Positions 1-64,000 of a stretch of 64,000 nucleotides of DNA are shown piece by piece; within the stretch, counting starts at the first letter, position 1, and every line of letters starts with the position of its first letter. Position numbers and translations under genes: made by a program. Source of the stretch: Desulfobacula sp. Lineage in GTDB: Bacteria; Desulfobacterota; Desulfobacteria; Desulfobacterales; Desulfobacteraceae. The stretch covers positions 1 through 64,000 of the forward strand of contig JAMPXP010000022.1 in assembly GCA_023701135.1 (NCBI GenBank), written 5' to 3'. The notes below the pieces were generated by a model. It saw nothing but the letters and a program-made list of their open reading frames with translations, searched no databases and was not told where the DNA came from.

Positions 1-359
1 GGAAGGAATATAGAATCGGCCAGGTCAACAATGCCTTTGTATTCCCGGGTGTGGGGCTGGGCATCATCGCCTCCGGGGCCACCGAAGTCCTGCCGACCTT
101 TTTTTCTGCCGCCGCCCATGCCGTTGCGGAATTTGTCAGCGAAGAGGATTTAATGAACGGCATTCTCTGCCCGCCCCTGGATCAGCTTAAAAATGTGTCC
201 TTTGAGGTCGCCAAACGCGTCGGCGCCGAAGCCATAAAAGCCGGGGTTATCGAAAAAGGCTGCGCCTTTTCAAGATACAAGCACAACAATGACCCGGACC
301 GGCTGAACCTGTTGATCGAAAAAATGCGCTGGGAACCCAAGTATTTTAATCAGAGTTAA
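1..359 (+). CDS. NAD(P)-dependent malic enzyme, C-terminal fragment
   Basis: The gene enters from the left edge and only the last ~118 codons are present (first full codon at base 3). Malic enzymes oxidatively decarboxylate malate to pyruvate. The visible part has the family signature NNAFVFPGVGLGIIASGA, the conserved stretch of the C-terminal NAD-binding domain, followed by the helical tail. It ends at a TAA at 357-359, well matched to a normal malic-enzyme C-terminus. The next gene is convergent and 24 bases away, and no terminator hairpin is obvious between them. The cofactor preference cannot be judged from this fragment. Confidence 0.9.
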   Translation, partial: KEYRIGQVNNAFVFPGVGLGIIASGATEVLPTFFSAAAHAVAEFVSEEDLMNGILCPPLDQLKNVSFEVAKRVGAEAIKAGVIEKGCAFSRYKHNNDPDRLNLLIEKMRWEPKYFNQS

Positions 360-383
360 GCTTTGAATTTCAGCAGGTTTCTT

Positions 384-1166
384 TCAGATTTCATCCGTTT
401 GAATGATCCGGATGATCTCAACCAGCCGGGAAACCAGATGGTCATGGTAGCGTTTCCCTCCCTCGGCCGATGCCTTGGAAGGTTCGCCCGAGGTCCCGCC
501 GGATTTCAGGGTGGCGGCCTTCATTTCCTCGGGACTGCTGGGAACATAGCAGAGGGTGTCCCCTTCAAAGGAAGGATCCACGCTGTATAATGGCTTTGGG
601 GTATGGGGATTGTCAATGGCCCGGTCCATTTTAACAAGGCCCGGGTACCGGTACATCATGTGAGAACTTTCAATTTCCTCGGCATGTCCCACCCGGCCCC
701 AGCCCAGGGAGGCCGTAATGGATTTGGACATATAGGCGGGGTCAAAGATCACTACCTTGACGCCCAGTTCCCGTTTGGCCCGTTCTCCGGCCATCTGGAG
801 CCAGGCAATATTGACGATGCGGTGGCCGTTGATGAGAACAAATCTTTCAAACCCGTGGTGGTGAAGGGAAGAAATCATGTCAAAGGCGATTTCGGCCAAC
901 AGGTCCGGGCGGATGGTGATGGTGCCGGGCAGGATCATATGATGGGGGCTCCAGCCGAACCACAGGGGCGGGGATACGGGCACACCGGCTTTTTGAGCGG
1001 CATCTTCGGCCAGGGTGATGGCCACCATGGTATCCGTTCCCACGGGCAGGTGGGGCCCGTGCTGTTCCGTGCTGCCAAAGGGCAGAAGAATGGTTTTTGA
1101 GCTTTTTTCAACCGCTTGTTGAACTTCTTCCCAGGTCATGTCCTGGAGCCGGATAGAGTCGGTCAT
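384..1166 (-). CDS. Creatininase-family amidohydrolase
   Basis: This 260-residue protein belongs to the creatininase / creatinine amidohydrolase family, metal-dependent enzymes that open cyclic amides or deformylate small molecules. The N-terminal metal motif GSTEQHGPHLPVGTD (residues 31-45) is intact, with E34, H36 and D45 where creatininase ligands sit. A second motif HAEEIESS begins at 161. The usual NGHGGN motif is altered to NGHRIVN (113-119), so the substrate may differ from creatinine. The start has a clean AGGAGG ribosome site. It is the last gene of a leftward group with biotin carboxylase and biotin carrier protein, opposite pxpABC, which suggests a role in breaking down a cyclic amide or lactam. 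The exact substrate is unknown. Confidence 0.85.
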   Translation of the reverse strand: MTDSIRLQDMTWEEVQQAVEKSSKTILLPFGSTEQHGPHLPVGTDTMVAITLAEDAAQKAGVPVSPPLWFGWSPHHMILPGTITIRPDLLAEIAFDMISSLHHHGFERFVLINGHRIVNIAWLQMAGERAKRELGVKVVIFDPAYMSKSITASLGWGRVGHAEEIESSHMMYRYPGLVKMDRAIDNPHTPKPLYSVDPSFEGDTLCYVPSSPEEMKAATLKSGGTSGEPSKASAEGGKRYHDHLVSRLVEIIRIIQTDEI

Positions 1167-1186
1167 GGCAGCCTCCTTAGATAAAA

Positions 1187-2524
1187 TTATAAATTGTCCA
1201 GGAAATGGGTATCAATATCCCCTTTTTGAAAATTTTTGTTAAGGAAAATCTTTCGAAAAAACGGAATGGTGGTCTGAATTCCTTTGATGTCGAATTCGTC
1301 CAGGGCCCTTTTCATACGGCGGATGGCCGATGGGCGGTCCTGGTCCCAGACAATAAGTTTTCCGATGAGGGAATCATAAAAAGGGCCCACCATATAGCCG
1401 TCATGGATGTGGGTGTCGATCCTGACCCCGGGCCCGCCGGGAAAAACAATGGATTCGATTCTGCCGGGGCAGGGCATGAAATTGTCATCGGGGTCCGAGG
1501 CATTGATCCGGCATTCCATGGCCCAGCCCTTGGGAACGATGTCCTCCTGTTTCAGAGTCAGTTTCTGCCCGGCGGCGATCAGGATCTGCTGACGGACAAT
1601 ATCAATGCCGGTGATCATTTCCGTGACAGGATGCTCCACCTGGACCCTGGCATTGACTTCCATGAAATAAAATTTTTTGTCCTTGTCCACTAAAAATTCA
1701 ATGGTGCCGGCATTGGTATAGCCCATGGCCCTTGCAATGGTGACGGCGGTGTTCCCGAGGGCGGCCCTCAGATCCTCATCCACAAAGGATGAGGGGGCTT
1801 CTTCGATGAGCTTCTGGTACCGTTTCTGGATGCTGCATTCCCGTTCCGCCAGATGGACATAATGGCCGAATGTGTCCCCCAGGATCTGGATTTCAATATG
1901 GCGAGGGTTTGTAATATATTTTTCCAGATAAATATCAGGATTGCCGAAAGCGGCCTTGGCTTCCCCCGATGCCATGGAAAAAGCCTCCCTCAGTTCTTCC
2001 GGGGTATGGGCGATCCTCATGCCCCGGCCGCCGCCGCCGCCGGAGGCTTTTAAAATCACGGGAAACCCCACGGTTTCAGCCAGGGCGCAGGCCATGTCCG
2101 GCGAGGTGAGGATATCCTCACTCCCGGGAATGACGGGAATGCCGAGAGCCATCAGGGCCTGCCGGGCCGATGATTTGTTGCCCGCCCGGGCGATGCACTG
2201 GGCCGAGGGCCCGATAAAGGTGATGCCCGCTTCCTCGCAGGCCTTGGCAAAATCGGCGTTTTCAGACAAAAACCCGTAACCGGGATGGACGGCGTCGGCC
2301 TTTGCTTCCTTGATGGCTGCCATGATCCTGTCCAGGTTCAGATAGCTTTTATAGCTGAGGGCCGGACCGATATGGACGGCATGATCCGCAATTTTGACGG
2401 GAAGGCTGTCCTTGTCCGCGTCGGAATAAACGGCAATGGTGCCGATGCCCATCTCTTTACAGGTCCGGATGATTCTCAGGGCGATCTCACCCCGGTTGGC
2501 AATGAGGATACGCTTGAACGGCAT
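1187..2524 (-). CDS. accC: Biotin carboxylase (AccC-type) subunit
   Basis: This 445-residue protein is a full-length biotin carboxylase, which uses ATP and bicarbonate to carboxylate protein-bound biotin. It begins with the family N-terminus FKRILIANRGEIALRI, has the ATP-grasp glycine loop KASGGGGGRGMRI near residue 160 and the catalytic stretch EVNARVQVEHPVTE near 290, and ends in the biotin_carb_C domain. Length matches E. coli AccC (449). It lies 17 bases downstream of its carrier protein. No acetyl-CoA carboxyltransferase (accA/accD) is nearby. Instead the divergent operon carries pxpB and pxpC, whose folds correspond to the carboxyltransferase part of urea carboxylase. This copy may therefore serve a dedicated catabolic carboxylase and not fatty-acid synthesis (inference). 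Confidence 0.95.
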   Translation of the reverse strand: MPFKRILIANRGEIALRIIRTCKEMGIGTIAVYSDADKDSLPVKIADHAVHIGPALSYKSYLNLDRIMAAIKEAKADAVHPGYGFLSENADFAKACEEAGITFIGPSAQCIARAGNKSSARQALMALGIPVIPGSEDILTSPDMACALAETVGFPVILKASGGGGGRGMRIAHTPEELREAFSMASGEAKAAFGNPDIYLEKYITNPRHIEIQILGDTFGHYVHLAERECSIQKRYQKLIEEAPSSFVDEDLRAALGNTAVTIARAMGYTNAGTIEFLVDKDKKFYFMEVNARVQVEHPVTEMITGIDIVRQQILIAAGQKLTLKQEDIVPKGWAMECRINASDPDDNFMPCPGRIESIVFPGGPGVRIDTHIHDGYMVGPFYDSLIGKLIVWDQDRPSAIRRMKRALDEFDIKGIQTTIPFFRKIFLNKNFQKGDIDTHFLDNL

Positions 2525-2541
2525 GGCCCCTTCCTTTCTGG

Positions 2542-2793
2542 CTATTCTTTTTCAATGATCATGAGAGCCTGCTTTTTCATGACCGGGTCTTCGTTTTCCA
2601 CCAGGATGTCTTTGACCACCCCGCCGTATTCGCTGCGAAGTTCCGTAAATATCTTCATGGATTCAATGACGCATAGCATATCCGAAGCCTTGATTTTCTG
2701 CCCGACTTCCACCAGGGGCGGGTTGTCCGGGGCCGAGGCCCGGTAAAACGTCCCCATGACCGGTGACAGCACCTCATATATTTTATCACCCAT
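2542..2793 (-). CDS. Biotin carboxyl carrier protein (short AccB-like)
   Basis: This 83-residue protein is essentially a bare biotinyl/lipoyl carrier domain. The biotin attachment motif is ESMKIF, with the acceptor lysine K47 (most carriers have EAMKM). It starts with YEVLSPVMGTFYRAS, the usual first strand of the domain, and lacks the long Pro/Ala-rich N-terminal extension of a housekeeping AccB (~150 residues). An AAGGAGG ribosome site precedes the ATG. As first gene of the leftward operon it should be controlled by the palindrome at 2842-2886. The short form fits a carrier for a dedicated biotin-dependent enzyme. Confidence 0.92.
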   Translation of the reverse strand: MGDKIYEVLSPVMGTFYRASAPDNPPLVEVGQKIKASDMLCVIESMKIFTELRSEYGGVVKDILVENEDPVMKKQALMIIEKE

Positions 2794-2841
2794 GATTTCC
2801 TCCTTGTCTAAGTTTGATGGTTTGGGTTTGATGGTTTTTTA

Positions 2842-2886
2842 AAAATATACTTGACATATATTTTTAATCTATGTCAAGTATATTTT
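2842..2886. promoter_or_regulatory. Divergent control region: 17-bp perfect inverted repeat
   Basis: Between the leftward accB and the rightward GntR gene, the arms AAAATATACTTGACATA (2842-2858) and TATGTCAAGTATATTTT (2870-2886) are perfect inverted copies separated by 11 AT-rich bases. Each arm contains TTGACA, so a -35-like hexamer reads outward on both strands. The size and symmetry suit a dimeric repressor, most simply autoregulation by the adjacent GntR protein together with control of both operons. The assignment to GntR is inference from position. Confidence 0.8.
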
Positions 2887-2921
2887 AGCTGGAAACCTAA
2901 CAAAGAAGGACAGTTACACCC

Positions 2922-3614
2922 ATGACGGCTTTTGCAAAAATTCAGAAATTACCCAGACAACCCCTGGCTGTCACGGCCTATGAGACCATTGTCCGGAAAA
3001 TCATCTGTCTTGAATACCAGCCCAGCCAATACCTGGAAGAAAACCAGCTTGTGGAGGAACTGGGCATCGGCCGGACCCCTGTCCGGGAAGCCCTGGTCAG
3101 GCTCCAGAGCGAGAACATGATCGAATCCCAGCCCAACAAGGGGGTCATTGTCAAGCCCATCACCCTCCAGAATACCAAGGCCATGTTTGAAAGCATGCAT
3201 ATCTTTGAATTCGGCGTGGTGGATGTGGCCCTGGTCAAGGACTGTACAAATTTTATCAAACGGATGCGATTGTCCAACGAGGCGGTTAAAAATGCCGTCC
3301 TTTCAAATGATGTCTTCGGCCTGGTAGAAGCCAACCATGAATTTCATATGAATTTTGCCAGGTGTTCCCAGAATGAATTCCTGGTCCGGGCCGTCCACGA
3401 TGTCAGAAAAGAAGCCAAACGGCTTTCCTATCTGTCCTATAACAATATCATTGATCCCCAGAGGCCCCTGGAACTCCATTATCAATCCGTTGTACAGGAA
3501 CATGACCGGATCATTGAAAGCCTTATCCTGAAAGATGAGGTCGGCTTGAAACAATTGCTGCAGGAGCATATCGAGACTTTCAGACAGAGGATCATCACGT
3601 TTATGACGGTTTAA
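2922..3614 (+). CDS. GntR-family (FCD type) transcriptional regulator
   Basis: This 230-residue regulator has an N-terminal winged helix (about residues 15-80) containing EELGIGRTPVREALVRL, the FadR-type recognition helix. The C-terminal all-helical half resembles the FCD ligand-binding domain with histidine and acidic residues that could bind a metal. FCD regulators usually sense small carboxylates or metabolites of the pathway they control. It is the first rightward gene, directly beside the palindrome at 2842-2886 and just upstream of a TRAP transporter and pxpABC. It is therefore the likely local regulator of transport and breakdown of the substrate. Confidence 0.92.
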   Translation: MTAFAKIQKLPRQPLAVTAYETIVRKIICLEYQPSQYLEENQLVEELGIGRTPVREALVRLQSENMIESQPNKGVIVKPITLQNTKAMFESMHIFEFGVVDVALVKDCTNFIKRMRLSNEAVKNAVLSNDVFGLVEANHEFHMNFARCSQNEFLVRAVHDVRKEAKRLSYLSYNNIIDPQRPLELHYQSVVQEHDRIIESLILKDEVGLKQLLQEHIETFRQRIITFMTV

Positions 3615-3669
3615 GCCCTTTGGAAGAAAGATTTCCCATATCAACCCCTATTTATAAGGAAGGATAAAA

Positions 3670-4659
3670 ATGAAAAAATTATGGATTGGATTCACCGGCG
3701 TGATGTTTGCATTAAGCCTTTTTTCCACGGCCACGGCAAAAACAAAATGGGATATGCACCTGAACTATCCGGCAGGAAATTTCCATACCGAGGGAGCCCA
3801 GAAATTTGCCGATGAAGTGGCCAAAGCCACCAACGGGGAATTGAGCATTGTGCTGCACCCCGGAGCAGCCCTCGGGTTCAAGGGGCCGGAGCTTTTGAAA
3901 TCCGTGGCCGAAGGCCAGGTGGCCGTTGCCGAGATTCCCACCGGCATGGTGGAAGGGGACGCGCCGGTACTGGCCTTGACAGCCCAGCCCTTTATTTCCA
4001 CCAATACCTTTGAACAGCGGCTTCTGTATCAATTGGCCAAACCGGTCTATGCGGAAAACCTGAAAAAATTCAACCAGATCACCCTTTACACCTCGGTCTG
4101 GCCCTTTTCCGGCATCTATACCCAGCGGGCCATCAAATCCGAAGCCGATTTAAAAGGCCTCAAGATGAGGGTGTATGACGGCACGGGCCTGACCTTTGGC
4201 GAAGCCACGGGCATTGCGGCCCGGAAAATGCCCTTTTCGGAGGTCTATCCGGCCATGAAGGCCGGGCTTCTGGATTCCATGTACACCTCTTCGGTTTCCG
4301 GCGTGGATGCAAAGGCCTGGGAAGTCCTCAAATTCTTTACGCCCATCAATATCGTGGGCCCCGTCAATATGATCAATGTCAACCTGGATGCCTGGAACAA
4401 GCTGGATCAAAAAACCCAGACCCTTGTGCTTGAAATTGCAGCCCAACTGGAAGATGAAATGTGGAACCTGGCCGGTGACATGGACCGGAAAAGCCATGCC
4501 ACTTTGGTTGAAAACGGCATGACCATCAGTCCGGTGAGCAAACAGTTCCGTTCCGAACTCAATGCCGTGGGCGAAAAATTAAGGGCTGAATGGGCCGGCA
4601 AAGCCGGGGCCGATGCTCAGAAGATCCTGACGGAATATTATCGAATCACGGGACGTTAA
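3670..4659 (+). CDS. dctP: TRAP transporter solute-binding protein (DctP family)
   Basis: This 329-residue periplasmic binding protein has a clear signal peptide (about residues 1-23, positively charged start, hydrophobic core, AxA-type end). The mature part follows the DctP fold, including the ligand-arginine region LKMRVYDGTG and the segment FSEVYPAMKAGLLDSMYTS. TRAP binding proteins capture organic acids or related anions and deliver them to the DctQM membrane pair, which follows directly. With pxpABC downstream, a cyclic amide or amino-acid-derived acid such as 5-oxoproline is a plausible ligand, but the sequence alone does not show this. Confidence 0.93.
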   Translation: MKKLWIGFTGVMFALSLFSTATAKTKWDMHLNYPAGNFHTEGAQKFADEVAKATNGELSIVLHPGAALGFKGPELLKSVAEGQVAVAEIPTGMVEGDAPVLALTAQPFISTNTFEQRLLYQLAKPVYAENLKKFNQITLYTSVWPFSGIYTQRAIKSEADLKGLKMRVYDGTGLTFGEATGIAARKMPFSEVYPAMKAGLLDSMYTSSVSGVDAKAWEVLKFFTPINIVGPVNMINVNLDAWNKLDQKTQTLVLEIAAQLEDEMWNLAGDMDRKSHATLVENGMTISPVSKQFRSELNAVGEKLRAEWAGKAGADAQKILTEYYRITGR

Positions 4660-4717
4660 TCCTTTAAACACTTCCCGGCCGGGATAGTCCCCGGCCGGGG
4701 CCGTAATCCGGGTGACT

Positions 4718-5224
4718 ATGATGAATAAACTTGTAAAATTTTCCGATGGGCTGAGCGATTGGATGGCCATTGTTTCCGCCGCTGTTCTCGGATTGATGAC
4801 CCTCCTGATTCTTGTGGAAATTTTTCTGTGGAACCTCTTTGAAAAAACAACCCTCATCGCTGATGAATACAGCGCCTATGGCCTTGCCGCCATTATTTTC
4901 ATGGGCGCAGGCTATTGCCTCAAGGAAAAGGGCCATATCCGGATCACCCTGGTCCTGGGATTCCTGCCCGGATTTGCGGCTAGGGTGATCACCTTTGTTT
5001 CAACTGTGGTTACCACGGTTTTCATGGGCTATCTGTGGTGGTATCTGTTTAAGATGGTCCAGTCGGCCATCCGCTATGAATCCACCTCGGGAACCCTGAC
5101 CAATACCCCTTTATGGATTCCCCAGACCGTCATGCTGGCGGGGGCGGGCTGTTTTTTGATCCAGCTCTTTGCCACCAGCCTGAAAACCCTTGCCGCCATC
5201 AAAACCGGCGAGGAGGTGGTTTAA
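4718..5224 (+). CDS. dctQ: TRAP transporter small permease (DctQ)
   Basis: This protein of about 168 residues has four hydrophobic segments, the usual DctQ topology, with the family feature GYCLKEKGHIRI between the second and third segments. The frame can be read from a GTG at 4712, but ATG at 4718 or 4721 is more likely. No strong ribosome site distinguishes them. The stop codon overlaps the dctM start (TAATG), which suggests coupled translation of the two membrane subunits. Confidence 0.9.
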   Translation: MMNKLVKFSDGLSDWMAIVSAAVLGLMTLLILVEIFLWNLFEKTTLIADEYSAYGLAAIIFMGAGYCLKEKGHIRITLVLGFLPGFAARVITFVSTVVTTVFMGYLWWYLFKMVQSAIRYESTSGTLTNTPLWIPQTVMLAGAGCFLIQLFATSLKTLAAIKTGEEVV

Positions 5225-6537
5225 TGGAAACCCAATTCCTGTTCATGTCCGTCGTCGTCTTTGGGGTTCTTTTTTTAACCCTGGCCGCAGGGGTCTGGGT
5301 CGGATTTTCCCTTTTTATTGTCGGGTTTGTGGGCATGACCTTTTTTTCCTCCCTCCCGGCCGGAAACAATATGGCCTCATCCCTGTGGGCCACCATTGAA
5401 AAATGGGAATATGTGGCCCTTCCTCTTTTTATCTTCATGGGGGAGATCCTGTATCGTTCCGGGATTTCGGAAAAACTGTTCCGGGCCCTGGTCCCCTGGC
5501 TCTATCGGTTTCCCGGCGGCCTTTTGCTCATGAATATTGTGGCCTGTACCCTTTTTGCCGCGGTCTCCGGGTCCAGCGCCGCCACTACGGCCACGGTGGG
5601 ACGGATCACCCTGGCGGAATTTGACAAACTCGGATACGACAAAAGCCTTTCCATGGGGTCCCTGGCCGGCGCCGGAACCCTTGGGTTTTTGATTCCGCCC
5701 TCCCTGATCATGATCGTCTATGCCATCCAGGCCGAAGTTTCCATCGGAAAAATGTTCATGGCCGGGATTCTGCCGGGCCTGCTCCTGGCCGGGATCTATG
5801 CCGCCTATATCATCTACCGGGGCATCAGAAACCCGGAGATTGCCCCCCAAACCCAGGACTCTTATTCATGGGCCGACCGGATATCGGGCCTCAAGGATCT
5901 GGCGCCCATCGTGATCCTGATCCTTACGGTGCTGGGCAGCATTTACGGGGGTTTTGCCACGCCCACGGAAGCGGCGGCCCTGGGGGTCCTGGGCGCCTTT
6001 GTCTTTGCCGTTATCAACCGGCAAATGACCCCGGCCATTTGCCTTGAATGCCTGAAGGGAACCGTCAAAACCAATGCCATGATCATGCTCATTGTGGTGG
6101 GCGCGGGATTTCTATCCAGGACCATGGGCTTTCTGGGGATACCCGCCGCCATCACCCAGGCCATCACCGGCATGAATCTGTCTCCCTATATGCTCATGAT
6201 CCTTCTGGGCTGTGTCTATATTGTATTGGGCTGCCTTCTGGACGGGTTTTCCATAGTGGTCATGACCCTGCCCATTGCCCTGCCCATGGTTCTGGCCGCC
6301 GGGTTTGACCCCATCTGGTTCGGGATTTATCTGGTGCTCATGGTGGAAATCAGCCAGATCACCCCGCCTGTTGGGTTTAATCTCTTTGTCATCCAGGGGC
6401 TCACCGGTGAACCCATCATGAGAATTGCCAAATACGCCCTGCCCTTCTTTTTTCTCATGGTATTGACCACGGCGATCCTGACGGTTTTCCCCAAAATCGC
6501 CCTGTACCTGCCGGAACTGATGGTCACAATTCAATAA
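5224..6537 (+). CDS. dctM: TRAP transporter large permease (DctM)
   Basis: This is the 437-residue large membrane subunit of the TRAP transporter, with about 12 predicted hydrophobic segments. Recognisable DctM pieces are ALPLFIFMGEILYRSG, the AAVSGSSAATTATVG loop, GTLGFLIPPSLIMIVYA and the C-terminal ISQITPPVGFNLFVIQG. The frame is open further upstream, inside dctQ, but the ATG at 5224 overlapping the dctQ stop gives the normal family N-terminus. It couples ion flow to uptake of the solute bound by the periplasmic protein encoded upstream. Confidence 0.95.
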   Translation: METQFLFMSVVVFGVLFLTLAAGVWVGFSLFIVGFVGMTFFSSLPAGNNMASSLWATIEKWEYVALPLFIFMGEILYRSGISEKLFRALVPWLYRFPGGLLLMNIVACTLFAAVSGSSAATTATVGRITLAEFDKLGYDKSLSMGSLAGAGTLGFLIPPSLIMIVYAIQAEVSIGKMFMAGILPGLLLAGIYAAYIIYRGIRNPEIAPQTQDSYSWADRISGLKDLAPIVILILTVLGSIYGGFATPTEAAALGVLGAFVFAVINRQMTPAICLECLKGTVKTNAMIMLIVVGAGFLSRTMGFLGIPAAITQAITGMNLSPYMLMILLGCVYIVLGCLLDGFSIVVMTLPIALPMVLAAGFDPIWFGIYLVLMVEISQITPPVGFNLFVIQGLTGEPIMRIAKYALPFFFLMVLTTAILTVFPKIALYLPELMVTIQ

Positions 6538-6549
6538 AATTAGGGGGAT

Positions 6550-7326
6550 ATGATGAACACCATGGATTTGAACTGTGATATGGGGGAAAGCTTCGGGGCC
6601 TATACCCTGGGCATGGACCCACAGGTCATGCAGCATATCAGCTCGGCCAATATCGCCTGCGGTTATCATGCCGGAGATCCTCTGGTCATGGACAAAACGG
6701 TCCGATTGGCCGTGGAGAACAAGGTCAGCATCGGGGCCCACCCCGGTTACCCGGATCTCCTGGGCTTCGGCCGCCGGAGCATGGCCCTGACCAGTGAAGA
6801 AATCAAACATTCCCTGGTTTTTCAGGTGGGGGCCCTCATGGCCTTCTGCCGGGTTCATGGCGCCCGGCTGTCCTATGTCAAACCCCACGGGGCCCTTTAT
6901 CTGGATGCCGTTGAAAATAAAACCATTGCCATGGCCATTGCCCAAGGCATCCTGAGTCTTGATCCCACTCTGTATTTTGTGGCCCTGGCTGGAAAAAAGG
7001 GGGAAACCATGCGCCGGGTGGGGGAAGAGCTGGGGCTTAGGGTGGTCTATGAAGCCTTCCCGGACAGGGCCTATACCCCGGAAGGGACCCTTTTGTCGAG
7101 AAAAGAGAAGGGGGCTGTTATTTCCGATCCTGAACAGGTGGCCCAAAGGGCCCTGGACATGGCCCATGGATTTGTCGAGGCCGTTGACGGAAGCCGTCTG
7201 GCCCTTGAGGTCCAGACCCTCTGTGTCCACGGGGACAATCCCAAGGCCGTGGACCTGGTCAAAACCATTCGACATACTCTTGAGACCCATAATATCGCCG
7301 TAAAGCCCGTGGGAGCAAGCGTATAA
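6550..7326 (+). CDS. pxpA: 5-oxoprolinase subunit A (LamB/YcsF family)
   Basis: This 258-residue protein has the LamB/YcsF signatures DLNCDMGESFGAY at the start, ANIACGYHAGDP, and IGAHPGYPDLLGFGRR. PxpA works with PxpB and PxpC to hydrolyse 5-oxoproline (pyroglutamate) to glutamate with ATP. The start could be ATG 6550, 6553 or 6562. A GGGGGA ribosome site fits the first two. It follows the TRAP permease by 12 bases and precedes pxpB by two, so uptake and hydrolysis are probably one transcript. The presence of biotin carboxylase and carrier genes next door is noted in the findings. Confidence 0.93.
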   Translation: MMNTMDLNCDMGESFGAYTLGMDPQVMQHISSANIACGYHAGDPLVMDKTVRLAVENKVSIGAHPGYPDLLGFGRRSMALTSEEIKHSLVFQVGALMAFCRVHGARLSYVKPHGALYLDAVENKTIAMAIAQGILSLDPTLYFVALAGKKGETMRRVGEELGLRVVYEAFPDRAYTPEGTLLSRKEKGAVISDPEQVAQRALDMAHGFVEAVDGSRLALEVQTLCVHGDNPKAVDLVKTIRHTLETHNIAVKPVGASV

Positions 7327-7328
7327 CC

Positions 7329-8030
7329 ATGGGAAAGGCTCCTTTGGTCTGCCGCCTGGCAGGGGACACCGGCCTCATCGTGGAATTCGGGGAAGGTATT
7401 GACCCTGTGGTCAACGCCCGGGTCCGGGCTGTGGCTGCGGCGGTAAAAACAAGGTCGCCCCGGGGCATCATCGAAATCATTCCCACCTACCGGTCCCTGC
7501 TCCTGATCTATGACCCCCTGATCACCCTGCCGGAAAAACTCATCCGATTCATCGAGCAAGCCGATTCCGGGCTTGGGGACGAAGATGCCGGGCCCTTCAG
7601 GCGGGTGGACATTCCCGTCTGTTACGGCGGGGAATTCGGGCCGGATATGGACACGGTGGCCAAAACCGCCGGTCTGGGCATTGAAGAGGTCATCCAGCGC
7701 CATAGCGCCCCGGATTACCTTATTTATATGGTGGGGTTTACGCCCGGCTTCCCCTTTCTGGGCGGGTTGGATGAACGATTGTTTACTCCCCGGCTCAAAA
7801 CCCCCCGCATGGCCGTGCCCCGGGGATCTGTGGGCATTGCCAACAACCAGACCGGCATCTATCCCATCACCAGTCCGGGCGGCTGGCAGATCATCGGCAG
7901 AACCCCATTGACCCTGTTTGCCCCCTTTCGGGAAAATCCTTTTCTCTACCAAGCCGGGGACCGGATCAGGTTTATCCCCATTTCCCCGGAGGAATATACA
8001 GCCATAAAAGAAAAGGAGGACCGGTCATGA
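7329..8030 (+). CDS. pxpB: 5-oxoprolinase subunit B (KipI / carboxyltransferase C-D domain)
   Basis: This 233-residue protein belongs to the PxpB/KipI family, whose fold equals the first half of the carboxyltransferase domain of urea carboxylase. Diagnostic stretches are YMVGFTPGFPFLGGL and the later VPRGSVGIANNQTGIYP followed by SPGGWQIIGRTP. It forms a complex with PxpC; in 5-oxoprolinase the pair supplies the ATP-dependent activation. Its stop overlaps the pxpC start by four bases (ATGA), which fits one-to-one production of the two partners. Confidence 0.93.
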   Translation: MGKAPLVCRLAGDTGLIVEFGEGIDPVVNARVRAVAAAVKTRSPRGIIEIIPTYRSLLLIYDPLITLPEKLIRFIEQADSGLGDEDAGPFRRVDIPVCYGGEFGPDMDTVAKTAGLGIEEVIQRHSAPDYLIYMVGFTPGFPFLGGLDERLFTPRLKTPRMAVPRGSVGIANNQTGIYPITSPGGWQIIGRTPLTLFAPFRENPFLYQAGDRIRFIPISPEEYTAIKEKEDRS

Positions 8031-8974
8031 CGGCCCTAAGAATCATTTCCCCAGGAGGCTATACCACCATCCAGGATAAGGGCCGGTTCGGATTCCAGCA
8101 CGTGGGCATACCCGTATCCGGGGTTCTGGATGCCTTTGCTTTTACCCTGGCCAATTTTCTGGCTGGCAACCCCGGCAACACGCCGGTCATGGAAATCACG
8201 GTCATGGGGCCCTCCCTTGAAATCAGAAAGGAAATGGACATGGCCCTGACCGGAGCCCAAATGGGCATCAGCGTCAACGGCGTTCCCATGGATCAATGGG
8301 CCTCCATCCGGGTCAAGCCCGGAGACCTTGTTACCATCGGCCAGGTGCGGGCCGGATGCCGGGCCTACCTGGCATTCGGCGGCGGGATCAGGGTTCCGGA
8401 AATTATGGGCAGCTTTTCCACCTATGTGGGCGGGAAAATCGGCGGGTTTAAGGGCCGGCCCCTCCAGAAGGAAGACCTGCTGGAAACCGGGGACTCTCCC
8501 CTGTTGACCCGGCCCAGGGCTGTTCCCCCGTCACTTGTCCCGGTGTATTCCTCCGAGCCCGTTCTCCGGGCCATTCCCGGACCCCAGGCCGATTATTTTG
8601 ATACCGGCCTGAACACCTTGTTTCAATCCGAATATACGGTCACGGTCAAGGCGGACCGCATGGGCTACCGGCTCCAGGGGGAACCCATCCCCATTAAAAG
8701 CGGTATGCCCAAGAGTATTGTATCGGAGCCTTCCATGCCCGGCGGCATCCAAATCCCGGCCGATGAACAACCCATTATCCTTCTGGTGGAGCAGACCGTG
8801 GGCGGGTATGCCAAAATTGCCACGGTGATTTCATCGGACCTGCCCCTGGTGGCCCAGACCACTCCGGGAGATACCCTCCGGTTTGAGTCTGTTGATTTAG
8901 CGACGGCCCATGGGCTCATCCGTGAAAGGCAAAATCAAATCAAAGCCGTCAAAGAGATGATCGAGGCCCTTTAA
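8027..8974 (+). CDS. pxpC: 5-oxoprolinase subunit C (KipA / carboxyltransferase A-B domain)
   Basis: This 315-residue protein belongs to the PxpC/KipA family, matching the second half of the urea-carboxylase carboxyltransferase domain. It begins with ISPGGYTTIQDKGRFGFQH and GIPVSGVLD, both typical of the family, and near the end has PSMPGGIQIPADEQPIIL. It is the last gene of the rightward operon. The following gene (9020-10300) is convergent, and no convincing terminator hairpin was found in the 45 bases between. With the leftward biotin carrier and carboxylase, the locus holds all modules of a split urea-carboxylase-like enzyme. Confidence 0.93.
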   Translation: MTALRIISPGGYTTIQDKGRFGFQHVGIPVSGVLDAFAFTLANFLAGNPGNTPVMEITVMGPSLEIRKEMDMALTGAQMGISVNGVPMDQWASIRVKPGDLVTIGQVRAGCRAYLAFGGGIRVPEIMGSFSTYVGGKIGGFKGRPLQKEDLLETGDSPLLTRPRAVPPSLVPVYSSEPVLRAIPGPQADYFDTGLNTLFQSEYTVTVKADRMGYRLQGEPIPIKSGMPKSIVSEPSMPGGIQIPADEQPIILLVEQTVGGYAKIATVISSDLPLVAQTTPGDTLRFESVDLATAHGLIRERQNQIKAVKEMIEAL

Positions 8975-9019
8975 TCGGAGGCGGCACAGCTAAGGCTTAC
9001 AGAAAGAGCCGTGAGTCCG

Positions 9020-10300
9020 CTAATCCCCCATCATGATGCGGATGATCTCTTTATCCGTTTCACGCATCCCGTCCCGGCCGAGTCTGCCGATGTTGGCGAT
9101 GGTATTTTCAACGCCCTTTGTTACGATTCCATCCCCGCCGTAAAACTGCTTTCCTTTTTGATACATATAAAACCCCAGGATCCCGGCTTCAACGGAAAAG
9201 GCGATTTTTGCAGCACAGGAAGGCTTGGCGCCGTCACAGATGATTCCGGATACGATGGCCAGGGCATTGACGATGGTATGGGCCACTTCCTTGAACCGGC
9301 CCCCGTGGAGCCATGCAATCCCCGCTCCCGCACCGATGCCGGCGCTGACGGCCCCACAATAGGCCGATAGCCGTCCAATGCTGGTTTTTTGATGGATGGT
9401 CACCAGGTTGGATACAATTAACGCCCTGAACAGGGTTTCCTTGTCCACGCCCAGTTCCTTGGCAAATTCGATCACGGGAACCGAAGCCGTGATCCCCTGG
9501 TTGCCGCTGCCTGAAACAATGACCACCGGCAGCTCACATCCGCTCATTCTGGCGTCTGATCCGGCGGCAGCCAGGGCCTTGGCGCGCACCTTGATGTCAT
9601 TCCCCCAGATGTCGAGCAGGACCGAGCCGATATTGGCGCCCCAATTTCCCCTAAGCCCTTCCTCGGCGATTCTTGTATTATAGTCGATCTGCCGCTGCAG
9701 CAGATCCTCGACATGGGAAAGGTCCACGGACCCGGCAAACTCAAGGATATCTGTGACATTCATCATGGAGCGGTCGGTAAGGCCGGGAGCCTTTATTCGG
9801 TCGCAGTCCCGGCTTTGATAAATAATTTTATCATCTTTGGTGATTGACACGATATGGGTATGAAAATGGGAAATCCGGACACAGGCCTTTGATCCGCCGC
9901 TGAAAAGGGTGACCGTCAAATCAAAGGTCAAACCGCTGTTGGACCTGCGGACCTTGACCTCCCTGCTTTCAAGGAATTGCTTGATTTTGGCCCGCTCATC
10001 CTCATTCACAGACGAGATAACCTCAAGGATTTTATCCGCATCTCCGGCTACAATCCCGGCAACGGCCGAGGCCTCTATCCCTCTTAGATTTCCGGTATTG
10101 GGAACCACCACGCTTTTAACGTTTTTGATAATATTGTCACTGGCTTCAATCAGTACAAGGTCGGGCAGGCTGCCCAGGACCTGTCTTGCCTTTGCTGCGG
10201 CATAGGCAATGGCAATCGGTTCGGTACAACCCATGGCCGGAATGAGTTCTTCCTGCAGGATATGCAGGTATGCATGATAACGCTTATCAGTATGATCCAT
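9020..10300 (-). CDS. cyuA: L-cysteine desulfidase family protein (CyuA-like)
   Basis: This 426-residue protein is of the UPF0597 / serine-dehydratase-alpha-like family. In the characterised archaeal and enteric members it is an oxygen-sensitive [4Fe-4S] L-cysteine desulfidase producing pyruvate, ammonia and sulfide. The N-terminal MGCTEP motif places a cysteine at residue 25, where the catalytic/cluster cysteine lies in the archaeal enzyme. Two more cysteines in GIICDGAKPSCAAK can complete the cluster. The ATG at 10300 gives the normal N-terminus. It lies 9 bases upstream of no obvious partner and is followed leftward by the convergent pxpC. A role in cysteine catabolism is likely; other small sulfur or hydroxyl amino acids are possible substrates. 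Confidence 0.85.
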   Translation of the reverse strand: MDHTDKRYHAYLHILQEELIPAMGCTEPIAIAYAAAKARQVLGSLPDLVLIEASDNIIKNVKSVVVPNTGNLRGIEASAVAGIVAGDADKILEVISSVNEDERAKIKQFLESREVKVRRSNSGLTFDLTVTLFSGGSKACVRISHFHTHIVSITKDDKIIYQSRDCDRIKAPGLTDRSMMNVTDILEFAGSVDLSHVEDLLQRQIDYNTRIAEEGLRGNWGANIGSVLLDIWGNDIKVRAKALAAAGSDARMSGCELPVVIVSGSGNQGITASVPVIEFAKELGVDKETLFRALIVSNLVTIHQKTSIGRLSAYCGAVSAGIGAGAGIAWLHGGRFKEVAHTIVNALAIVSGIICDGAKPSCAAKIAFSVEAGILGFYMYQKGKQFYGGDGIVTKGVENTIANIGRLGRDGMRETDKEIIRIMMGD

Positions 10301-10312
10301 GAGTGTTCCTTG

Positions 10313-11203
10313 TTAAATTGAATTTCGGATCTGGGCCATGACGGGCTGGTGCAGGCGGGTCTTGAAAAAGGCGTTCAAGGGCCGGCATTTTGAAAGCAGC
10401 ATGAAAAAGACCGGGGTTTCAAGGTCAGACACTTCTTCACTCAGGGAGTCAAAATTTCCCCCGCCCTTGGAAATGATGAGATCCGATTCCCGGGCCAGAC
10501 CCCTGACCGCCGGGGAACACCGTTTCAGGCTGGTTCCGGGAAAGGGGCCGTCAATGCCGTTTTCCATCAGGGTCGCCACCTGATCAAGCCCGGCCTCCCT
10601 TGCTTCCTTCAGGGTGGCGTCATTCAGGGTGGGAAGGCTTCTCACCACAACGGTCACATGCACATCATACTGCTTTTTCAGGGTCTGGATAAAGAGCCGG
10701 TCAAAAGCGATTTCCCCGGCATTGTCCGTCAGGTATAATATCTGCCGGGCCTTTGACATCTGCCGGCAGAATGGGTCAAAGGCCTCCCGCGACAAAGGGG
10801 TTTCCAGTTTTTCCCGGATGAATTTTTCCAGGGAGGAAAGCCCTCCCGGCATCATGATATCCATGGAATTTCCCAGGATGGCGATCTTGGCCGCCGTATA
10901 CAGGGGCTCGGCCGAAGCGTCCACCATTTTCTCCAGAACGGGAAGGAGGGCCAGGGCCTGGGCGTTGACTTGGATTTTCTCCCGGCGAAAGGGGTCCGGA
11001 TCATGAACCTTTTCCATAATGATATTCATGACGGTCTCAATGATGGCCGGGCTGGTCTGATCCCAGTCAAGGCCCCGCAGCCCCGGTATTTTCATGATTT
11101 CCGTAAAGAGGTCCTTTTCCGCCCTGGCCGTGAGGGAAAGATTTTGAACGGCTTTCAGGGTCATGGCCAGGATGCAGGGGATGCAGTCTGCCTGGATTTT
11201 CAT
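10313..11203 (-). CDS. DUF89 (ARMT1-like) metal-dependent phosphatase family protein
   Basis: Starting from the ATG at 11203, which has a strong AAGGAG site, the protein has 296 residues; the frame is open further upstream but without that support. The N-terminus carries a CxxC pair (C7, C10), as in prokaryotic DUF89 members. The core has YLTDNAGEIAFDRLFI and SKGGGNFDSL, the conserved Asp/Asn metal-binding stretches of the family. DUF89 proteins are proposed damage-control phosphatases acting on misformed sugar or nucleotide phosphates. No substrate can be assigned here. It sits between cyuA and a radical SAM gene on the same strand. Confidence 0.88.
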   Translation of the reverse strand: MKIQADCIPCILAMTLKAVQNLSLTARAEKDLFTEIMKIPGLRGLDWDQTSPAIIETVMNIIMEKVHDPDPFRREKIQVNAQALALLPVLEKMVDASAEPLYTAAKIAILGNSMDIMMPGGLSSLEKFIREKLETPLSREAFDPFCRQMSKARQILYLTDNAGEIAFDRLFIQTLKKQYDVHVTVVVRSLPTLNDATLKEAREAGLDQVATLMENGIDGPFPGTSLKRCSPAVRGLARESDLIISKGGGNFDSLSEEVSDLETPVFFMLLSKCRPLNAFFKTRLHQPVMAQIRNSI

Positions 11204-11228
11204 GGAATTCTCCTTTCCGGCTGAAATA

Positions 11229-12308
11229 TCATGAATAATATTTGATCCCGGTTTCAATCCGGGCCAGGACCTGGGCTTTTTGCTTGGGAAAAGCATATCC
11301 TTCATAGCCCTGGCTCAAGACAAGCCTGCCGTCAGGGCCGCTCCAGTAATTTCCCGCATGGTCGAAACAGATTCGGGAGGTGACCTCCAGGGCCTCCAGG
11401 GCCTGGTGAATTTCCTGAAGCTGCTCCCCGGGTGTCATGGGATCAAGGCCGTTTGGGCCGGCATTTTCATAAAAAATGGTCCCCGGTCTGGGGGTAAAGG
11501 GCCGGGACCGGATATAATGGGGGTTGATAAGGTTCAATACCTTGGCCGTTTTCAGGGCATGGTCCTTTGACCGCGCCTTGCCGCCCAGGCCCGGCATCCA
11601 GTATTCCGATACCTGGAATCCTGCCGCCATGGCCTTTTTGCCTCCCTTTACATGGTCTTCCGGGGTAGAGCCTTTTTTGATGAGTTTCAGCAGGTCCGGG
11701 TCTCCGGTTTCAAGGCCGATGTGAATCCGGTCAAGACCGGCTTCATGGATGTGGGTCAGATCCAGGGCCGGTTTCCGGGCCAGGGTCCGGGATCGGCCAT
11801 AGGAGGTGATCCGTTCGATGGAAGGAAAGACGGTCTTTAGATGGACCAGAACCTTTGTGAGATCTTCGGCCTTCATGATGAGGCTGTCGGCATCCTGAAG
11901 GAAAGCGGTTTTTCCCCCTGCCGCAAGAAAGCTGATGAGCATGCCCACGCCGGGATGAAAATTCAGATCCGGGGTTTTTCTGAAAAATTCAGACACGGCG
12001 GCCGAGGTCAGGGTCCCGTTCCGGCCGGACCGGAGGGCGGTTTCCTTTAACCCGGAAGCAATGCGGCCCATGGCATCGATATCGGAGATGATCTCGGAAG
12101 GGGGGCGGAGTTCAAATTTTTCTCCTTTATACATGGCGCAGAAGGTGCAATGGTTCCAGGGGCAGTTCCGGGTCAGCCGGACCAGAAGGGAGGAGCTTCC
12201 GCCTTCGCTGGGCGGCCGGTATTCCCCGGTTTCAAAATGCCAGGGGTCGGTTACGGCATGGTCCATGGATTCATCTTCCAATTTTAATACGGCGGTTTGG
12301 TTTTTCAT
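11229..12308 (-). CDS. Radical SAM protein with CX4CX2C cluster motif
   Basis: This 359-residue protein is a radical SAM enzyme by its N-terminal cluster motif RNCPWNHCTFCAMYKG, with C49, C54 and C57. Spacing between the first two cysteines is four residues, not the classical three. Further support comes from IHIGLETGDPDLLKLIKKG (a typical radical SAM strand) and GLGGKARSKDHALKTAKVL. An N-terminal lead-in EYRPPSEGGSSSLLVRLT precedes the motif. The function is not known. It is the first gene of a leftward run with the DUF89 protein and the cysteine desulfidase, and divergent from the potassium channel. Confidence 0.85.
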   Translation of the reverse strand: MKNQTAVLKLEDESMDHAVTDPWHFETGEYRPPSEGGSSSLLVRLTRNCPWNHCTFCAMYKGEKFELRPPSEIISDIDAMGRIASGLKETALRSGRNGTLTSAAVSEFFRKTPDLNFHPGVGMLISFLAAGGKTAFLQDADSLIMKAEDLTKVLVHLKTVFPSIERITSYGRSRTLARKPALDLTHIHEAGLDRIHIGLETGDPDLLKLIKKGSTPEDHVKGGKKAMAAGFQVSEYWMPGLGGKARSKDHALKTAKVLNLINPHYIRSRPFTPRPGTIFYENAGPNGLDPMTPGEQLQEIHQALEALEVTSRICFDHAGNYWSGPDGRLVLSQGYEGYAFPKQKAQVLARIETGIKYYS

Positions 12309-12444
12309 TATGGCGTTTCATAGGTTTAAAAGATACAACAATCAGGAATCAAACAAAAGGGCTTTTAACAGGATATTGCAATCATGGGAGGTTCAAGGTA
12401 GAGTTGATCATCCTGATGCACCCGGAATATGAGGAAATATAACG

Positions 12445-13269
12445 ATGATGGAAGTGAAAAGAAGACTTCGGATTTTTATTGTGCTGCTCATCAGTGTCGC
12501 CTTAATCGGCACGCTGGGGTTTATGACCATTGAAAAACTGTCCTTTATCGAAGCCCTTTATTTTAATGTTGTCACCATGGCAACGGTCGGTTATGGCGAT
12601 ATCCACCCGACGCATCAATCCACGCGGCTTCTCACTATGCTGATTATTATTTTCGGCGGCGGCGCTTTTATCGGGTTTGTCGCCAATGCTACAGAATTGA
12701 TGCTCTTGCGAAGGGATGCCGCCCAGAGAATGAAAAAGCAGAATATTGTCCTGGGTGTTTTTTTCACCGAGATCGGATATCGACTGCTGAAGCTTTTTTC
12801 TTCCTGTGATAAGAACAGGGATAATTTCCCCGACCTTAAAAAGATTGATATCAATTTTTCCGTAGCCCAATTGTCTGCCTTGATCAAAAGTCTGAAACAA
12901 TACACCGGAAAGGTGGATATTGAAAAACTGGATCTGGAAAAACTGAATCAGTTTTTAAGTGCAAAGCATCATTTTATTCTGAACCTTTTAGAAAATCCCG
13001 TGGTTGTTGAGCATGAAGGCTTTACAGAACTTCTTTTGTCCGTGGCCCATATCAATGAGGAACTCAGAAGCAGGGAGAGCTTGACCATGCTCCCCAAAGC
13101 CGACCTGAATCATCTTGCAGGGGATATGAACCGGGGGTATGCCCTGTTGATCGAAGAATGGCTGGTATACCTGATTCATTTGAAAACCAATTATCTGTAC
13201 CTGTATTCGCTGGCAGCAAGGAAGAACCCCTTTAACCCGGATGCTTCCGCAGTTATAAAAGATCTTTGA
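12445..13269 (+). CDS. Two-transmembrane potassium channel protein
   Basis: This 274-residue protein has a first membrane helix at about 9-28, a pore loop with the selectivity filter TVGYGD (47-52) and a second helix at about 63-85. This is the minimal K+ channel architecture. The C-terminal ~180 residues are soluble, rich in Lys/Leu/Glu, and do not show a recognisable RCK (TrkA-N) nucleotide-binding motif, so gating is unclear. Two ATG codons (12445 and 12448) are possible starts behind an AGGAAA site. The gene stands alone between a divergent radical SAM gene and a convergent membrane protein. Confidence 0.9.
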   Translation: MMEVKRRLRIFIVLLISVALIGTLGFMTIEKLSFIEALYFNVVTMATVGYGDIHPTHQSTRLLTMLIIIFGGGAFIGFVANATELMLLRRDAAQRMKKQNIVLGVFFTEIGYRLLKLFSSCDKNRDNFPDLKKIDINFSVAQLSALIKSLKQYTGKVDIEKLDLEKLNQFLSAKHHFILNLLENPVVVEHEGFTELLLSVAHINEELRSRESLTMLPKADLNHLAGDMNRGYALLIEEWLVYLIHLKTNYLYLYSLAARKNPFNPDASAVIKDL

Positions 13270-13300
13270 TTGTATTCTACGGCCCCGGAGTCATTTCTGC

Positions 13301-13849
13301 CTATTCGGCCTTTTCATAAACAGACAAAAGGAAAAGGGTTGCAAAAGGCTGAAGAACGAGAAAACCGATAAAGGATGAACCGCCGATGGTCATCAGAGCG
13401 TAAAAGAGGATAAATACAATGACATGGTCCATGATTTGGGATCCGGTGACCATGGCCGTGCTTTTTTTGACCGCATCGATAACCCCGTATTTTTTATCCA
13501 CCATGAGGGGGATCATATAAAGGCAGGTATACCCGACGATCAGGCTGAAAATAATGCCGGGGACCACCAGGATGGTAAACCCGATCATACCCACGACAAA
13601 GATGACCAGGGTGAACCCGAAGAGGGGCAGGAACAGGCCGAGCTGGGAAAAAACATCCTGGACCTTGGGCTCCCGGTTGAATCTCATCAACTGAAGAAGG
13701 GAATGCGTATAGCCGGCAAAAGCCGTGGGCGCAAGGATACCGATGGAAACAATACTGACCGCAGCCGTCACAAGGGTGATGAGAATCAGGGATAAGGCAT
13801 TGCTGATGCAGAGTTTCCAGGCGGTTTCAACATGGTATTTGATGTCCAT
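13301..13849 (-). CDS. Hypothetical multi-pass membrane protein
   Basis: This 182-residue protein has roughly four to five hydrophobic segments with glycine/proline-rich turns, for example VVGMIGFTILVVPGIIFSLI. The pattern resembles YciC/DUF975-type integral membrane proteins, which lack a known activity; this is a weak resemblance. It is convergent with the K+ channel and divergent from ilvE, and appears monocistronic. No function is assigned. Confidence 0.7.
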   Translation of the reverse strand: MDIKYHVETAWKLCISNALSLILITLVTAAVSIVSIGILAPTAFAGYTHSLLQLMRFNREPKVQDVFSQLGLFLPLFGFTLVIFVVGMIGFTILVVPGIIFSLIVGYTCLYMIPLMVDKKYGVIDAVKKSTAMVTGSQIMDHVIVFILFYALMTIGGSSFIGFLVLQPFATLFLLSVYEKAE

Positions 13850-13938
13850 TCTTTTTTTTCCTTTGGTTTCAGGGGTTAAACGTTTCAGGATACTAGCCGG
13901 AAAAAAAACGCTTCGTCAATAAAAAGGATAAAATTATC

Positions 13939-13968
13939 TTGACAGAAAAGAGATGAAGCGACCATATT
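13939..13968 (+). promoter_or_regulatory. Putative sigma-70 promoter for ilvE
   Basis: A perfect -35 hexamer TTGACA (13939-13944) is followed after 18 bases by CATATT (13963-13968), a weak -10 in an AT-rich stretch, 42 bases before the ilvE ATG. The downstream leader carries a GGAGG-type ribosome site (TATGGAGGATA). This is a consensus match only. Confidence 0.5.
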
Positions 13969-14009
13969 AAATTTTTAAAAATGAATTACATCAACAGATA
14001 TGGAGGATA

Positions 14010-15077
14010 ATGATGGAAATAAAACTCACCCGGGCCGCAACGAACAGAACCAGGCCGGAAGATTCGGCCCTGGGATTCGGCCAGGTGTTTACGGACCATA
14101 TGTTTGTCATGGACTATTCAAGGGATGCCGGTTGGCATGATGCACGGATTGTCCCCTATGCCGATTTCAGTATTGCACCCTCAGCCATGGTCCTGCATTA
14201 CGGCCAGGCCATTTTTGAGGGGTTGAAAGCCTATAAGACCCCGGACAAAAAAATCTGCCTGTTCCGGCCCCGGGATAATTTTGAAAGAATGAACCGGTCC
14301 GCTAGGGGGCTGTGCATCCCCGAGATCGATGTCGACTTTGTCATGAAGGCCTTGAAACAATTGATCCTGCTGGAAGAGAAATGGATCCCCGAGACCCTGG
14401 GCACCTCCCTTTATATCCGGCCCACCATCATTGCCACGGACCCCTTTCTGGGGGTTCGGGCTTCCAATACCTATAAATTTTTTATCATCCTCTCTTCCGT
14501 GGGGGCCTATTATGCCGAAGGCCTGAACCCGGTAAAGATATGGGTTGAAAAGCATTATGTCCGGGCCGTTCGGGGCGGGGTAGGGGAATTCAAGACCGCG
14601 GGCAATTATGCGGCCAGCCTCATTGCCTCGGAAAAAGCGAAAAAGGAAGGTTATGCCCAGGTCCTCTGGCTGGATGCCATTGAGCGGAAATATATCGAAG
14701 AAGTCGGGGCCATGAATATTTTCTTTCTCATGAAGGATGAACTGGTCACTCCCAACCTGAGCGGGAGTATTTTGCCCGGCATCACCCGGTATTCGGTCAT
14801 CACCCTGGCCAAAAAATGGGGCATGACCATGAATGAGAGAAAGATCAGCATTGACGAAGTGTTCGAGGCCCATGCATCGGGACGGCTCCTGGAAGTCTTC
14901 GGTTCCGGAACAGCGGCTGTCATTTCTCCGGTGGGCGAAATCCGGTACGGTGAAAAGAAGATTTCCATCGGCGACGGTACGCCAGGCAAAACCGCCATGA
15001 AATTTTATGATGCATTGACGGCGATCCAATACGGCAAGGCCGAAGATACGGAGAACTGGATTCAGGTCATCGGCTGA
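14010..15077 (+). CDS. ilvE: Branched-chain amino acid aminotransferase
   Basis: This 355-residue fold-type IV PLP enzyme interconverts Leu/Ile/Val and their 2-oxoacids. The PLP lysine is K195 in GVGEFKTAGNYAAS. Other family marks are YGQAIFEGLKAYK, YIRPTIIATDPFLGV, and EVFGSGTAAVISPVG near the end, all of the long bacterial/eukaryotic BCAT type. The start may be ATG 14010 or 14013. The acyl-CoA dehydrogenase and the VorB-type oxidoreductase nearby suggest it can feed branched-chain 2-oxoacids into oxidative breakdown, besides biosynthesis. Confidence 0.95.
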   Translation: MMEIKLTRAATNRTRPEDSALGFGQVFTDHMFVMDYSRDAGWHDARIVPYADFSIAPSAMVLHYGQAIFEGLKAYKTPDKKICLFRPRDNFERMNRSARGLCIPEIDVDFVMKALKQLILLEEKWIPETLGTSLYIRPTIIATDPFLGVRASNTYKFFIILSSVGAYYAEGLNPVKIWVEKHYVRAVRGGVGEFKTAGNYAASLIASEKAKKEGYAQVLWLDAIERKYIEEVGAMNIFFLMKDELVTPNLSGSILPGITRYSVITLAKKWGMTMNERKISIDEVFEAHASGRLLEVFGSGTAAVISPVGEIRYGEKKISIGDGTPGKTAMKFYDALTAIQYGKAEDTENWIQVIG

Positions 15078-15129
15078 TCTTTATTTAAATGAGAAGATCG
15101 GGCCGGTTTGTATGGTCCTGTTTATGAAC

Positions 15130-15155
15130 GAGCGCTCAATCATTAACAGAGCGCT
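15130..15155. promoter_or_regulatory. Paired AGCGCT palindromes, candidate operator
   Basis: Two AGCGCT palindromes (15131-15136, within GAGCGCTC, and 15150-15155) lie 19 bases apart, about two helical turns, in the short gap between ilvE and the helix-turn-helix/cupin gene. The spacing suits binding of two dimers on one face of DNA. The neighbouring XRE protein is the obvious candidate ligand, giving autoregulation and possibly control of the downstream acyl-CoA dehydrogenase. This is inferred from position and symmetry. Confidence 0.45.
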
Positions 15156-15178
15156 TAAACCTACCATTTGGAGAGAGT

Positions 15179-15724
15179 ATGGCTGTAAAAAAAGGCATCA
15201 CCCCCATCGGCAAACGGATTAAAAAGGCCCGGCTGGATAAGAAGATGAGCCTGGAGACCATGGCCAATGAAACCGGGCTGTCAAAGGAAACGCTTACGAA
15301 TATCGAGGCAGGTGAAAGACGGCCTTCCGTGGGAAATCTGCTTCAGATTTCAAGGGCCCTTCATATTGATTCCGGCTTTCTTTTGAAGGAGCAGGATGAG
15401 GCCTTGGAAGAAAGGTCCAAGGCCTATACCAAGCGGACCGACCATTACGCCTATACCTCCCTGACCCCCAATGCCGAGAACAAACATCTGAAAGCCTTCA
15501 GAATCGTGGTGGAAGCCCGGAAAAGCCATGACGGCGTCGGGTTTCAGCACGAAGGCGAGGAATTTGTCTATGTGCTGAAGGGCGCCGTGGAATACCAGGT
15601 GGGGGACCATGTCAATACCCTTAAAAAAGGGGACAGCCTTCATTTTAATTCAGCGATCAAGCATGATTTGAGAAACACGGGCAAAACCGATGCAGAACTT
15701 ATCGTCGTGGTATATGCCCCTTAG
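15179..15724 (+). CDS. XRE-family regulator with C-terminal cupin domain
   Basis: This 181-residue protein joins an N-terminal helix-turn-helix (about 10-65, IGKRIKKARLDKKMSLETMA through LSKETLTNIEAGERRPSVG) to a C-terminal cupin barrel (about 105-180). The cupin motif is HEGEEFVYVLKGAVEYQVGDH followed by GDSLHFNSAIKHDLRNTG. Regulators of this build often sense small organic ligands or acyl metabolites. A GGAGAG ribosome site precedes the ATG. The acyl-CoA dehydrogenase starts 27 bases after it and is probably co-transcribed, so it is a good candidate local regulator of acyl-CoA or branched-chain metabolism. Confidence 0.92.
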   Translation: MAVKKGITPIGKRIKKARLDKKMSLETMANETGLSKETLTNIEAGERRPSVGNLLQISRALHIDSGFLLKEQDEALEERSKAYTKRTDHYAYTSLTPNAENKHLKAFRIVVEARKSHDGVGFQHEGEEFVYVLKGAVEYQVGDHVNTLKKGDSLHFNSAIKHDLRNTGKTDAELIVVVYAP

Positions 15725-15751
15725 GGGCCCTGGCAAATAGGGGGAAAGATC

Positions 15752-16906
15752 ATGTTATTCAAGCTTACCGATGAACAATTGATGATCCAGAATATGGTCA
15801 GGGAGTTTTCCCGGAAAGTGGTAGGAGCCACTGCTGCGGAAAGGGATCGGACCAAGGCGTTCCCGGCTGAAAATTTCCGGCAGATGGGCGAACTCGGGCT
15901 CATGGGAATGATGATCCCGGAAAAATACGGGGGTGAGGCGGCCGACACGGTGTCCTATGTCCTGGCCCTGTCTGAAATCGCCTATTCCTGCGCCTCCACC
16001 TCCGTGGTCATGTCGGTCCAGAATTCCATTGTCTGCGAAAGCCTTCTGAAATTCGGAACCGAAGAGCAGAAGCAAAAATTCCTGGTTCCCCTTGCTTCCG
16101 GTGAAATGATCGGCGCCTTCGGCCTCACCGAACCCGAAGCCGGGTCAGACCCGGTGAGCCAGCAGACAACGGCGGTCAGGGATAAGGACGGCTGGGTCCT
16201 GAACGGAACCAAGCGGTTCATTACCTCGGGTAAATATTCCAAGGTGGTGCTGATCACGGCCAAAACCGATGAGAGCAAAGGCCACAGGGGCATCAGTTGC
16301 TTTATCATCCCCAAGGGCACCCCCGGCCTCACCGTGGGTCACATGGAAGATAAAATGGGCCTTAGGGCCTCGGATACCACGGATCTGATCCTGGAAAACT
16401 GCCGGGTGCCGGAGGACCAGATGCTGGGCCGGGAAGGGGACGGGTTCAAGATCGCCATGTCAGGCCTGGACAGCGGCCGGATCGGCATTGCAGCCCAATC
16501 CTACGGGGTGGCCATGGCCGCCTTTGATGCCGCCGTCAAATATGCCAAGGGCCGGAAACAATTCGGGGCGCCCATCGTCAAACACCAGGCCATCCGGTTC
16601 CAGATTGCGGATATGGCCACCCAGATCGAAGCGGCCCGGCAATTGATCCTTTCCGCAGCTTCCATGAAGGACAGGGGTGAAGTCTATACCAAGGAAGCCT
16701 CCATGGCCAAGCTCTTTGCCTCGGAAATGGTGAACGAGATCACAGCCAGGGCCATCCAGATCCACGGCGGATACGGGTTTACAAAAGACTATGAAGTGGA
16801 GCGGTTTTACCGGGATGCCCGGGTGTTCACCATTTATGAAGGGACCAGCGAGATCCAGAGAATCGTCATCTCCAACCAGGTTCTCAAAGACAAGAGAAAA
16901 CCCTGA
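15752..16906 (+). CDS. Acyl-CoA dehydrogenase
   Basis: This 384-residue flavoenzyme oxidises an acyl-CoA to the 2-enoyl-CoA and passes electrons to electron-transfer flavoprotein. Family stretches include [27 protein letters not shown], and [20 protein letters not shown]. The probable catalytic base is E363 in [12 protein letters not shown], the position used by short-chain and isobutyryl/butyryl enzymes. The neighbourhood (ilvE upstream, branched-chain 2-oxoacid oxidoreductase nearby) favours a branched short-chain substrate, but that is inference. Its 3' end overlaps the convergent histidine kinase gene by 23 bases. Confidence 0.94.
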
Positions 16907-19163
16907 TCAGATCGTTTTTCTTGACCGGCTTTGAAATATAATCGTCCATCCCGGCGTCTATGAACCGTTCCCTGTCACCCATCATGGCGTTGGCGGTCAA
17001 GGCGATGATGGGGGTGTGGATGGAGAGTTCTTTTTCCAGGTCCCGGATCCTTTGCGTGGCCTCTTCCCCGCCCATGACCGGCATCTGGATGTCCATGAGA
17101 ATGACGTCAATGATATCGTGGTGTTTCTCGAATATTTCCACGGCTTCCAGACCGTTGTTAACCTCCAGGATATCATGTCCCAGTTTTTCCAGCATTTTAA
17201 CGGCCACTTTTCGGTTTACGATGTTGTCTTCCACCAGCATGATGCGCTGTTTTGCCATATTCACCACCCGGGTTTCCTTTGCTTCCCGGATGCTGAAGCT
17301 GGTGACAAAGGGTTTTTCCGACCCCGGAATCCCTGTTTCAGACAGACTGATAACGGTTCTTAAGCAGTCAAAGAGCTGCCCTTTTTTGATGGGTTTGGTC
17401 AGAAATCCCTGGAAACCCATATTTTTCAGTCGTGCAGAATCCCCCCGCCGGCCGATGGAAGACAGTATGATGAGAATCGTATCCCTGATATCCTCATCCT
17501 GAAGAATGGCCCGCCCCAGCTCTTCCCCGCTCATCCCGGGCAGTTGCATATCAATCAGCGCAATTTGATAGGGGAGGGTGCCTGCTGCCTGTTTCAGCAT
17601 TTTCAGGGCTTTTTGGCCATCATAGGCGCTGCCGGAAGGGCACCCCATGGATTTTAAATAAGCTGTAAACACCTCATGATTCATCCGGGTGTCATCCACC
17701 ACCAGGACCCGGGTATCCTTGATATCCTCGGCCTGGGAAAAAACTTCAGCCTTCTTTTTCCCTTTATCGAACAGGGCTGAAAAATAGAAGGTGGAGCCTT
17801 CACCCACCTTGCTCCGGACCCCGATCTCCCCGTCCATGAGTTCCACCAGTTGTTTGGAGATGGCCAGTCCCAGTCCGGTTCCACCGTATTTACGGGTGGT
17901 GGAGGCGTCCACCTGGGAAAAGGAAGTAAAAAGAAGCCCCAGTTTATCTTCCGGGATACCGATGCCCGTATCCTTGACTTCGAACAGGAGTTCCACCTTG
18001 GTATCGGATTCCAGGCGCCGGGACACCCGGATAAAGACCTCCCCCTTTTCAACAAATTTGACGGCATTCCCGGCAAGGTTGATCAGGATCTGGCGGAGCC
18101 GTCCCGGATCACCGACCAGGTTCAAGGGCACATCATCATGAATCAGGCAGGCAAATTCAATTCTTTTCTCATTGGCCTTAATCCCCATGATATCACTGAT
18201 GGAATCCATGGTAACACCCAGATTGAACTCAATTTTTTCAATTTCCAGCATACCGGCTTCGATTTTCGAGAAATCAAGGATGTCATTGACCAGAATCAAA
18301 AGCGAATCCGCGCTCTGCTGGGCTGAAAGGGCATAATCTTTTTGCTCGGGCATGAGCGGCGTCTCGGTCAGCAGATCCAGCATGCCGATGACCCCGTTCA
18401 TGGGTGTTCTGATCTCATGGGACATATTGGCAAGAAATTCCGACTTTGTCCGGGTTGCCTTTTCCGCATCCTCTTTGGCTTTTTCAATCTCCCTGTAGGT
18501 GTCAAAAAAATCCTTTTCAAGCTTCTGGTAATTGAGCTGGATCAGGCCGATCACCAGGGAGATCAATAAAATCATGAAAGCCAGAACCGTAAGGGGTTCA
18601 ATGATCAGAGCCTGGGGATATCCGGTATCCATGAAACGGATGACAAGGTTGTACACGGCCCTTAATCCTAAAAACAGGGCAAGGGCCGTGAGGGTTACGG
18701 TCAGCAGGGGGCTGGCCTTCCCGAGACGGGGTCTGATTTCCTTGGACAGTATCTTGAGGACCAGCAGAAAATAAAGGATCATCAGAAGTGAAACCAGGAT
18801 GATCCGGACCAGGAGGCTGGGAATGATATAGGTGAAAAAGGAGACGCAGAAGGTATAGATGATGAGGGCCGACAAATGCACGTAGAGATTGATTTTTTTT
18901 TGGACAAAGGCGGCAAACCCGGAATAAAAAACAATGCCCGCCCCTGAAATGAGCACATTGCTCAGAACGATGGAAACAAAATCCGAAAGGACTTCCCTGA
19001 GTCCGATGAGAACAATGCCCGCACTGAACAGGAAAAAACTCAGGGTCCAGTGCAGAAAGCCGGGATAGGTTTTACGCTCGCTCAAAAAATAGAGCATGCA
19101 CAGGGTCAGCGTAACAGTGACAACAACAAGGCAAAGGATCAGGGAACGCAAATCCGTGACCAT
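16884..19163 (-). CDS. Hybrid sensor histidine kinase, two receiver domains
   Basis: This 759-residue protein has about seven membrane helices in residues 1-215, a short coiled coil, then HisKA with the phospho-histidine in [21 protein letters not shown] HATPase domain ([35 protein letters not shown]) follows, then two receiver domains. The first receiver contains [15 protein letters not shown] and [12 protein letters not shown], and the second [20 protein letters not shown] and [13 protein letters not shown]. There is no clear C-terminal Hpt domain, so a separate phosphotransfer protein is likely. It is the last gene of the leftward 2-oxoacid oxidoreductase group, 24 bases after the ACT protein. 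Its signal is unknown. Confidence 0.93.
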
Positions 19164-19187
19164 GGCAGGGTTATTTCACCTCAATGA

Positions 19188-19676
19188 TCAATAGCCGTCC
19201 TTGAAAATGGCGGCAGCCGATGCCACATCCTCGGGACAGAAGACGAAAAGGCATCTGCCGTCGGAGTCGGAAACAGACCCGTATACATAATTGATATTGA
19301 TCTGTTCCTCTCCGAATTTTTTGGTGATTTTGGCAAATTCCCCTGGCTTGTTGGTCACATCGATGGTGACCACTTCATTGGAATCAAAGAGATAGTCATT
19401 GGCCTTTAAAAGATCCATGGCTGTTTGGGCCTTGTCCACCACAAGGCGGATGAGGGCGAAATCGGCGGAATCCCGTCTCATGGAGCTGTAACTGGCTGAA
19501 GAAGCCAGCCGTTTCAGGGATTTCCCCCTGGCTTCAAAAAGATTCCGGACATAGGCCGAGGCATCCTGGATGGTAATGGCATCAATATTAATGCCGTTAC
19601 TCCCCATGAGTTCGGTTAATCTGCCCAGTTCTCCCGGAACGTTTTTCAGGAAAAGAGAAATTTCAATTCTGATCAT
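19188..19676 (-). CDS. Tandem ACT-domain amino-acid-binding protein
   Basis: From ATG 19676, which has a GGGAGGG ribosome site (the frame is open to a GTG at 19700), the protein has 162 residues. It contains two ACT domains, seen as EISLFLKNVPGELGRLTELM at the N-terminus and VVTIDVTNKPGEFAKITKKF around residue 100. ACT domains bind amino acids and give feedback control. Stand-alone ACT proteins beside indolepyruvate- or branched-chain-oxoacid oxidoreductases are common in sulfate reducers. It follows the gamma subunit by 33 bases and may sense the amino acid whose oxoacid the complex oxidises. The ligand is not predictable. Confidence 0.87.
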   Translation of the reverse strand: MIRIEISLFLKNVPGELGRLTELMGSNGINIDAITIQDASAYVRNLFEARGKSLKRLASSASYSSMRRDSADFALIRLVVDKAQTAMDLLKANDYLFDSNEVVTIDVTNKPGEFAKITKKFGEEQININYVYGSVSDSDGRCLFVFCPEDVASAAAIFKDGY

Positions 19677-19709
19677 ACGGTCCCTCCCTTGCGGCCTCAC
19701 CGGCCCTGG

Positions 19710-20249
19710 CTAATTCTTGTTGGCGATGTCCACTCCCTCGTCAAAGGCCTTCATGTTCAGCGGAATGATTTTGGGTTTGGCTGAAAATTCATCCATGACA
19801 CAGTGTCTCAAAATGTCCATATCCACCACCTTGGCCTTGGCGGCAAAGGCGGACAGGGCGATGATATTGGCGCATTTGACGCTGCCCACCTTGATGGCGC
19901 TGTCATTGGCCGGAACAATGAGTTCCGTAATATCGGTCCGGTTGCTCCGTGTGGGGATGAGGGAACTGTTGATGAGGATCACCCCGCCCGGTTTCACGTC
20001 CGCGGCAAATTTTTCCAGGGACGGGCGGTTCATGGCCACCAGGTGTGACGGGTTCTTGATAATGGGCGAGCCGATGCGCTTGTCGCCGATGACCACCGTG
20101 CAATAGGCGGTGCCTCCCCTCATTTCAGGTCCGTAGGAAGGGACCCAGGCCACAAAAAAGCCCTGTTTCATGGCGGCATAGGCCAGCAGCTTTGCGCTGA
20201 GCAAAATTCCCTGGCCGCCGAATCCTGCAAATTTTATTTCTGTCTGCAT
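19710..20249 (-). CDS. 2-oxoacid:ferredoxin oxidoreductase, gamma subunit
   Basis: From the ATG at 20249, which has a TGGAG site (a TTG at 20261 is the upstream alternative), this 179-residue protein matches the gamma subunit / POR-gamma domain. Signatures are EIKFAGFGGQGILLSAKLLA and SYGPEMRGGTAYCTVVIGD. The subunit helps form the CoA-binding and catalytic assembly of ferredoxin-dependent oxidoreductases that convert 2-oxoacids to acyl-CoA plus CO2. It lies between the beta subunit (15-base gap) and the ACT protein. Confidence 0.92.
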   Translation of the reverse strand: MQTEIKFAGFGGQGILLSAKLLAYAAMKQGFFVAWVPSYGPEMRGGTAYCTVVIGDKRIGSPIIKNPSHLVAMNRPSLEKFAADVKPGGVILINSSLIPTRSNRTDITELIVPANDSAIKVGSVKCANIIALSAFAAKAKVVDMDILRHCVMDEFSAKPKIIPLNMKAFDEGVDIANKN

Positions 20250-20263
20250 TGGTATCTCCAATC

Positions 20264-21001
20264 CTATTCAGGAATTTTGTAATCTCCCAGTTCATAATAG
20301 GGCAGAAGGGTGTCTTCGGCCCATTTCAAGGCATCCAGCGGAGTGAGCCCCCAGTTGGTGGGGCAGGTGGAGATGACCTCCACAAAGCTGAAGCATTTTC
20401 CCGCCACCTGGTATTCAAAGGCTTTTTTGATGGCCTTTTTGGCCTTGTTGATTTGCTTGGGATTCAGCACCGCCTGCCGGGTGACATAGCCCGGCGTGAC
20501 CAGTTCCTTTAACAGATTGGCCATGCGGATGGGCATACCGGTCAGGGCCGTATCCCGGCCCGTGGGCGCCGTGGTGGCCCGCTGGCCCGGCATGGTGGTG
20601 GGGGCCATCTGGCCTCCGGTCATGCCGTAGATGGCGTTGTTGATAAAGATGGTGGTGAATTTTTCACCCCGGTTGGCCGCATGGATGATTTCCCCCATGC
20701 CGATACTGGCCAGGTCCCCGTCTCCCTGGTAGGTGAAGACGATGAGATCGGGCCGTACCCGTTTGATCCCCGTGGCCATGGCCGGGGCCCGGCCGTGGGC
20801 CGCTTCCTGGAAATCGAAATTAAAATAATTATAGCACAGCACCGCACACCCCACCGGCGCAATGCCGACGGTTCTTCCCCGGATACCCAGCTCGTCGATG
20901 GCTTCCGCCACCAGCCGGTGGACAATGCCGTGGGTGCAGCCGGGGCAGTAATGGGTCATATTGCTGCTCAGGGCCTCGGGCTTTGAAAATGTTTTTCCCA
21001 T
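20264..21001 (-). CDS. 2-oxoacid:ferredoxin oxidoreductase, beta (TPP-binding) subunit
   Basis: This 245-residue subunit carries the thiamine diphosphate motif, GDGD at 93-96 and the paired asparagines at 121-122 of FINNAIYGMTGGQ. Two cysteines in HYCPGCTHG (19, 22), and more in PVGCAVLCYN, probably bind an iron-sulfur cluster, as in the beta subunits of archaeal and bacterial KOR/VOR. Residues PTTMPGQRATTAPTGRD are also typical. The neighbouring alpha subunit looks like VorB, so branched-chain 2-oxoacids are the preferred guess; 2-oxoglutarate is an alternative. Confidence 0.93.
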   Translation of the reverse strand: MGKTFSKPEALSSNMTHYCPGCTHGIVHRLVAEAIDELGIRGRTVGIAPVGCAVLCYNYFNFDFQEAAHGRAPAMATGIKRVRPDLIVFTYQGDGDLASIGMGEIIHAANRGEKFTTIFINNAIYGMTGGQMAPTTMPGQRATTAPTGRDTALTGMPIRMANLLKELVTPGYVTRQAVLNPKQINKAKKAIKKAFEYQVAGKCFSFVEVISTCPTNWGLTPLDALKWAEDTLLPYYELGDYKIPE

Positions 21002-21025
21002 TCTTAATTCTCCTATATAAAGCGG

Positions 21026-22093
21026 TTAGAGCAGTCCCTTGATAATTTCAACAATTTTTTCAGGTGTCGGAATATCCCCGCCGCATTCGCCGTAGAAATC
21101 GACCTTCCTCTGTCCCTTGACGCACCGCTCCACGTCTTCCACCATCTGGCCCATGCTCATCTCAATGCTGATGACGGCCTTGCAGCTCTCTTTGGTCGCC
21201 GCCGTGAAAACCGCTTCCTCGGGAAAGGGGAAAAGGGTTTTGGGCCTTAACAGCCCCACTTCGATCCCTTCTTCCTTCATCATGTCGATGGCGGTCTTGC
21301 AGACCCGGCTCATGGTGCCGTAGCTGACGATGAGGACCTTGTACTCCGAATCCGTATTGTATCCTTCATACAGGATTTCCTCTTTTTTCATCCGGTCGTA
21401 TTTGGCCTTCAGGGTCAGGTTGTTCTGGTTGAGTTCGGTCGGATCCAGAAACAGGGACCGGACCAGGTTCCGTTTGTCGGATTTTCTCTTGTCCATGCCG
21501 CTGGTGGCCCAGCTATCCTTGTTGGAGGGCTCGGATTTCAGATGGTCCGGAAATTCCACCGGTTCCATCATCTGACCGATCATGCCGTCGCCCAGAATCA
21601 TGACGGGACCCCGGTATTTTTCCGCCAGGGTAAAGGCGTTCATGGTCATTTCCACGGCTTCCTGGACCCCGTCCGGGGCAAAGACCAGCAAATGGTAATC
21701 CCCGTGGCCCCCGCCCTTGACGGCCTGGAAATAATCCCCCTGGGAGGGGAGAATCCCGCCCAGGCCGGGGCCGCCGCGCATGATATTGACAAATACCGCC
21801 GGGCACTGGGCCGCGGCAATATAGGACAGGGCCTCGCTCATGAGGCTGATGCCGGGACTGGAGGAGGTGGTCATGACCCTTTCCCCGCAACCGGCGGCCC
21901 CGAAGATCATATACCCCACCGCCACTTCGCTTTCTCCCTGGAGAAAGACCCCGCCCACTTCCGGCAGCCGTTTGGCCAGGTATTCGGCCACTTCGGACTG
22001 GGGGGTGATGGGATATGCAAAATAATTTTTACAGCCGGCACGGATGGCAGCTTCACCGATTGCTTCATTTCCTTTCATTAGCACTTTTGCCAT
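21026..22093 (-). CDS. vorB: 2-oxoacid:ferredoxin oxidoreductase, alpha subunit (VorB-type)
   Basis: This 355-residue alpha subunit opens with VLMKGNEAIGEAAIRAGCKN and YFAYPITPQSEVAEYLA, the standard start of proteins annotated as 3-methyl-2-oxobutanoate dehydrogenase VorB. It continues with MTTSSSPGISLMSEALSYIA and the RGGPGLGGILPSQGDYFQA stretch. It holds the pyrimidine-binding POR_N domain, and the transketolase-like C-terminal domain (KVLIVSYGTMSRVCKTAI) is present. With the beta, gamma and ferredoxin subunits it makes acyl-CoA, CO2 and reduced ferredoxin. The ilvE and acyl-CoA dehydrogenase genes nearby support a branched-chain role. Confidence 0.92.
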   Translation of the reverse strand: MAKVLMKGNEAIGEAAIRAGCKNYFAYPITPQSEVAEYLAKRLPEVGGVFLQGESEVAVGYMIFGAAGCGERVMTTSSSPGISLMSEALSYIAAAQCPAVFVNIMRGGPGLGGILPSQGDYFQAVKGGGHGDYHLLVFAPDGVQEAVEMTMNAFTLAEKYRGPVMILGDGMIGQMMEPVEFPDHLKSEPSNKDSWATSGMDKRKSDKRNLVRSLFLDPTELNQNNLTLKAKYDRMKKEEILYEGYNTDSEYKVLIVSYGTMSRVCKTAIDMMKEEGIEVGLLRPKTLFPFPEEAVFTAATKESCKAVISIEMSMGQMVEDVERCVKGQRKVDFYGECGGDIPTPEKIVEIIKGLL

Positions 22094-22137
22094 TATGATA
22101 GTTCCTTATCGATTATTTTAATTTTGAAGTCTTGGGT

Positions 22138-22193
22138 AGTGAGTAGTGAGTAATGAGATTCTCACAACTCACAACTCATGACTCACAACTCAC
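22138..22193. repeat. Heptanucleotide repeat array in two opposite blocks
   Basis: On the plus strand about three units of AGTGAGT/AATGAGA (22138-22158) are followed at once by about five units of the inverse heptamer, CTCACAA/CTCATGA (22161-22193). The block lies at the vorB-ferredoxin junction and runs into the 3' end of the ferredoxin gene, where it encodes the last residues SCES and the stop codon. The two blocks can pair imperfectly on RNA. The array looks like a slippage-prone simple repeat, not a CRISPR. Confidence 0.85.
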
Positions 22194-22406
22194 TTCATTT
22201 GTCTCAACAATGCTGATGGCCACATCCGGGCACATGATGCAGCACATGGTGCAGTAGATGCAATCCTCTGGCCTGGCCTGGTATGCGGGAAAATGCCCTT
22301 TTGCATTCACCGTGTCCGTTATTTCCAGCACATTCTTGGGGCAGATGTTGACACAGAGGCCGCATCCCTTGCACCGTTCGGAATCAACAATATGTTTATA
22401 CGCCAT
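22176..22406 (-). CDS. 2-oxoacid:ferredoxin oxidoreductase, ferredoxin (delta) subunit
   Basis: This 76-residue protein has two [4Fe-4S] motifs: CKGCGLCVNICP (cysteines 12, 15, 18, 22) and CIYCTMCCIMCP (starting at C49). It is the electron-accepting delta subunit of the oxidoreductase encoded immediately downstream. The final residues (VSCES) come from the heptamer repeat at 22138-22193, so the tail beyond SIVET is probably not functionally important. Its first codons overlap the P-loop gene upstream by 11 bases, which suggests translational coupling. Confidence 0.93.
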   Translation of the reverse strand: MAYKHIVDSERCKGCGLCVNICPKNVLEITDTVNAKGHFPAYQARPEDCIYCTMCCIMCPDVAISIVETNEVSCES

Positions 22407-23109
22407 GGGTTAAAACTCCTTTAATGCTTAAACGTTTCCAGGGCGGATTCATTTTCCTTTGGATCTCCAGCACAGGACAGGAAAAACGATTCAGCTCCAG
22501 TTGGGGGTATATATCGGAACAGGCCGTAATAAACTCAATTTTCAGGCCCGTTGCGGAAGAGACCTCTTTTAAAAGGTCGTATCCTTTATAAATATGCTCG
22601 GGCAGGGTTTCGTCAATGAGATTGGCATTGCCCACCAGCCCCGTGATCTTCATCTTTGAAGAGGCTTCGATTTCCTCCTTGATCCGGAGGCAGCCCTTTA
22701 CATCCTCGGTAAAAGGCCTGAAAGGATTGATGACCTGGAGCAGTTGGACTTTCTTTTTGGCCAGATGGTTTTCCAGGGCCGCCAGCACCGTGACGCCCAC
22801 ATCATCTCCGCCGGCATCCAAAATGGTCAGCTCCGAGGGCTGCTGGATCATCCCGGCCACGGCCGGGGCCAGGATGGGCAGGTCGGCATGCATATACTGC
22901 CGGTCCGGCAGGATGACTGTAATGCCCAAGCTTTCCAGCAGAACCCTTGCTTCCCTTGTCCTAAAATAGGGATTCACCAGGTCCAGGTCCGTGATCTTGA
23001 CGTCAATCCCGTCCATTTTGCGTTTAATGGCGAGATTCACGGCGGTCTCGGTTTTTCCGGACCCGTAATTCCCGCAGATGACGACAATGCCTTTGATATC
23101 GATATTCAA
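22396..23109 (-). CDS. P-loop NTPase (MinD/ParA-like) linked to 2-oxoacid oxidoreductase
   Basis: This 237-residue SIMIBI-type NTPase has the Walker A motif GNYGSGKTE (13-21), switch-like DLDLVNPYFRTREAR (about 43-57) and LTILDAGGDD (Walker B region, near 95). It starts the leftward operon and overlaps the ferredoxin subunit gene. Similar ATPases precede 2-oxoacid oxidoreductase genes in other deltaproteobacteria, as I recall. A role in FeS-cluster insertion or complex assembly would fit, but no function is established and none is visible from sequence. Confidence 0.85.
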   Translation of the reverse strand: MNIDIKGIVVICGNYGSGKTETAVNLAIKRKMDGIDVKITDLDLVNPYFRTREARVLLESLGITVILPDRQYMHADLPILAPAVAGMIQQPSELTILDAGGDDVGVTVLAALENHLAKKKVQLLQVINPFRPFTEDVKGCLRIKEEIEASSKMKITGLVGNANLIDETLPEHIYKGYDLLKEVSSATGLKIEFITACSDIYPQLELNRFSCPVLEIQRKMNPPWKRLSIKGVLTHGV

Positions 23110-23178
23110 GCCATAATCCTTATTATCATTTAATCCAACCCAACATTTAAACCAGATTATGGCCGGTTTTGCAATGTC

Positions 23179-23676
23179 TTATTTGCAGAATTTTCGGATC
23201 ACTTCCGAAAGCCCCGGGTATTCCGCCAGCAATGCATAGCGGTTCCCCATTTCAAAATCGGCAAAGTCAAATCCGGGGAAGACGGCGCATCCTGCCAGGG
23301 CAAACCCGGCCTGGCCTTTGACTTCCGCGGCAAACCAGGAGCCTGCCGGGATGACCTGTTGCAACTGTTCTCCCCCAGCCAGGTCCGGCCCCAATTCAAC
23401 GGTCCTATACCCCTGCCGCGGATCAATCACATGAAGGACAATGGTGGCGCCCAGGTGAAAATACCATAGTTCATCAGATTTTAACCGGTGGAAATGGGAT
23501 TTGTCATGGTCGTTCAGCAGATAAAAAATGCTGGTGCCAAAGGCCCGGCCGCCCCGGTACCGGTCCGGCAGGCCGCCTTTTCCGATGGTTTCCGCAGACC
23601 GGTAGGTTTCGCAAAAATAGCCGCCTTCGGGGTGGGGCTTTAAATTCAGTTCTTTTATGACGGTTTCCAGTTTCAA
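23179..23676 (-). CDS. Cupin domain protein (DUF985 family)
   Basis: This 165-residue single-barrel cupin has the DUF985 signatures LKPHPEGGYFCETYRS at the start, IFYLLNDHDKSHFHRLKSDE and ELWYFHLGATIVLHVI in the middle, and GCAVFPGFDFADFEM near the end. Members are structurally known metal-binding or carbohydrate-like cupins without an agreed activity. It lies 27 bases downstream of the HMGL-like aldolase on the same strand, so the two may be co-transcribed. Confidence 0.88.
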   Translation of the reverse strand: MKLETVIKELNLKPHPEGGYFCETYRSAETIGKGGLPDRYRGGRAFGTSIFYLLNDHDKSHFHRLKSDELWYFHLGATIVLHVIDPRQGYRTVELGPDLAGGEQLQQVIPAGSWFAAEVKGQAGFALAGCAVFPGFDFADFEMGNRYALLAEYPGLSEVIRKFCK

Positions 23677-23702
23677 TGCTTCCTCACGAATCCGGCCCCG
23701 GA

Positions 23703-24821
23703 TCAGGCCGTTAGATTTTGAACAAGCGCCTGAATTTCCGCCAGGGTGAGGCTTCGGTTCAGGCGGATGCTTTCGGATTTGACGGCCCGGGTCAGCTCAT
23801 CCAGTTGCTCTGCCGGGCAGGCCAGGCCCTGGCAGGCCAGGTATTTTTGAACCAGGCCCCGGCCGCAGAGGACGTTCAGATAAAAGCTTTCTTCCCGGCT
23901 AAGGCCGTATTGCCCGCCGGCATGGGTTCCGGCCGTATGGGTCCCGACACCCTGCCCGAAAACCGGGGTGTTGAAATTCAGCAGATGATCCCCGGTCTGC
24001 CCATAAACAAGACCGTCCACATAGCCGTAATATTCCCGGAACAGGGCAAGGTCATCCACCTTGAGATTCATGTTCACCCCCTTGTCCCGGAGGATTTTTG
24101 CCGTGGTATAGAGATCGGCGATGCCGTTCCTCTCCCCGATGCCCAGGGCCGAGGCTTCCAGGACCCTTCCCCCGGCCAGGATGCCCATGACGGAATTGGC
24201 CGAGGCCATGCCCAGGTCATTGTGGCAGTGGACGGAAATCCGGGCCGCCCCGGCCAGGGCCGAAAGCCTGCTGATTTTCTCATAGACCTCATGGGGCGCC
24301 ATCATGCCCGAGGTATCGGGCAGGGAGATCATATCGATGCCGTGGTGGCTCAAAAACGACACACAGTGTTCCAGCACCTCCGGACCGGAGCGCCCCATAT
24401 CCAGCATGGCAACGGAGATCACGGCCCAGGGCGATTTTTTCCGCACCTCCCCCACGGGCTTGAGCAGGTCTGAGAGAACGGCATCGACGGCATTGGGCCC
24501 GGCCTGGGGGGAAATGTGCAGGTGAAAATGAAAGTCCCGGATGCCGGTTTGAAGAAGTATCGCGGCATCCTGGACATGGGCCCGTCCCATGGCCCCCACC
24601 CGGATCTTATAGCCCTTTTCCCGGGCATATTCACAAAGCGCCTGCACGACTTTGGCTTCGTGTTCATGGGCCGGCGGGTAGCCGGCCTGGCAGATGTCCA
24701 CGCCCAGGGCTTCCTGGAACTCGAGAATCTTTATCCGCTGCTCGAGAGAGAACATCATGCCCCGGTGCTGCATGCCTTCCCTCAGGGTTTCGTCAATGAC
24801 AATCATCTGTTTATTTTCCAT
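23703..24821 (-). CDS. HMG-CoA lyase / isopropylmalate synthase-like aldolase
   Basis: The 372-residue reading from ATG 24821 is preferred because the family N-terminus MIVIDETLREGMQH follows at once; the frame extends 60 bases upstream. The TIM-barrel catalytic residues of the DRE-TIM metallolyase family are visible in DETLREG (Asp10, Arg14) and the metal-binding ISVHCHNDLGMASAN. The C-terminal part ends without the regulatory LeuA dimer domain. Members condense acyl-CoA with 2-oxoacids or cleave HMG-CoA. Which applies here is not clear; a homocitrate- or citramalate-synthase-like role and a lyase in leucine breakdown are both possible, the latter suggested by neighbours. Confidence 0.82.
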   Translation of the reverse strand: MENKQMIVIDETLREGMQHRGMMFSLEQRIKILEFQEALGVDICQAGYPPAHEHEAKVVQALCEYAREKGYKIRVGAMGRAHVQDAAILLQTGIRDFHFHLHISPQAGPNAVDAVLSDLLKPVGEVRKKSPWAVISVAMLDMGRSGPEVLEHCVSFLSHHGIDMISLPDTSGMMAPHEVYEKISRLSALAGAARISVHCHNDLGMASANSVMGILAGGRVLEASALGIGERNGIADLYTTAKILRDKGVNMNLKVDDLALFREYYGYVDGLVYGQTGDHLLNFNTPVFGQGVGTHTAGTHAGGQYGLSREESFYLNVLCGRGLVQKYLACQGLACPAEQLDELTRAVKSESIRLNRSLTLAEIQALVQNLTA

Positions 24822-24962
24822 GGCTTTTTTCCCTTTTATGCCTTGATGTGTATCAGGGTCAGGGGCCCAAGGCAAGTGCATATTACAAGTGTATGGAGAA
24901 CCATTTCTATCTTGATCAATAATAATTTTTCTATACCGGAATATTTGTTTACAGATTTATCC

Positions 24963-24991
24963 TTGACGTACAACGTACAGGATTTTATTAT
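24963..24991 (+). promoter_or_regulatory. Promoter of higBA, apparently giving a leaderless message
   Basis: TTGACG (24963-24968), a 17-base spacer and TATTAT (24986-24991) form a near-consensus sigma-70 promoter. The higB ATG begins at 24998, seven bases after the -10, so the expected transcription start coincides with the A of the start codon and no ribosome site fits in between. The spacer contains the repeat GTACAACGTAC, a candidate binding site for the HigA antitoxin. Confidence 0.7.
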
Positions 24992-24997
24992 ATATTC

Positions 24998-25276
24998 ATG
25001 ATTCAGAGCTTTAAAGACAAAAAAACAAAGCAATTATATGCCGGCGAGCGGGTCCCGGAATTTGAGGCTTTTTCCCGTCAGGCTGAAAAACGGCTCCGGG
25101 TTCTGGATGCAGCCGACACGCTCCTTTCAATGCGGATGTTACCGAGCAACCGGCTTGAAGCATTGGGGGGCGACAGAAAAGGACAATACAGCATACGAAT
25201 CAACAATCAGTACCGCATCTGTTTTGAATGGGAAGACGCCGGGCCGAAAAACGTTGAAATCGTTGATTATCATTAA
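24998..25276 (+). CDS. higB: HigB/RelE-type mRNA interferase toxin
   Basis: This 92-residue protein belongs to the HigB branch of RelE toxins. It begins MIQSFKDKKTKQLYAGE and contains RLRVLDAADTLLSM, LPSNRLEALGGDRKGQYSIR and the closing strand YRICFEWEDAG, all typical of the family. RelE-like toxins cleave mRNA on the ribosome. It precedes its antitoxin by ten bases, the usual toxin-first order of higBA. It seems to lack a leader (see promoter). Confidence 0.93.
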   Translation: MIQSFKDKKTKQLYAGERVPEFEAFSRQAEKRLRVLDAADTLLSMRMLPSNRLEALGGDRKGQYSIRINNQYRICFEWEDAGPKNVEIVDYH

Positions 25277-25286
25277 GGAGGACATC

Positions 25287-25574
25287 ATGTCACACAAACC
25301 GATTCACCCCGGAGAGATATTATACGATGAACTGACGGAATTGGGGGTTTCATCTGCGGAACTGGCAAGGCAGATTAATGTGCCTGCCAATAGAATTTCT
25401 CAAATCATTTCCGGGAAAAGGTCAATCTCAGCCGATACGGCATTGCGGCTCGGCAAATGGTTTGGAACTGGGCCGAAATTGTGGCTGAATCTGCAGCAGG
25501 CATACGATTTGGATGTTGCCGAACTCGAAATCGGTCCGAATCTTGAAGCCATTCGTCCATATCAAGCTGCCTAG
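25287..25574 (+). CDS. higA: HigA antitoxin (XRE-family DNA-binding)
   Basis: From ATG 25287, preceded by an AAGGAGG site, this 95-residue protein has the HigA start HKPIHPGEILYDEL and a helix-turn-helix SSAELARQINVPANRISQII, followed by the family tail TALRLGKWFGTGPKLWLNLQ. It should neutralise HigB and repress the shared promoter. Unlike higB it has a strong ribosome site, which would favour antitoxin excess. Confidence 0.95.
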   Translation: MSHKPIHPGEILYDELTELGVSSAELARQINVPANRISQIISGKRSISADTALRLGKWFGTGPKLWLNLQQAYDLDVAELEIGPNLEAIRPYQAA

Positions 25575-25609
25575 AAATCCTGAATCATCAGATCTAAAAA
25601 CCTGCAAGG

Positions 25610-26926
25610 TCAACCCAAGGAACGCTCTTTTTTCGGCGGGTTAAAATACCCGTGGATCAAATTCGGGAAACGCTCCGAAATCCTTTTCATGACGGCTCCC
25701 ATGCCGAGGGGCCGTCCCGGATCTTCCACGGCCTTCATGATCCGGAAATAATGGTTGGGATCAAAATTCAAATTCCGCCACTGGATCATGTCAATGCCCG
25801 TGGTTCCGGCAAATTCCAAAAAAGCCGCTGTTTCCTTTTCCGAATCCGTAAATCCGGGGCAGTTGAGATAATTGACCGAGACAAATTTCCCCAGGCCCTT
25901 GGCGGCCCGGATGCTTTTCAGCACATCTGAAAATGTGTAGGACCGGGGCCGGAAATAGGCGGTATAGCAGTTTTCCCTCACCGAGTTCAGGCTCACCCGC
26001 ATGGAATCCATGCCCGCCCGGCACAGGGCTTCCACCTTGTCCGGCAGGCCTGCATTGGTGTTGAGGTTGATGGTGCCCCTGTCCGTCTTTTCCCGGATGA
26101 GCCGGACGGCGGGTTCAATGGCGGCAAAGGCCATGAGGGGGTCGCCTTCGCATCCCTGGCCGAAACTGACAATGGCCTGGTCCACGGTGGAGATATGCTC
26201 CAGGGAGAGTTCTGCGATTTCTTCCGGTGTCGGGGTAAAGCTGATTCGTTCCTGGCAGGCGGAAAGGTTGCCCGTGGTCTGAAGGGAGATGCAGCCCAGG
26301 CAATCGGCATTGCAGACCCTGGAGGTAGGCAGGGGGGCTTCATAGCGTTTCAGGAAAAAATTTTTCCCGGCCGGGCAGCCGTAGCGGAGGGCGCAGGATT
26401 CAAGATGGCGCATGAGGCGGTTTCCCGGATATTTTTTCTGCATTTCCTTTACGCCCTTGAGGATCTTTTTTTGGGGCATGAGCCTTAAATCCTGGCGGGG
26501 TTCGGCATCCACCAGGAGGGCCGAGGAGCGGAAACCGCCTTTGCCGAAGCCCACAGCCCCATAGGCGAACAGGGGCAGGGGGGCCGTAAGGCCGGTGTCG
26601 TCATAGGCGCAGAAATGCCGGTTCACATAGCCCGGGGAATTGAACACGGCCACGGGAAAGATGGCTTCCTTGGGGGCAAAGGGGTTTTTTTTCAGGATTT
26701 CAAACCGGTTTTCCGCGAGATTATAGACCAGGGGCCGCCGTTGGGGCAGGAGCATGAGTTCGCTGCCGTGGGGCATGGGCACGGTGTCCGCCGTTTCCAG
26801 GACAAAGGGCGTTTCCCCGGACATGCCCGCGGCCCCATAGCCTTCTAGGTCGAATATCTCTCCGTTTTCCGCAGCCCCCACGGCTGTCAGGATATTTCCG
26901 GTTTTGATGTTTTGGGTTCGGCGCAT
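25610..26926 (-). CDS. Radical SAM protein
   Basis: Read from ATG 26926, which gives 438 residues (the frame is open for a further 41 codons but would overlap the upstream gene). It is a radical SAM enzyme by the canonical CX3CX2C in RVCNADCLGCISLQTTG, in the middle of the protein, followed by IVSFGQGCEGDPLMAF and MDSMRVSLNSVRENCY. An N-terminal ~180-residue region of unknown fold precedes the cluster, and a cysteine pair (CALRYGCPAGKNF) lies just before it. This arrangement resembles radical SAM proteins annotated only as uncharacterised. The start is 14 bases from the stop of the preceding gene in the DUF262/ATPase operon, so co-transcription is possible. Confidence 0.82.
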   Translation of the reverse strand: MRRTQNIKTGNILTAVGAAENGEIFDLEGYGAAGMSGETPFVLETADTVPMPHGSELMLLPQRRPLVYNLAENRFEILKKNPFAPKEAIFPVAVFNSPGYVNRHFCAYDDTGLTAPLPLFAYGAVGFGKGGFRSSALLVDAEPRQDLRLMPQKKILKGVKEMQKKYPGNRLMRHLESCALRYGCPAGKNFFLKRYEAPLPTSRVCNADCLGCISLQTTGNLSACQERISFTPTPEEIAELSLEHISTVDQAIVSFGQGCEGDPLMAFAAIEPAVRLIREKTDRGTINLNTNAGLPDKVEALCRAGMDSMRVSLNSVRENCYTAYFRPRSYTFSDVLKSIRAAKGLGKFVSVNYLNCPGFTDSEKETAAFLEFAGTTGIDMIQWRNLNFDPNHYFRIMKAVEDPGRPLGMGAVMKRISERFPNLIHGYFNPPKKERSLG

Positions 26927-26939
26927 GTCGTCTTTTCTT

Positions 26940-27917
26940 TCATTTGAGGGGAAGGTGCGGGCCGATATAGCCCACATGGATTGTTTGGGAGGAACTGTCC
27001 GGAAAGAAATGAAGCCGGTATCCATTGCCCAGCTTGACATGCTTTTCAAAAACAGTTTTGCGGCCTTCGGGAAGCCAGAATTCGCGCTTGCTTCTTAGCT
27101 GAGGATGGTTCAAAACCGTTGCGGATTCTCCGCTGACCGGATGTTTGAGTCCCAGCGACCGGATGGCTTCGTGGCTGTAATCTTTGTACCGGCCTTTTTT
27201 CCACAGTCCGCAGAAGTGATCCAGAACGGTCAGTGATGCCTTTACCTGATCCAGCAGCGCCTTTCCGGCGGACCAGGAATTTAGCTGTTGCGGCGTTTTC
27301 CCGCAGAAGGCAAGATGGGGGAAAATTTGTCCTCTTGTTTCATACAGCCTTCTGCCGGAGCTGATCAGCTCATTTCTTTTATCACAGAGCGCATTCAGGT
27401 CCTGTTCAAGAGTCCTGAGAGAGTAAAAATTCAGCAGATCAAGGGGTTGCGTGGAAATCTCACCTTCAGTGTCTAAGGTTTGGACTTGAACCCTGATCGG
27501 GGAACGGTTCCATGGCGGCCGGGTCGGAAAGCCGGAGAGGGGGGCCTCATGCCAGGTTGCCGCACGCAGGGCGGAATAGGATGAATCCTCACCCAGAAGC
27601 ACTTCAAAAAGATCGATGCCGCTCTGGATATCCTCCATGCTGAAAAAAGGCTGCCGGGTGGCAATGCTCCGGAAGGCCCGGATGATATCCCTGTTTTCAT
27701 CCTTAAGATTCTTTCTGTACCAGTCCTGCCAGAAATACCGGTTTGCCAGTTCCAGCCGGAACCAGTTTTTGTCCACGGATTCGTCCACCAGAAGGGTGGA
27801 GATTCCAATATTTTGAACCGTTAAACAGATTCGGAGAAACTCGGGCACGGCGGCGTCGGCTTTATTTGCATCGTCAAACGGCAGGGAGTGGTGGTTGAAA
27901 ACCATAAGGCCGGTCAC
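26940..27917 (-). CDS. Third protein of DUF262-ATPase operon, unknown function
   Basis: I do not recognise this 325-residue protein. It begins with a GTG that overlaps the ATPase stop (GTGA), a sign of coupled translation. The N-terminus MVFNHHSLPFDDANKADAA resembles short regions in other effector-like proteins, and the last 60 residues form a compact, probably beta-rich unit ending GNGYRLHFFPD...HVGYIGPHLPL. No membrane segment, signal or clear metal motif was seen; scattered Trp, His and Asp residues leave nuclease activity open. As third partner of a DUF262 protein and a DUF3696 ATPase it is likely an effector or specificity subunit of a defence system (inference). Confidence 0.75.
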   Translation of the reverse strand: MTGLMVFNHHSLPFDDANKADAAVPEFLRICLTVQNIGISTLLVDESVDKNWFRLELANRYFWQDWYRKNLKDENRDIIRAFRSIATRQPFFSMEDIQSGIDLFEVLLGEDSSYSALRAATWHEAPLSGFPTRPPWNRSPIRVQVQTLDTEGEISTQPLDLLNFYSLRTLEQDLNALCDKRNELISSGRRLYETRGQIFPHLAFCGKTPQQLNSWSAGKALLDQVKASLTVLDHFCGLWKKGRYKDYSHEAIRSLGLKHPVSGESATVLNHPQLRSKREFWLPEGRKTVFEKHVKLGNGYRLHFFPDSSSQTIHVGYIGPHLPLK

Positions 27918-29014
27918 AAGAGATTCTCCAACTGCCGGTCTGTTTCGTCAAAAAAGCCTCTGGGCCAGACATCGATTTTTCCCTGGGCATCAATTTCTGG
28001 CATGACCACCAGGGACTCATGAAGGTCAGTGGCGCTTCTTTCCAGATAAAACAGGCGGACATCCTTGTTTGAAATCAAGCCGTTCTTGACAGCCACGCGG
28101 ACTCCGTTCAGAAAATGGTCGGAATGGGATTCGATAAAAAGCTGCACGCCGCTGTTTGCCGCGATGGAGCAGAGGCGTCCCAGGACGGACTGGCCGCCGG
28201 GGTGCAGGTGGGCTTCCGGGTTTTCAACAATGATCATGTCCCCCGGCTTTGCCCGGAGAACAGCCGTCACCACCGGCAGCACAAAAGTCAGACCGAAACC
28301 GACATTTTCCGGTTTAAAATCCGCTGTCAGTTCTGCGCCCTGTTCAAAGGCATAGCTGAGCGACACCGTATTCATGGCCTGATGAAGCTGAGTATGGATG
28401 CGAATGCCCGGGGAAATCTCGGACATCCATTTGTCCAGGTTGTCCAGCAGCGAAAAAGAGGCGGCCGATCTGTGTTTCAATGCTTTGATGGGTATCGGTG
28501 TAAGTCCTTTTTCTGCAATATAATGGGCTGTATATTCACCGTGATTGCCGATGGAATTCAGGTCGTTGATATAGTAGTCGGATGCTTCGTAGGCGGATTT
28601 CGGGCTGATGCGGTCCGCTGATAAATATTGAAAATTTTTATTGAAAAGGCTCAGGTCTTGAGTCGCCAGTTTGAGTTTCCGGTCCAGGGGCTGCAAATCC
28701 GATTTGGCTGAATAATTGAAGATAAAATGGGCCGGTTCCGCCTTCTCCCACGTCAGGGTGAATTCAATGGTTTCCTTTTCCGCGTTTTCCGACAAAATAT
28801 CCCGGCCGGTGCCGACGAAGACATAGTCGCCTTTCAAGAGGAGCCCTTTATCCAGAAGGGTGTTTTTTTCCTGGGACTGCCTCAATAACAGCAGGGTTTG
28901 AATCAGGGATGACTTTCCCATGCCGTTCAAACCGCTGAAAAGATTCAGCGGCCCAAGGGGAAAACTTGCATCATGAAGCGATTTAAATCGTTGAACCCTT
29001 ATGAATTCAAGCAT
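27914..29014 (-). CDS. AAA/OLD-like ATPase with DUF3696 C-terminus
   Basis: This 366-residue ABC-type (SMC-like) ATPase has Walker A GLNGMGKSS (28-36), an ENPEAHLHP Walker B with the catalytic glutamate (about residue 260), and the H-loop IESHSDHFLNGVR. The C-terminal WPRGFFDETDRQLENL matches the short DUF3696 tail. Related ATPases accompany nucleases in several anti-phage systems (for example OLD- and Gabija-like). It overlaps the DUF262 gene by eight bases and the third gene by four. There is no Toprim nuclease domain in this protein, so cutting activity, if any, must come from the partners. Confidence 0.9.
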   Translation of the reverse strand: MLEFIRVQRFKSLHDASFPLGPLNLFSGLNGMGKSSLIQTLLLLRQSQEKNTLLDKGLLLKGDYVFVGTGRDILSENAEKETIEFTLTWEKAEPAHFIFNYSAKSDLQPLDRKLKLATQDLSLFNKNFQYLSADRISPKSAYEASDYYINDLNSIGNHGEYTAHYIAEKGLTPIPIKALKHRSAASFSLLDNLDKWMSEISPGIRIHTQLHQAMNTVSLSYAFEQGAELTADFKPENVGFGLTFVLPVVTAVLRAKPGDMIIVENPEAHLHPGGQSVLGRLCSIAANSGVQLFIESHSDHFLNGVRVAVKNGLISNKDVRLFYLERSATDLHESLVVMPEIDAQGKIDVWPRGFFDETDRQLENLL

Positions 29015-30167
29015 TCAGAACCTCCTTAATCAACTCTGCCACCTTGCTTTTCCGGATACGGTAATGATCCTTTTTCTGGGTGGAATAGGTGATGGATCTG
29101 AAATAGTCGTTATCCTTGGTCATCATCTCCGTATGCTTCTGAATCAACAGTTCTCTTCTGCTTATCAGACGTTCTGTTTCTGCTTCGGAAAGCTTGACCA
29201 GTGCCGTAGTCCAAACTTCAAACAGGGTTGAATTTTTCCTGCGCCGCCTTTCATCCTGACCGGTTGTACTCTTTTCAAAAGCCTTTTCCCCAAATACCCG
29301 CCGGCATCGCCGGATGGCGGTCTGAAAAGCCGATTGATATTTCTTCAGGTCCTCTTTGGAAGCAGTTTCGAGTTTGGCGATCATTTCATCCATAAACGTG
29401 GCAATGTTTTTTCGGGTCTGCTCGTAGTCCATGAACTGAAACGCAAGAAAGCGGAGAACCATCTCCTGGTCCACCATGCGTTTGCTCTGGTCGCCGATGG
29501 TTTTTTTCAGGTATTCATCCGTTGCCAGATCCCCCAGGAATTTCCGGATGGCGGGTTTTGCCATGGCATTGCGGATTTCCTGGTCATTAAGAATCAAGCC
29601 GCCGGTATTGATCCTCCGGAAGATGGAATATTTGACTGCTTCCGGGGTGCCGGGCTGGATCAGAAACAGGGTCACCGGACATTCGTCAATGCGCCGTGTA
29701 TAGGTTCGCAAAAGATCGTCATATCCAAGCCCCTTAAAATCTTTCAGGTATTCAAGACCGCTGAGTTTCAGTTTTTTTTCGATTACAAATTTCCGGATGG
29801 CGGACAGGCGCTGCAACCCGTCCACAATGAGCCATTTTTCTTCATTGGAGGCGTCAAAATAAAAGGCCGGAAGCGGAAACCGGATGAGAATGGATTCGAT
29901 GAGCCGGGACATCTTGGCATTGTCCCAAAGTTCGGCATGGCGCTGGAAATCGGTATTCATATCGATTTCATCGTGTTTCAGGCGCTCGATCAGGTTGTGC
30001 AGGGTGTCGGGCTTGGAGATGATGCTGATTTCCGAAGGATTAAAAGGGTCCTCCATTATCAGGTCGGCGCTGTCCTCCCCCCCGTCCGGGGCCGGAGTAA
30101 CATCATTATTTTCGATTTCCACAATACTGTTGTCGTCAGCTTGCGTTTCATTTTCAAAAAGATTCAT
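29007..30167 (-). CDS. DUF262 (ParB/Srx-fold, GmrS-like) protein
   Basis: From ATG 30167 this 386-residue protein begins with an acidic ~40-residue tail and then has the DUF262 features NTDFQRHAELWDNAKMSRLI and the catalytic-type motif VDGLQRLSAI (DGLQR 116-120). A second ATG at 30182 is possible, but a GGAG nine bases before 30167 favours the shorter form. DUF262 domains have the ParB/sulfiredoxin fold and bind or hydrolyse nucleotides in systems such as GmrSD. No HNH-type DUF1524 domain follows; the C-terminal half is helical and basic. It is first in the three-gene operon with the ATPase and unknown protein. Confidence 0.87.
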   Translation of the reverse strand: MNLFENETQADDNSIVEIENNDVTPAPDGGEDSADLIMEDPFNPSEISIISKPDTLHNLIERLKHDEIDMNTDFQRHAELWDNAKMSRLIESILIRFPLPAFYFDASNEEKWLIVDGLQRLSAIRKFVIEKKLKLSGLEYLKDFKGLGYDDLLRTYTRRIDECPVTLFLIQPGTPEAVKYSIFRRINTGGLILNDQEIRNAMAKPAIRKFLGDLATDEYLKKTIGDQSKRMVDQEMVLRFLAFQFMDYEQTRKNIATFMDEMIAKLETASKEDLKKYQSAFQTAIRRCRRVFGEKAFEKSTTGQDERRRRKNSTLFEVWTTALVKLSEAETERLISRRELLIQKHTEMMTKDNDYFRSITYSTQKKDHYRIRKSKVAELIKEVLNA

Positions 30168-30288
30168 TCTCCTGCACTCCATAGATCCAATACAAATTAT
30201 GTATCATTTTCTTTCTTCTTTGTAGGCCCATAACCGGTCCGAGATTCCTAAAGATACAGTGCTGAAATTTAAAAAACAATCTTTAGTT

Positions 30289-30723
30289 TCAGGGTTTGGT
30301 CAGGCCTTCCTTCAGGGCGGTTCCCTTGTCATCAATGAGTTCCACCAGGACCCCGTTCATTTTGTCCGGATGGATAAAGGCGAATTCACAGTCCCGGAAG
30401 GGCCGGGGACCGCCGATAAAAGGATAGTTTTCTGCTTTCAGTTCATCTATGGCCCCACGGGTGTGGTCCACATTAAAGCTCAGCAGCATGACGCCTTCCC
30501 CCCGCTTTTTAATGAATTTTGCCACCTCCCCGTCCGGGGTCAGGGATTCCATGAGTTCAAAGCCCACCTCCCCCAGCAGGTACCGGGCCACCCGGATCTT
30601 TTCGGATTCATCCTCGTATTCCGCGTCGGGCCTGAGCTTTCCCAGCACCGGCTCCCAAATTTTCCGGGCAGCCTCCAGATCTTTGACCGCCACGCAGATA
30701 TGGTCCATTTTATTGATTTTCAT
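30289..30723 (-). CDS. VOC-fold protein, methylmalonyl-CoA epimerase-like
   Basis: From ATG 30723, with an ideal GGAGG site, this 144-residue protein matches methylmalonyl-CoA epimerase along its length: MDHICVAVKDLEAARK, LTPDGEVAKFIKKRGEG and the metal glutamate in NGVLVEL (E128). Epimerase interconverts the R and S forms of methylmalonyl-CoA in propionate metabolism. However the paired histidines usual in GIHHIAF are replaced (GVMLLSF, M79-L80), removing one expected metal ligand. It may therefore be an altered epimerase or another VOC enzyme. Its start codon region lies inside one copy of a 72-bp dispersed repeat. Confidence 0.72.
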   Translation of the reverse strand: MKINKMDHICVAVKDLEAARKIWEPVLGKLRPDAEYEDESEKIRVARYLLGEVGFELMESLTPDGEVAKFIKKRGEGVMLLSFNVDHTRGAIDELKAENYPFIGGPRPFRDCEFAFIHPDKMNGVLVELIDDKGTALKEGLTKP

Positions 30724-30793
30724 TTTGCCTCCGGTCCTGTCCATTCGAGTGACTACCATAGCAGAAGTTGATCCGGCAATAAAGGCCGGTTTT
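30722..30793. repeat. Dispersed repeat, copy 1 (other copy 33202-33273)
   Basis: A 72-base segment just upstream of the epimerase-like gene matches 33202-33273 without gaps (about 61 of 72 identical, hand counted). The end distal to the gene contains CCGGC, a 7-base loop and GCCGG followed by T residues, identical in both copies. Both copies face leftward genes in the same orientation, so this may be a duplicated promoter/leader or a small mobile repeat. Confidence 0.85.
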
Positions 30794-30871
30794 TCAAAAA
30801 GATGCTTCAACTATGCCATTGCATAACCTGTGATCCGGATTATATTGTTGATCAGGGTGAAGAGAGGTCCA

Positions 30872-31420
30872 ATGAAAAAGAGTGTTCTTGCCGTCATCAT
30901 CGTTCTGTTTTACGGGGCTTTCGCCTTTTGCGGCGAATTCCAGGGCCTTTTAAAAGCTGCCGGACAGGGAGATGTCGATGCCCAGTTTAATCTTGGGTGG
31001 ATGTACGCCGAAGGCAGGGGAGTTCCTCGGAATTCTAAGCAGGCCGTGTATTGGTATTCAAGGGCTGCCAGGCAGGGAGACGCGTCAGCCCAGTTCAATC
31101 TTGGAATGATGTATGATAATGGTGAGGGCGTGGCCCGGGATGACCGGCAGGCCGCCTATTGGTACGCCAAAGCAGGCGGACAGGGAATTGCCGTTGCCCA
31201 GTACAACCTTGGCATAATGTATGACAGGGGCCAGGGTGTTGTTCAGAGTTTTCAGCAGGCGTATCTGTGGCTCAGCCTGGCGGCTGCCCAGGGACTTGAA
31301 GATGCCGCCGAAACAAGGGATGCCGTTGCCAAAAACCTATCCCCCCGGCAACTGGCTCAAGCCCAAGATCTTGCGGCAAAGATGCAATACCAAATCCAGC
31401 ATCCGCCCGAGCCGCTGTAG
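30872..31420 (+). CDS. Sel1-repeat secreted protein
   Basis: Starting at ATG 30872 (AGAGAGG site) this 182-residue protein has a signal peptide (about 1-20, ending FAFCGEF; a Cys in the cleavage area could make it a lipoprotein, though the lipobox is poor). It carries three to four Sel1-like repeats of about 36 residues, each containing A-Q-FNLG-MY..G.GV. These TPR-like solenoids mediate protein contacts in the periplasm. The partner is unknown. The gene is isolated, rightward between leftward genes. Confidence 0.88.
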   Translation: MKKSVLAVIIVLFYGAFAFCGEFQGLLKAAGQGDVDAQFNLGWMYAEGRGVPRNSKQAVYWYSRAARQGDASAQFNLGMMYDNGEGVARDDRQAAYWYAKAGGQGIAVAQYNLGIMYDRGQGVVQSFQQAYLWLSLAAAQGLEDAAETRDAVAKNLSPRQLAQAQDLAAKMQYQIQHPPEPL

Positions 31421-31473
31421 CAAACCGCTTATTTCCAGCCGTATCCTCCAGATGAATCCGCAATCCGGACAAA

Positions 31474-32277
31474 TCATAAATCCCGGCGGTTGAATTGGAC
31501 CAGGGAAATCAGAAAACACACCACCGTGATCCCAAGGGAGATCAGAGCCCGGATGCCAGCGCCGGGCTTGCCCAGAATCAGGTCTCCCGGCTGGTATAAC
31601 TGGAAATAGCTGTAGGGCGACAGGGATTGCAGGGATGTGCTCAATTTAATCACGGTATCAAAAAAATACAGGGACACAAACAGGCCCACGGCCATGCGGA
31701 TGCTTTTGCCCTGGTCGGATTGGAAGGCGGATATGGCCGTTGCCAGGGACCCCATGCTCAGAAAGAAAACCAGGCCGGCGCCCGCCGCCCCGGCGTAATC
31801 GGCTATGTTTACCTTCAGATCAAAGCACAGGTCCCCTGCCAGTGTTCCCAGCAGCATGGCGGAAAACTGCAGGGCCAGGGCAACGGCCAGAAATGAATAG
31901 ATGCCCAGGGGGATGGTGATCCGCCTGACGGGTTTGGTCAACAGGATATCAAAGGTTTTGAATTGGATTTCACCGGCCAGATACCTGGCCGGGATGCTGA
32001 TCTGGAAAAAGGAAAGCACGATGAGGATGAGCGGATGCACATATCCAAAGGCCAGCATCTGAAGGGCGAACTGGGAAATGCCGCCCTGGATCCCCATAAA
32101 TGCCGTTATGCCCGGAGGCAGCAGCCTTATGATGGAGACCAGCGTTTTTTTGATGTCGGTTTCAAAAAAGACCCAGGCAAAGGCCCATTCAAAAAGAAAA
32201 CAGAACAGGACCAGGAGGGCCAGGTTTATTTTCTGGTCCTGAAATATTTTTTTCATATAGGACAGATAACCGGACAT
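31474..32277 (-). CDS. ABC-2 type transporter permease
   Basis: This 267-residue membrane protein has about six hydrophobic segments and the ABC-2 permease feature ARYLAGEIQFKTFDILLTKPV, with the coupling-helix-like stretch before the second membrane pair. It follows the ATPase gene by eight bases and forms an exporter with it. The substrate is not predictable; drug-, polyketide- or lipid-type substrates are usual for the family. Confidence 0.88.
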   Translation of the reverse strand: MSGYLSYMKKIFQDQKINLALLVLFCFLFEWAFAWVFFETDIKKTLVSIIRLLPPGITAFMGIQGGISQFALQMLAFGYVHPLILIVLSFFQISIPARYLAGEIQFKTFDILLTKPVRRITIPLGIYSFLAVALALQFSAMLLGTLAGDLCFDLKVNIADYAGAAGAGLVFFLSMGSLATAISAFQSDQGKSIRMAVGLFVSLYFFDTVIKLSTSLQSLSPYSYFQLYQPGDLILGKPGAGIRALISLGITVVCFLISLVQFNRRDL

Positions 32278-32285
32278 GGTTCCTT

Positions 32286-33173
32286 TTATTTTTCCCGGTA
32301 AAAGGTCATGAATGCCTCCTCAAGGGAGGGCTCCGGGAAAACCAGGTTTGTGACCTCATATTTTGCGATCTGTTTTAAAAGCGGGTTGATATCTCCGCCC
32401 ACGGTCAGGACAAGCCGACCGGGGTCCTGTTCCAGGATCTTTGTGTTGGCCAGGTGAAACGCCTTTCCCGGGACGGGCCGGGCAAAGGTGACCTCCATGC
32501 GGCGCACCATCTTCTCCTTTAAGGAGGATACGGATTCTTCCGCAATGAGCCGGCCCTCTCTCACCAGCCCCACCCGGTCACAGATTTTTTCCACCTCTGC
32601 CAGGTAATGGGAAGAAAAAAAAATGGTTTTCCCCATGGATTTAAGATGCCTCAGCCAGTCGTACAGGACCATTTTATTGATGGGGTCCAGCCCCTCGGAG
32701 GGCTCGTCCATGATCACCAGGTCCGGGCCTTCCTGCAGGGCCTGGATGATTCCCAGCTTTTGTTTCATCCCGTGGGAATAGTCTTTGATTTTTCTGTTTA
32801 ACTCTTCAGGACTCAGATCAAAGGCATGGAGAAGGTCTTCCCGGAATACGGGGGCTTTTCGGGAAAACCGGTTCATATGGGTTAAAAAAGACCTGCCGGT
32901 CAGATCTTCATAGAGCTTTAATTCGCCGGGAACATTGCCGATGGCCTGAAACAGGGTCGCATAATGGGTTCTTACATTTTGCCCAAAGAGTTTCACCTCT
33001 CCTGAAGAGGGGCGCAGCAGATTGAGCATCAGGCGGATGGTGGTTGATTTTCCGGCGCCGTTGGGACCGAGGAAGCCGAAAATCTCCCCCCGGCCCACCC
33101 CAAGGGTGAGATCCTCTATCCCGGGTGATTTCCCATAATATTTGGTCAAATGACGGATGTCTATGACGGGCAC
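32286..33173 (-). CDS. ABC transporter ATP-binding protein
   Basis: This 295-residue ABC ATPase has Walker A GPNGAGKSTTI, signature YSHGMKQKLGIIQAL (in place of LSGGQ), Walker B DLVIMDEPSEGLD and an H-loop SSHYLAEVE. The C-terminal ~75 residues are the extension common in ABC-2 exporters. The start is a GTG at 33173 without a strong ribosome site. A repeat copy (33202-33273) lies 29 bases upstream and may contain its promoter. Confidence 0.95.
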   Translation of the reverse strand: MPVIDIRHLTKYYGKSPGIEDLTLGVGRGEIFGFLGPNGAGKSTTIRLMLNLLRPSSGEVKLFGQNVRTHYATLFQAIGNVPGELKLYEDLTGRSFLTHMNRFSRKAPVFREDLLHAFDLSPEELNRKIKDYSHGMKQKLGIIQALQEGPDLVIMDEPSEGLDPINKMVLYDWLRHLKSMGKTIFFSSHYLAEVEKICDRVGLVREGRLIAEESVSSLKEKMVRRMEVTFARPVPGKAFHLANTKILEQDPGRLVLTVGGDINPLLKQIAKYEVTNLVFPEPSLEEAFMTFYREK

Positions 33174-33201
33174 GCTGTATGGTCCATTTTATCGGGTTTT
33201 T

Positions 33202-33273
33202 ATTTTGCCTTAGGTCCTGTCCGATCCGATGGATACCATAACAGAAGTTTATCCGGCAATAAAGGCCGGTTTT
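33202..33273. repeat. Dispersed repeat, copy 2 (other copy 30722-30793)
   Basis: This segment is the gapless partner of 30722-30793. The most conserved parts are ATTTTGCCT at the gene-proximal end and ATCCGGCAATAAAGGCCGG at the distal end, which can form a five-base-pair hairpin followed by T residues on the plus strand. It lies upstream of the ABC ATPase gene in the same orientation as copy 1 to its gene. Confidence 0.85.
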
Positions 33274-33439
33274 CCGAAATCATTTTTTTCTTGACACAAA
33301 CTTAAATTTGGTTCATTGAATCAGACCTGTTTTTTTGATGGGCAAACAGAAATAAGATTTATTCGGGCATTCCTTCCGAACGGATCGAAATGGATGATTG
33401 TCTGAATGTTTATGAATATCGGACCCCGGAGAACATGCC

Positions 33440-34603
33440 ATGTCCCTTGCCATTGAAGAATATATGAGCCCTAAAATATTTGAAAAGATCAGATCCTTTT
33501 CCGAGGACAAGGAAACCCCTTTTCTGGTCATCGACACCGACACCATCAACAGCCATCTGGACAATCTGGTGCAGGCCTTCCCCTATGCCGGTATCTTTTA
33601 TGCCGTAAAAGCAAATCCGGCCGTTGAAATCCTCACCCTGTTAAGGGACAGGGATGTCAATTTTGATATCGCCTCCATTTATGAGCTGGACCGGGTCCTC
33701 TCCCTGGGGATCAGCCCGGACAGGATCAGTTTCGGCAATACCATTAAAAAAAGCAAGGATATCCGGTATTTTTATGAAAAAGGGGTCCGGATGTATGCCA
33801 CCGACTCCGAGGCGGATCTCCGCAATCTGGCCAAGGCTGCGCCCGGGGCCAGGGTGTATGTCAGGATCTTGACCGAAGGAACATCAACGGCGGACTGGCC
33901 CCTGTCCCGGAAATTCGGCTGCCAGTCGGACATGTCCATGGATCTGATCATTCTGGCCCGGGATCTGGGCCTGGTGCCCTATGGCCTCTCATTCCATGTG
34001 GGTTCCCAGCAGCGGGATATCGGCACCTGGGATGCTGCCATTGGGAAGGTGAAGGTTATTTTTGAACGTCTTCAGGAAGAGGACGGCATTGAATTGCAAA
34101 TGATCAATATGGGAGGGGGATTTCCCGCCAGCTATGTGACCAAAGCCAATGACCTTGCTACCTATGCCCATGAAATCACTCGGTTTTTGAAAGAAAGCTT
34201 TGGTGAAACGCTGCCTCGCATCATCATCGAACCCGGCCGCTCCCTGGTCAGTGACGCCGGCGTCCTGGTCAGTGAGGTGGTATTGATCTCCAGAAAGTCC
34301 AGGACAGCCCTGAACCGCTGGGTATACACAGATGTCGGGAAATTCTCGGGCCTCATTGAAACCATGGGAGAGTCCATTAAATACCCCATCTATACCGGCA
34401 GAAAAGGCGAGGTGGAAGAAGTCATCCTGGCCGGTCCGACCTGTGACAGCGCAGATATCATGTATGAAGATTATAAATACAAACTGCCGTTGAACCTGGC
34501 CATCAGCGACCGTCTCTACTGGCTTTCCACCGGGGCCTATACCCAGACATACAGTGCGGTTGAGTTCAATGGGTTTCCACCCCTGGAATCCTATTTTATA
34601 TAG
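33440..34603 (+). CDS. PLP-dependent ornithine/diamino acid decarboxylase (type IV)
   Basis: This 387-residue fold-type III PLP enzyme resembles ornithine/lysine decarboxylases. The cofactor lysine is K57 in GIFYAVKANPAVEIL. GLSFHVGSQQRD and the phosphate-binding EPGRSLVSDAG are in order, and the second-subunit cysteine motif GPTCDSADIM is present near residue 332. The product would be putrescine or cadaverine. The absence of a long diaminopimelate-specific region argues against LysA, though LysA cannot be ruled out fully. It has a GGAG ribosome site and is followed by an intrinsic terminator, so it is probably monocistronic. Confidence 0.87.
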   Translation: MSLAIEEYMSPKIFEKIRSFSEDKETPFLVIDTDTINSHLDNLVQAFPYAGIFYAVKANPAVEILTLLRDRDVNFDIASIYELDRVLSLGISPDRISFGNTIKKSKDIRYFYEKGVRMYATDSEADLRNLAKAAPGARVYVRILTEGTSTADWPLSRKFGCQSDMSMDLIILARDLGLVPYGLSFHVGSQQRDIGTWDAAIGKVKVIFERLQEEDGIELQMINMGGGFPASYVTKANDLATYAHEITRFLKESFGETLPRIIIEPGRSLVSDAGVLVSEVVLISRKSRTALNRWVYTDVGKFSGLIETMGESIKYPIYTGRKGEVEEVILAGPTCDSADIMYEDYKYKLPLNLAISDRLYWLSTGAYTQTYSAVEFNGFPPLESYFI

Positions 34604-34641
34604 AAGATCATTTCTCCTGAATCCCCGGCTTGACTTTTTGC

Positions 34642-34673
34642 CCTGGAATAGATAATTTCCAGGCAAGTTTTTT
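34642..34673 (+). terminator. Intrinsic terminator after the PLP decarboxylase
   Basis: CCTGGAA (34642-34648) and TTCCAGG (34657-34663) form a perfect seven-base-pair stem with an eight-base loop, followed by CAAG and six T residues (34668-34673). It lies 38 bases after the decarboxylase stop and before the phosphatase gene. Confidence 0.75.
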
Positions 34674-34708
34674 AAAGATCCCGTCCGCCGGGAAGCCGGG
34701 AGAAGATC

Positions 34709-36454
34709 ATGAATAACCATTTGAATCAAGACGCCATACAGGCATCCAGCATCAGTCTCATGCCCTATTATGTTCTCGGGGTGGTGGGAACAGGCATGGG
34801 TATCGTGGTGGTGGCGGTCCTGAATTTTTTTACCCCCCTTGAACCGATTCAGGATTTAATCCTGGGCCAATACCAGACCATGACATTGAACCGGGTGATG
34901 ACGCATTATTTACCCCGGTTTTTACTGATATCAGGGCTTGCTTTTTTTGCCGTTTTTACGGGGATCAATCGGATGCTCAGGCCCATTTCCCTTTGTCTGA
35001 ACCTGCTGAAAAAGGGAGCCAGGCCCTCACCTGACATCATTGAGGCCGCCAAAAGAAGGCTTTTGAATCTGCCGATTCTTGTTATCCCAGTCAATGTGCT
35101 GATGTGGGTCATCATCCCCAGCCTTGTGGCGCTGTACACTACCCTTGCCGGGTTCCTGGACCATCGGACCGTTATTACCCTTTCCGCCAGGGCCAGCATG
35201 GTGGGCCTCATCGCTTCAGGTATCGCCTCCCATTATATAGAGGTCCTTTCCCGGCGGCAGTTGATTCCTTTTTTCTTTCCCCAGGGCCAGTTGGCCCAAT
35301 TGGAAGGGGTGACCAAAATTTCCCTGTCCCGCCGCATCCGTGCCACCAACCGCCTCATCGCCCTTATCCCGGTGACGGTGCTGCTGGTCACCCTGATGAC
35401 GCTTCAATGGGAAATCGAGACCTATCCTGTGAAAGCCGTTAACTATGGCCGGGGGATCATTGTATTCACCTTTGTCCTTTTCATCTGGACCTTTGTTTTT
35501 TCAAAGCAGTTAACCCGGCTGCTCTGTAAAAACATTGTGGACCCCATCAACGAGCTGGCCCTGGTGCTCATGAATGTCCGGAAGGGGCGGTTTGACCAAA
35601 GCGTCCGGGTGGTGTCCGGTGATGAAATCGGTTTTGCCGGGGATGTGGTGAACGAGATGACCCAAGGCCTCCAGGAACGGGAAATGATGCAGAAATCCCT
35701 TAACCTGGCCCGGGAAATTCAGCAGAATCTGTTGCCCAAACATGATCCCGTCCTTCCGGGGCTGGATATTGCAGGGAAAATCATTTATTGCGACGAAACC
35801 GGCGGGGATTATTATGATTATCTTTTGCCGGAAATCGATACAAAGGACCGGATACGGATTGTTCTGGGGGATGTTTCCGGGCACGGAGTGGCCTCGGCCC
35901 TTCTCATGGCCACTTCCCGGGCCCTTTTCCGGCAGCGCTCCGCCATGCCGGGAAACCTTGCCCAGGCAGTGACGGATGTCAACCGTCATTTATGCCGGGA
36001 TGTGGAAGACTCGGGGAATTTTATCACCTTTTTCGGTATTGAGCTGGACCTGAAGGAAAAATGCCTGAAATGGGTCAGGGCCGGCCATGATCCGGCTGTG
36101 CTCTATGACCCGGAGCAGGAGAGCTTTACGGAACTGAAGGGGGAAGGGGCGGCCCTGGGCCTTGATGATAGCCTGCAATATAAGGAAAACAGCATTTCAA
36201 CCCTGGCCGGAGGCCGGATCATTGCTCTCTATACCGACGGGATCTGGGAGGCTCGGAACCCGTCGGGCCAAAAATTCGGCAAGGACAACCTTCACCGCAT
36301 CATCCGGGAAAATGCCGGCAGGCCGTCCCGGGAGATCCTGGAGCTTTGCATCGGCGCCTCTCGCCGGTTCCAGGGGGAGGCCGGATACCAGGACGATATC
36401 ACCCTCATCATTGTCAAGATAAGTATTGATCAACCCGATGCCCCTGGGGTATAG
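34709..36454 (+). CDS. Membrane-bound SpoIIE/PP2C-type serine phosphatase with HAMP
   Basis: This 581-residue protein has several hydrophobic segments in residues 25-270, a HAMP-like linker (about 280-335) with DPINELALVLMNVRKGRFD, a short coiled coil, and a C-terminal PP2C/SpoIIE (RsbU-type) domain. The phosphatase motifs GGDYYDYLL, LGDVSGHGVASALLMA, ALYTDGIWEARN and YQDDITLIIVK provide the metal aspartates. Such proteins dephosphorylate anti-anti-sigma factors in response to a membrane signal. No partner-switching genes are close, so the target is not known. The hypC gene follows 35 bases later. Confidence 0.92.
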   Translation: MNNHLNQDAIQASSISLMPYYVLGVVGTGMGIVVVAVLNFFTPLEPIQDLILGQYQTMTLNRVMTHYLPRFLLISGLAFFAVFTGINRMLRPISLCLNLLKKGARPSPDIIEAAKRRLLNLPILVIPVNVLMWVIIPSLVALYTTLAGFLDHRTVITLSARASMVGLIASGIASHYIEVLSRRQLIPFFFPQGQLAQLEGVTKISLSRRIRATNRLIALIPVTVLLVTLMTLQWEIETYPVKAVNYGRGIIVFTFVLFIWTFVFSKQLTRLLCKNIVDPINELALVLMNVRKGRFDQSVRVVSGDEIGFAGDVVNEMTQGLQEREMMQKSLNLAREIQQNLLPKHDPVLPGLDIAGKIIYCDETGGDYYDYLLPEIDTKDRIRIVLGDVSGHGVASALLMATSRALFRQRSAMPGNLAQAVTDVNRHLCRDVEDSGNFITFFGIELDLKEKCLKWVRAGHDPAVLYDPEQESFTELKGEGAALGLDDSLQYKENSISTLAGGRIIALYTDGIWEARNPSGQKFGKDNLHRIIRENAGRPSREILELCIGASRRFQGEAGYQDDITLIIVKISIDQPDAPGV

Positions 36455-36489
36455 TAAACCTTTATGATTTCAGACAAGGATGGATGACC

Positions 36490-36741
36490 ATGTGCTTGGC
36501 AGTTCCCTCAAAAATTATCGAAATGAATAACGGCGTGGCAAAGGTGGATGTGGACGGGGTGGTCCGGGAGGCAAGCCTCATGCTCCTGGACGATTCGAAC
36601 ATCGGGGACTATGTCATTGTCCATGCCGGGTTCGCCATCTCAAAGGTGGATGAAGAAGCGGCCCTCCAGACCCTGGAAGACATGAGAACCATACTGGCGG
36701 CCGACGCCCTGGACGTCAACAGCCCCAACCGCCGGATATAG
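36490..36741 (+). CDS. hypC: Hydrogenase maturation chaperone HypC
   Basis: This 83-residue protein starts at the ATG 36490, chosen over ATG 36484 because the functional cysteine must be residue 2 (MCLAVPSKI). An AAGGA site lies at the right distance. HypC shuttles the Fe(CN)2CO unit with HypD to the hydrogenase large-subunit precursor. The remaining features (VDVDGVVREASLMLLDD, IGDYVIVHAGFAISKVDEE) are standard. It begins a rightward hypC-hypF-hypD-hypE run; hypA and hypB are not in the window. Confidence 0.96.
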   Translation: MCLAVPSKIIEMNNGVAKVDVDGVVREASLMLLDDSNIGDYVIVHAGFAISKVDEEAALQTLEDMRTILAADALDVNSPNRRI

Positions 36742-36746
36742 GCTTC

Positions 36747-39152
36747 ATGGCCGGTCCCGTCATTGCAAAACGCCTGGAAATCAGCGGCGTGGTTCAAGGT
36801 GTCGGGTTCAGGCCTTTTTTATTTTCCCTTGCCGAAAAATATGGTCTCAAGGGCGAGGTGTCCAATACCTCCGCCGGGGTCAGCCTTGTCCTGGAGGGGG
36901 CGGAGCAGGACATTGGCCGTTTCTCCATCGACCTTGTTGAAAAAACGCCTTTGCTGGCCTCGGTGACCGGGATTGTGACCTTCCGGGCCGAGCCCCGGAA
37001 TTTTTCTTCATTTCAGATCATGGACAGCAAGCGTTCCGGCAGCCGGGCCACCCTGATTTCCCCGGATGTCAGCGTCTGCCCGGACTGCCTTCTGGAAATG
37101 AAGGACCCGTCGGACCGGCGGTTTGAATATCCTTTCATCAACTGCACCAATTGCGGCCCGCGGTTCACCATCATCGAAGACATTCCCTATGACCGGCCCA
37201 GGACCTCCATGAAGGGGTTTGAGATGTGCCCGGCCTGCCGGGCCGAGTATGATGATCCCCGGAACCGCAGGTTCCACGCCCAGCCCAATGCCTGTCCCGT
37301 CTGCGGTCCTGAAGCCTTTTTGACGGACCGGGAGGGCAGAAGGGTCAGCGTTGGGTCCGGTGCGGAAGGCTCCAGGGATGCCATAGCACTGGCGGCCCGG
37401 TTTCTGGGAGAGGGCCGGATCATGGCCGTCAAGGGGCTGGGCGGGTTTCACCTGGCCTGTGATGCCTCCCATGAAGAGGCCGTGAAGACCCTGAGGCAGA
37501 GAAAAAACCGACCCCACAAGCCCTTTGCCCTCATGGCGGCTTCGGATTCCGTTCTCTTTGACCATGTCCATGTCAGTGAAACGGAAAAGGCGCTATTGAA
37601 TTCCTATCACCGGCCCATTGTGATTTTAAGGAAAAAAGAGGCAGGACAGGCAAGGCCCGGCGGCCCGGCACGGGGCGTGGCCCCCTTTAATCCATGCCTC
37701 GGCATCATGCTGCCCTATACGCCCCTGCATTATCTTCTCCTTGAAAAGGGGCCCTCCGTCCTGGTCATGACCAGCGGCAACCGCTCCGGGGAGCCGCTTT
37801 CCATCGACAATGAAGACGCCTTGCAGGCCTTTGCCCATATTGCCGATTATTTTTTGCTGCACAACCGGGATATCTATTTCCGGGCCGATGATTCCATTGT
37901 CCGGATCCAGGCCGGGAAGCCCCGGTTTTTAAGGCGCTCCAGGGGCTATGCCCCCCTGCCCCTGGTCCTGGATCAAAAGCTGCCGAAAATCCTGGCCTGC
38001 GGAGCAGGGCTGAAAAACACCATCTGTCTCACAAGGGAGAACCAGGCCTTTTTAAGCCAGCACATCGGCGACCTGTTTAATGTGAAAACCCATGAATTTT
38101 ATAAGGCCTGCATCCATCATCTGAAAAAAATCACGGATATCGAGCCGGGCCTCATGGCCCATGACCTTCATCCAGGGTATATGAGTACGGCCTGGGCCCT
38201 GGAGCAGACGGGGGTCAAAATGATCGGGGTCCAGCATCACCATGCCCATGCCGCGGCCTGCATGGCGGAAAACGGCCTGGACGAGCCTGTGCTGGCCGTT
38301 ACCCTGGACGGCACCGGTTACGGAACCGACGGCCATATCTGGGGCGGGGAAATCCTTTTGTGCGATCGGGCAGGCTTCCGGCGCAAGGCCCATCTGTCCT
38401 ATGTCCGGATGCCGGGAGGGGATGCGGCGGTGCGGGAGCCCTGGCGCATGGCGGCCTCAATCCTGTATGAGGCCTTTGGAAGGAATTTTTTAAACCTGGA
38501 CCTTCCCTATATCAAAGAGATGGACAGGGAAAACCTGGACTTTGTGGTGCAGATGATGGAAAAGAATCTGAACTGCCCCCTGACGTCCAGTTGCGGAAGG
38601 CTTTTTGATGCCGTGGCCTCCCTTTTGTGCGTCCGCCATGAGATCACCCATGAGAGCCAGGCCGCCATGGAGCTGGAGGCCCTGGCCCACGAAGGCATAA
38701 GCAGGCAGGGCCTGGAAGGTAAAAGTTTAGGTAGTGACGGCCTGAGCAGGGAAGACCTGGAAAATGAAGACCCGGAAGGGAAAGGCTATGATTTCCAGAT
38801 GACCCGGGACCCGGATGATCCGGCGAATCCCTTCCGGATCGATTTTTTGCCCGCCGTCCGGGGGATGACGGCCGATCTTCAGAGCGGCCATTTGCCGGCG
38901 GCCGTGAGCCTGAGATTCCACCATACCCTGGTGGAGGCCTTTACGGCAGCGGCAAAAACCGTGGGCTGTGAAACCGGGGTGAAAACCGTTGTTCTCTCCG
39001 GGGGGGTCTTTAATAACGATCTCATTTTTACCCGGATGATCACCAGCCTTGAAAAAGAAGGCTTTACCGTATATACCCATACCCGGGTGCCCACCGGCGA
39101 CGGCGGCATCAGCCTGGGTCAGGCCGTGGTGGCGGCCGCTTTGGAAGGATGA
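36747..39152 (+). CDS. hypF: Carbamoyltransferase HypF
   Basis: This 801-residue maturation enzyme makes the thiocarbamate precursor of the cyanide ligands. Domains in order are acylphosphatase-like (GVVQGVGFRPFLF, about 13-25), a zinc-finger region (CPDCLLEM, NCTNCGPRFT, CPACRAEYD, CPVCGPEAF), a YrdC-like domain (HKPFALMA, SGNRSGEP), and the Kae1-like C-terminal domain with HHHAHAAACMAENG. An unusual Glu/Gly/Ser-rich insertion with two imperfect repeats of the form G-(L/I)-SR-(Q/E)-x-LE lies at about residues 650-685 (DNA about 38690-38790). HypC precedes it by five bases and hypD follows. Confidence 0.96.
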   Translation: MAGPVIAKRLEISGVVQGVGFRPFLFSLAEKYGLKGEVSNTSAGVSLVLEGAEQDIGRFSIDLVEKTPLLASVTGIVTFRAEPRNFSSFQIMDSKRSGSRATLISPDVSVCPDCLLEMKDPSDRRFEYPFINCTNCGPRFTIIEDIPYDRPRTSMKGFEMCPACRAEYDDPRNRRFHAQPNACPVCGPEAFLTDREGRRVSVGSGAEGSRDAIALAARFLGEGRIMAVKGLGGFHLACDASHEEAVKTLRQRKNRPHKPFALMAASDSVLFDHVHVSETEKALLNSYHRPIVILRKKEAGQARPGGPARGVAPFNPCLGIMLPYTPLHYLLLEKGPSVLVMTSGNRSGEPLSIDNEDALQAFAHIADYFLLHNRDIYFRADDSIVRIQAGKPRFLRRSRGYAPLPLVLDQKLPKILACGAGLKNTICLTRENQAFLSQHIGDLFNVKTHEFYKACIHHLKKITDIEPGLMAHDLHPGYMSTAWALEQTGVKMIGVQHHHAHAAACMAENGLDEPVLAVTLDGTGYGTDGHIWGGEILLCDRAGFRRKAHLSYVRMPGGDAAVREPWRMAASILYEAFGRNFLNLDLPYIKEMDRENLDFVVQMMEKNLNCPLTSSCGRLFDAVASLLCVRHEITHESQAAMELEALAHEGISRQGLEGKSLGSDGLSREDLENEDPEGKGYDFQMTRDPDDPANPFRIDFLPAVRGMTADLQSGHLPAAVSLRFHHTLVEAFTAAAKTVGCETGVKTVVLSGGVFNNDLIFTRMITSLEKEGFTVYTHTRVPTGDGGISLGQAVVAAALEG

Positions 39153-39159
39153 GTCACTC

Positions 39160-40245
39160 ATGACCATGAAATATGTTGAAGAATACAGGGATCCGGGCCT
39201 TGCAAAGGGCCTTGCGGAAAAAATCCACGGCATCAGCAAAAAAAAGCTGAGGCTCATGGAGGTCTGCGGCACCCATACCATGTCCATTTTCCGGCACGGG
39301 ATCAGAAGCGTTTTGCCTCCCGGCATCACCCTCTTGTCCGGTCCGGGGTGCCCGGTCTGCGTCACGGCCCAGAAGGATATTGACGCCTTTGTGGAATTTG
39401 CCAGGCTCAAAAACGTCATTGTCACCACCTTCGGGGATCTCATCCGGGTGCCGGGGTCCGGGTCCAGCCTGGGCAGGGAAAAGGCTGAGGGGGCAGATGT
39501 GAGAATCGTCTATTCCATTTTTGATGCTGTGACTATTGCAGGGGAGAACAGGGACAAGGAAGTGGTATTCTGCGGGGTCGGTTTTGAAACCACCATCCCT
39601 ACCATTGCCGCCGGTATCCTCATGGCCCGGCAGGCAAAGTTGGATAATTTTTCCGTGTATTCGGCCAACAAGCTCACGCCCCCAGCCCTGGCCGCCCTCA
39701 TGGAAACCAAGGGGGTTGACATCAACGGCTTCATCCTGCCGGGCCATGTGTCCGTGATCACGGGGACCAATGCCTACCGGGCCACCTTTGAAAAATACGG
39801 TATCCCGTCCGTGATTTCCGGGTTTGAACCCATAGATATCCTCAAGGCCGTGCTTTTGCTGGTGGAGCAGAATGAAGAAGGCCGTCCCGCATTGGTCAAT
39901 GCCTATTCCAGGGCCGTGAGCGATGAGGGAAACCTTAAGGCCAAGGCCGTCATGAACCAGGTGTTTGAAGTGTGCGATGCCGTCTGGCGCGGGATCGGGG
40001 GAATCCCCTTCAGCGGCATGGGATTGAAAAAAGAATTTCAGGCCTTTGATGCGGCCCTGAAATTCGGCATGGACCTGCCCCATGTGCCCGAGCCCAGGGG
40101 CTGCGCCTGCGGCCAGATCCTCATGGGGCTGAAAACCCCGGAACAATGCAGCCTCTACAAGAAAAAATGCACGCCCATGACCCCTGTGGGTCCCTGTATG
40201 GTGTCCAGCGAAGGCTCCTGTGCGGCATTTTACAAATACGCGTAA
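39160..40245 (+). CDS. hypD: Hydrogenase maturation factor HypD
   Basis: This 361-residue protein is the [4Fe-4S] scaffold on which the Fe(CN)2CO unit is built with HypC. It has MEVCGTHTMSIFRHGI, SGPGCPVCVTAQ, GFETTIPTIAAG, and the C-terminal EPRGCACGQILMG with clustered cysteines. The frame is open upstream, but ATG 39160 (or 39166) after an AAGGA site is the family start. It lies eight bases after the hypF stop. Confidence 0.96.
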   Translation: MTMKYVEEYRDPGLAKGLAEKIHGISKKKLRLMEVCGTHTMSIFRHGIRSVLPPGITLLSGPGCPVCVTAQKDIDAFVEFARLKNVIVTTFGDLIRVPGSGSSLGREKAEGADVRIVYSIFDAVTIAGENRDKEVVFCGVGFETTIPTIAAGILMARQAKLDNFSVYSANKLTPPALAALMETKGVDINGFILPGHVSVITGTNAYRATFEKYGIPSVISGFEPIDILKAVLLLVEQNEEGRPALVNAYSRAVSDEGNLKAKAVMNQVFEVCDAVWRGIGGIPFSGMGLKKEFQAFDAALKFGMDLPHVPEPRGCACGQILMGLKTPEQCSLYKKKCTPMTPVGPCMVSSEGSCAAFYKYA

Positions 40246-40265
40246 CCCATGAATCGAGAAAAACC

Positions 40266-41276
40266 ATGACCCAAGAAAAAGTATTGCTGGACCACGGCTC
40301 CGGGGGCAAAGTCTCCCATTCCATGTTTTCCGACCTCATCCTCCCGCTTTTCTCAAGCCCTGAACTGTTGCAGCAGGATGACGGCGCCGTCCTGGACATC
40401 GCCGGGGCAAGGCTGGCCTTTTCAACGGATTCCTATGTGGTGGACCCCATCTTTTTCCCCGGCGGCAATATCGGGGACCTGGCCGTCAACGGTACGGTCA
40501 ATGATATTGCCATGTGCGGTGCCGTTCCGAAATTCATCAGCGTGGGCCTGATCCTTGAAGAAGGATTTCCCGTTGAGGATTTAAAAATCATCCTGGAGAG
40601 CATGGCCCGGGCAGCCCAAAAAGCCGGGGTCAGGATCGTCACCGGCGATACCAAGGTTGTGCCCAGGGGCAAGGCGGACAAGATTTTCATCAATACCTCG
40701 GGCATCGGGGTGATCCCGCCCCATGTCCAGGTCTCCGGGGCCAATGCCGAACCCGGCGACGCCGTGATCCTCAGCGGTACCCTGGCCGATCACGGGATCA
40801 CGGTCCTGAGCACCCGGGAGGGCTTGAAATTTGATTCCGACATCCAAACCGATTCCGCACCCTTGAACGGCATGGCCCAGGCCATCCTGAATTCCGGTTG
40901 CCGGGTTCATGTGCTGCGGGATCCCACCCGGGGCGGCCTGGGCACGACCCTGAATGAGATCGCGGCCCAGTCCGGGGTGGAAATCCTCATTGATGAAGCC
41001 TGTCTGCCCATCCGGGGTCCGGTCCGGGGAACCTGCGAACTCCTGGGCTTTGATCCTCTTTATATTGCCAATGAAGGCAAACTGGTGGCCTTTGTTCCCC
41101 AGGCGGACGCCCAAAAAGTCCTTGAGATCATTCAGGACAATGAATATGGAAAAGAGGCCGCCGTCATCGGTCGGGTGAGCCGGAAAAGCCCGGGCAAGGT
41201 GTTTCTGAAAACCTTTATCGGCGGCACAAGACTTGTGGACATGCTGACCGGCGAGCAGTTGCCCAGGATCTGCTGA
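40266..41276 (+). CDS. hypE: Hydrogenase maturation factor HypE
   Basis: This 336-residue PurM-like ATPase dehydrates the thiocarboxamide on its own C-terminal cysteine to a thiocyanate. The final residues PRIC place that cysteine at the last position (C336), as required. LLDHGSGGKVSHSMF, STDSYVVDPIFFPGG, and DPTRGGLGTTLNEIA are standard. The start is ATG 40266, with AGAAAAACC upstream; the longer frame runs into hypD and is not used. Confidence 0.96.
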   Translation: MTQEKVLLDHGSGGKVSHSMFSDLILPLFSSPELLQQDDGAVLDIAGARLAFSTDSYVVDPIFFPGGNIGDLAVNGTVNDIAMCGAVPKFISVGLILEEGFPVEDLKIILESMARAAQKAGVRIVTGDTKVVPRGKADKIFINTSGIGVIPPHVQVSGANAEPGDAVILSGTLADHGITVLSTREGLKFDSDIQTDSAPLNGMAQAILNSGCRVHVLRDPTRGGLGTTLNEIAAQSGVEILIDEACLPIRGPVRGTCELLGFDPLYIANEGKLVAFVPQADAQKVLEIIQDNEYGKEAAVIGRVSRKSPGKVFLKTFIGGTRLVDMLTGEQLPRIC

Positions 41277-41383
41277 AGCGGAAGGTATCGTCGCCGTATA
41301 AAAATAATTGCCGGATACTCACATATTCAGCAATCCGTGTTATATTTATAAAAGATGTGAGAAAATAGCAGATAAGGTGATTT

Positions 41384-41614
41384 ATGGAAAAAATTATCAA
41401 TATCCACATTGAGAAGCTGCCTGAGGGAGTTTATCTGGCGACATCGGATGATGTCCCCGGACTTTTGGCCCAGGGACGGACGGTGACCGAGGCATTGGAG
41501 ATCGCCAGGGATGTAGCCCGTAAGCTTCTTGAAGCAAGAGCGGAGAGAACCGGATCTGTTGATCTTTCCTCAGTGGGGGATTCCTTTGATTATCCACTGA
41601 TTGTAAACGCATAA
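41384..41614 (+). CDS. hicB: HicB-family antitoxin (short)
   Basis: This 76-residue protein has the HicB RNase-H-like N-terminal half (LPEGVYLATSDDVPGLLAQG, TVTEALEIARDVARKLLEA) but no C-terminal helix-turn-helix, so DNA binding may be lost or supplied otherwise. An AAGGTGA site precedes the ATG. It sits one base upstream of hicA, the reverse of the more common hicA-first order, and is a TA module placed between hypE and pepT. It should bind and inhibit HicA. Confidence 0.88.
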   Translation: MEKIINIHIEKLPEGVYLATSDDVPGLLAQGRTVTEALEIARDVARKLLEARAERTGSVDLSSVGDSFDYPLIVNA

Positions 41615-41615
41615 C

Positions 41616-41843
41616 ATGGTAAGATTGGCCGGTTTTCGATACAGAGATATTATTAAAAGATTGAAGGCCTATGGTTTTTTATTCGACCGCCAGGCTGCGG
41701 GAAGTCATGAGATTTGGTATAATCGGCAGACCGGCCGGTACACTACCATTCCCAACCATCCGGGAGATATGCCCGAAGGTACGTTGAGGGCCATCCTGAA
41801 ACAAGCCGGTATTACCCCGGAATCATTCCTGAACAAAAAATAA
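41616..41843 (+). CDS. hicA: HicA-family mRNA interferase toxin
   Basis: This 75-residue dsRBD-fold toxin has the family core YRDIIKRLKAYGFLF, the catalytic histidine in AAGSHEIWYN and TTIPNHPGDMPEGTLRAIL with a further conserved histidine. HicA cleaves mRNA and is neutralised by HicB encoded one base upstream. It is convergent with pepT, whose stop is 15 bases away. Confidence 0.92.
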   Translation: MVRLAGFRYRDIIKRLKAYGFLFDRQAAGSHEIWYNRQTGRYTTIPNHPGDMPEGTLRAILKQAGITPESFLNKK

Positions 41844-41858
41844 AATTGAATTTCTGTT

Positions 41859-43112
41859 TTATTCCAAGCAGATCTGAACCAGGTGGACCAGGGTTTCCAC
41901 GGATTTTTCCATAATATCCAGGGACACCCATTCGGTCTGGCCGTGGTAGTTATGGCCGCCGGTGAAAATATTGGGGCAGGGCAATCCCATGGCCGTGAGG
42001 CCCGACCCGTCGGTTCCGCCCCGGACCGCCACCCATTTGGGCACAAGCCCGGTTCTGCGGACGGCTTCTTCCAGGTAGGCCGACACATGGGGAACCTGTT
42101 GAAGGGCTCCATGCATATTCCGGTAGGTTTTCGAGATTTCAAGGTCGATCCTGGAGCCCGGATACCGGTCCTGAACCCGGAGGATGATGTCTTCCAGAAG
42201 GGCTTTCTGTTTTTCCAGGGTTTGGATATCAAAGGCCCGGAGCAGGAATTTCACCACGGCTGTTCCCACAGACCCTTCCATGAAATAAGGATGGATAAAG
42301 GGGGCTTTGTCCTTTGTGGTTTCCGGGGCCATGTCCCCGGGCAGGGCCGCAACGATGTCTGCGGCGATTTTCAGGGCATTGACCATGACGCCGTGGGCCT
42401 CTCCCGGATGGATATTTTTCCCCTGGATGGAAATCACGGCTGAATCGGCGCAGAAGGTCTCGTTGTTGATTTCTCCGGCCGGTCCCCCGTCCACGGTATA
42501 GGCAAAGTCGGCGTCAAAGCGTTCAAGATCGAAATGCAGGGCTCCTTTGCCGATTTCTTCATCCGGGGTAAAACCGACCCGGATATGGGGGCGGGGGATT
42601 TCGGGATGGGTTTGCAAATAGTGGAGGGCCGTCATGATGATGGCGATCCCGGCCTTGTCGTCGGCCCCCAGGAGGGTGGTGCCGTCGGTGGTGATGAGGG
42701 TGTGGCCCAGGGAGTCCTTCAGGTGCCGGTTTTCCTTTTCAAGAATGCTCACTGTCCCGTTGAGGCGGATGTCCCCGCCCGGATAATTCCGGATGATCTT
42801 CGGGTTCACATCCTTCCCGCTGGCTGAAGGGGAGGTGTCCAGATGGGCGATGAAGCCCAGTTTGGGGATCGGGCCGGGTCCGGAGGCTTTCCGAATCGCC
42901 TGATCTTTTTGTAAATTGGAATCCAGCCGGGCATAGACATAGCCGCGGCCGTCCAGTTCCACCGAATCCAGGCCCAGTTCTTCAAGCTCCGAGACCAGGA
43001 GCCGGGCCAGGTCAAACTGTTTGTCCGTGCTGGGATTGGTCCCGGAATTCTCGTCGGACTGGGTGTCGATTTTGACATACCTGAGGAACCGGTCCAGGAG
43101 CTGTTCTTTCAT
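41859..43112 (-). CDS. pepT: Tripeptide aminopeptidase (peptidase T, M20 family)
   Basis: This 417-residue zinc peptidase removes N-terminal residues from tripeptides. M20 metal motifs are visible in GFIAHLDTSPSASGKDVNP (His/Asp), LLGADDKAGIAIIMTAL (bridging Asp) and GFTPDEEIGKGALHF (Glu pair). YTVDGGPAGEINNETF and VAVRGGTDGSGLTAMGLPCPN are also standard PepT. From ATG 43112 it begins just after the stop of the hydrogenase protease gene and could be co-transcribed with it. A metabolic link with the hydrogenase is not obvious. Confidence 0.94.
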   Translation of the reverse strand: MKEQLLDRFLRYVKIDTQSDENSGTNPSTDKQFDLARLLVSELEELGLDSVELDGRGYVYARLDSNLQKDQAIRKASGPGPIPKLGFIAHLDTSPSASGKDVNPKIIRNYPGGDIRLNGTVSILEKENRHLKDSLGHTLITTDGTTLLGADDKAGIAIIMTALHYLQTHPEIPRPHIRVGFTPDEEIGKGALHFDLERFDADFAYTVDGGPAGEINNETFCADSAVISIQGKNIHPGEAHGVMVNALKIAADIVAALPGDMAPETTKDKAPFIHPYFMEGSVGTAVVKFLLRAFDIQTLEKQKALLEDIILRVQDRYPGSRIDLEISKTYRNMHGALQQVPHVSAYLEEAVRRTGLVPKWVAVRGGTDGSGLTAMGLPCPNIFTGGHNYHGQTEWVSLDIMEKSVETLVHLVQICLE

Positions 43113-43113
43113 T

Positions 43114-43587
43114 TTATGCCAGAAGGTCCTCAATATGTTTTTTGGCGGTTTTCACAAAGCCGGGAAAGGCCCTGGCCAGGGTGGGGGTCAGTTCCGTGCC
43201 CCAGTCTATTTTCTCAGGTTCGATGCCCACGACCTTGAGGGATGGGCGGTGGCCCCTCATTTCCGCCATGCCGAGGGAGTCCAGCAGGTCCACGTCGTGA
43301 AGGGAGAGGACCTGTTTTTTGTTCTGCACCAGGTCTGCTTCATCCAGGCTGTAGATGGTTCCGGCAGGATGTCCGGCCCGGACCACATCCAGAACCAGCA
43401 ATTTTTCATATTGTTCAAACAGGAAAAAAATATCCTGGGTAAAGGTGCCGCCGTCGATGAAATCCACCCGGCTTTCATCATAGGTGTCTTTTTCTTTTAA
43501 GAGCTCATAAATCGCATGAACCCCGATGCCTTCATCCATCATGAGGGTATTGCCCACCCCCAGAACCAGGAGTTTTTTCATTTCCAT
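43114..43587 (-). CDS. Hydrogenase maturation protease (HysD/HybD type)
   Basis: This 157-residue endopeptidase trims the C-terminus of the hydrogenase large subunit after the nickel site is filled. It begins KKLLVLGVGNTLMMDEGIGVHA, with the nickel-sensing acidic residue in MMDEGIG. LLVLDVVRAGHPAGTIY supplies the second Asp, and LHDVDLLDSLGMAEMRG the conserved His. It lies just beyond the hysA terminator. The likely target is HysA, where cleavage after His487 would release the last 16 residues. Confidence 0.93.
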   Translation of the reverse strand: MEMKKLLVLGVGNTLMMDEGIGVHAIYELLKEKDTYDESRVDFIDGGTFTQDIFFLFEQYEKLLVLDVVRAGHPAGTIYSLDEADLVQNKKQVLSLHDVDLLDSLGMAEMRGHRPSLKVVGIEPEKIDWGTELTPTLARAFPGFVKTAKKHIEDLLA

Positions 43588-43645
43588 AGGTGTCCTGTCT
43601 TGTTGAAATTGTCAATTCTGCTGATAGCAGAAAAGCAAGGCTGAA

Positions 43646-43680
43646 TCAAGAAAAAGAGGGGATGAATCTCATCCCCTCTT
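43646..43680 (-). terminator. Intrinsic terminator of the hysBA operon
   Basis: AAGAGGGGATGA (43654-43665) and TCATCCCCTCTT (43669-43680) form a perfect 12-base-pair stem with a three-base loop. On the leftward strand it is followed by TTTTTCTTG. It lies 25 bases beyond the true hysA stop at 43705-43707 and separates hysBA from the protease gene. Confidence 0.9.
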
Positions 43681-43704
43681 CGTCATACTCATATCCAGAT
43701 CAGA

Positions 43705-45216
43705 TTATAATGGAAGTTCCACTTTAATTTCTCTGTTGTTGTCTGCGTCCAGCACGTGGACGGCGCAACCCAGTCACGGGTCAAAGGAGCGGATGAGCCG
43801 CCCCACATTCACCGGGTTTGCCGCATCGGGAACCGGAACGCCGATGAGGGCTTTTTCCATGGGTCCCTTCTGGCCCATGTCGTCCATGGGGTTGGCATTC
43901 CAGATGGTGGCCGATGTGACCTGGTAGTTGGCGATTTTCTTGTCTTTGATGTTGACATAGTGAAGCAGGGCGCCGCGGGGGGCTTCGGTCAGGCCGAGAC
44001 CTTCGGCTGAATCCGGAACCGGAACCGGAACATAGGTGTCTTTGCCGGGCTTGACTTCCGAGAGCCACTGTTCAACGGCATTGGCCACCATGACGGTTTC
44101 TTCGGCCCTTGCCACATGTCTTCCCAGGATGGAGAAGGCGGCGTCGCCGATATCCCGCATCTTTTTAACACCCAGTTTTTCCTGGCCGATCTTGGACAGT
44201 TCAGGGTTGGTGACCCACATTCTGGCAAGCGGGCCTGCCTCATGGGGTTTGCCGTTATACCGGGGGGCCTTGATAAAACTGTAGGCCCCGGCTTTGTTCG
44301 GATTGGGAACGGTTTTGCCTTCCCTGGGGTTCAGGCCCGTGGTGGCATCATCAAAGAAAGAATATTTGACATATTCCTTGATCAGGGCCGGGTCAACGGG
44401 GTAGTCCTTGCCGTCGGTGAAAACGCCTCTTTTCAGGAGGGTATTGCCCTTGTCATCCATGGGGAAGACGCCCCAGGCCACGCAGTTTTTATAGCCCCCG
44501 CCGGTTTTGAGAAGGTCGCCGTAGGGACCGGCCAGGAGGTAAACCAGGGGAACATATTTTTCCATGACGAATTTTTTGACTTTTTTGAAACGCTCGGCAT
44601 AGGCAACGAGTTTTTCCTGGGTCGGGATTTCCGATGCGCCGCCAACGACAAGTCCCGGAACATGGGGCATTTTGCCGCCGAAAAGAGCCACCATTTCATG
44701 GCAGATCTTTCTCATTTCAAGGGCTTCCAGGTACTGGCCCACGGCCACGTCATTAATGTCCTTGGGAACGCGGACATCGTTTTTGGCATAGCGGGGGATA
44801 AAGGGGGCCGTGTCCGGACCGTTCACATAGTCCAGGGCCGCCAGGTGATAAAAATGAAGAATATGGGACTGGAGATAATTGGCCCCGAAGATCAGGTTCC
44901 GGGTGATTCTGCCGTTATCCGTCAGTTTGACCTTGAATGCATCATCCAGGGCCAGGACCGATGCCGTTGCATGGGCCGTGGGGCAAACACCGCAGATTCT
45001 CTGGGTAATCTGGGACGCATCCCTGGGGTCCCGGCCGATCAATATCTGCTCAAAACCGCGGTACATGCCGCCGAATACTCTGGCATCGGAGACAACGCCG
45101 TCCTTGACCTCTACTTCTACTTTGAGGTGCCCCTCAATCCTGGTGACAGGATCAATGGCAACCTTGATTTTTGTTCCGGCTCCAACCGGAGCTGCTTGTG
45201 GGGTACAGCCTGCCAT
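43705..45216 (-). CDS. hysA: [NiFeSe] hydrogenase large subunit with UGA-encoded selenocysteine
   Basis: The reading frame has an internal TGA at 43774-43776 that should be read as selenocysteine, giving 503 residues. The N-terminal nickel motif is RICGVCPTAHA (C75, C78). The C-terminal nickel motif reads FDP-Sec-LGCAVHV, with U481 and C484, exactly the DPUxxCxxH form of [NiFeSe] enzymes and closely similar to the Desulfovibrio HysA end. Sixteen residues after His487 form the removable tail. The start MAGCTPQAAP also matches HysA, where the cysteine is a lipid-attachment candidate. An AAGGAGG site precedes the ATG. The enzyme oxidises or evolves H2 in the periplasm with HysB. Standard gene calling would stop 23 codons early. 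Confidence 0.97.
43746..43776 (-). promoter_or_regulatory. Selenocysteine codon and bacterial SECIS hairpin
   Basis: The UGA (43774-43776) is followed after 11 bases by a 17-base hairpin, CGUCCA-CGUGC-UGGACG (43762 down to 43746), with a six-base-pair stem and a five-base loop that contains GU. Both the 11-base spacing and 17-base size equal those of the minimal E. coli fdhF element bound by SelB. A SelB-type factor must be encoded elsewhere in the genome. Confidence 0.9.
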
Positions 45217-45258
45217 AATAAAACCTCCTTAAGGTTACAAAGTTTCAGATATCTCTGG

Positions 45259-46215
45259 TTATGCCGGTTCATAGAAGGGTGAAGATGCATCCGGGAAACC
45301 GGGCTCAACACAACCAATGCAGACTGCGTTGTCCACACACCAGTTCAGACCGCTGTTCCATTTGCGGGTATAACAGTCGGCAAAGGTGCTGGGGCCTTTA
45401 CAACCCAATTCAATACGGCAGCCTTTGGGGTCTGAAAGCTTATCCGCCAGGGTGCCGGCGTCGTATTCTTTCAGATGGGGGCAGTTGTCATGGATATTCT
45501 CGCCAAAGAAGAGTTTGGGGCGGCCGTTGTCATCCAGTTCGGGAAGGCCTTTGGTCAAGAGATGAACAATGGAGCCGACGATCCAGTCCGGATGCGACGG
45601 GCAACCGGGGATATTGACCACCGGGGTCTTGATGCCGTATTTCTTGAAGACATCCATGACGCCGGTGGCGCCGGTGACATTTCCCTTGGCGGCGGGGATT
45701 CCGCCGTAGGTGGCGCAGGTTCCGACGGCAATCACGCTGCCGGCCTTTGCCCCTATTTCTTTGGTCAGATCCAGCATGGTGATTTCCTTGTGGTTCATTT
45801 CACCCACGATGCAGTATTTTCCATCTGCAGCCAGGGGAATGGCGCCTTCAACCACCAGGGAGAATTTTCCCTTGTATTCTTCGGCGACGGCGTAAAGGTT
45901 TTCCATGGCGGTCTGGCCTTCGGAGGCCATGACCGTGGGGTGGAACTGAAGGCTGATCACCTTGAGCAGGATGTCGGCAATGGACGGGTCAACGCTGTTC
46001 AGAAGAGAAACCGAACAGCCTGTGCAGCCCTGTCCCTGGATCCAGATAACCGGATGGGTTTTCAAGGCTTTTTCAAGGGCTGAAACAAGGGCGGGATTGA
46101 ACATCTGGGAAATACCGATCCCGGCTGCTGTCCCTGTAGCGGCTTTCAGAAAGGTTCTTCTGGAAACCCCTGTTTTCTTTTGTTGCACATCGGGCAACGT
46201 TTGTTCATCTTTCAC
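45259..46215 (-). CDS. hysB: [NiFeSe] hydrogenase small subunit
   Basis: This protein of about 318 residues has a twin-arginine signal (SRRTFLKAATGTAAG) that exports the folded heterodimer. Proximal-cluster cysteines are in WIQGQGCTGCSVSLLN, and further cluster ligands in AVGTCATYGGIPAA, NIPGCPSHPDW and the C-terminal NAVCIGCVEPGFPD. GTG 46215 is preferred over GTG 46221 because AAGGAGG lies five bases before it. The gene is followed by hysA after 42 bases. With a close resemblance to Desulfovibrio HysB, it transfers electrons from the nickel site to periplasmic cytochrome c3. Confidence 0.95.
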   Translation of the reverse strand: MKDEQTLPDVQQKKTGVSRRTFLKAATGTAAGIGISQMFNPALVSALEKALKTHPVIWIQGQGCTGCSVSLLNSVDPSIADILLKVISLQFHPTVMASEGQTAMENLYAVAEEYKGKFSLVVEGAIPLAADGKYCIVGEMNHKEITMLDLTKEIGAKAGSVIAVGTCATYGGIPAAKGNVTGATGVMDVFKKYGIKTPVVNIPGCPSHPDWIVGSIVHLLTKGLPELDDNGRPKLFFGENIHDNCPHLKEYDAGTLADKLSDPKGCRIELGCKGPSTFADCYTRKWNSGLNWCVDNAVCIGCVEPGFPDASSPFYEPA

Positions 46216-46308
46216 GGGCACCTCCTTGATGCTGTTAAAGGTCTAACACACTTATGGCTGATTGCAGAAGGCAACGCCTCTTGCCTCCTGCGAAAAAATG
46301 ATTGGGCA

Positions 46309-46337
46309 AGTATATAAAGGGAAATAAGGGCTGTCAA
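46309..46337 (-). promoter_or_regulatory. Sigma-70 promoter for hysBA
   Basis: On the leftward strand a perfect TTGACA (46337 down to 46332), a 17-base spacer and TATACT (46314 down to 46309) precede hysB by 93 bases. The leader contains AGGCAA-CGCCTC-TTGCCT (46269-46286), a six-base-pair hairpin that may affect translation or stability. No strong sigma-54 (GG-N10-GC) site was recognised. Confidence 0.75.
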
Positions 46338-46420
46338 CATGAAGTATAGAAAAATTAAATTATTTCTAGTTTTTGAATCGGAATCACCAATACCGACCCA
46401 AAAGAGTCAGGGAAAAAGGA

Positions 46421-46831
46421 TTATCCGGTGGACACGGCGCTTAAAAAATCAAGATCCGGAATGGGCATGAGTTTTTTACCGGGTCCCAGGCAGACCAGCT
46501 CCAACGTACAGGTGACGGCCGGTTTTGCGCCCTCCGGCCGCCAGGCTTCATGGGAGAAAACAACCCGGTAGGCCCCGTCCCTTTTCCAGGTGGTGTGAAT
46601 GGTGAGAAGATCGCCAAAGACGGCCCCGTCATGGAAGCCCATGGCGATTTTATAAACAGCAAACCCGATCCCGTGCTCATGCCACATCCGGGAGAGGATA
46701 TCAATGCCGATGATGTCCTCCCTGGCCCGTTCAAAGAATTTCAGATAATTGGCATGGTAGACAACACCGGAATGGTCCGTATCCTCGTAATAGACCTGGG
46801 CCTTAAATACATGGGGGGTTGATTCCGTCAT
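46421..46831 (-). CDS. Acyl-CoA thioesterase, YbgC/4-HBT family
   Basis: This 136-residue hotdog-fold thioesterase has the YbgC active-site region VYYEDTDHSGVVYHANYLKF, where the Asp (DHSG) is catalytic, followed by FFERAREDIIGID. It would hydrolyse short or 4-hydroxybenzoyl-type acyl-CoA. YbgC proteins often accompany Tol-Pal genes, but none are present here. It is the last of a leftward group after crcB. Confidence 0.93.
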   Translation of the reverse strand: MTESTPHVFKAQVYYEDTDHSGVVYHANYLKFFERAREDIIGIDILSRMWHEHGIGFAVYKIAMGFHDGAVFGDLLTIHTTWKRDGAYRVVFSHEAWRPEGAKPAVTCTLELVCLGPGKKLMPIPDLDFLSAVSTG

Positions 46832-46846
46832 AGAAGTATCCTGTTA

Positions 46847-47224
46847 TTAATACCATTTTGCCAGGGAAAATCCGAGCCAGACAGACCCGAAGCCCAGGAC
46901 CAGGTGAACCAGAAGATTGACCAGGGCTGAAAAGAACTGGCCGTCCCTGGCAGCGGTAAATATCTCATAGCCAAAGGTTGAAAAGGTCGTAAATCCGCCC
47001 AGGAATCCCACCAGGATCAATACCCGGACCTCGGGGCTGAACATCTGCCTTGCCTCGACCAATCCGCTGAGAAACCCGATAAGAAGACAGCCGATGACAT
47101 TGACCGTCAAGGTTCCGTAGGGGAAAAACGGGTCATTGAACAGCCTCTGGGACAGGGTGCTGACCCCATACCGGCATATGGATCCGGCAAAGCCGCCCAG
47201 GCCCGCCATTAAGATTTTGATCAT
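46847..47224 (-). CDS. crcB: Fluoride channel CrcB/Fluc
   Basis: This 125-residue, four-helix membrane protein has the CrcB stretches GGFAGSICRYGVSTL, PYGTLTVNVIGCLLIGFL (Asn on the fluoride path) and GFLGGFTTFSTFGYE with the phenylalanine/threonine motif of the pore. Such proteins export fluoride as dual-topology dimers. No fluoride riboswitch was recognised upstream. Confidence 0.95.
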   Translation of the reverse strand: MIKILMAGLGGFAGSICRYGVSTLSQRLFNDPFFPYGTLTVNVIGCLLIGFLSGLVEARQMFSPEVRVLILVGFLGGFTTFSTFGYEIFTAARDGQFFSALVNLLVHLVLGFGSVWLGFSLAKWY

Positions 47225-47303
47225 GGTATCCGCCTCCCCTGCACTGAACCCGAGGGTTTATTTTCACGACTGTAATCAGGAATTGAAATAAAAGCCATGT
47301 TTT

Positions 47304-47843
47304 TTATACCGGGACAGAAAATTTTGGCGGAAGGGGGTCGGGGTCGGATATCGTTTGGATCAGAAGGTCTGCATCAAATCCCTTCGGAAGGGCGTCTCTG
47401 TATTCGTTTAACAGCACCAGGGCTTTGGCCGCGGCTTTTTGGGCCGGGATCTTCCGCCCATATAAAAAATGCTCATGGGTAACGGCGCAGAGAATCAGGG
47501 CCTGGAAGGCTTTTTTGTTCAGGCCCGAGGCGGATTGCCATTGTATTTCCATCCATTCGTGGAATTCATAGAACAATTCAAGATTCCACAGAAGCAGGGA
47601 AATTACCCCCTCATGTTCCGGCTTGAGCTGCCGGGCATGGAAATTTTCAATCAGGCCGGTGAGGCAGGTTTGTCTGTGGCGGATATAGTCCCGGATCGGC
47701 CAAGGCGTGGTATCGGCCGGATATGGGTCCGCCGCTTCGGTGAAGGGCCGGATATCCTTTGCCTGTAAGGCCAGGACAAAGGCATGGCCCAGGCGGTTGC
47801 GGATATCCCGGCACAGCCTGCTTTCAAAGGGGTCGAACCTCAT
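47304..47843 (-). CDS. DUF309-family protein
   Basis: Starting at ATG 47843, which overlaps the stop of the upstream methyltransferase gene (ATGA), this 179-residue protein has the DUF309 motif ELFYEFHEWMEIQWQ and a later AVTHEHFLYGR. These match the helical hairpin with conserved His and Glu of the family. DUF309 proteins have no agreed function. The tight overlap with an rRNA methyltransferase gene suggests coupled expression. Confidence 0.8.
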   Translation of the reverse strand: MRFDPFESRLCRDIRNRLGHAFVLALQAKDIRPFTEAADPYPADTTPWPIRDYIRHRQTCLTGLIENFHARQLKPEHEGVISLLLWNLELFYEFHEWMEIQWQSASGLNKKAFQALILCAVTHEHFLYGRKIPAQKAAAKALVLLNEYRDALPKGFDADLLIQTISDPDPLPPKFSVPV

Positions 47844-48826
47844 ACCGTGATTTCCCAGCATTGGTGGATCCGTTTGCCTTTGTTCCGGTAGTCCTCGGGA
47901 ATGGTCAGGCCGGTGATGTCTTTAATATCCGTGACGCTCAGGTCCCGGGTTTTTAACTCAAAATTCTGGTGATTGGTGGAAAAGAAAACCGTACCTCCTT
48001 TTTTCATGAGCCCGAAGACCCTGTTGAGCATTTTCGGGTGATCCGCTGCAACGTCAAAATGGACGTCTTTTGTTTTTGTGGTGGAATAGGAGGGTGGATC
48101 CACCACGGCCAGGTCAAAATTCCGGCAGTCGGGCCCGGGGGCCGCCAGAAAATCCAGGGTGTCTTTTTGGATCAGGATATGTTTTGGCTGAATCAGGACA
48201 TGTTCCGGGTCTGATAACCCGTTCAGCTCAAGATTGTCTTTTGTCCACTGGATGGCGGTTTCCGACCGGTCCACGGAAACGGTCAGGCTTGCCCCGCCCT
48301 TGGCCGCATAACAGGTAAAAGAGCCGGTATAGCAGTAAAGGTTGAGAAACCGTCTCCCTGCAGCCCGCTCCCTCACCCTCATCCGGGTGTCCCTGTGGTC
48401 TGAAAAAAGCCCGGTATCCACATAATCATTCAGGTTGATATAGAATTGAAGGTCCCTTTCCGCCATGGCAATCTTCTGATTGGTATGGTTGATGCGCTCG
48501 TAGCGGCGTCCTTCCTGGATACCGGCTTTTCTGATTTTCAGGTGGAGGTTTTCCATGGGTACCTCCAAGGCTTCTGCAACGGCCTGTCCCATGAGGGGGA
48601 GCCATTCCGGGGTGGATTGCAGCCGCAGGTATTCACCCACAACCAGGTGGCCTCCATACCAGTCCACCACGGCCCGGATCTCCGGGATATCCCAGTCATA
48701 GAGCCGGAAGACATCCAGGTTGAGTTTTTGATACCGCTTTTTAAAATACCGGTATCGCTTTTTGATCCGGTTGGCCAGCATGTCGGCCTGGACCCGGTGT
48801 TTTTCCGCTTGATCCATAAGACTCAT
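47840..48826 (-). CDS. RlmK-like 23S rRNA methyltransferase
   Basis: This 328-residue class I SAM methyltransferase matches the C-terminal (RlmK, m7G2069) half of the fused RlmKL of gammaproteobacteria. It has RYRYFKKRYQKLNLDVFRLYD, ERINHTNQKIAMAERDLQFY, the SAM-binding LNLYCYTGSFTCYAAKGGA, the catalytic-type VVDPPSYSTTK, and FSTNHQNFEL near the end. An RlmL-like protein is encoded separately at 62815-63984, so the two activities are split in this genome. Confidence 0.88.
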   Translation of the reverse strand: MSLMDQAEKHRVQADMLANRIKKRYRYFKKRYQKLNLDVFRLYDWDIPEIRAVVDWYGGHLVVGEYLRLQSTPEWLPLMGQAVAEALEVPMENLHLKIRKAGIQEGRRYERINHTNQKIAMAERDLQFYINLNDYVDTGLFSDHRDTRMRVRERAAGRRFLNLYCYTGSFTCYAAKGGASLTVSVDRSETAIQWTKDNLELNGLSDPEHVLIQPKHILIQKDTLDFLAAPGPDCRNFDLAVVDPPSYSTTKTKDVHFDVAADHPKMLNRVFGLMKKGGTVFFSTNHQNFELKTRDLSVTDIKDITGLTIPEDYRNKGKRIHQCWEITV

Positions 48827-48898
48827 TTTTGTTTCCTTTCCCGTTCATGGCCTATAAATACTATACATTGCCACCGGTTTGCAAATGAGTTTCCGGTC

Positions 48899-48927
48899 TT
48901 GACATAACCGGGCGCGGATAATAATAC
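48899..48927 (+). promoter_or_regulatory. Putative promoter of the sulfite reductase gene
   Basis: TTGACA (48899-48904) and, after 17 bases, TAATAC (48922-48927) lie 54 bases before the ATG at 48982. The -35 is perfect and the -10 is weak. This is a consensus match only. Confidence 0.5.
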
Positions 48928-48981
48928 AACAGTCTAAGGTCTGAAATAATAAAAATCGATTCAAAAGAGACAGGAGTGTTT

Positions 48982-49647
48982 ATGTTGAAAGATGGTGAAA
49001 AAGGCGTCATTCGCCAAAAAGGCAAGGATATCGAAACCTATGCCGTTGCCCCCCATATCCCCTGCGGCCTTGTCACCCCGGATCAACTCCGGAAACTGGC
49101 GGATACGGCTGAAAAATACGGGGTTTCGGCCATGAAAATCACCAGCGCGGCGCGAATCGCCCTCATCGGTATCAGGGAGGATCAGGTGGACGATATCTGG
49201 AAGGATCTGGGAATGAACACGGGCCATGCCGTTGGGCTCTGCGTCCGGAGCATCAAGGTCTGTCCGGGAACGAGCTTTTGCCGCCTGGGCCAGCAGGACA
49301 GCCTGAAAATGGGGATGAAACTGGATGAGATCTATCACGGCATGGTTCTTCCGAGCAAAATGAAGATGGGGGTGAGCGGCTGCAAGGTGCAATGTGCGGA
49401 AAACTGCATCAAGGATATCTCCCTTTACGGGACCGAGGAAGGATGGACCCTCCAGGTCGGGGGCAATGGCTCTGCCAAACCCAGACTTGCGGATACGCTC
49501 ATGGAAGGGCTCTCCTTTGACGGCGCATTAAAAATGATTGAAACCGTGGTGGCCTATTACAAGGCCAATTCCAAACGGGAGCGCATGGGGCGGATGATTG
49601 AAAGAATAGGACTGGATACCCTCCGGGCGGATTTAAAAATCAATTGA
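48982..49647 (+). CDS. Low-molecular-weight siroheme sulfite reductase
   Basis: From ATG 48982, five bases after AGGAG (a GTG at 48976 is the alternative), this 221-residue protein matches the small assimilatory-type sulfite reductase of sulfate reducers. Cysteines C94 and C100 (CPGTSFC), then C134 and C138 (GCKVQC), are the siroheme-[4Fe-4S] ligands. The N-terminal half has APHIPCGLVTPDQLRKLADTA and MKITSAARIALIG. It reduces sulfite to sulfide as a single subunit in Desulfovibrio; the physiological role is debated. The nearby CbiX-like chelatase might serve siroheme synthesis. Confidence 0.93.
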   Translation: MLKDGEKGVIRQKGKDIETYAVAPHIPCGLVTPDQLRKLADTAEKYGVSAMKITSAARIALIGIREDQVDDIWKDLGMNTGHAVGLCVRSIKVCPGTSFCRLGQQDSLKMGMKLDEIYHGMVLPSKMKMGVSGCKVQCAENCIKDISLYGTEEGWTLQVGGNGSAKPRLADTLMEGLSFDGALKMIETVVAYYKANSKRERMGRMIERIGLDTLRADLKIN

Positions 49648-49696
49648 CATTCGTCCGGCTTCCTTGTTTATATGAAAAGAAAAAAAGGAGACCCTT

Positions 49697-51583
49697 TTGC
49701 GCAGAAAACCCGGCATTGTAACGAAAATCAGCATTCTTGTTTTTTCAGCCATTGTATCCACACTTCTCATTGTGTTTTTAGGTTCATTTGTATCTTTTCT
49801 GGAGATGAAGAAAACCAACCAGGAAGAACTCCGCAAAATTCTATTTGAAGAGAGAAAACAAAAGCTCGTTGAATTAACGGATAATGCCTCCACCGTGATT
49901 GAAAACAGCCCCGGGCATTATGCCGCCAAGGCTGTTGCGGCCATGCGGTTCGGGGAGGGTAATAAAAATTATTTTTTTGTTTTTGACGACACGGGACGGT
50001 TTGTGGTTCATCCGGAAAGGCCCGACCTGGTGGGTGTTGACAGCATGGATCTGAAATCCGAAGACGGCCGGTTCATTATCCGGGAAATGATTGAAAGATC
50101 CAAAAAAGAATCCCAGGGGTTTTTAACCTATCAATGGAAAAAGCCAGGGGGGGACAAACCCGGGGAAAAAGGGCTTAAGGAAGAAAAACTGACCTATTTC
50201 AGGCTCATCCCGAAATGGGGCTGGATCATTGGCACGGGTATTTATAATGATGACATCAATGAGATTGCCCTGAAAAAAGAAGCGGCTTTGGTTGAAAAAT
50301 TCGATAAGGGCCTGGTATTTTTCATGGGCTTTGTCCTGTTCTTTTCCTGTTGTTTTATTTTCTGGTCGATTTTTATCACCCGGAGGCTCCTGAGCCCGGT
50401 GAAGGAGGTGGCAAAGTTCGCCAGGCAGATCGGCAAGGGTGATTTTTCAGCACGTCTTGAATACAAAAGCCATGATGAGATCGGACTCATGGCGGAATCC
50501 ATGCGAAACGGGGCAAAGGATCTTGGCAAACTGGTGAAAAGCCTGGTCCGGACCGTCGCCACCATTGCCGAATCCTCTTCCCGCCTCCAGGAGATTGCCC
50601 ATGACCTGAAAGATGCGTCCCGGGAAATGGAAAACAATTCCGGCAACGCCACAAGAGAAACCCTGAATATTTCAGGCCGCATGACCAATATCCTTTCCGC
50701 CACCGATAAAATCAACAGCCGGCTCCAGAGCATTGCCGAGTTTACAGAAAAGGTGTCGGACAATACAAAGGACGTCGGGGTCAAAATCGATTATGTATCC
50801 GAGTCGACCACAGCCGCGGCCTGCGCTGTGGAAGAGATGTATGCCTCCTTTAACGAAACCGCCCGGAATTCAAGTCTGGGCGCCGGGGTTACGGAAAATG
50901 CCGCCAACCAGGCAAGGGCGGCCTCCCTTATTATGAATGAACTGGGGGAGTCGGCCAAAGAGATCGGCGAGATCATCGGGATTATTCAGACCCTTTCCTC
51001 GCAGACCCATCTTTTGTCCCTGAATGCCGCCATAGAAGCCGCCGGCGCCGGGGATGCCGGAAAAGGGTTTTTTGTGGTGGCCCATGAAGTCAAAGAGCTG
51101 GCCAATCAGTCGGAGCGGTCCGCCAATGTCATCCGTACAAAAATACGGGGCATGCAGGACCATGCCAAGAAATCCATTGAAGTGATCCAGTCCATTGTCG
51201 GCGTTATTGAAGAGATCGATAAGATCATGCTGGCCATTGCCTCTTCTGTGGAAGAACAGACCACGGTGACCAATGATATTTCATCCAGCCTCAGTGTGAC
51301 GGCGGAAAACGCAAAAGAGCTGAACATCAAGGCAAAGGAGAATATTGACGCCATTGCCCAGGTGGCCGTCAATATTGATGCCGTCTCCAATGAATCCGGG
51401 GTGATCCGGAAAGATGTCGATATGACCGGAACAGGGATCACAGAGGTGTCAACCTATGTGGGCAAAACCAATGAATCCGTCAAGGCCTCGGCCCTCAGAA
51501 TTGAGGAAATCCAGGCCCAGGCCGATGAATTGGCAGGCCTGGCAAAGAACCTGAACCAGGCCATTCAGATATTCAAAATCTAA
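49697..51583 (+). CDS. Methyl-accepting chemotaxis protein with Cache sensor
   Basis: This 628-residue receptor starts at a TTG with a strong AAAAGGAG site. It has a first membrane helix (about 9-31), a single Cache-type periplasmic sensor (about 35-195) containing YFFVFDDTGRFVVHPERPDLVG and WGWIIGTGIYND, a second helix (about 205-228), HAMP, and a cytoplasmic signalling domain whose hairpin tip reads IIGIIQTLSSQTHLLSLNAA with IEAAGAGDAGKGFFVVAHEV. No C-terminal CheR-binding pentapeptide is seen. Ligands of such Cache domains are often short carboxylates. No che genes are close. Confidence 0.95.
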   Translation: MRRKPGIVTKISILVFSAIVSTLLIVFLGSFVSFLEMKKTNQEELRKILFEERKQKLVELTDNASTVIENSPGHYAAKAVAAMRFGEGNKNYFFVFDDTGRFVVHPERPDLVGVDSMDLKSEDGRFIIREMIERSKKESQGFLTYQWKKPGGDKPGEKGLKEEKLTYFRLIPKWGWIIGTGIYNDDINEIALKKEAALVEKFDKGLVFFMGFVLFFSCCFIFWSIFITRRLLSPVKEVAKFARQIGKGDFSARLEYKSHDEIGLMAESMRNGAKDLGKLVKSLVRTVATIAESSSRLQEIAHDLKDASREMENNSGNATRETLNISGRMTNILSATDKINSRLQSIAEFTEKVSDNTKDVGVKIDYVSESTTAAACAVEEMYASFNETARNSSLGAGVTENAANQARAASLIMNELGESAKEIGEIIGIIQTLSSQTHLLSLNAAIEAAGAGDAGKGFFVVAHEVKELANQSERSANVIRTKIRGMQDHAKKSIEVIQSIVGVIEEIDKIMLAIASSVEEQTTVTNDISSSLSVTAENAKELNIKAKENIDAIAQVAVNIDAVSNESGVIRKDVDMTGTGITEVSTYVGKTNESVKASALRIEEIQAQADELAGLAKNLNQAIQIFKI

Positions 51584-51601
51584 TTTCCGCCAAGGAGGAA
51601 T

Positions 51602-52522
51602 ATGGACAGACGGGAATTTTTAAAACAAGTGGCCCTGTGGTCCGCCGGGCCCATTCTTTCTCCTCCTGTGTTTGACCTTTTGTCGCCGGCAGGGGCGGCA
51701 GAGATCCATATGCCCGAGATCCTGACGATCAAGGGCACGGACCTGCCGGCCATGGTCCGCTCAATGACGGCGGCCCTGGGCGGGATGGAAGCCTTTGTTA
51801 AAACCGGGGACAAGGTGGTGATCAAGCCCAATATCGGCTGGGACAGGACCATTGAACAGGCGGCCAATACCCATCCCCTCATCGTGTCCGAACTGGTCAG
51901 GCTCTGCCTGGATGCCGGGGTCTCCCGGGTATTGGTCTTTGACCGGACCTGCAATGAGGAACGGCGGTGCTATCAGAACTCCGGCATGGCCCCGGCCCTG
52001 GAAAAGATCAAAGACAAACGCTTCAGGCTGGAGTATGCCGATGACCGGCATTTTGTTCCCGTGACCCTTAAAAACGGCCGGGTCCTGAAGGAATGGTCTT
52101 TTCACCGGGATGCCCTGGAGGCCGATTGCTATATCAATGTGCCCAAGGCCAAACATCACGGGTTGACGGGCCTGAGCCTGGGCCTGAAAAATATCATGGG
52201 CGCCGTGGGCGGATGGCGGGGCAGGCTGCATTATGATCTCGGGCCGAAACTGGCGGATCTGAATACGGTCATCCGGCCCCGGCTGACCCTCATCGACGCT
52301 TCCCGGGTCATTGTAAAGAACGGCCCCCAGGGCGGGGACCCGGAGGATGTGAAAGTCCTGGATACCCTGGTCGCGTCAAGGGATACGGTGGCGGCGGACG
52401 CCTATGCCACCACCCTTTTCGGTCGGTTGCCCAATGAGATCGAGGCAACACTGGAGGCCCATCAGCGGGGATTGGGACAGATGGACCTGGACCAGTGCCG
52501 TATCCGCCGGCTTGATGCCTGA
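51602..52522 (+). CDS. DUF362 protein with twin-arginine-like signal
   Basis: This 306-residue protein starts with MDRREFLKQVALWSAGP, a probable twin-arginine export signal, and contains the DUF362 elements VVIKPNIGWDRTIEQAANTHP, NVPKAKHHGLTGLSLGLKNI and PRLTLIDASRVIVKNGPQGG. No cysteine-rich ferredoxin tail is present in this protein; the following gene supplies the FeS clusters and overlaps by one base (TGATG). DUF362 proteins are of unknown function and often occur beside ferredoxin-like or maturation genes. Confidence 0.88.
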   Translation: MDRREFLKQVALWSAGPILSPPVFDLLSPAGAAEIHMPEILTIKGTDLPAMVRSMTAALGGMEAFVKTGDKVVIKPNIGWDRTIEQAANTHPLIVSELVRLCLDAGVSRVLVFDRTCNEERRCYQNSGMAPALEKIKDKRFRLEYADDRHFVPVTLKNGRVLKEWSFHRDALEADCYINVPKAKHHGLTGLSLGLKNIMGAVGGWRGRLHYDLGPKLADLNTVIRPRLTLIDASRVIVKNGPQGGDPEDVKVLDTLVASRDTVAADAYATTLFGRLPNEIEATLEAHQRGLGQMDLDQCRIRRLDA

Positions 52523-54048
52523 TGCCCATGAAACCCTATTGGAAGCAGGTGCGCCGGTTATCCCAGGGGATCTGCCTTCTGATTTTTCTTTTTTTATTCC
52601 GCCAAACCGATTATTCCGGAACCGATACCATTCCCTATGCCGTCAATCTTTTCTTCCGGCTGGACCCCCTGGTTCTGGCCGTCGTCACCCTGGCCATGAA
52701 AACCTTTGTGTCCCTTCTCTGGCCGGCCTTCATCACCATCGCCCTGACCCTGGTCTTCGGGCGGGTGTTCTGTTCCTGGGTCTGCCCTTTGGGAACCTTG
52801 ATCGATCTCTCGGACCGGTTCATAAAACCCCGGCTGAAAAGGGAACCGGACCTAAAATTTTTAAAATACGGAATTCTGACCGTCCTTTTGATGTCTTCGG
52901 CCTTTGGGGTGCAATTCCTGGGGTTTGCCGATCCTTTTTCCCTTCTGGTAAGGGGCCTGGCCTTCAGCCTGGACCCCATGATGAACTATCTGACCTCAGG
53001 CTTTTTTGATACGGTTTATGCCCATGCCCCGGCCTTTGTCTCGGATCTGACCGAGCACTTGTATCAGGGGCTGAAAGCCTTTGTCCTGCCCTACAAACAG
53101 AGCTTTTTCCACCTGGCCTGGCTGTCCTTTTGTATCCTGGCGGGAATTTTTCTGCTGGAGTTTTTTGGAAGGCGGTTCTGGTGCCGGAACCTGTGTCCCC
53201 TGGGCGGACTGCTGGCATTGATCTCAAAATTCTCCATTTTAAGGCGGATTCCTGTGAAATCGTGCAGCCATTGCCGGTTGTGCGAATCCGGTTGCCGGAT
53301 GAAGGCCTTTGATGAAAATTCCCGGTTCCAGCCCGAAGAATGCAATCTCTGCATGGACTGCCTTGAATTCTGCCCGGACGGGATCACGGCCTTTCGATTT
53401 TCCCTGCCCCGTCCAAGACCCTTTGTGGATATCACCCGGCGGCAGGTTATCTTGGCAGGCCTTACGGGCCTTGCCCTGCCCGTGCTGACCCGGACCCAGG
53501 CCGTCTCCCAACTGCCCCATGATAATATCATCAGGCCGCCGGGGGCCGGGGATGAGATCGAATTTTCAGCCCTCTGCGTCCGGTGCGGGGAATGCATGAA
53601 GGTCTGCATCAACAATGCCTTGCAGCCCCTGTTCCTGGAGAAGGGAATCGAGGGCATGTTTACACCGGTCCTGTTTCCGAGGATGGGGTATTGCGAATTC
53701 AACTGCACCCTCTGCTCCGGGGTCTGCCCCACGGGGGCCCTGGAAAAACTGACCCTGGACCAAAAACATGGGTTTGTCCTGGGCCGGGCCTATTTTGATA
53801 AAAATAAATGTATGGTGTATGTCCGGGAAAAATCCTGTATTGTGTGTGAAGAACACTGCCCTGTCCATGACAAGGCCATTAAATTTGACGAAAAGACGGT
53901 TCAAAGAGCCGATGGAACAAGCGTCCTGCTCAAACAGCCCCATGTGGTGGAAGCCCTTTGCATCGGGTGCGGGATCTGTGAATATGTCTGCCCGGTAGAG
54001 GGTGCGGCCGCCATACGGGTATTTGGAAAAGATGAAAGAAGAAGCTGA
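52522..54048 (+). CDS. Membrane polyferredoxin (NapH/NosR-like 4Fe-4S protein)
   Basis: This 508-residue protein has about five membrane helices in the first 260 residues, including CSWVCPLGTLIDLSD and CRNLCPLGGLLALIS, the double CxxxCP motif of NapH/MauN/NosR-type quinol or electron-transfer proteins. A cytoplasmic or periplasmic region with several [4Fe-4S] motifs follows: CSHCRLCESGC, CNLCMDCLEFCP, CVRCGECMKVC, CTLCSGVCPTGA, CIVCEEHCP and CIGCGICEYVCP. A twin-arginine-like stretch DITRRQVILAGLTG appears around residue 310. With the DUF362 partner it is probably an electron-transfer complex between quinones and an unknown acceptor. Confidence 0.9.
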   Translation: MPMKPYWKQVRRLSQGICLLIFLFLFRQTDYSGTDTIPYAVNLFFRLDPLVLAVVTLAMKTFVSLLWPAFITIALTLVFGRVFCSWVCPLGTLIDLSDRFIKPRLKREPDLKFLKYGILTVLLMSSAFGVQFLGFADPFSLLVRGLAFSLDPMMNYLTSGFFDTVYAHAPAFVSDLTEHLYQGLKAFVLPYKQSFFHLAWLSFCILAGIFLLEFFGRRFWCRNLCPLGGLLALISKFSILRRIPVKSCSHCRLCESGCRMKAFDENSRFQPEECNLCMDCLEFCPDGITAFRFSLPRPRPFVDITRRQVILAGLTGLALPVLTRTQAVSQLPHDNIIRPPGAGDEIEFSALCVRCGECMKVCINNALQPLFLEKGIEGMFTPVLFPRMGYCEFNCTLCSGVCPTGALEKLTLDQKHGFVLGRAYFDKNKCMVYVREKSCIVCEEHCPVHDKAIKFDEKTVQRADGTSVLLKQPHVVEALCIGCGICEYVCPVEGAAAIRVFGKDERRS

Positions 54049-54058
54049 GGAGAATAGA

Positions 54059-54421
54059 GTGAAAGCACTGATCATAGCTGCCCACGGCAGCAGGAAAAAC
54101 GAATCCAATATGGAAATCGCATCCCTGGCGGATCGTCTGTCCAAAAAGGCCACCGGGTCATTTGATGCGGTGGAATTTGCTTTTTTGCAGTTTGCAGAGC
54201 CGCTCCTGGAAAGCAAAATTGACGAACTGGCTGCCCTGGGGGTGAAAAAAATTGTCATCTTTCCGTTTTTTATTGCTGCGGGAAGCCATATCCGTGTGGA
54301 TATTCCCGAAGTGGTGAAAAAGGCAAAGGCCGCCCATGGCGATATTGAATTCAGCGTAACCGACCATCTGGGGAAAATTCAGGCCGTTGAAGAGATTATC
54401 TTGAGGGAAGTCATGGGTTAG
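54059..54421 (+). CDS. CbiX/SirB-type short tetrapyrrole chelatase
   Basis: GTG 54059, six bases after GAGGAG, gives a 120-residue protein, the length of the short CbiX form. A longer frame from ATG 54032 is possible. Family features are LIIAAHGSRKNESNMEIA, VEFAFLQFAEPLLESKID and IVIFPFFIAAGSHIRVDIP, with the metal-related His in AAHGS and GSHIR. CbiX inserts cobalt or iron into sirohydrochlorin and could feed siroheme for sulfite reduction or corrinoid synthesis. It follows the polyferredoxin gene by ten bases. Confidence 0.88.
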   Translation: MKALIIAAHGSRKNESNMEIASLADRLSKKATGSFDAVEFAFLQFAEPLLESKIDELAALGVKKIVIFPFFIAAGSHIRVDIPEVVKKAKAAHGDIEFSVTDHLGKIQAVEEIILREVMG

Positions 54422-54422
54422 C

Positions 54423-55649
54423 ATGAGGATCCTCCATCTCATCAGTCAGACCCCGGATTTCACCGGCAGCGGAAAATATATCCGGGAAATCATCGGCCGG
54501 AGCGGGCAGAACGGCCATGAAAATTTTCTGGTGGCCGGGGTCCAGGAGGAATATAAAGTCCCGGAAAGCCTTTTGCCCGAAGACCTGTGCTGCTATGTCC
54601 GGTTTGACGGGAAAGACCTGGCCTGGCCCGTCCCCGGCATGAGCGACGTCATGCCCTATCCGAGCACGGTTTTTTCCAGCCTCTGCCGGGCCGATATGAA
54701 GATGTACCGGCAGGCCTTCACGGGAAAAATCCGGGAGGCCCTGGAGATCTTCAGGCCCCATATCCTGCACACCCACCATCTCTGGGTGGTCTCGGCCCTG
54801 GCCCGGTCCCTGGCCCCCCATATCCCCATGGTCGCGACCTGTCACGGCACCTGCCTTCGCCAGCATTATCTGTGCCCGGCAGTGGGTCGCGCCATCACGC
54901 CCGACCTTGGGAAAATCGACAGGATCATTGCCCTGAGCCTGGACCAGAAAGAAAAGATAGCGGCCGCCATCAGGGTTGACCCTTCCCGGATAGATGTCAT
55001 CGGCGGCGGGTATAACGAGGCCTGTTTTTTCTATGCGCCCAAGGTCTTTGAAGGCATTGTGGAGATTTTATACGCCGGAAAACTCAGCACTGCCAAAGGG
55101 GTCCCCTGGCTTTTAAAAAGCCTGGAGCGGATAATGGACCGGCCCTTCCGTCTTCACCTGGCCGGCAGCAGCACGGGCCGGGAACTGGAAACCTGCCTGA
55201 CCCTGGCCCGAAACCTGGGAGAAAAGGCTGTTTATCACGGCCCCTTAAGCCATGAGGCCCTGGGAGAACTTATGCGGTGCTGCCATGTCTTTGTCCTGCC
55301 CTCCTTTTTTGAGGGCCTTCCCCTGGTCCTGATGGAGGCCCTGGCGTCGGGATGCAGGGTCGTCACCACGGACCTGCCCGGCGTCCGTGAAATCCTCGGG
55401 ACCGGCGAAAACCACATGGTGAGGCTCATTCCCCTTCCGCACCTGAAAACCATTGATACCCCCCACCCGAAAGATGAGGAAAGCCTTGAAATCCGGCTCG
55501 CCGAAACCCTGAGCCGGGTCATGGAAGAGGTCATGCACAAGGTGGAACCGGATCTGGACTATATCCGGTCCGCCACCGCCCCCTATACCTGGGAAAAAAT
55601 TTACAAAAAGGTTGAAGCGGTTTATATTGAGTTGGTATCGGCAGACTAA
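54423..55649 (+). CDS. Glycosyltransferase family 4 protein
   Basis: This 408-residue GT-B enzyme begins MRILHLISQTPDFTGSGKYI, has DRIIALSLDQKEKIAAAI and LYAGKLSTAKGVPWLLKSL in the domain linker, and the nucleotide-sugar site VFVLPSFFEGLPLVLMEALA with the EX7E-type motif. It probably transfers a sugar from a nucleotide donor to a glycan or lipid. It starts one base after the chelatase stop and may be co-transcribed by accident of layout, since no polysaccharide genes are near. Confidence 0.9.
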   Translation: MRILHLISQTPDFTGSGKYIREIIGRSGQNGHENFLVAGVQEEYKVPESLLPEDLCCYVRFDGKDLAWPVPGMSDVMPYPSTVFSSLCRADMKMYRQAFTGKIREALEIFRPHILHTHHLWVVSALARSLAPHIPMVATCHGTCLRQHYLCPAVGRAITPDLGKIDRIIALSLDQKEKIAAAIRVDPSRIDVIGGGYNEACFFYAPKVFEGIVEILYAGKLSTAKGVPWLLKSLERIMDRPFRLHLAGSSTGRELETCLTLARNLGEKAVYHGPLSHEALGELMRCCHVFVLPSFFEGLPLVLMEALASGCRVVTTDLPGVREILGTGENHMVRLIPLPHLKTIDTPHPKDEESLEIRLAETLSRVMEEVMHKVEPDLDYIRSATAPYTWEKIYKKVEAVYIELVSAD

Positions 55650-55664
55650 AAACTGGAACAATTT

Positions 55665-58247
55665 ATGACGATTCGAAAAAAAATACTGGGTGTGATTTTC
55701 TCCCTTTTTGTGGTGATGGGTATCCTTATTTATGCCATTAACCGGTTTTGGTTGATCAACGGCTATATTGAACTGGAAACCCGGGATATGATCAAGACAA
55801 CGGGCCAGGTGGCCGAGCGGATGGAAGCGGATTTGTCCGCCTTGAAAAGGACCGTCGGCGACTGGGCGCCCTGGGATGATACCTACCGGTTTGTCCAGGA
55901 TTTGAACGGGTCCTATATTGACAATAATCTCATGTATTCCACCTTGGCCAATCTTAATCTTAATTTCATGGTTTTTGCGGATACGGAAGGAAGAATAAAA
56001 TTTCTCAGGGCCATTGATCTGGAGAACGAAACCCTCCTGGACGAAAAAAACGAAGACTATGCCCGGCTCCTGGAAACCTATCCCATGCTGCTGAGAAATG
56101 AGGCCCAACAGGAGGTGGTTTCAGGATATGCCGTGTTCAACGACCATATTGTCCGTATCTGCTCGGCCCCGATAATGACAAGCCAATTTCAAGGGCCGGT
56201 CATGGGAACCCTGGTCATGGGAAATTATATCAACCCTCGAGAAATAGACCGCCTTGAAAAAAACTTGAAAATTCCCCTGGAAATCCAAAAAACCATGCCC
56301 GCAAATTCCGGCCGGGATTTCTTCAAAGAGGAGACCCGGTCCATGGGCAACCGGTTTTTGATCGAGCGGCCCGATAGACATATGATTACCTCATCCATCG
56401 TATTTGAAAGCCTGTCCAAGGACCCCCTGTTTACCCTGGAGGTGAAAAAGAATAGGGATATCTATCTCCAGGGGGAGCAGACCCTGATCTACCTTTTGCT
56501 CTCACTTGGGGGGGTAGGTTTGCTTTTTATGATGGCCGTGCTGATTTTTCTTGAAAAAACAGTTCTTTACCGGTTGCATAGATTGAGCACGGATGTTAAA
56601 AAAATCGCCCGCCAGGGACATGGAAAGGATCGCGTCCTAATGAGCGGAAAGGATGAAATCGCTTCCTTATCCCTTGATATCAACCAGATGCTGGAAAAAT
56701 TGCGGGAAAATGAAAAACGCTATCATACCCTGTTCGAATCTGCCAGTGATCCGATCCTGCTGCTAAAGGAAGATCTTATCGTGGACTGCAATCTGAAGGC
56801 CCTTGAATTCTTCGGGTGCGAAAAAAACCAGATGATCGGAAAGAATCCGGGTTTTTTCTCTCCTGAAACTCAGCCCGACGGAGAGCCGTCCATCCTGAAA
56901 TTCAGAAAGATGATGGAAACCTCTCTTGCAAAGGACGTTTTTCTTTTGGAATGGCTGTATTTGAAAAACGACAATACCGTTTTTGAAACCGAAATGAACC
57001 TGGCCCGGATTGATCTACCGTCAGGAAACCATATCCAGGCCATCATCAGAGACATCACCGAGAGAAAACAGTCTGAAACGGATCGGTTAAAGGCCCAGAA
57101 AATAGCCGCTGACCAGGAAAAATTTGCTCTGATAGGCCGCATCGCAGGAAAAATGGCCCATGATTTTAATAATATTTTGGGCGTTATCATGGGCAATGCA
57201 GAACTCTCCCTGATGGATTGTCCCCACGATAAGACAAGAAAAACCCTGGAATTGATTTTTGAGCAGACCCGCCGCGGAAAAAATATGACAAAGAACCTGG
57301 TGGCCTTTGCCAAGGACCAGGAACCCAAGCAGGAATTTTTCAGCATCAATGACAAAATAGACCTTGTTCTAAACCTCATGAGAAAGGATCTGGAAGGCAT
57401 TGAGGTGGTAACGGAAAAAGGCCTGGATATGCCGGAACTGCTTGCAGATCCCGGAATGATCGAGCATGCGCTGATCAACCTGATCCAGAATTCCATCCAT
57501 GCCCTGAGTTTGACCGAAGCTCCCCGCATCACCCTGAGAACTTACAGCCGTGAAAACAGCGTCTGCTTTGAAATTGAGGATAATGGATGCGGCATCCCAC
57601 AGGAAAGTCTGGACAGGATTTATGAACCGTCCTTTACCCTGAAAGGAAGCAAGGATATCTCAGGCTCATATAAAGCCGGAATCAAAGGCACAGGCTATGG
57701 GATGTCCAACATAAAAAAATATATCGAGCAGCACAAGGGCAATATTGCGGTTGAATCAAAACCGGGCGCAAGAACTCAATTCACCGTCAGCCTGCCGGTC
57801 ATCGGGCAGGAATTGACCATTGGGGATAAAACAAAGACCCAAAAGGGGAGGGCCTGTTTTGAGAAATATATCCTTCTTGTGGAAGATGAAAATGACATTG
57901 CAGAGGTACAGTCCAGAATATTGATGCAGGCCCCCTGTAATCACAGGGTGGATATTGCCGGAGATGGTCCGACGGCAATGGATTTGTTTGGACGAAACCC
58001 CTATGATCTTGTCAGCCTGGACTATGTTCTTCCGGGAGATATGAACGGGATGGATGTCTATCACCATATCCGGTCCCTCAACAAAACCATCCCGGTCCTG
58101 TTTATTTCAGGCAATATAGAATTTTTAGAATCCATAAAAGACCTGAAACAAAAGGACCCCTGTATTGATCATCTGTCCAAACCCTGTCAGAATAAAGAGT
58201 ATATGGACACGATCAGCCGGTTGTTTGAAAGAACCCGGGCGTATTAA
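55665..58247 (+). CDS. CHASE4-PAS hybrid histidine kinase with receiver
   Basis: This 860-residue protein has a membrane helix at about 8-28, a CHASE4 extracytoplasmic sensor (about 40-255; VGDWAPWDDTYRFVQD), a second helix (about 278-298), HAMP, and a PAS domain (about 355-470; YHTLFESASDPILLLKEDL). The kinase core has the phospho-acceptor in IAGKMAHDFNNILGVIMGNA and ATP motifs FEIEDNGCGIPQESL and GTGYGMSNIKKYIEQHKG. A C-terminal receiver (LLVEDENDIAEVQSR, SLDYVLPGDMNGMDVY) follows. The His type (HDFNN) is that of HWE/NtrB-like kinases. Target and signal are unknown. Confidence 0.93.
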   Translation: MTIRKKILGVIFSLFVVMGILIYAINRFWLINGYIELETRDMIKTTGQVAERMEADLSALKRTVGDWAPWDDTYRFVQDLNGSYIDNNLMYSTLANLNLNFMVFADTEGRIKFLRAIDLENETLLDEKNEDYARLLETYPMLLRNEAQQEVVSGYAVFNDHIVRICSAPIMTSQFQGPVMGTLVMGNYINPREIDRLEKNLKIPLEIQKTMPANSGRDFFKEETRSMGNRFLIERPDRHMITSSIVFESLSKDPLFTLEVKKNRDIYLQGEQTLIYLLLSLGGVGLLFMMAVLIFLEKTVLYRLHRLSTDVKKIARQGHGKDRVLMSGKDEIASLSLDINQMLEKLRENEKRYHTLFESASDPILLLKEDLIVDCNLKALEFFGCEKNQMIGKNPGFFSPETQPDGEPSILKFRKMMETSLAKDVFLLEWLYLKNDNTVFETEMNLARIDLPSGNHIQAIIRDITERKQSETDRLKAQKIAADQEKFALIGRIAGKMAHDFNNILGVIMGNAELSLMDCPHDKTRKTLELIFEQTRRGKNMTKNLVAFAKDQEPKQEFFSINDKIDLVLNLMRKDLEGIEVVTEKGLDMPELLADPGMIEHALINLIQNSIHALSLTEAPRITLRTYSRENSVCFEIEDNGCGIPQESLDRIYEPSFTLKGSKDISGSYKAGIKGTGYGMSNIKKYIEQHKGNIAVESKPGARTQFTVSLPVIGQELTIGDKTKTQKGRACFEKYILLVEDENDIAEVQSRILMQAPCNHRVDIAGDGPTAMDLFGRNPYDLVSLDYVLPGDMNGMDVYHHIRSLNKTIPVLFISGNIEFLESIKDLKQKDPCIDHLSKPCQNKEYMDTISRLFERTRAY

Positions 58248-58306
58248 CCCGGAATTCCGGCTTCAAGGAGAGGCCCCCTTTTATAACAAAAAACAAAGGC
58301 AGGCAT

Positions 58307-58996
58307 ATGAAGGAATCCCTGATATATTTTTCCACAGCACGGGTTCAGGAGGTCGCCCAGAAAATGAAGGAGGTGGGCCGGCAATACGAGCAATTGTTTA
58401 CAGACCTGGGGCGCCAGATGTTCGCAGACATGGCCGATCTTCATGATGCTTCGGAAATGACGGCTGTTTGCACCCGGCATGTGGAACAGGCCCTTTCCGC
58501 CTTTGGGAACAATTTCCCCGATGTCTCCCCCGTCGCCTGCACCAAAGGCTGCTGCCACTGCTGTTTCTTTCCCGTTGAATGCCCTCCCCAGGTGGTGATC
58601 GATATCGCCCGCCATCTCCGTGCAAAAGAATCCGCCGCCAACCTTAGCCTGCTCCGCCATAAGCTGGCCCAGGATATGAAGGATAGAAAGCCGCCGCTGT
58701 ACAGGGCCAAATGCCCGTTTCTCAATGCTGAAAACCTGTGCGCCATCTATGAAAAACGGCCCCTGGCCTGTCAATGCTTTACCTCGCCGGCCCCTGCCCA
58801 ATGTGAGCAATCCGTTGCCGACGGCCGGGATATTTCCCAGCATCCCTTGCGCCACCGCATTTATCAGGCCGCCACCACCATGCTGCTGGCCTGCGCCAAA
58901 AAACAGGGCCGGCCCCATGGCCAGGTGATGTTCATCCCTGCGCTTCTGTCAATTCTGGAAATTGAAGACGGGCTCTGGCAGGGTTATGGCATTTGA
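58307..58996 (+). CDS. YkgJ-family cysteine cluster protein
   Basis: This 229-residue protein has the YkgJ-type cluster ACTKGCCHCCFFPVECPP (about 82-99) and further cysteines in AKCPFLNAENLCAIYEKRP and LACQCFTSPAPAQCEQ, which together can bind zinc or iron-sulfur. The N-terminal ~75 residues are a helical extension. Function is unknown for the family. The last 57 bases recur, decayed, at 61893-61949, on the far side of gspBA. Confidence 0.87.
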   Translation: MKESLIYFSTARVQEVAQKMKEVGRQYEQLFTDLGRQMFADMADLHDASEMTAVCTRHVEQALSAFGNNFPDVSPVACTKGCCHCCFFPVECPPQVVIDIARHLRAKESAANLSLLRHKLAQDMKDRKPPLYRAKCPFLNAENLCAIYEKRPLACQCFTSPAPAQCEQSVADGRDISQHPLRHRIYQAATTMLLACAKKQGRPHGQVMFIPALLSILEIEDGLWQGYGI

Positions 58997-59134
58997 AAGG
59001 CTGCCGGGAAATTGACAATAATTCATTCCAGAAATGCATGTATAAAAATTATTTTGACAGAGCCTTTCACAGCCCAGGATAGAATTGATTTGATGGCCTC
59101 CCTATTCCTTGAATAATGGATACTTTTCGAATAT

Positions 59135-59833
59135 TCATCGATAGGTGAAAGGCAATCTGAATTTCCGGCCCGAGAGTTCGAAAATTACCTCATCCTGTGC
59201 AATTTCCAGAATGCGATAGCCTTGCACGGATTCTCCTTCTCCGACTATTTTGGTATTGATGACGGCAATCCGGTCCGACGGATTCTTTGCCCAGGAAATG
59301 GCCTGGATGGTAAGCATTCCATCCTTCAGGGGAAAGATTTCTTCTTCCCGTGGACCGGGTTTGGAAACCGGCAGCAAAACCGGAACAGATCCCTTTTCCT
59401 TGATATTCTGCTCCTGTTGCATTGGAGTTTTTTCGATAACTGGGGGGAGGCTCTCCGCCTTATGAACGGTAATATTCTCTGCAAGAGACTCTGAAGGGGG
59501 CGGGAGATTTTTTATGGGTGGCTGAGACGGGGTTTGAGAGGCATTCTTTTCAACAGGGGTTATGCAAGGGGATTGATGCTGGGCCGGGCGGGGGGGAGTG
59601 GATTGAATGGTCCTGGCCGGGGAAAATAAAACATATGCGGCCAAGGCCATGACGAGTGCGGAACCGAGGACAAGGATCAATCCTTTTGCACTTAAGAAAA
59701 ACCCTTGCCGCTGATGCTGTATTCTTGAGTTCAGGGTTGTCCGGATATTTAATTTTAAGGAGGATCTGTTTTTATTTTCCTGCTCAGGGCTTTCCTGCTC
59801 AGCTTTTTTCAGGGCCTTTAAAATAGTACTCAT
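59135..59833 (-). CDS. gspB: General secretion pathway protein GspB
   Basis: This 232-residue protein begins MSTILKALKKAEQESPEQ, the usual GspB start, and has one membrane helix (about 47-70), a Pro/Ser/Gln-rich periplasmic linker and a small C-terminal domain (ILEIAQDEVIFELSGRKFRL). In Aeromonas and Vibrio, GspA and GspB assemble the type II secretin through the peptidoglycan layer. The gene lies two bases after gspA. No other type II secretion genes are in the window. Confidence 0.9.
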   Translation of the reverse strand: MSTILKALKKAEQESPEQENKNRSSLKLNIRTTLNSRIQHQRQGFFLSAKGLILVLGSALVMALAAYVLFSPARTIQSTPPRPAQHQSPCITPVEKNASQTPSQPPIKNLPPPSESLAENITVHKAESLPPVIEKTPMQQEQNIKEKGSVPVLLPVSKPGPREEEIFPLKDGMLTIQAISWAKNPSDRIAVINTKIVGEGESVQGYRILEIAQDEVIFELSGRKFRLPFTYR

Positions 59834-59834
59834 G

Positions 59835-61655
59835 TTAACTGCCCTTTACCGGATCAATGGAAGGGTATTCAGTCAGGCTGGGAGTGGTTGATCCATGGTC
59901 TTTTTCACGCAGGAGGATGATCTTTGTCATGGGCCCTACAAGGCCGTCTTCAGCCAGGCCGTGCTTTGCCTGGATTCTTTTTACAGCTTCCCTGACGGCA
60001 GAATCATAAACTGCCGTCGTATCAATGGAGGAAAACCCTATCTGCCTGAGGGACAGTTTGACTGCGACCACGGAAGTGACGGGGGAGGTATCGGATATGA
60101 CATCGCCGGTTCCGAAAATATTTTTCCAGACAATGTAAATCTCCCCGTTTAAAAAAGGCCTTAGTTCATCCGGGTCAATTTTGAGTTTTTCATTGCCGCT
60201 TCCTGAAAAAACAAGGTATTCATTGCCTGGTGTTATCCCGGCAAGGGCAAGATAGCCTTGCTTCTGCCGGTCAGGAGAAATAACCCCGAGAATGGCAGGG
60301 AGGTTCAGTTTTTTAACCAGATCCGGCTCCCCTTTGAGCTGCATTATTTCAAGATTATGCTGCTCTGCGGCAATCTTAAAGAAATAAGGGTCGGATTCGA
60401 TTTCTTTTGTAAAAGGGTCAAACTGAATCAAGGCTTGCCGGTCCCACAGTGAAAGGACATGGCTCAGCGCATTTTCCCGGCTGATGTCCATGTCCGATAG
60501 AATTTTCTCCGGCTCTGTTTTTTCGATGAAAGGGGCAGGGGATACAGCCGGTTCCGGTGGTATGGATTCCGATGATATGGATTCCGGTGATAGGGGCTCG
60601 GATAGCATGGCCCCGTCTGGAGATTCAGGAGCCTGGATCTCCATATCAGGGGAGGGTATATAGGCATCCGGGCTTACGGATCCGGGTGGTGTTTCAGGTA
60701 GGCCGATTTGGACGGCAACAGGATGGATGGGTATCCATCCGGGAGGAAGGCCTTTAAATAGGGCCAAAAAAATAACAGCCGAAACGAGCAAGGCGAATCC
60801 GGCACCGGCGGTTTTTTTGATAAAAGGCCCTTGCCCGGACCGGGCTGCCTTCCGGGTGTCCAACTCCCGTATGGCGATCTTTATGATAGGTGGTGTTACC
60901 TTTTTCCGGTTGAGGCTGTATGCAGCAAGCAAAGACCGGTCACAGGCGATGTTGATGAGCCTGGGGATGCCTCCGGAATAGGCATATATAAGATCTATGG
61001 CCTTGGGGGTGAAAAGGGTTTCGGGTTTTCGCAGGGCCACATTGACCCTGTGGGAGATATAATCATGGGTCTCTTTACGGGTCAGGGGCAGAATATGGCA
61101 GCTCAAATTGATTCGTTGCCGGAGTTGCCGCATTTCATAAGAATCAAGAATATCACAAAGTTCCGGCTGCCCGACCAGGATGATCTGAAGCAGCTTGCTC
61201 CGGGTTGTTTCAAGATTGGAAAGCAGCCTGAGCTGTTCCAGGGTTTCCCGGTCCAGGTTCTGGGCTTCATCAATGAGAACCAGGACGGATTTCCCCAGGG
61301 CCTTTTTTCCCAACAGGAATTCATTCAGGGAATTTGTCAGTGATACCTGATTTTCATCTGTGAACGGGATGGACAATTCAATATGGATGGCTTTCAGAAG
61401 CTGGACCGAATCCAGTTTGGGATTAAAAATAAATGCGGCTTCAATATCCTTGTCCAGGTTTTCAAGGAACACCCGGCACAGGGTGGTCTTCCCGGTTCCC
61501 ACTTCGCCCGTGATCTCTACAAAACCGTCACCCTGGGACACGGCATAGGTCAGATGGGCCAAGGCTTCTTCATGGGTTCTGCCCAGAAATAGAAAATCAG
61601 GGTTGGGAACCAGCTTGAATGGTTTTTCCTTGAAACCGAAAAATCCGTTATACAT
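59835..61655 (-). CDS. gspA: ExeA/GspA-type ATPase with peptidoglycan-binding domain
   Basis: From ATG 61655 (a TTG at 61673 is possible) this 606-residue protein has an AAA ATPase domain (MYNGFFGFKEKPFKLVPNPD, Walker A GEVGTGKTTLC, Walker B VLVLIDEAQNL) in residues 1-270. A membrane helix (about 285-305) follows. Then come a Pro/Ser/Glu-rich linker (about 320-390), with a short repeat of the type SPESISSESIPPEP, and a C-terminal peptidoglycan-binding domain (QIGFSSIDTTAVYDSAVREA). This is the full ExeA layout. It probably uses ATP to place a secretin with GspB. Confidence 0.93.
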   Translation of the reverse strand: MYNGFFGFKEKPFKLVPNPDFLFLGRTHEEALAHLTYAVSQGDGFVEITGEVGTGKTTLCRVFLENLDKDIEAAFIFNPKLDSVQLLKAIHIELSIPFTDENQVSLTNSLNEFLLGKKALGKSVLVLIDEAQNLDRETLEQLRLLSNLETTRSKLLQIILVGQPELCDILDSYEMRQLRQRINLSCHILPLTRKETHDYISHRVNVALRKPETLFTPKAIDLIYAYSGGIPRLINIACDRSLLAAYSLNRKKVTPPIIKIAIRELDTRKAARSGQGPFIKKTAGAGFALLVSAVIFLALFKGLPPGWIPIHPVAVQIGLPETPPGSVSPDAYIPSPDMEIQAPESPDGAMLSEPLSPESISSESIPPEPAVSPAPFIEKTEPEKILSDMDISRENALSHVLSLWDRQALIQFDPFTKEIESDPYFFKIAAEQHNLEIMQLKGEPDLVKKLNLPAILGVISPDRQKQGYLALAGITPGNEYLVFSGSGNEKLKIDPDELRPFLNGEIYIVWKNIFGTGDVISDTSPVTSVVAVKLSLRQIGFSSIDTTAVYDSAVREAVKRIQAKHGLAEDGLVGPMTKIILLREKDHGSTTPSLTEYPSIDPVKGS

Positions 61656-61761
61656 CCTGGAATACTCCTGCAAAAGAGAGACGGCAAGTGTTCAGGATAT
61701 TGACATCCCATAGAAAACCAGGACCGTCAAGAAAATTCTGGAAGCAAAGGGGATTGTTTTT

Positions 61762-61838
61762 TCAGATGATGCCGGTCCCGACCAGAATATCCAGCCCGCA
61801 GTGGAAAATGGACCTCCATTGAAGTTTGAGCAGGGGAT
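61762..61838 (-). pseudogene. Remnant of the 3' end of the RlmL-like gene
   Basis: This 77-base piece starts exactly at the stop codon of, and aligns without gaps to, the last ~25 codons of the RlmL-like gene (62815-62891), about 87 percent identical by hand count. Beyond 61838 similarity fades. It lies 1053 bases from the intact gene in the same orientation, with no start or catalytic part. It is one half of a duplication scar with 61893-61949. Confidence 0.85.
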
Positions 61839-61892
61839 TGGGCAGGGCTTTCTTTTTCGGATGCTAAAAGATTGTGTTTCATCTATGCGAAG

Positions 61893-61949
61893 CGGCCCAT
61901 GATCAGGTGATGTTCATCCCCGCTCTTCTGTCAATTCTGGAAATTGAAG
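61893..61949 (+). pseudogene. Remnant of the 3' end of the YkgJ-family gene
   Basis: This 57-base piece matches the 3' part of the YkgJ gene (about 58910-58967) with one indel and few substitutions, including the identical block TTCTGTCAATTCTGGAAATT. It is on the same strand as the intact gene but on the other side of gspBA, and ends at the junction with the HEPN-like fragment. It is a second piece of the duplication scar. Confidence 0.85.
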
Positions 61950-61950
61950 C

Positions 61951-62241
61951 GACCAGAATAAAAATTCAATTCCAGTTATCCTTTCTCAATTTACTCAGGA
62001 ACTACCAACTAAAACAGAAGTTGATAAAGCATATGAACTAAGAAGCAAGGCCGTTCATTGCGGATCACAAGGCATCATCAAATTCACCGATTTAAACAAA
62101 ATTTGTTCTTGGGCAACTCAATGTTTATCCGTATGTACTCACTTATTGAGCTTGGGCTATACCTCAAGGGATCAAATCGAAATTCAAATAAATAGGATCA
62201 ATAAAACAATACAAGATGGCCCAACAAAAGGGTCAACCTGA
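61951..62241 (+). pseudogene. 5'-truncated HEPN-like gene fragment
   Basis: The frame is open from just after a TGA at 61945 to TGA 62239-62241 and contains no start codon or methionine, so the 5' part is missing. The ~96 residues include VDKAYELRSKAVHCGSQG, where RSKAVH is an R-x4-H motif as found in HEPN RNases, and a helical tail. AT content is higher than in the neighbours, which suggests foreign origin. The stop codon lies inside the following attC-like site, as is common in integron cassettes. Confidence 0.72.
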
Positions 62242-62310
62242 CCGGAAGCAGCTCGGCGGCGCTATACGCGGCGAGGCCGGTAGACAGGCAGGTTACCCAA
62301 AACGTTAACA
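62219..62310 (+). other. Integron attC-type recombination site
   Basis: In order: R'' box GCCCAAC (62219-62225, fits RYYYAAC), a five-base spacer, L'' GGGTCAACCTG (62230-62240), a structured centre with ACCGG/CCGGT (62241-62245 with 62277-62281), L' CAGGTTACCC (62289-62298), a five-base spacer, and R' GTTAACA (62304-62310). L'' and L' are complementary except for one extra C at 62234, in the T-C-AA position where attC sites carry their extrahelical base. The 92-base length is normal for attC. R' departs from GTTRRRY at two positions. Confidence 0.75.
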
Positions 62311-62397
62311 AGGACGGCGAGAGCGGATGTGGACAATCGCCCGATAATATGTTACCGCTATAATTTTAGCATCGCGGCCGCTCAACCTACGTTATGT
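62303..62397 (+). other. Possible second, degenerate attC-like site
   Basis: A second candidate runs from CGTTAAC (62303-62309) to GTTATGT (62391-62397). Inner complementary pieces GAGCGG (62321-62326) and CCGCTC (62377-62382) support a folded site, and the right end CTCAACCTACGTTATG looks like an attC terminus. Spacing on the left is irregular. The DUF302 gene begins 28 bases after the end, the usual distance for a cassette gene. Confidence 0.4.
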
Positions 62398-62424
62398 CCC
62401 GCCCACAAAGATGGAGGTAATTTT

Positions 62425-62808
62425 ATGTATTACATAGTTGAAACAGACAAATCATTCGACCAAGCATCAGCAGACCTTGAGGCAGCGGTTAAACGTCATG
62501 GCTTCGGGGTATTGCATGTTCACGACTTAGGGACCACACTTCGTAGTAAAGGCATTGCATTTGATGAGGAGTGCAAGGTTTTTGAAGTCTGCAATCCGGG
62601 ACAGGCTGCAAAAGTTCTGTCAACCGATATGCGCCTAAATATGGCACTGCCATGTCGTATCTCGGTATTTACGGACAAAGGCAAAACGAAGATCGGTCTT
62701 ATTAGGCCAGTGCAAATGCTTTCAGCGCTATCCCAGGATGCATCCTTGCTTCAAGTTGCCAAAGAGGTTGAGGAAAAGACCATCAAGATGGTTGACGAGT
62801 CGAAATGA
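62425..62808 (+). CDS. DUF302-family protein, probable cassette gene
   Basis: ATG 62425, seven bases after GGAGGT, gives a 127-residue protein of the DUF302 family (HVHDLGTTLRSKGIAFDEE and NPGQAAKVLSTDMRLNMALP are the typical pieces). These small alpha/beta proteins lack a known activity. Base composition is more AT-rich than the host genes, and the gene directly follows attC-like sites. It ends six bases before the RlmL stop without a following attC, so the cassette end seems cut off. Confidence 0.87.
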   Translation: MYYIVETDKSFDQASADLEAAVKRHGFGVLHVHDLGTTLRSKGIAFDEECKVFEVCNPGQAAKVLSTDMRLNMALPCRISVFTDKGKTKIGLIRPVQMLSALSQDASLLQVAKEVEEKTIKMVDESK

Positions 62809-62814
62809 ATACTC

Positions 62815-63984
62815 TCAGATAATCCCGGTCCCGGCCAGAATATCCAGACCACCGTGGAAAATCGGCCGCCATTGAAGTCTGAGCAGGGGGTGGGCGTCCT
62901 TTGAAGGAAGGATGATGCCCAGGCGCCAGCCCTTGAAATCAGACAACAGTTTTTTTTCGATCTCGCCGTAAAGGGCCCTGGGGTTGGTTTTCTCCCCAAG
63001 CCGCTTGCCGTAGGGCGGGTTCAGCACGATCACCCCTTTTTTGCCGGAAGCGGTCGCCGGCGGGGTCAGGGAGAAAAAATCCCTTTGGCAAAGGTCAATG
63101 GTTTGGCAGAAATCATGGGCCGAGATATTCTGCTGCATCACGGCCAGGGCCGACGCATCTATGTCCGAGGCAAAAATCTCTTTTTCCGGGATCAGGACCC
63201 GGTTTTCCTGCGCCTGGTTTTTTAAGCGAGCAAATGCCCTGGAACTGAAGCCGGGCCAGGACTCAAAGGCAAAGGACCGGAAAAGGCCGGGGGGAATCCC
63301 GGCCTTGATCATGGCTGCCTCAAGGGAAAAGGTGCCGGCCCCGGCCATGGGGTCCAGAAGGATGTCCGACGCTGAAAATCCGGCCCAGAAGAGCAGGGCA
63401 AAAGCCAGGTTTTCCCTCAGGGGGGCAGGGGTCACCTTTACCTTGATGCCCCTCTTGAACAGGAGGTTTCCGGTGCTGTCCAGGGAGATGTGAAATTCAT
63501 CCTGGTCTGCCCGGATATACACGGTCTGGGTGGAAGGCTTTTCCGCCATAAACCCGGTCCCGGATGCCAGTTGGTCCAGAATGAGGGCTTCGCAGCGCCC
63601 GGCAATGGCATCGGAATGGTAAAGCCTTGATTTATGGGCGGTGACCGAGAATTTAAGCTCACTGTTTTCCGGCAGGAAAAGGTCAAAATCCATGGCCCGG
63701 ATCTTTTTTTCCAGCTTTTCAAAGGAATCGGCCTTGAACCGGCCAACCCGCATCAGTATCCGGGACGGGCTCCGCAGATTGAGGTTCAGGGCTGCGGCAT
63801 CGGAAAGCCTGCCCCTGAATTCAAGACCGCCTTCGACGAGGTTAAGGCTATCCTTGGGAAACCCGGCAGCCAGGATTTCGGACCGGCAGACCTTTTCCAG
63901 GCCCGGGGAGCAGACGATGAAAAAATCGTGCTCCCGGCCCCGGACTCGTCGTTTCACTCTTTTTTCAAAGGCGGAGGATTCCAT
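62815..63984 (-). CDS. RlmL-like THUMP-domain 23S rRNA methyltransferase
   Basis: This 389-residue protein has a ferredoxin-like/THUMP N-terminal region (DFFIVCSPGLEKVCRSEI, GGLEFRGRLSDAAALNLNL, SELKFSVTAHKSRLYHSDA) followed by a class I methyltransferase domain with ILLDPMAGAGTFSLEAAM and the catalytic VIVLNPPYGKRLGE (NPPY). It matches the N-terminal (RlmL/m2G2445, YcbY-type) half of RlmKL or the YpsC-like single proteins. An AAAGG site lies upstream of ATG 63984 near the window edge. The RlmK-like half is a separate gene at 47840-48826. Confidence 0.9.
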   Translation of the reverse strand: MESSAFEKRVKRRVRGREHDFFIVCSPGLEKVCRSEILAAGFPKDSLNLVEGGLEFRGRLSDAAALNLNLRSPSRILMRVGRFKADSFEKLEKKIRAMDFDLFLPENSELKFSVTAHKSRLYHSDAIAGRCEALILDQLASGTGFMAEKPSTQTVYIRADQDEFHISLDSTGNLLFKRGIKVKVTPAPLRENLAFALLFWAGFSASDILLDPMAGAGTFSLEAAMIKAGIPPGLFRSFAFESWPGFSSRAFARLKNQAQENRVLIPEKEIFASDIDASALAVMQQNISAHDFCQTIDLCQRDFFSLTPPATASGKKGVIVLNPPYGKRLGEKTNPRALYGEIEKKLLSDFKGWRLGIILPSKDAHPLLRLQWRPIFHGGLDILAGTGII

Positions 63985-64000
63985 TTACAGCTTTACCTTT

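Follow-up and report, generated by a model that had tools for sequence, protein, structure and literature searches.

The hys locus and its interrupted frame

The minus strand of the window (the whole 64,000-nucleotide stretch of Desulfobacula DNA analysed here) carries hysB (45259–46215), hysA (43705–45216) and hysD (43114–43587), which would encode the small subunit, the large subunit and the maturation protease of a [NiFeSe] hydrogenase. The hysA frame begins with an ATG at 45216, is open for 480 codons (45216–43777), meets a TGA (43776–43774) and is then open to a TAA (43707–43705). In the stretch 43708–45216 this TGA, codon 481, is the sole interruption, and both it and the TAA lie where the first-pass annotation had placed them. 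With the TGA taken as selenocysteine (Sec), the product is 503 residues long, carries Sec481 and has the C-terminus IRSFDP-U-LGCAVHVLDADNNREIKVELPL, which ends at the TAA. The UGA occupies the first position of the nickel motif (Sec/Cys)-x-x-Cys-x-x-His, which in HysA reads DP-U-LGCAVH. The proposed read-through sequence DP-Sec-LGCAVHV is present, but the count of 19 further residues is wrong from either starting point: 22 residues follow the Sec, and 15 follow ULGCAVHV.

The extended HysA scores 862.5 bits against the NCBI model for NiFeSe HysA (NF045518, cut-off 780). The adjoining small subunit and maturation protease are also of the NiFeSe type, both exceeding their NCBI cut-offs (HysB, 535.8 bits against NF045520, cut-off 470; HysD, 220.9 bits against NF045519, cut-off 190). 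HysB has a twin-arginine-like start (SRRTFLK), and the GTG at 46215, which lies behind an AAGGAGG, is a likelier start codon than the gene caller's GTG at 46221. The best PDB match of HysA is HysAB of Desulfovibrio vulgaris Hildenborough (2wpn_B, aligned over residues 1–487, E 2.8e-224), and the Desulfomicrobium baculatum enzyme (1cc1_L) aligns with HysA residues 7–487 (E 2.1e-221). HysA departs from these two by no more than small insertions and the usual divergence of sequence. The 2wpn_B chain has an X (modified residue) at the place of Sec481, ends at the equivalent of His487 and shares the MxGCTP start, its MSGCTP being close to the MAGCTP of HysA. The M-x-G-C pattern is found near the N-terminus in 49 of the 57 distinct hysA genes collected here. 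The [NiFeSe] enzyme of D. vulgaris is a lipoprotein anchored at that N-terminal region.

Since the 2wpn_B chain stops at its counterpart of His487, the last 16 residues of HysA are expected to be cut off. This C-terminal tail (codons 488–503, minus strand, 43708–43755) would be removed by HysD after His487, as in the family at large. Its sequence includes VLDADNN, where 5jsu_B, an unprocessed chain of the D. vulgaris enzyme, has VLHAESG. According to the available part of one paper, maturation of such hydrogenases requires cleavage of the C-terminal tail (PMC10362691).

The plus strand of the window carries open frames for hypD (39049–40245; TIGR00075, 460.3 bits, cut-off 192.8, match from residue 39) and hypE (40146–41276; TIGR02124, 453.1 bits, cut-off 251.6, match from residue 45), and both genes probably start at a codon inside these frames. 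The Fe(CN)2CO unit of hydrogenases is made by Hyp proteins. Upstream of hysB, a weakly supported promoter-like site on the minus strand (46309–46337; TTGACA, 17 nt, TATACT) agrees with 11 of 12 consensus positions; the region contains two such sites, with 3.0 expected from shuffled sequence. In Desulfobacter-type loci (L042, L080), hysD starts almost directly after hysA.

Between hysA and hysD of the window lies a strong terminator-like hairpin (43681–43653, minus strand) with a three-base loop and 12 Watson-Crick pairs, or 13 pairs when G-T is counted; it is the 12-bp-stem terminator that had been noticed past the extended stop. A comparable hairpin is found in 23 of 54 distinct downstream stretches. 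Its position, less than 100 bases downstream of the UGA, would suit a UGA that is a genuine stop, a mutation in a decaying gene or an error of sequencing, in which case hysA would be truncated or mis-read and would be without its final nickel ligands. Standard gene calling, which ends the frame at the UGA, agrees with such a truncation as well.

Conservation of the UGA and of the codons that follow

A HysA match of at least 71% identity is present in 26 of the 58 relatives searched (own genome included), and each match has one internal TGA. These matches come from 19 of the 26 genomes of the genus and from seven of nine others of the family, and the HysA proteins of the closest Desulfobacula MAGs are 98–99% identical to that of the window. 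A second collection yielded 79 loci and shows the gene in cultured relatives too, Desulfospira joergensenii and Desulfobacter latus among them. All 82 motif-bearing loci at 61% identity or more have the TGA followed by an open tail; the two collections overlap and include the window's own gene, and the 82 loci represent 57 distinct genes and 52 distinct 69-nt tails. Four loci were dropped, three of them similar fragments that do not contain the motif (L101, L104, L112) and the fourth likewise devoid of a usable motif (L155). At 24 more distant motif-bearing loci (47% identity or less) the Sec position is occupied by TGC or TGT.

Silent differences were scored in 400 codon columns over the 57 distinct genes, with a mean of 0.493. 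Silent variation is zero in five of these columns (482, 485, 487, 488 and 490), all of them just past the UGA. Codons 485–490 have a silent mean of 0.089, and none of the 414 other six-codon windows, which start at codons 2–477, is as low (minimum 0.178). Protein function offers no explanation for such constraint at silent sites, which points to an RNA element. The same data make a truncated or mis-read hysA extremely improbable: the UGA and a conserved open tail recur in all 82 motif-bearing loci, and nowhere in the gene are silent sites more constrained than past the UGA, whereas a dead tail would drift.

Seven of the 26 genomes of the genus have no close HysA match (G001, G002, G008, G012, G017, G021, G024), and all seven have SelA. 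The presence of HysA across the genus is patchy, of which incomplete assemblies are perhaps part of the cause. SelA exceeds its cut-off in 56 of the 58 relatives, so its co-occurrence with hysA is uninformative and was dropped as evidence. In one genome (G014) hysA is present and no selA was found, perhaps because that assembly is incomplete. More distant hydrogenase matches in relatives (for example G027:C29:178843-179331 and G018:C251:29384-29827) also have one TGA towards the C-terminus, which may be either a Sec codon or a true stop.

A SECIS-type hairpin and its coupling to the tail predicted to be cleaved

Eleven bases past the UGA, the hysA transcript can form a hairpin (43762–43746, minus strand) with a 6-bp stem (CGTCCA/TGGACG) and a 5-base loop (CGTGC), as the first-pass annotation had described. 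A 2026 review, in its available part, gives the rule for bacterial SECIS elements as a loop of 3–9 nt with a G in its first two positions, a stem of 4–16 bp, 16–37 nt between UGA and loop, and a folding energy no higher than −7.5 kcal/mol (PMC13188914). The hysA hairpin agrees with this rule (loop of 5, CGUGC; stem of 6; spacing of 17; −15.2 kcal/mol for a 52-nt stretch). The extra loop-internal pair (N1-N2), which is frequent and optional in the published model, is absent, with C standing opposite C in CGUGC. The hysA loop differs from the loops that follow the UGA in the genome's remaining Sec genes, with no loop sequence found in common, and an Rfam search of the window gave no match at gathering score.

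The hairpin is part of the minimum-energy fold of the 52-nt stretch. The energy of that fold is unremarkable (z −1.51; 17 of 200 shuffled sequences fold equally well) and was dropped as proof of a SECIS element. In some relatives (e.g. L026, L040, L071) the minimum-energy fold of 47 nt is different. The exact offset and loop with six stacked pairs, G-U allowed, occur after seven of the 2572 TGA triplets that the window contains, counting both strands; with Watson-Crick pairs alone, the hysA TGA is the only one. A broader SECIS-like rule (a hairpin with six or more Watson-Crick pairs and an apical G at 16–37 nt) is satisfied by 47 of the 2572 TGAs (1.8%). Among the 63 window TGAs that have at least 100 open codons before them and at least 15 after, the one in hysA alone satisfies it. 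Hairpin searches by themselves yield many false positives, as the available part of an older paper has it (PMC1242214), and for that reason weight was placed on conservation.

The pairing was compared in a set that includes loci from a wider search of the phylum (395 genomes). Every one of the six pairs can form in 55 of the 56 distinct Sec sequences, the exception being L152 with five. The 32 distinct Cys homologues, of which those from the wider search are Cys by selection (its motif was limited to Sec or Cys), have six pairs in one case, five in another and four or fewer in 30. With the U of the UGA counted as base 0, pair 17/27 is C-G, G-C or T-A and is never broken in the 70 genes placed on a tree, and pair 14/30 is C-G in 64 of them, T-A in four, T-G in one and A-A in one. 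The quick tree of 90 rows, which came with a long-branch warning, left out identical proteins and those under 300 residues and reduced the far Cys rows L114–L128 to three (L114, L116, L120), requires two changes at pair 17/27 and three at pair 14/30, one of the latter a broken pair. Compensatory changes are found at these two pairs, in few events and with a clean pattern; the remaining four pairs are invariant and therefore carry no covariation signal. Taken with the published rule, this conservation supports a bacterial SECIS element in the sequence of hysA, for which SelB binding and Sec insertion are predicted.

Base 17 is the third base of the Val486 codon and base 27 is the first base of codon 490, which is why codon 486 tracks residue 490. 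Throughout the 70 genes, Val486 is GTC where residue 490 is Asp (44 genes), GTG where it is His (25 genes) and GTT where it is Asn (one gene). The SECIS element spans the predicted cleavage site. On the 5' side its stem draws on a silent position of Val486, which stays in the mature enzyme, and on the 3' side it draws on residue 490, which belongs to the tail predicted to be removed. That a silent codon position is tied through the SECIS to a tail residue is the feature of greatest interest at the locus.

Two genomes from another family of the phylum (G130 and G242) each contain a UGA gene with 59% identity to HysA together with a Cys paralogue (L161, G130:C15:5940-7418, 55% identity to HysA; L162, G242:C197:21000-22457, 54% identity). 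Neither Cys paralogue has a SECIS-type hairpin, with two and three of the six pairs, respectively. Both score above the general model NF033181 and below the NiFeSe exception model, and their UGA sisters do likewise, so this cut-off does not separate Sec from Cys paralogues. In a more careful tree of 39 hand-picked rows, L161 and L162 fall inside the Sec clade (support 96/94), and of 200 bootstrap trees 3% unite the Sec sequences. The AU test does not reject a topology with every Sec row in a single group (p-AU 0.106). These placements hint at a Sec-to-Cys change and do not prove one.

It is about an even bet that the hairpin, not protein chemistry, sets residue 490 in this hydrogenase family, with the removable tail serving in part as free coding space for the SECIS, and that, separately, a Cys paralogue beside a Sec gene hints at a selenium-dependent switch or at Sec-to-Cys reversion.

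Predicted selenocysteine decoding and the known [NiFeSe] hydrogenases

The genome assembly (4.8 Mb, 42 contigs, 98.87% complete) contains the complete Sec apparatus. The tRNA-Sec gene (selC, contig C10) reaches 76.8 bits (gathering score 47), SelB (C18) 352.9 bits (cut-off 242.25), SelA (C41) 612.9 bits (cut-off 267.9) and SelD (C39) 369.8 bits (cut-off 125). The same searches are not fully selective, exceeding their cut-offs in some of 14 control genomes (tRNA-Sec in five, SelB in two, SelA in one, SelD in two). The set of SelA, SelB, SelC and SelD that a Sec-containing HysA had been predicted to require is therefore present in the genome, including selB and selC, the absence of which would have spoken for a truncated gene. 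Further UGA-containing genes, for which a search had been suggested, number at least five at known Sec sites, namely selD and four genes of the formate dehydrogenase type. The in-frame UGA of selD lies in GAGUASK. Four of the 14 molybdopterin-domain matches have an in-frame TGA, in HCARLUH (twice), HCARTUH and HQARIUH, where the U stands at the Sec place of formate dehydrogenases. With HysA counted, the genome has at least six selenoprotein genes.

Two other [NiFe] hydrogenases are encoded in the genome. One lies near selD on the other strand and has Cys (L130, G000:C39:7000-13500). The large subunit of the other (L131, G000:C29:28000-31500) ends in DPCIACAVH with a TAA directly after it and has no extension to cleave.

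The UGA might also be read through with another residue, such as Cys or Trp carried by a near-cognate tRNA, to give a [NiFe]-type enzyme. A Cys product could work, given that the 24 distant motif-bearing homologues carry Cys, and partial replacement under selenium shortage is conceivable. The presence of SelA, SelB, SelD and tRNA-Sec argues against read-through of this kind, as does the constrained SECIS-type hairpin, for which unspecific read-through has no need, and we consider it very improbable. Truncation, sequencing error and unspecific read-through were rejected on the conservation and the Sec apparatus. Selenocysteine at the UGA, as first proposed, is strongly supported by that apparatus, by the NF045518 score and by the UGA, tail and hairpin common to the relatives. 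It is almost certain that the hysA product is the large subunit of a [NiFeSe] hydrogenase located in the periplasm and that UGA481 is read as Sec by way of the SECIS.

In a Desulfobacula-type sulfate reducer, the ribosome would meet the UGA at codon 481 of hysA, and the hairpin 11 bases on would recruit SelB carrying Sec-tRNA-Sec. Selenocysteine would be inserted, and translation would continue for 22 residues to the TAA. Sec481 and Cys484 would help to hold the nickel, HypD, HypE and other Hyp proteins would supply the Fe(CN)2CO unit, and HysD would remove the last 16 residues after His487. The enzyme would carry out its H2 chemistry in the periplasm, by analogy with the known members of the family.

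The available part of a 2016 paper reports [NiFeSe] large-subunit genes that are cut by an in-frame opal codon and equipped with a SECIS element (PMC4730141). Its predicted genes from Desulfotignum phosphitoxidans, Desulfobacter postgatei and Desulfobacterium autotrophicum, sister genera of similar sulfate reducers, have the opal codon, the open tail and the SECIS directly after it, as here; Desulfobacula is not among the names in that part of the paper. HysAB is also listed in the genome paper of D. phosphitoxidans, again in its available part (PMC4046663). For Desulfobacula-related marine bacteria, another partly available paper describes SelA, SelB, SelD, tRNA-Sec and UGA genes, including those of formate dehydrogenase and selenophosphate synthetase, and the hydrogenases named in that part are F420-reducing and methyl-viologen-reducing ones, not HysA (PMC8318568). 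In the literature that pairs Desulfobacula with NiFeSe or selenocysteine, we found no paper title on a Desulfobacula HysA. The selenium-containing [NiFe] hydrogenases of methanogens (VhuU/VhuA, FrhA) have Sec at the same ligand place as HysA. The HysA C-terminus matches VhuU weakly (27.5 bits, cut-off 70), far below the cut-offs of the methanogen families.

With the sister-genus genes of 2016 and Sec decoding in Desulfobacula-related bacteria both in print, the kind of gene that hysA represents is already known. The enzyme can fairly be described as one of the rarer Se-dependent hydrogenases; its type is nevertheless a well-known one and, going by the available part of the 2016 paper, already on record in sister genera (PMC4730141). 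hysA is a sound and ordinary addition to the known [NiFeSe] hydrogenase family. In the comparative set, silent-site constraint and compensatory change provide evidence for the SECIS independently of fold energy. Because automatic gene calling stops at the UGA, the final nickel-ligand residues are lost and hysA would be mis-annotated as truncated. Read correctly, the gene would give this organism a selenium-dependent hydrogenase of the [NiFeSe] type, to which a review, in its available part, attributes high H2 production together with a reduced sensitivity to O2 (PMC10779653).
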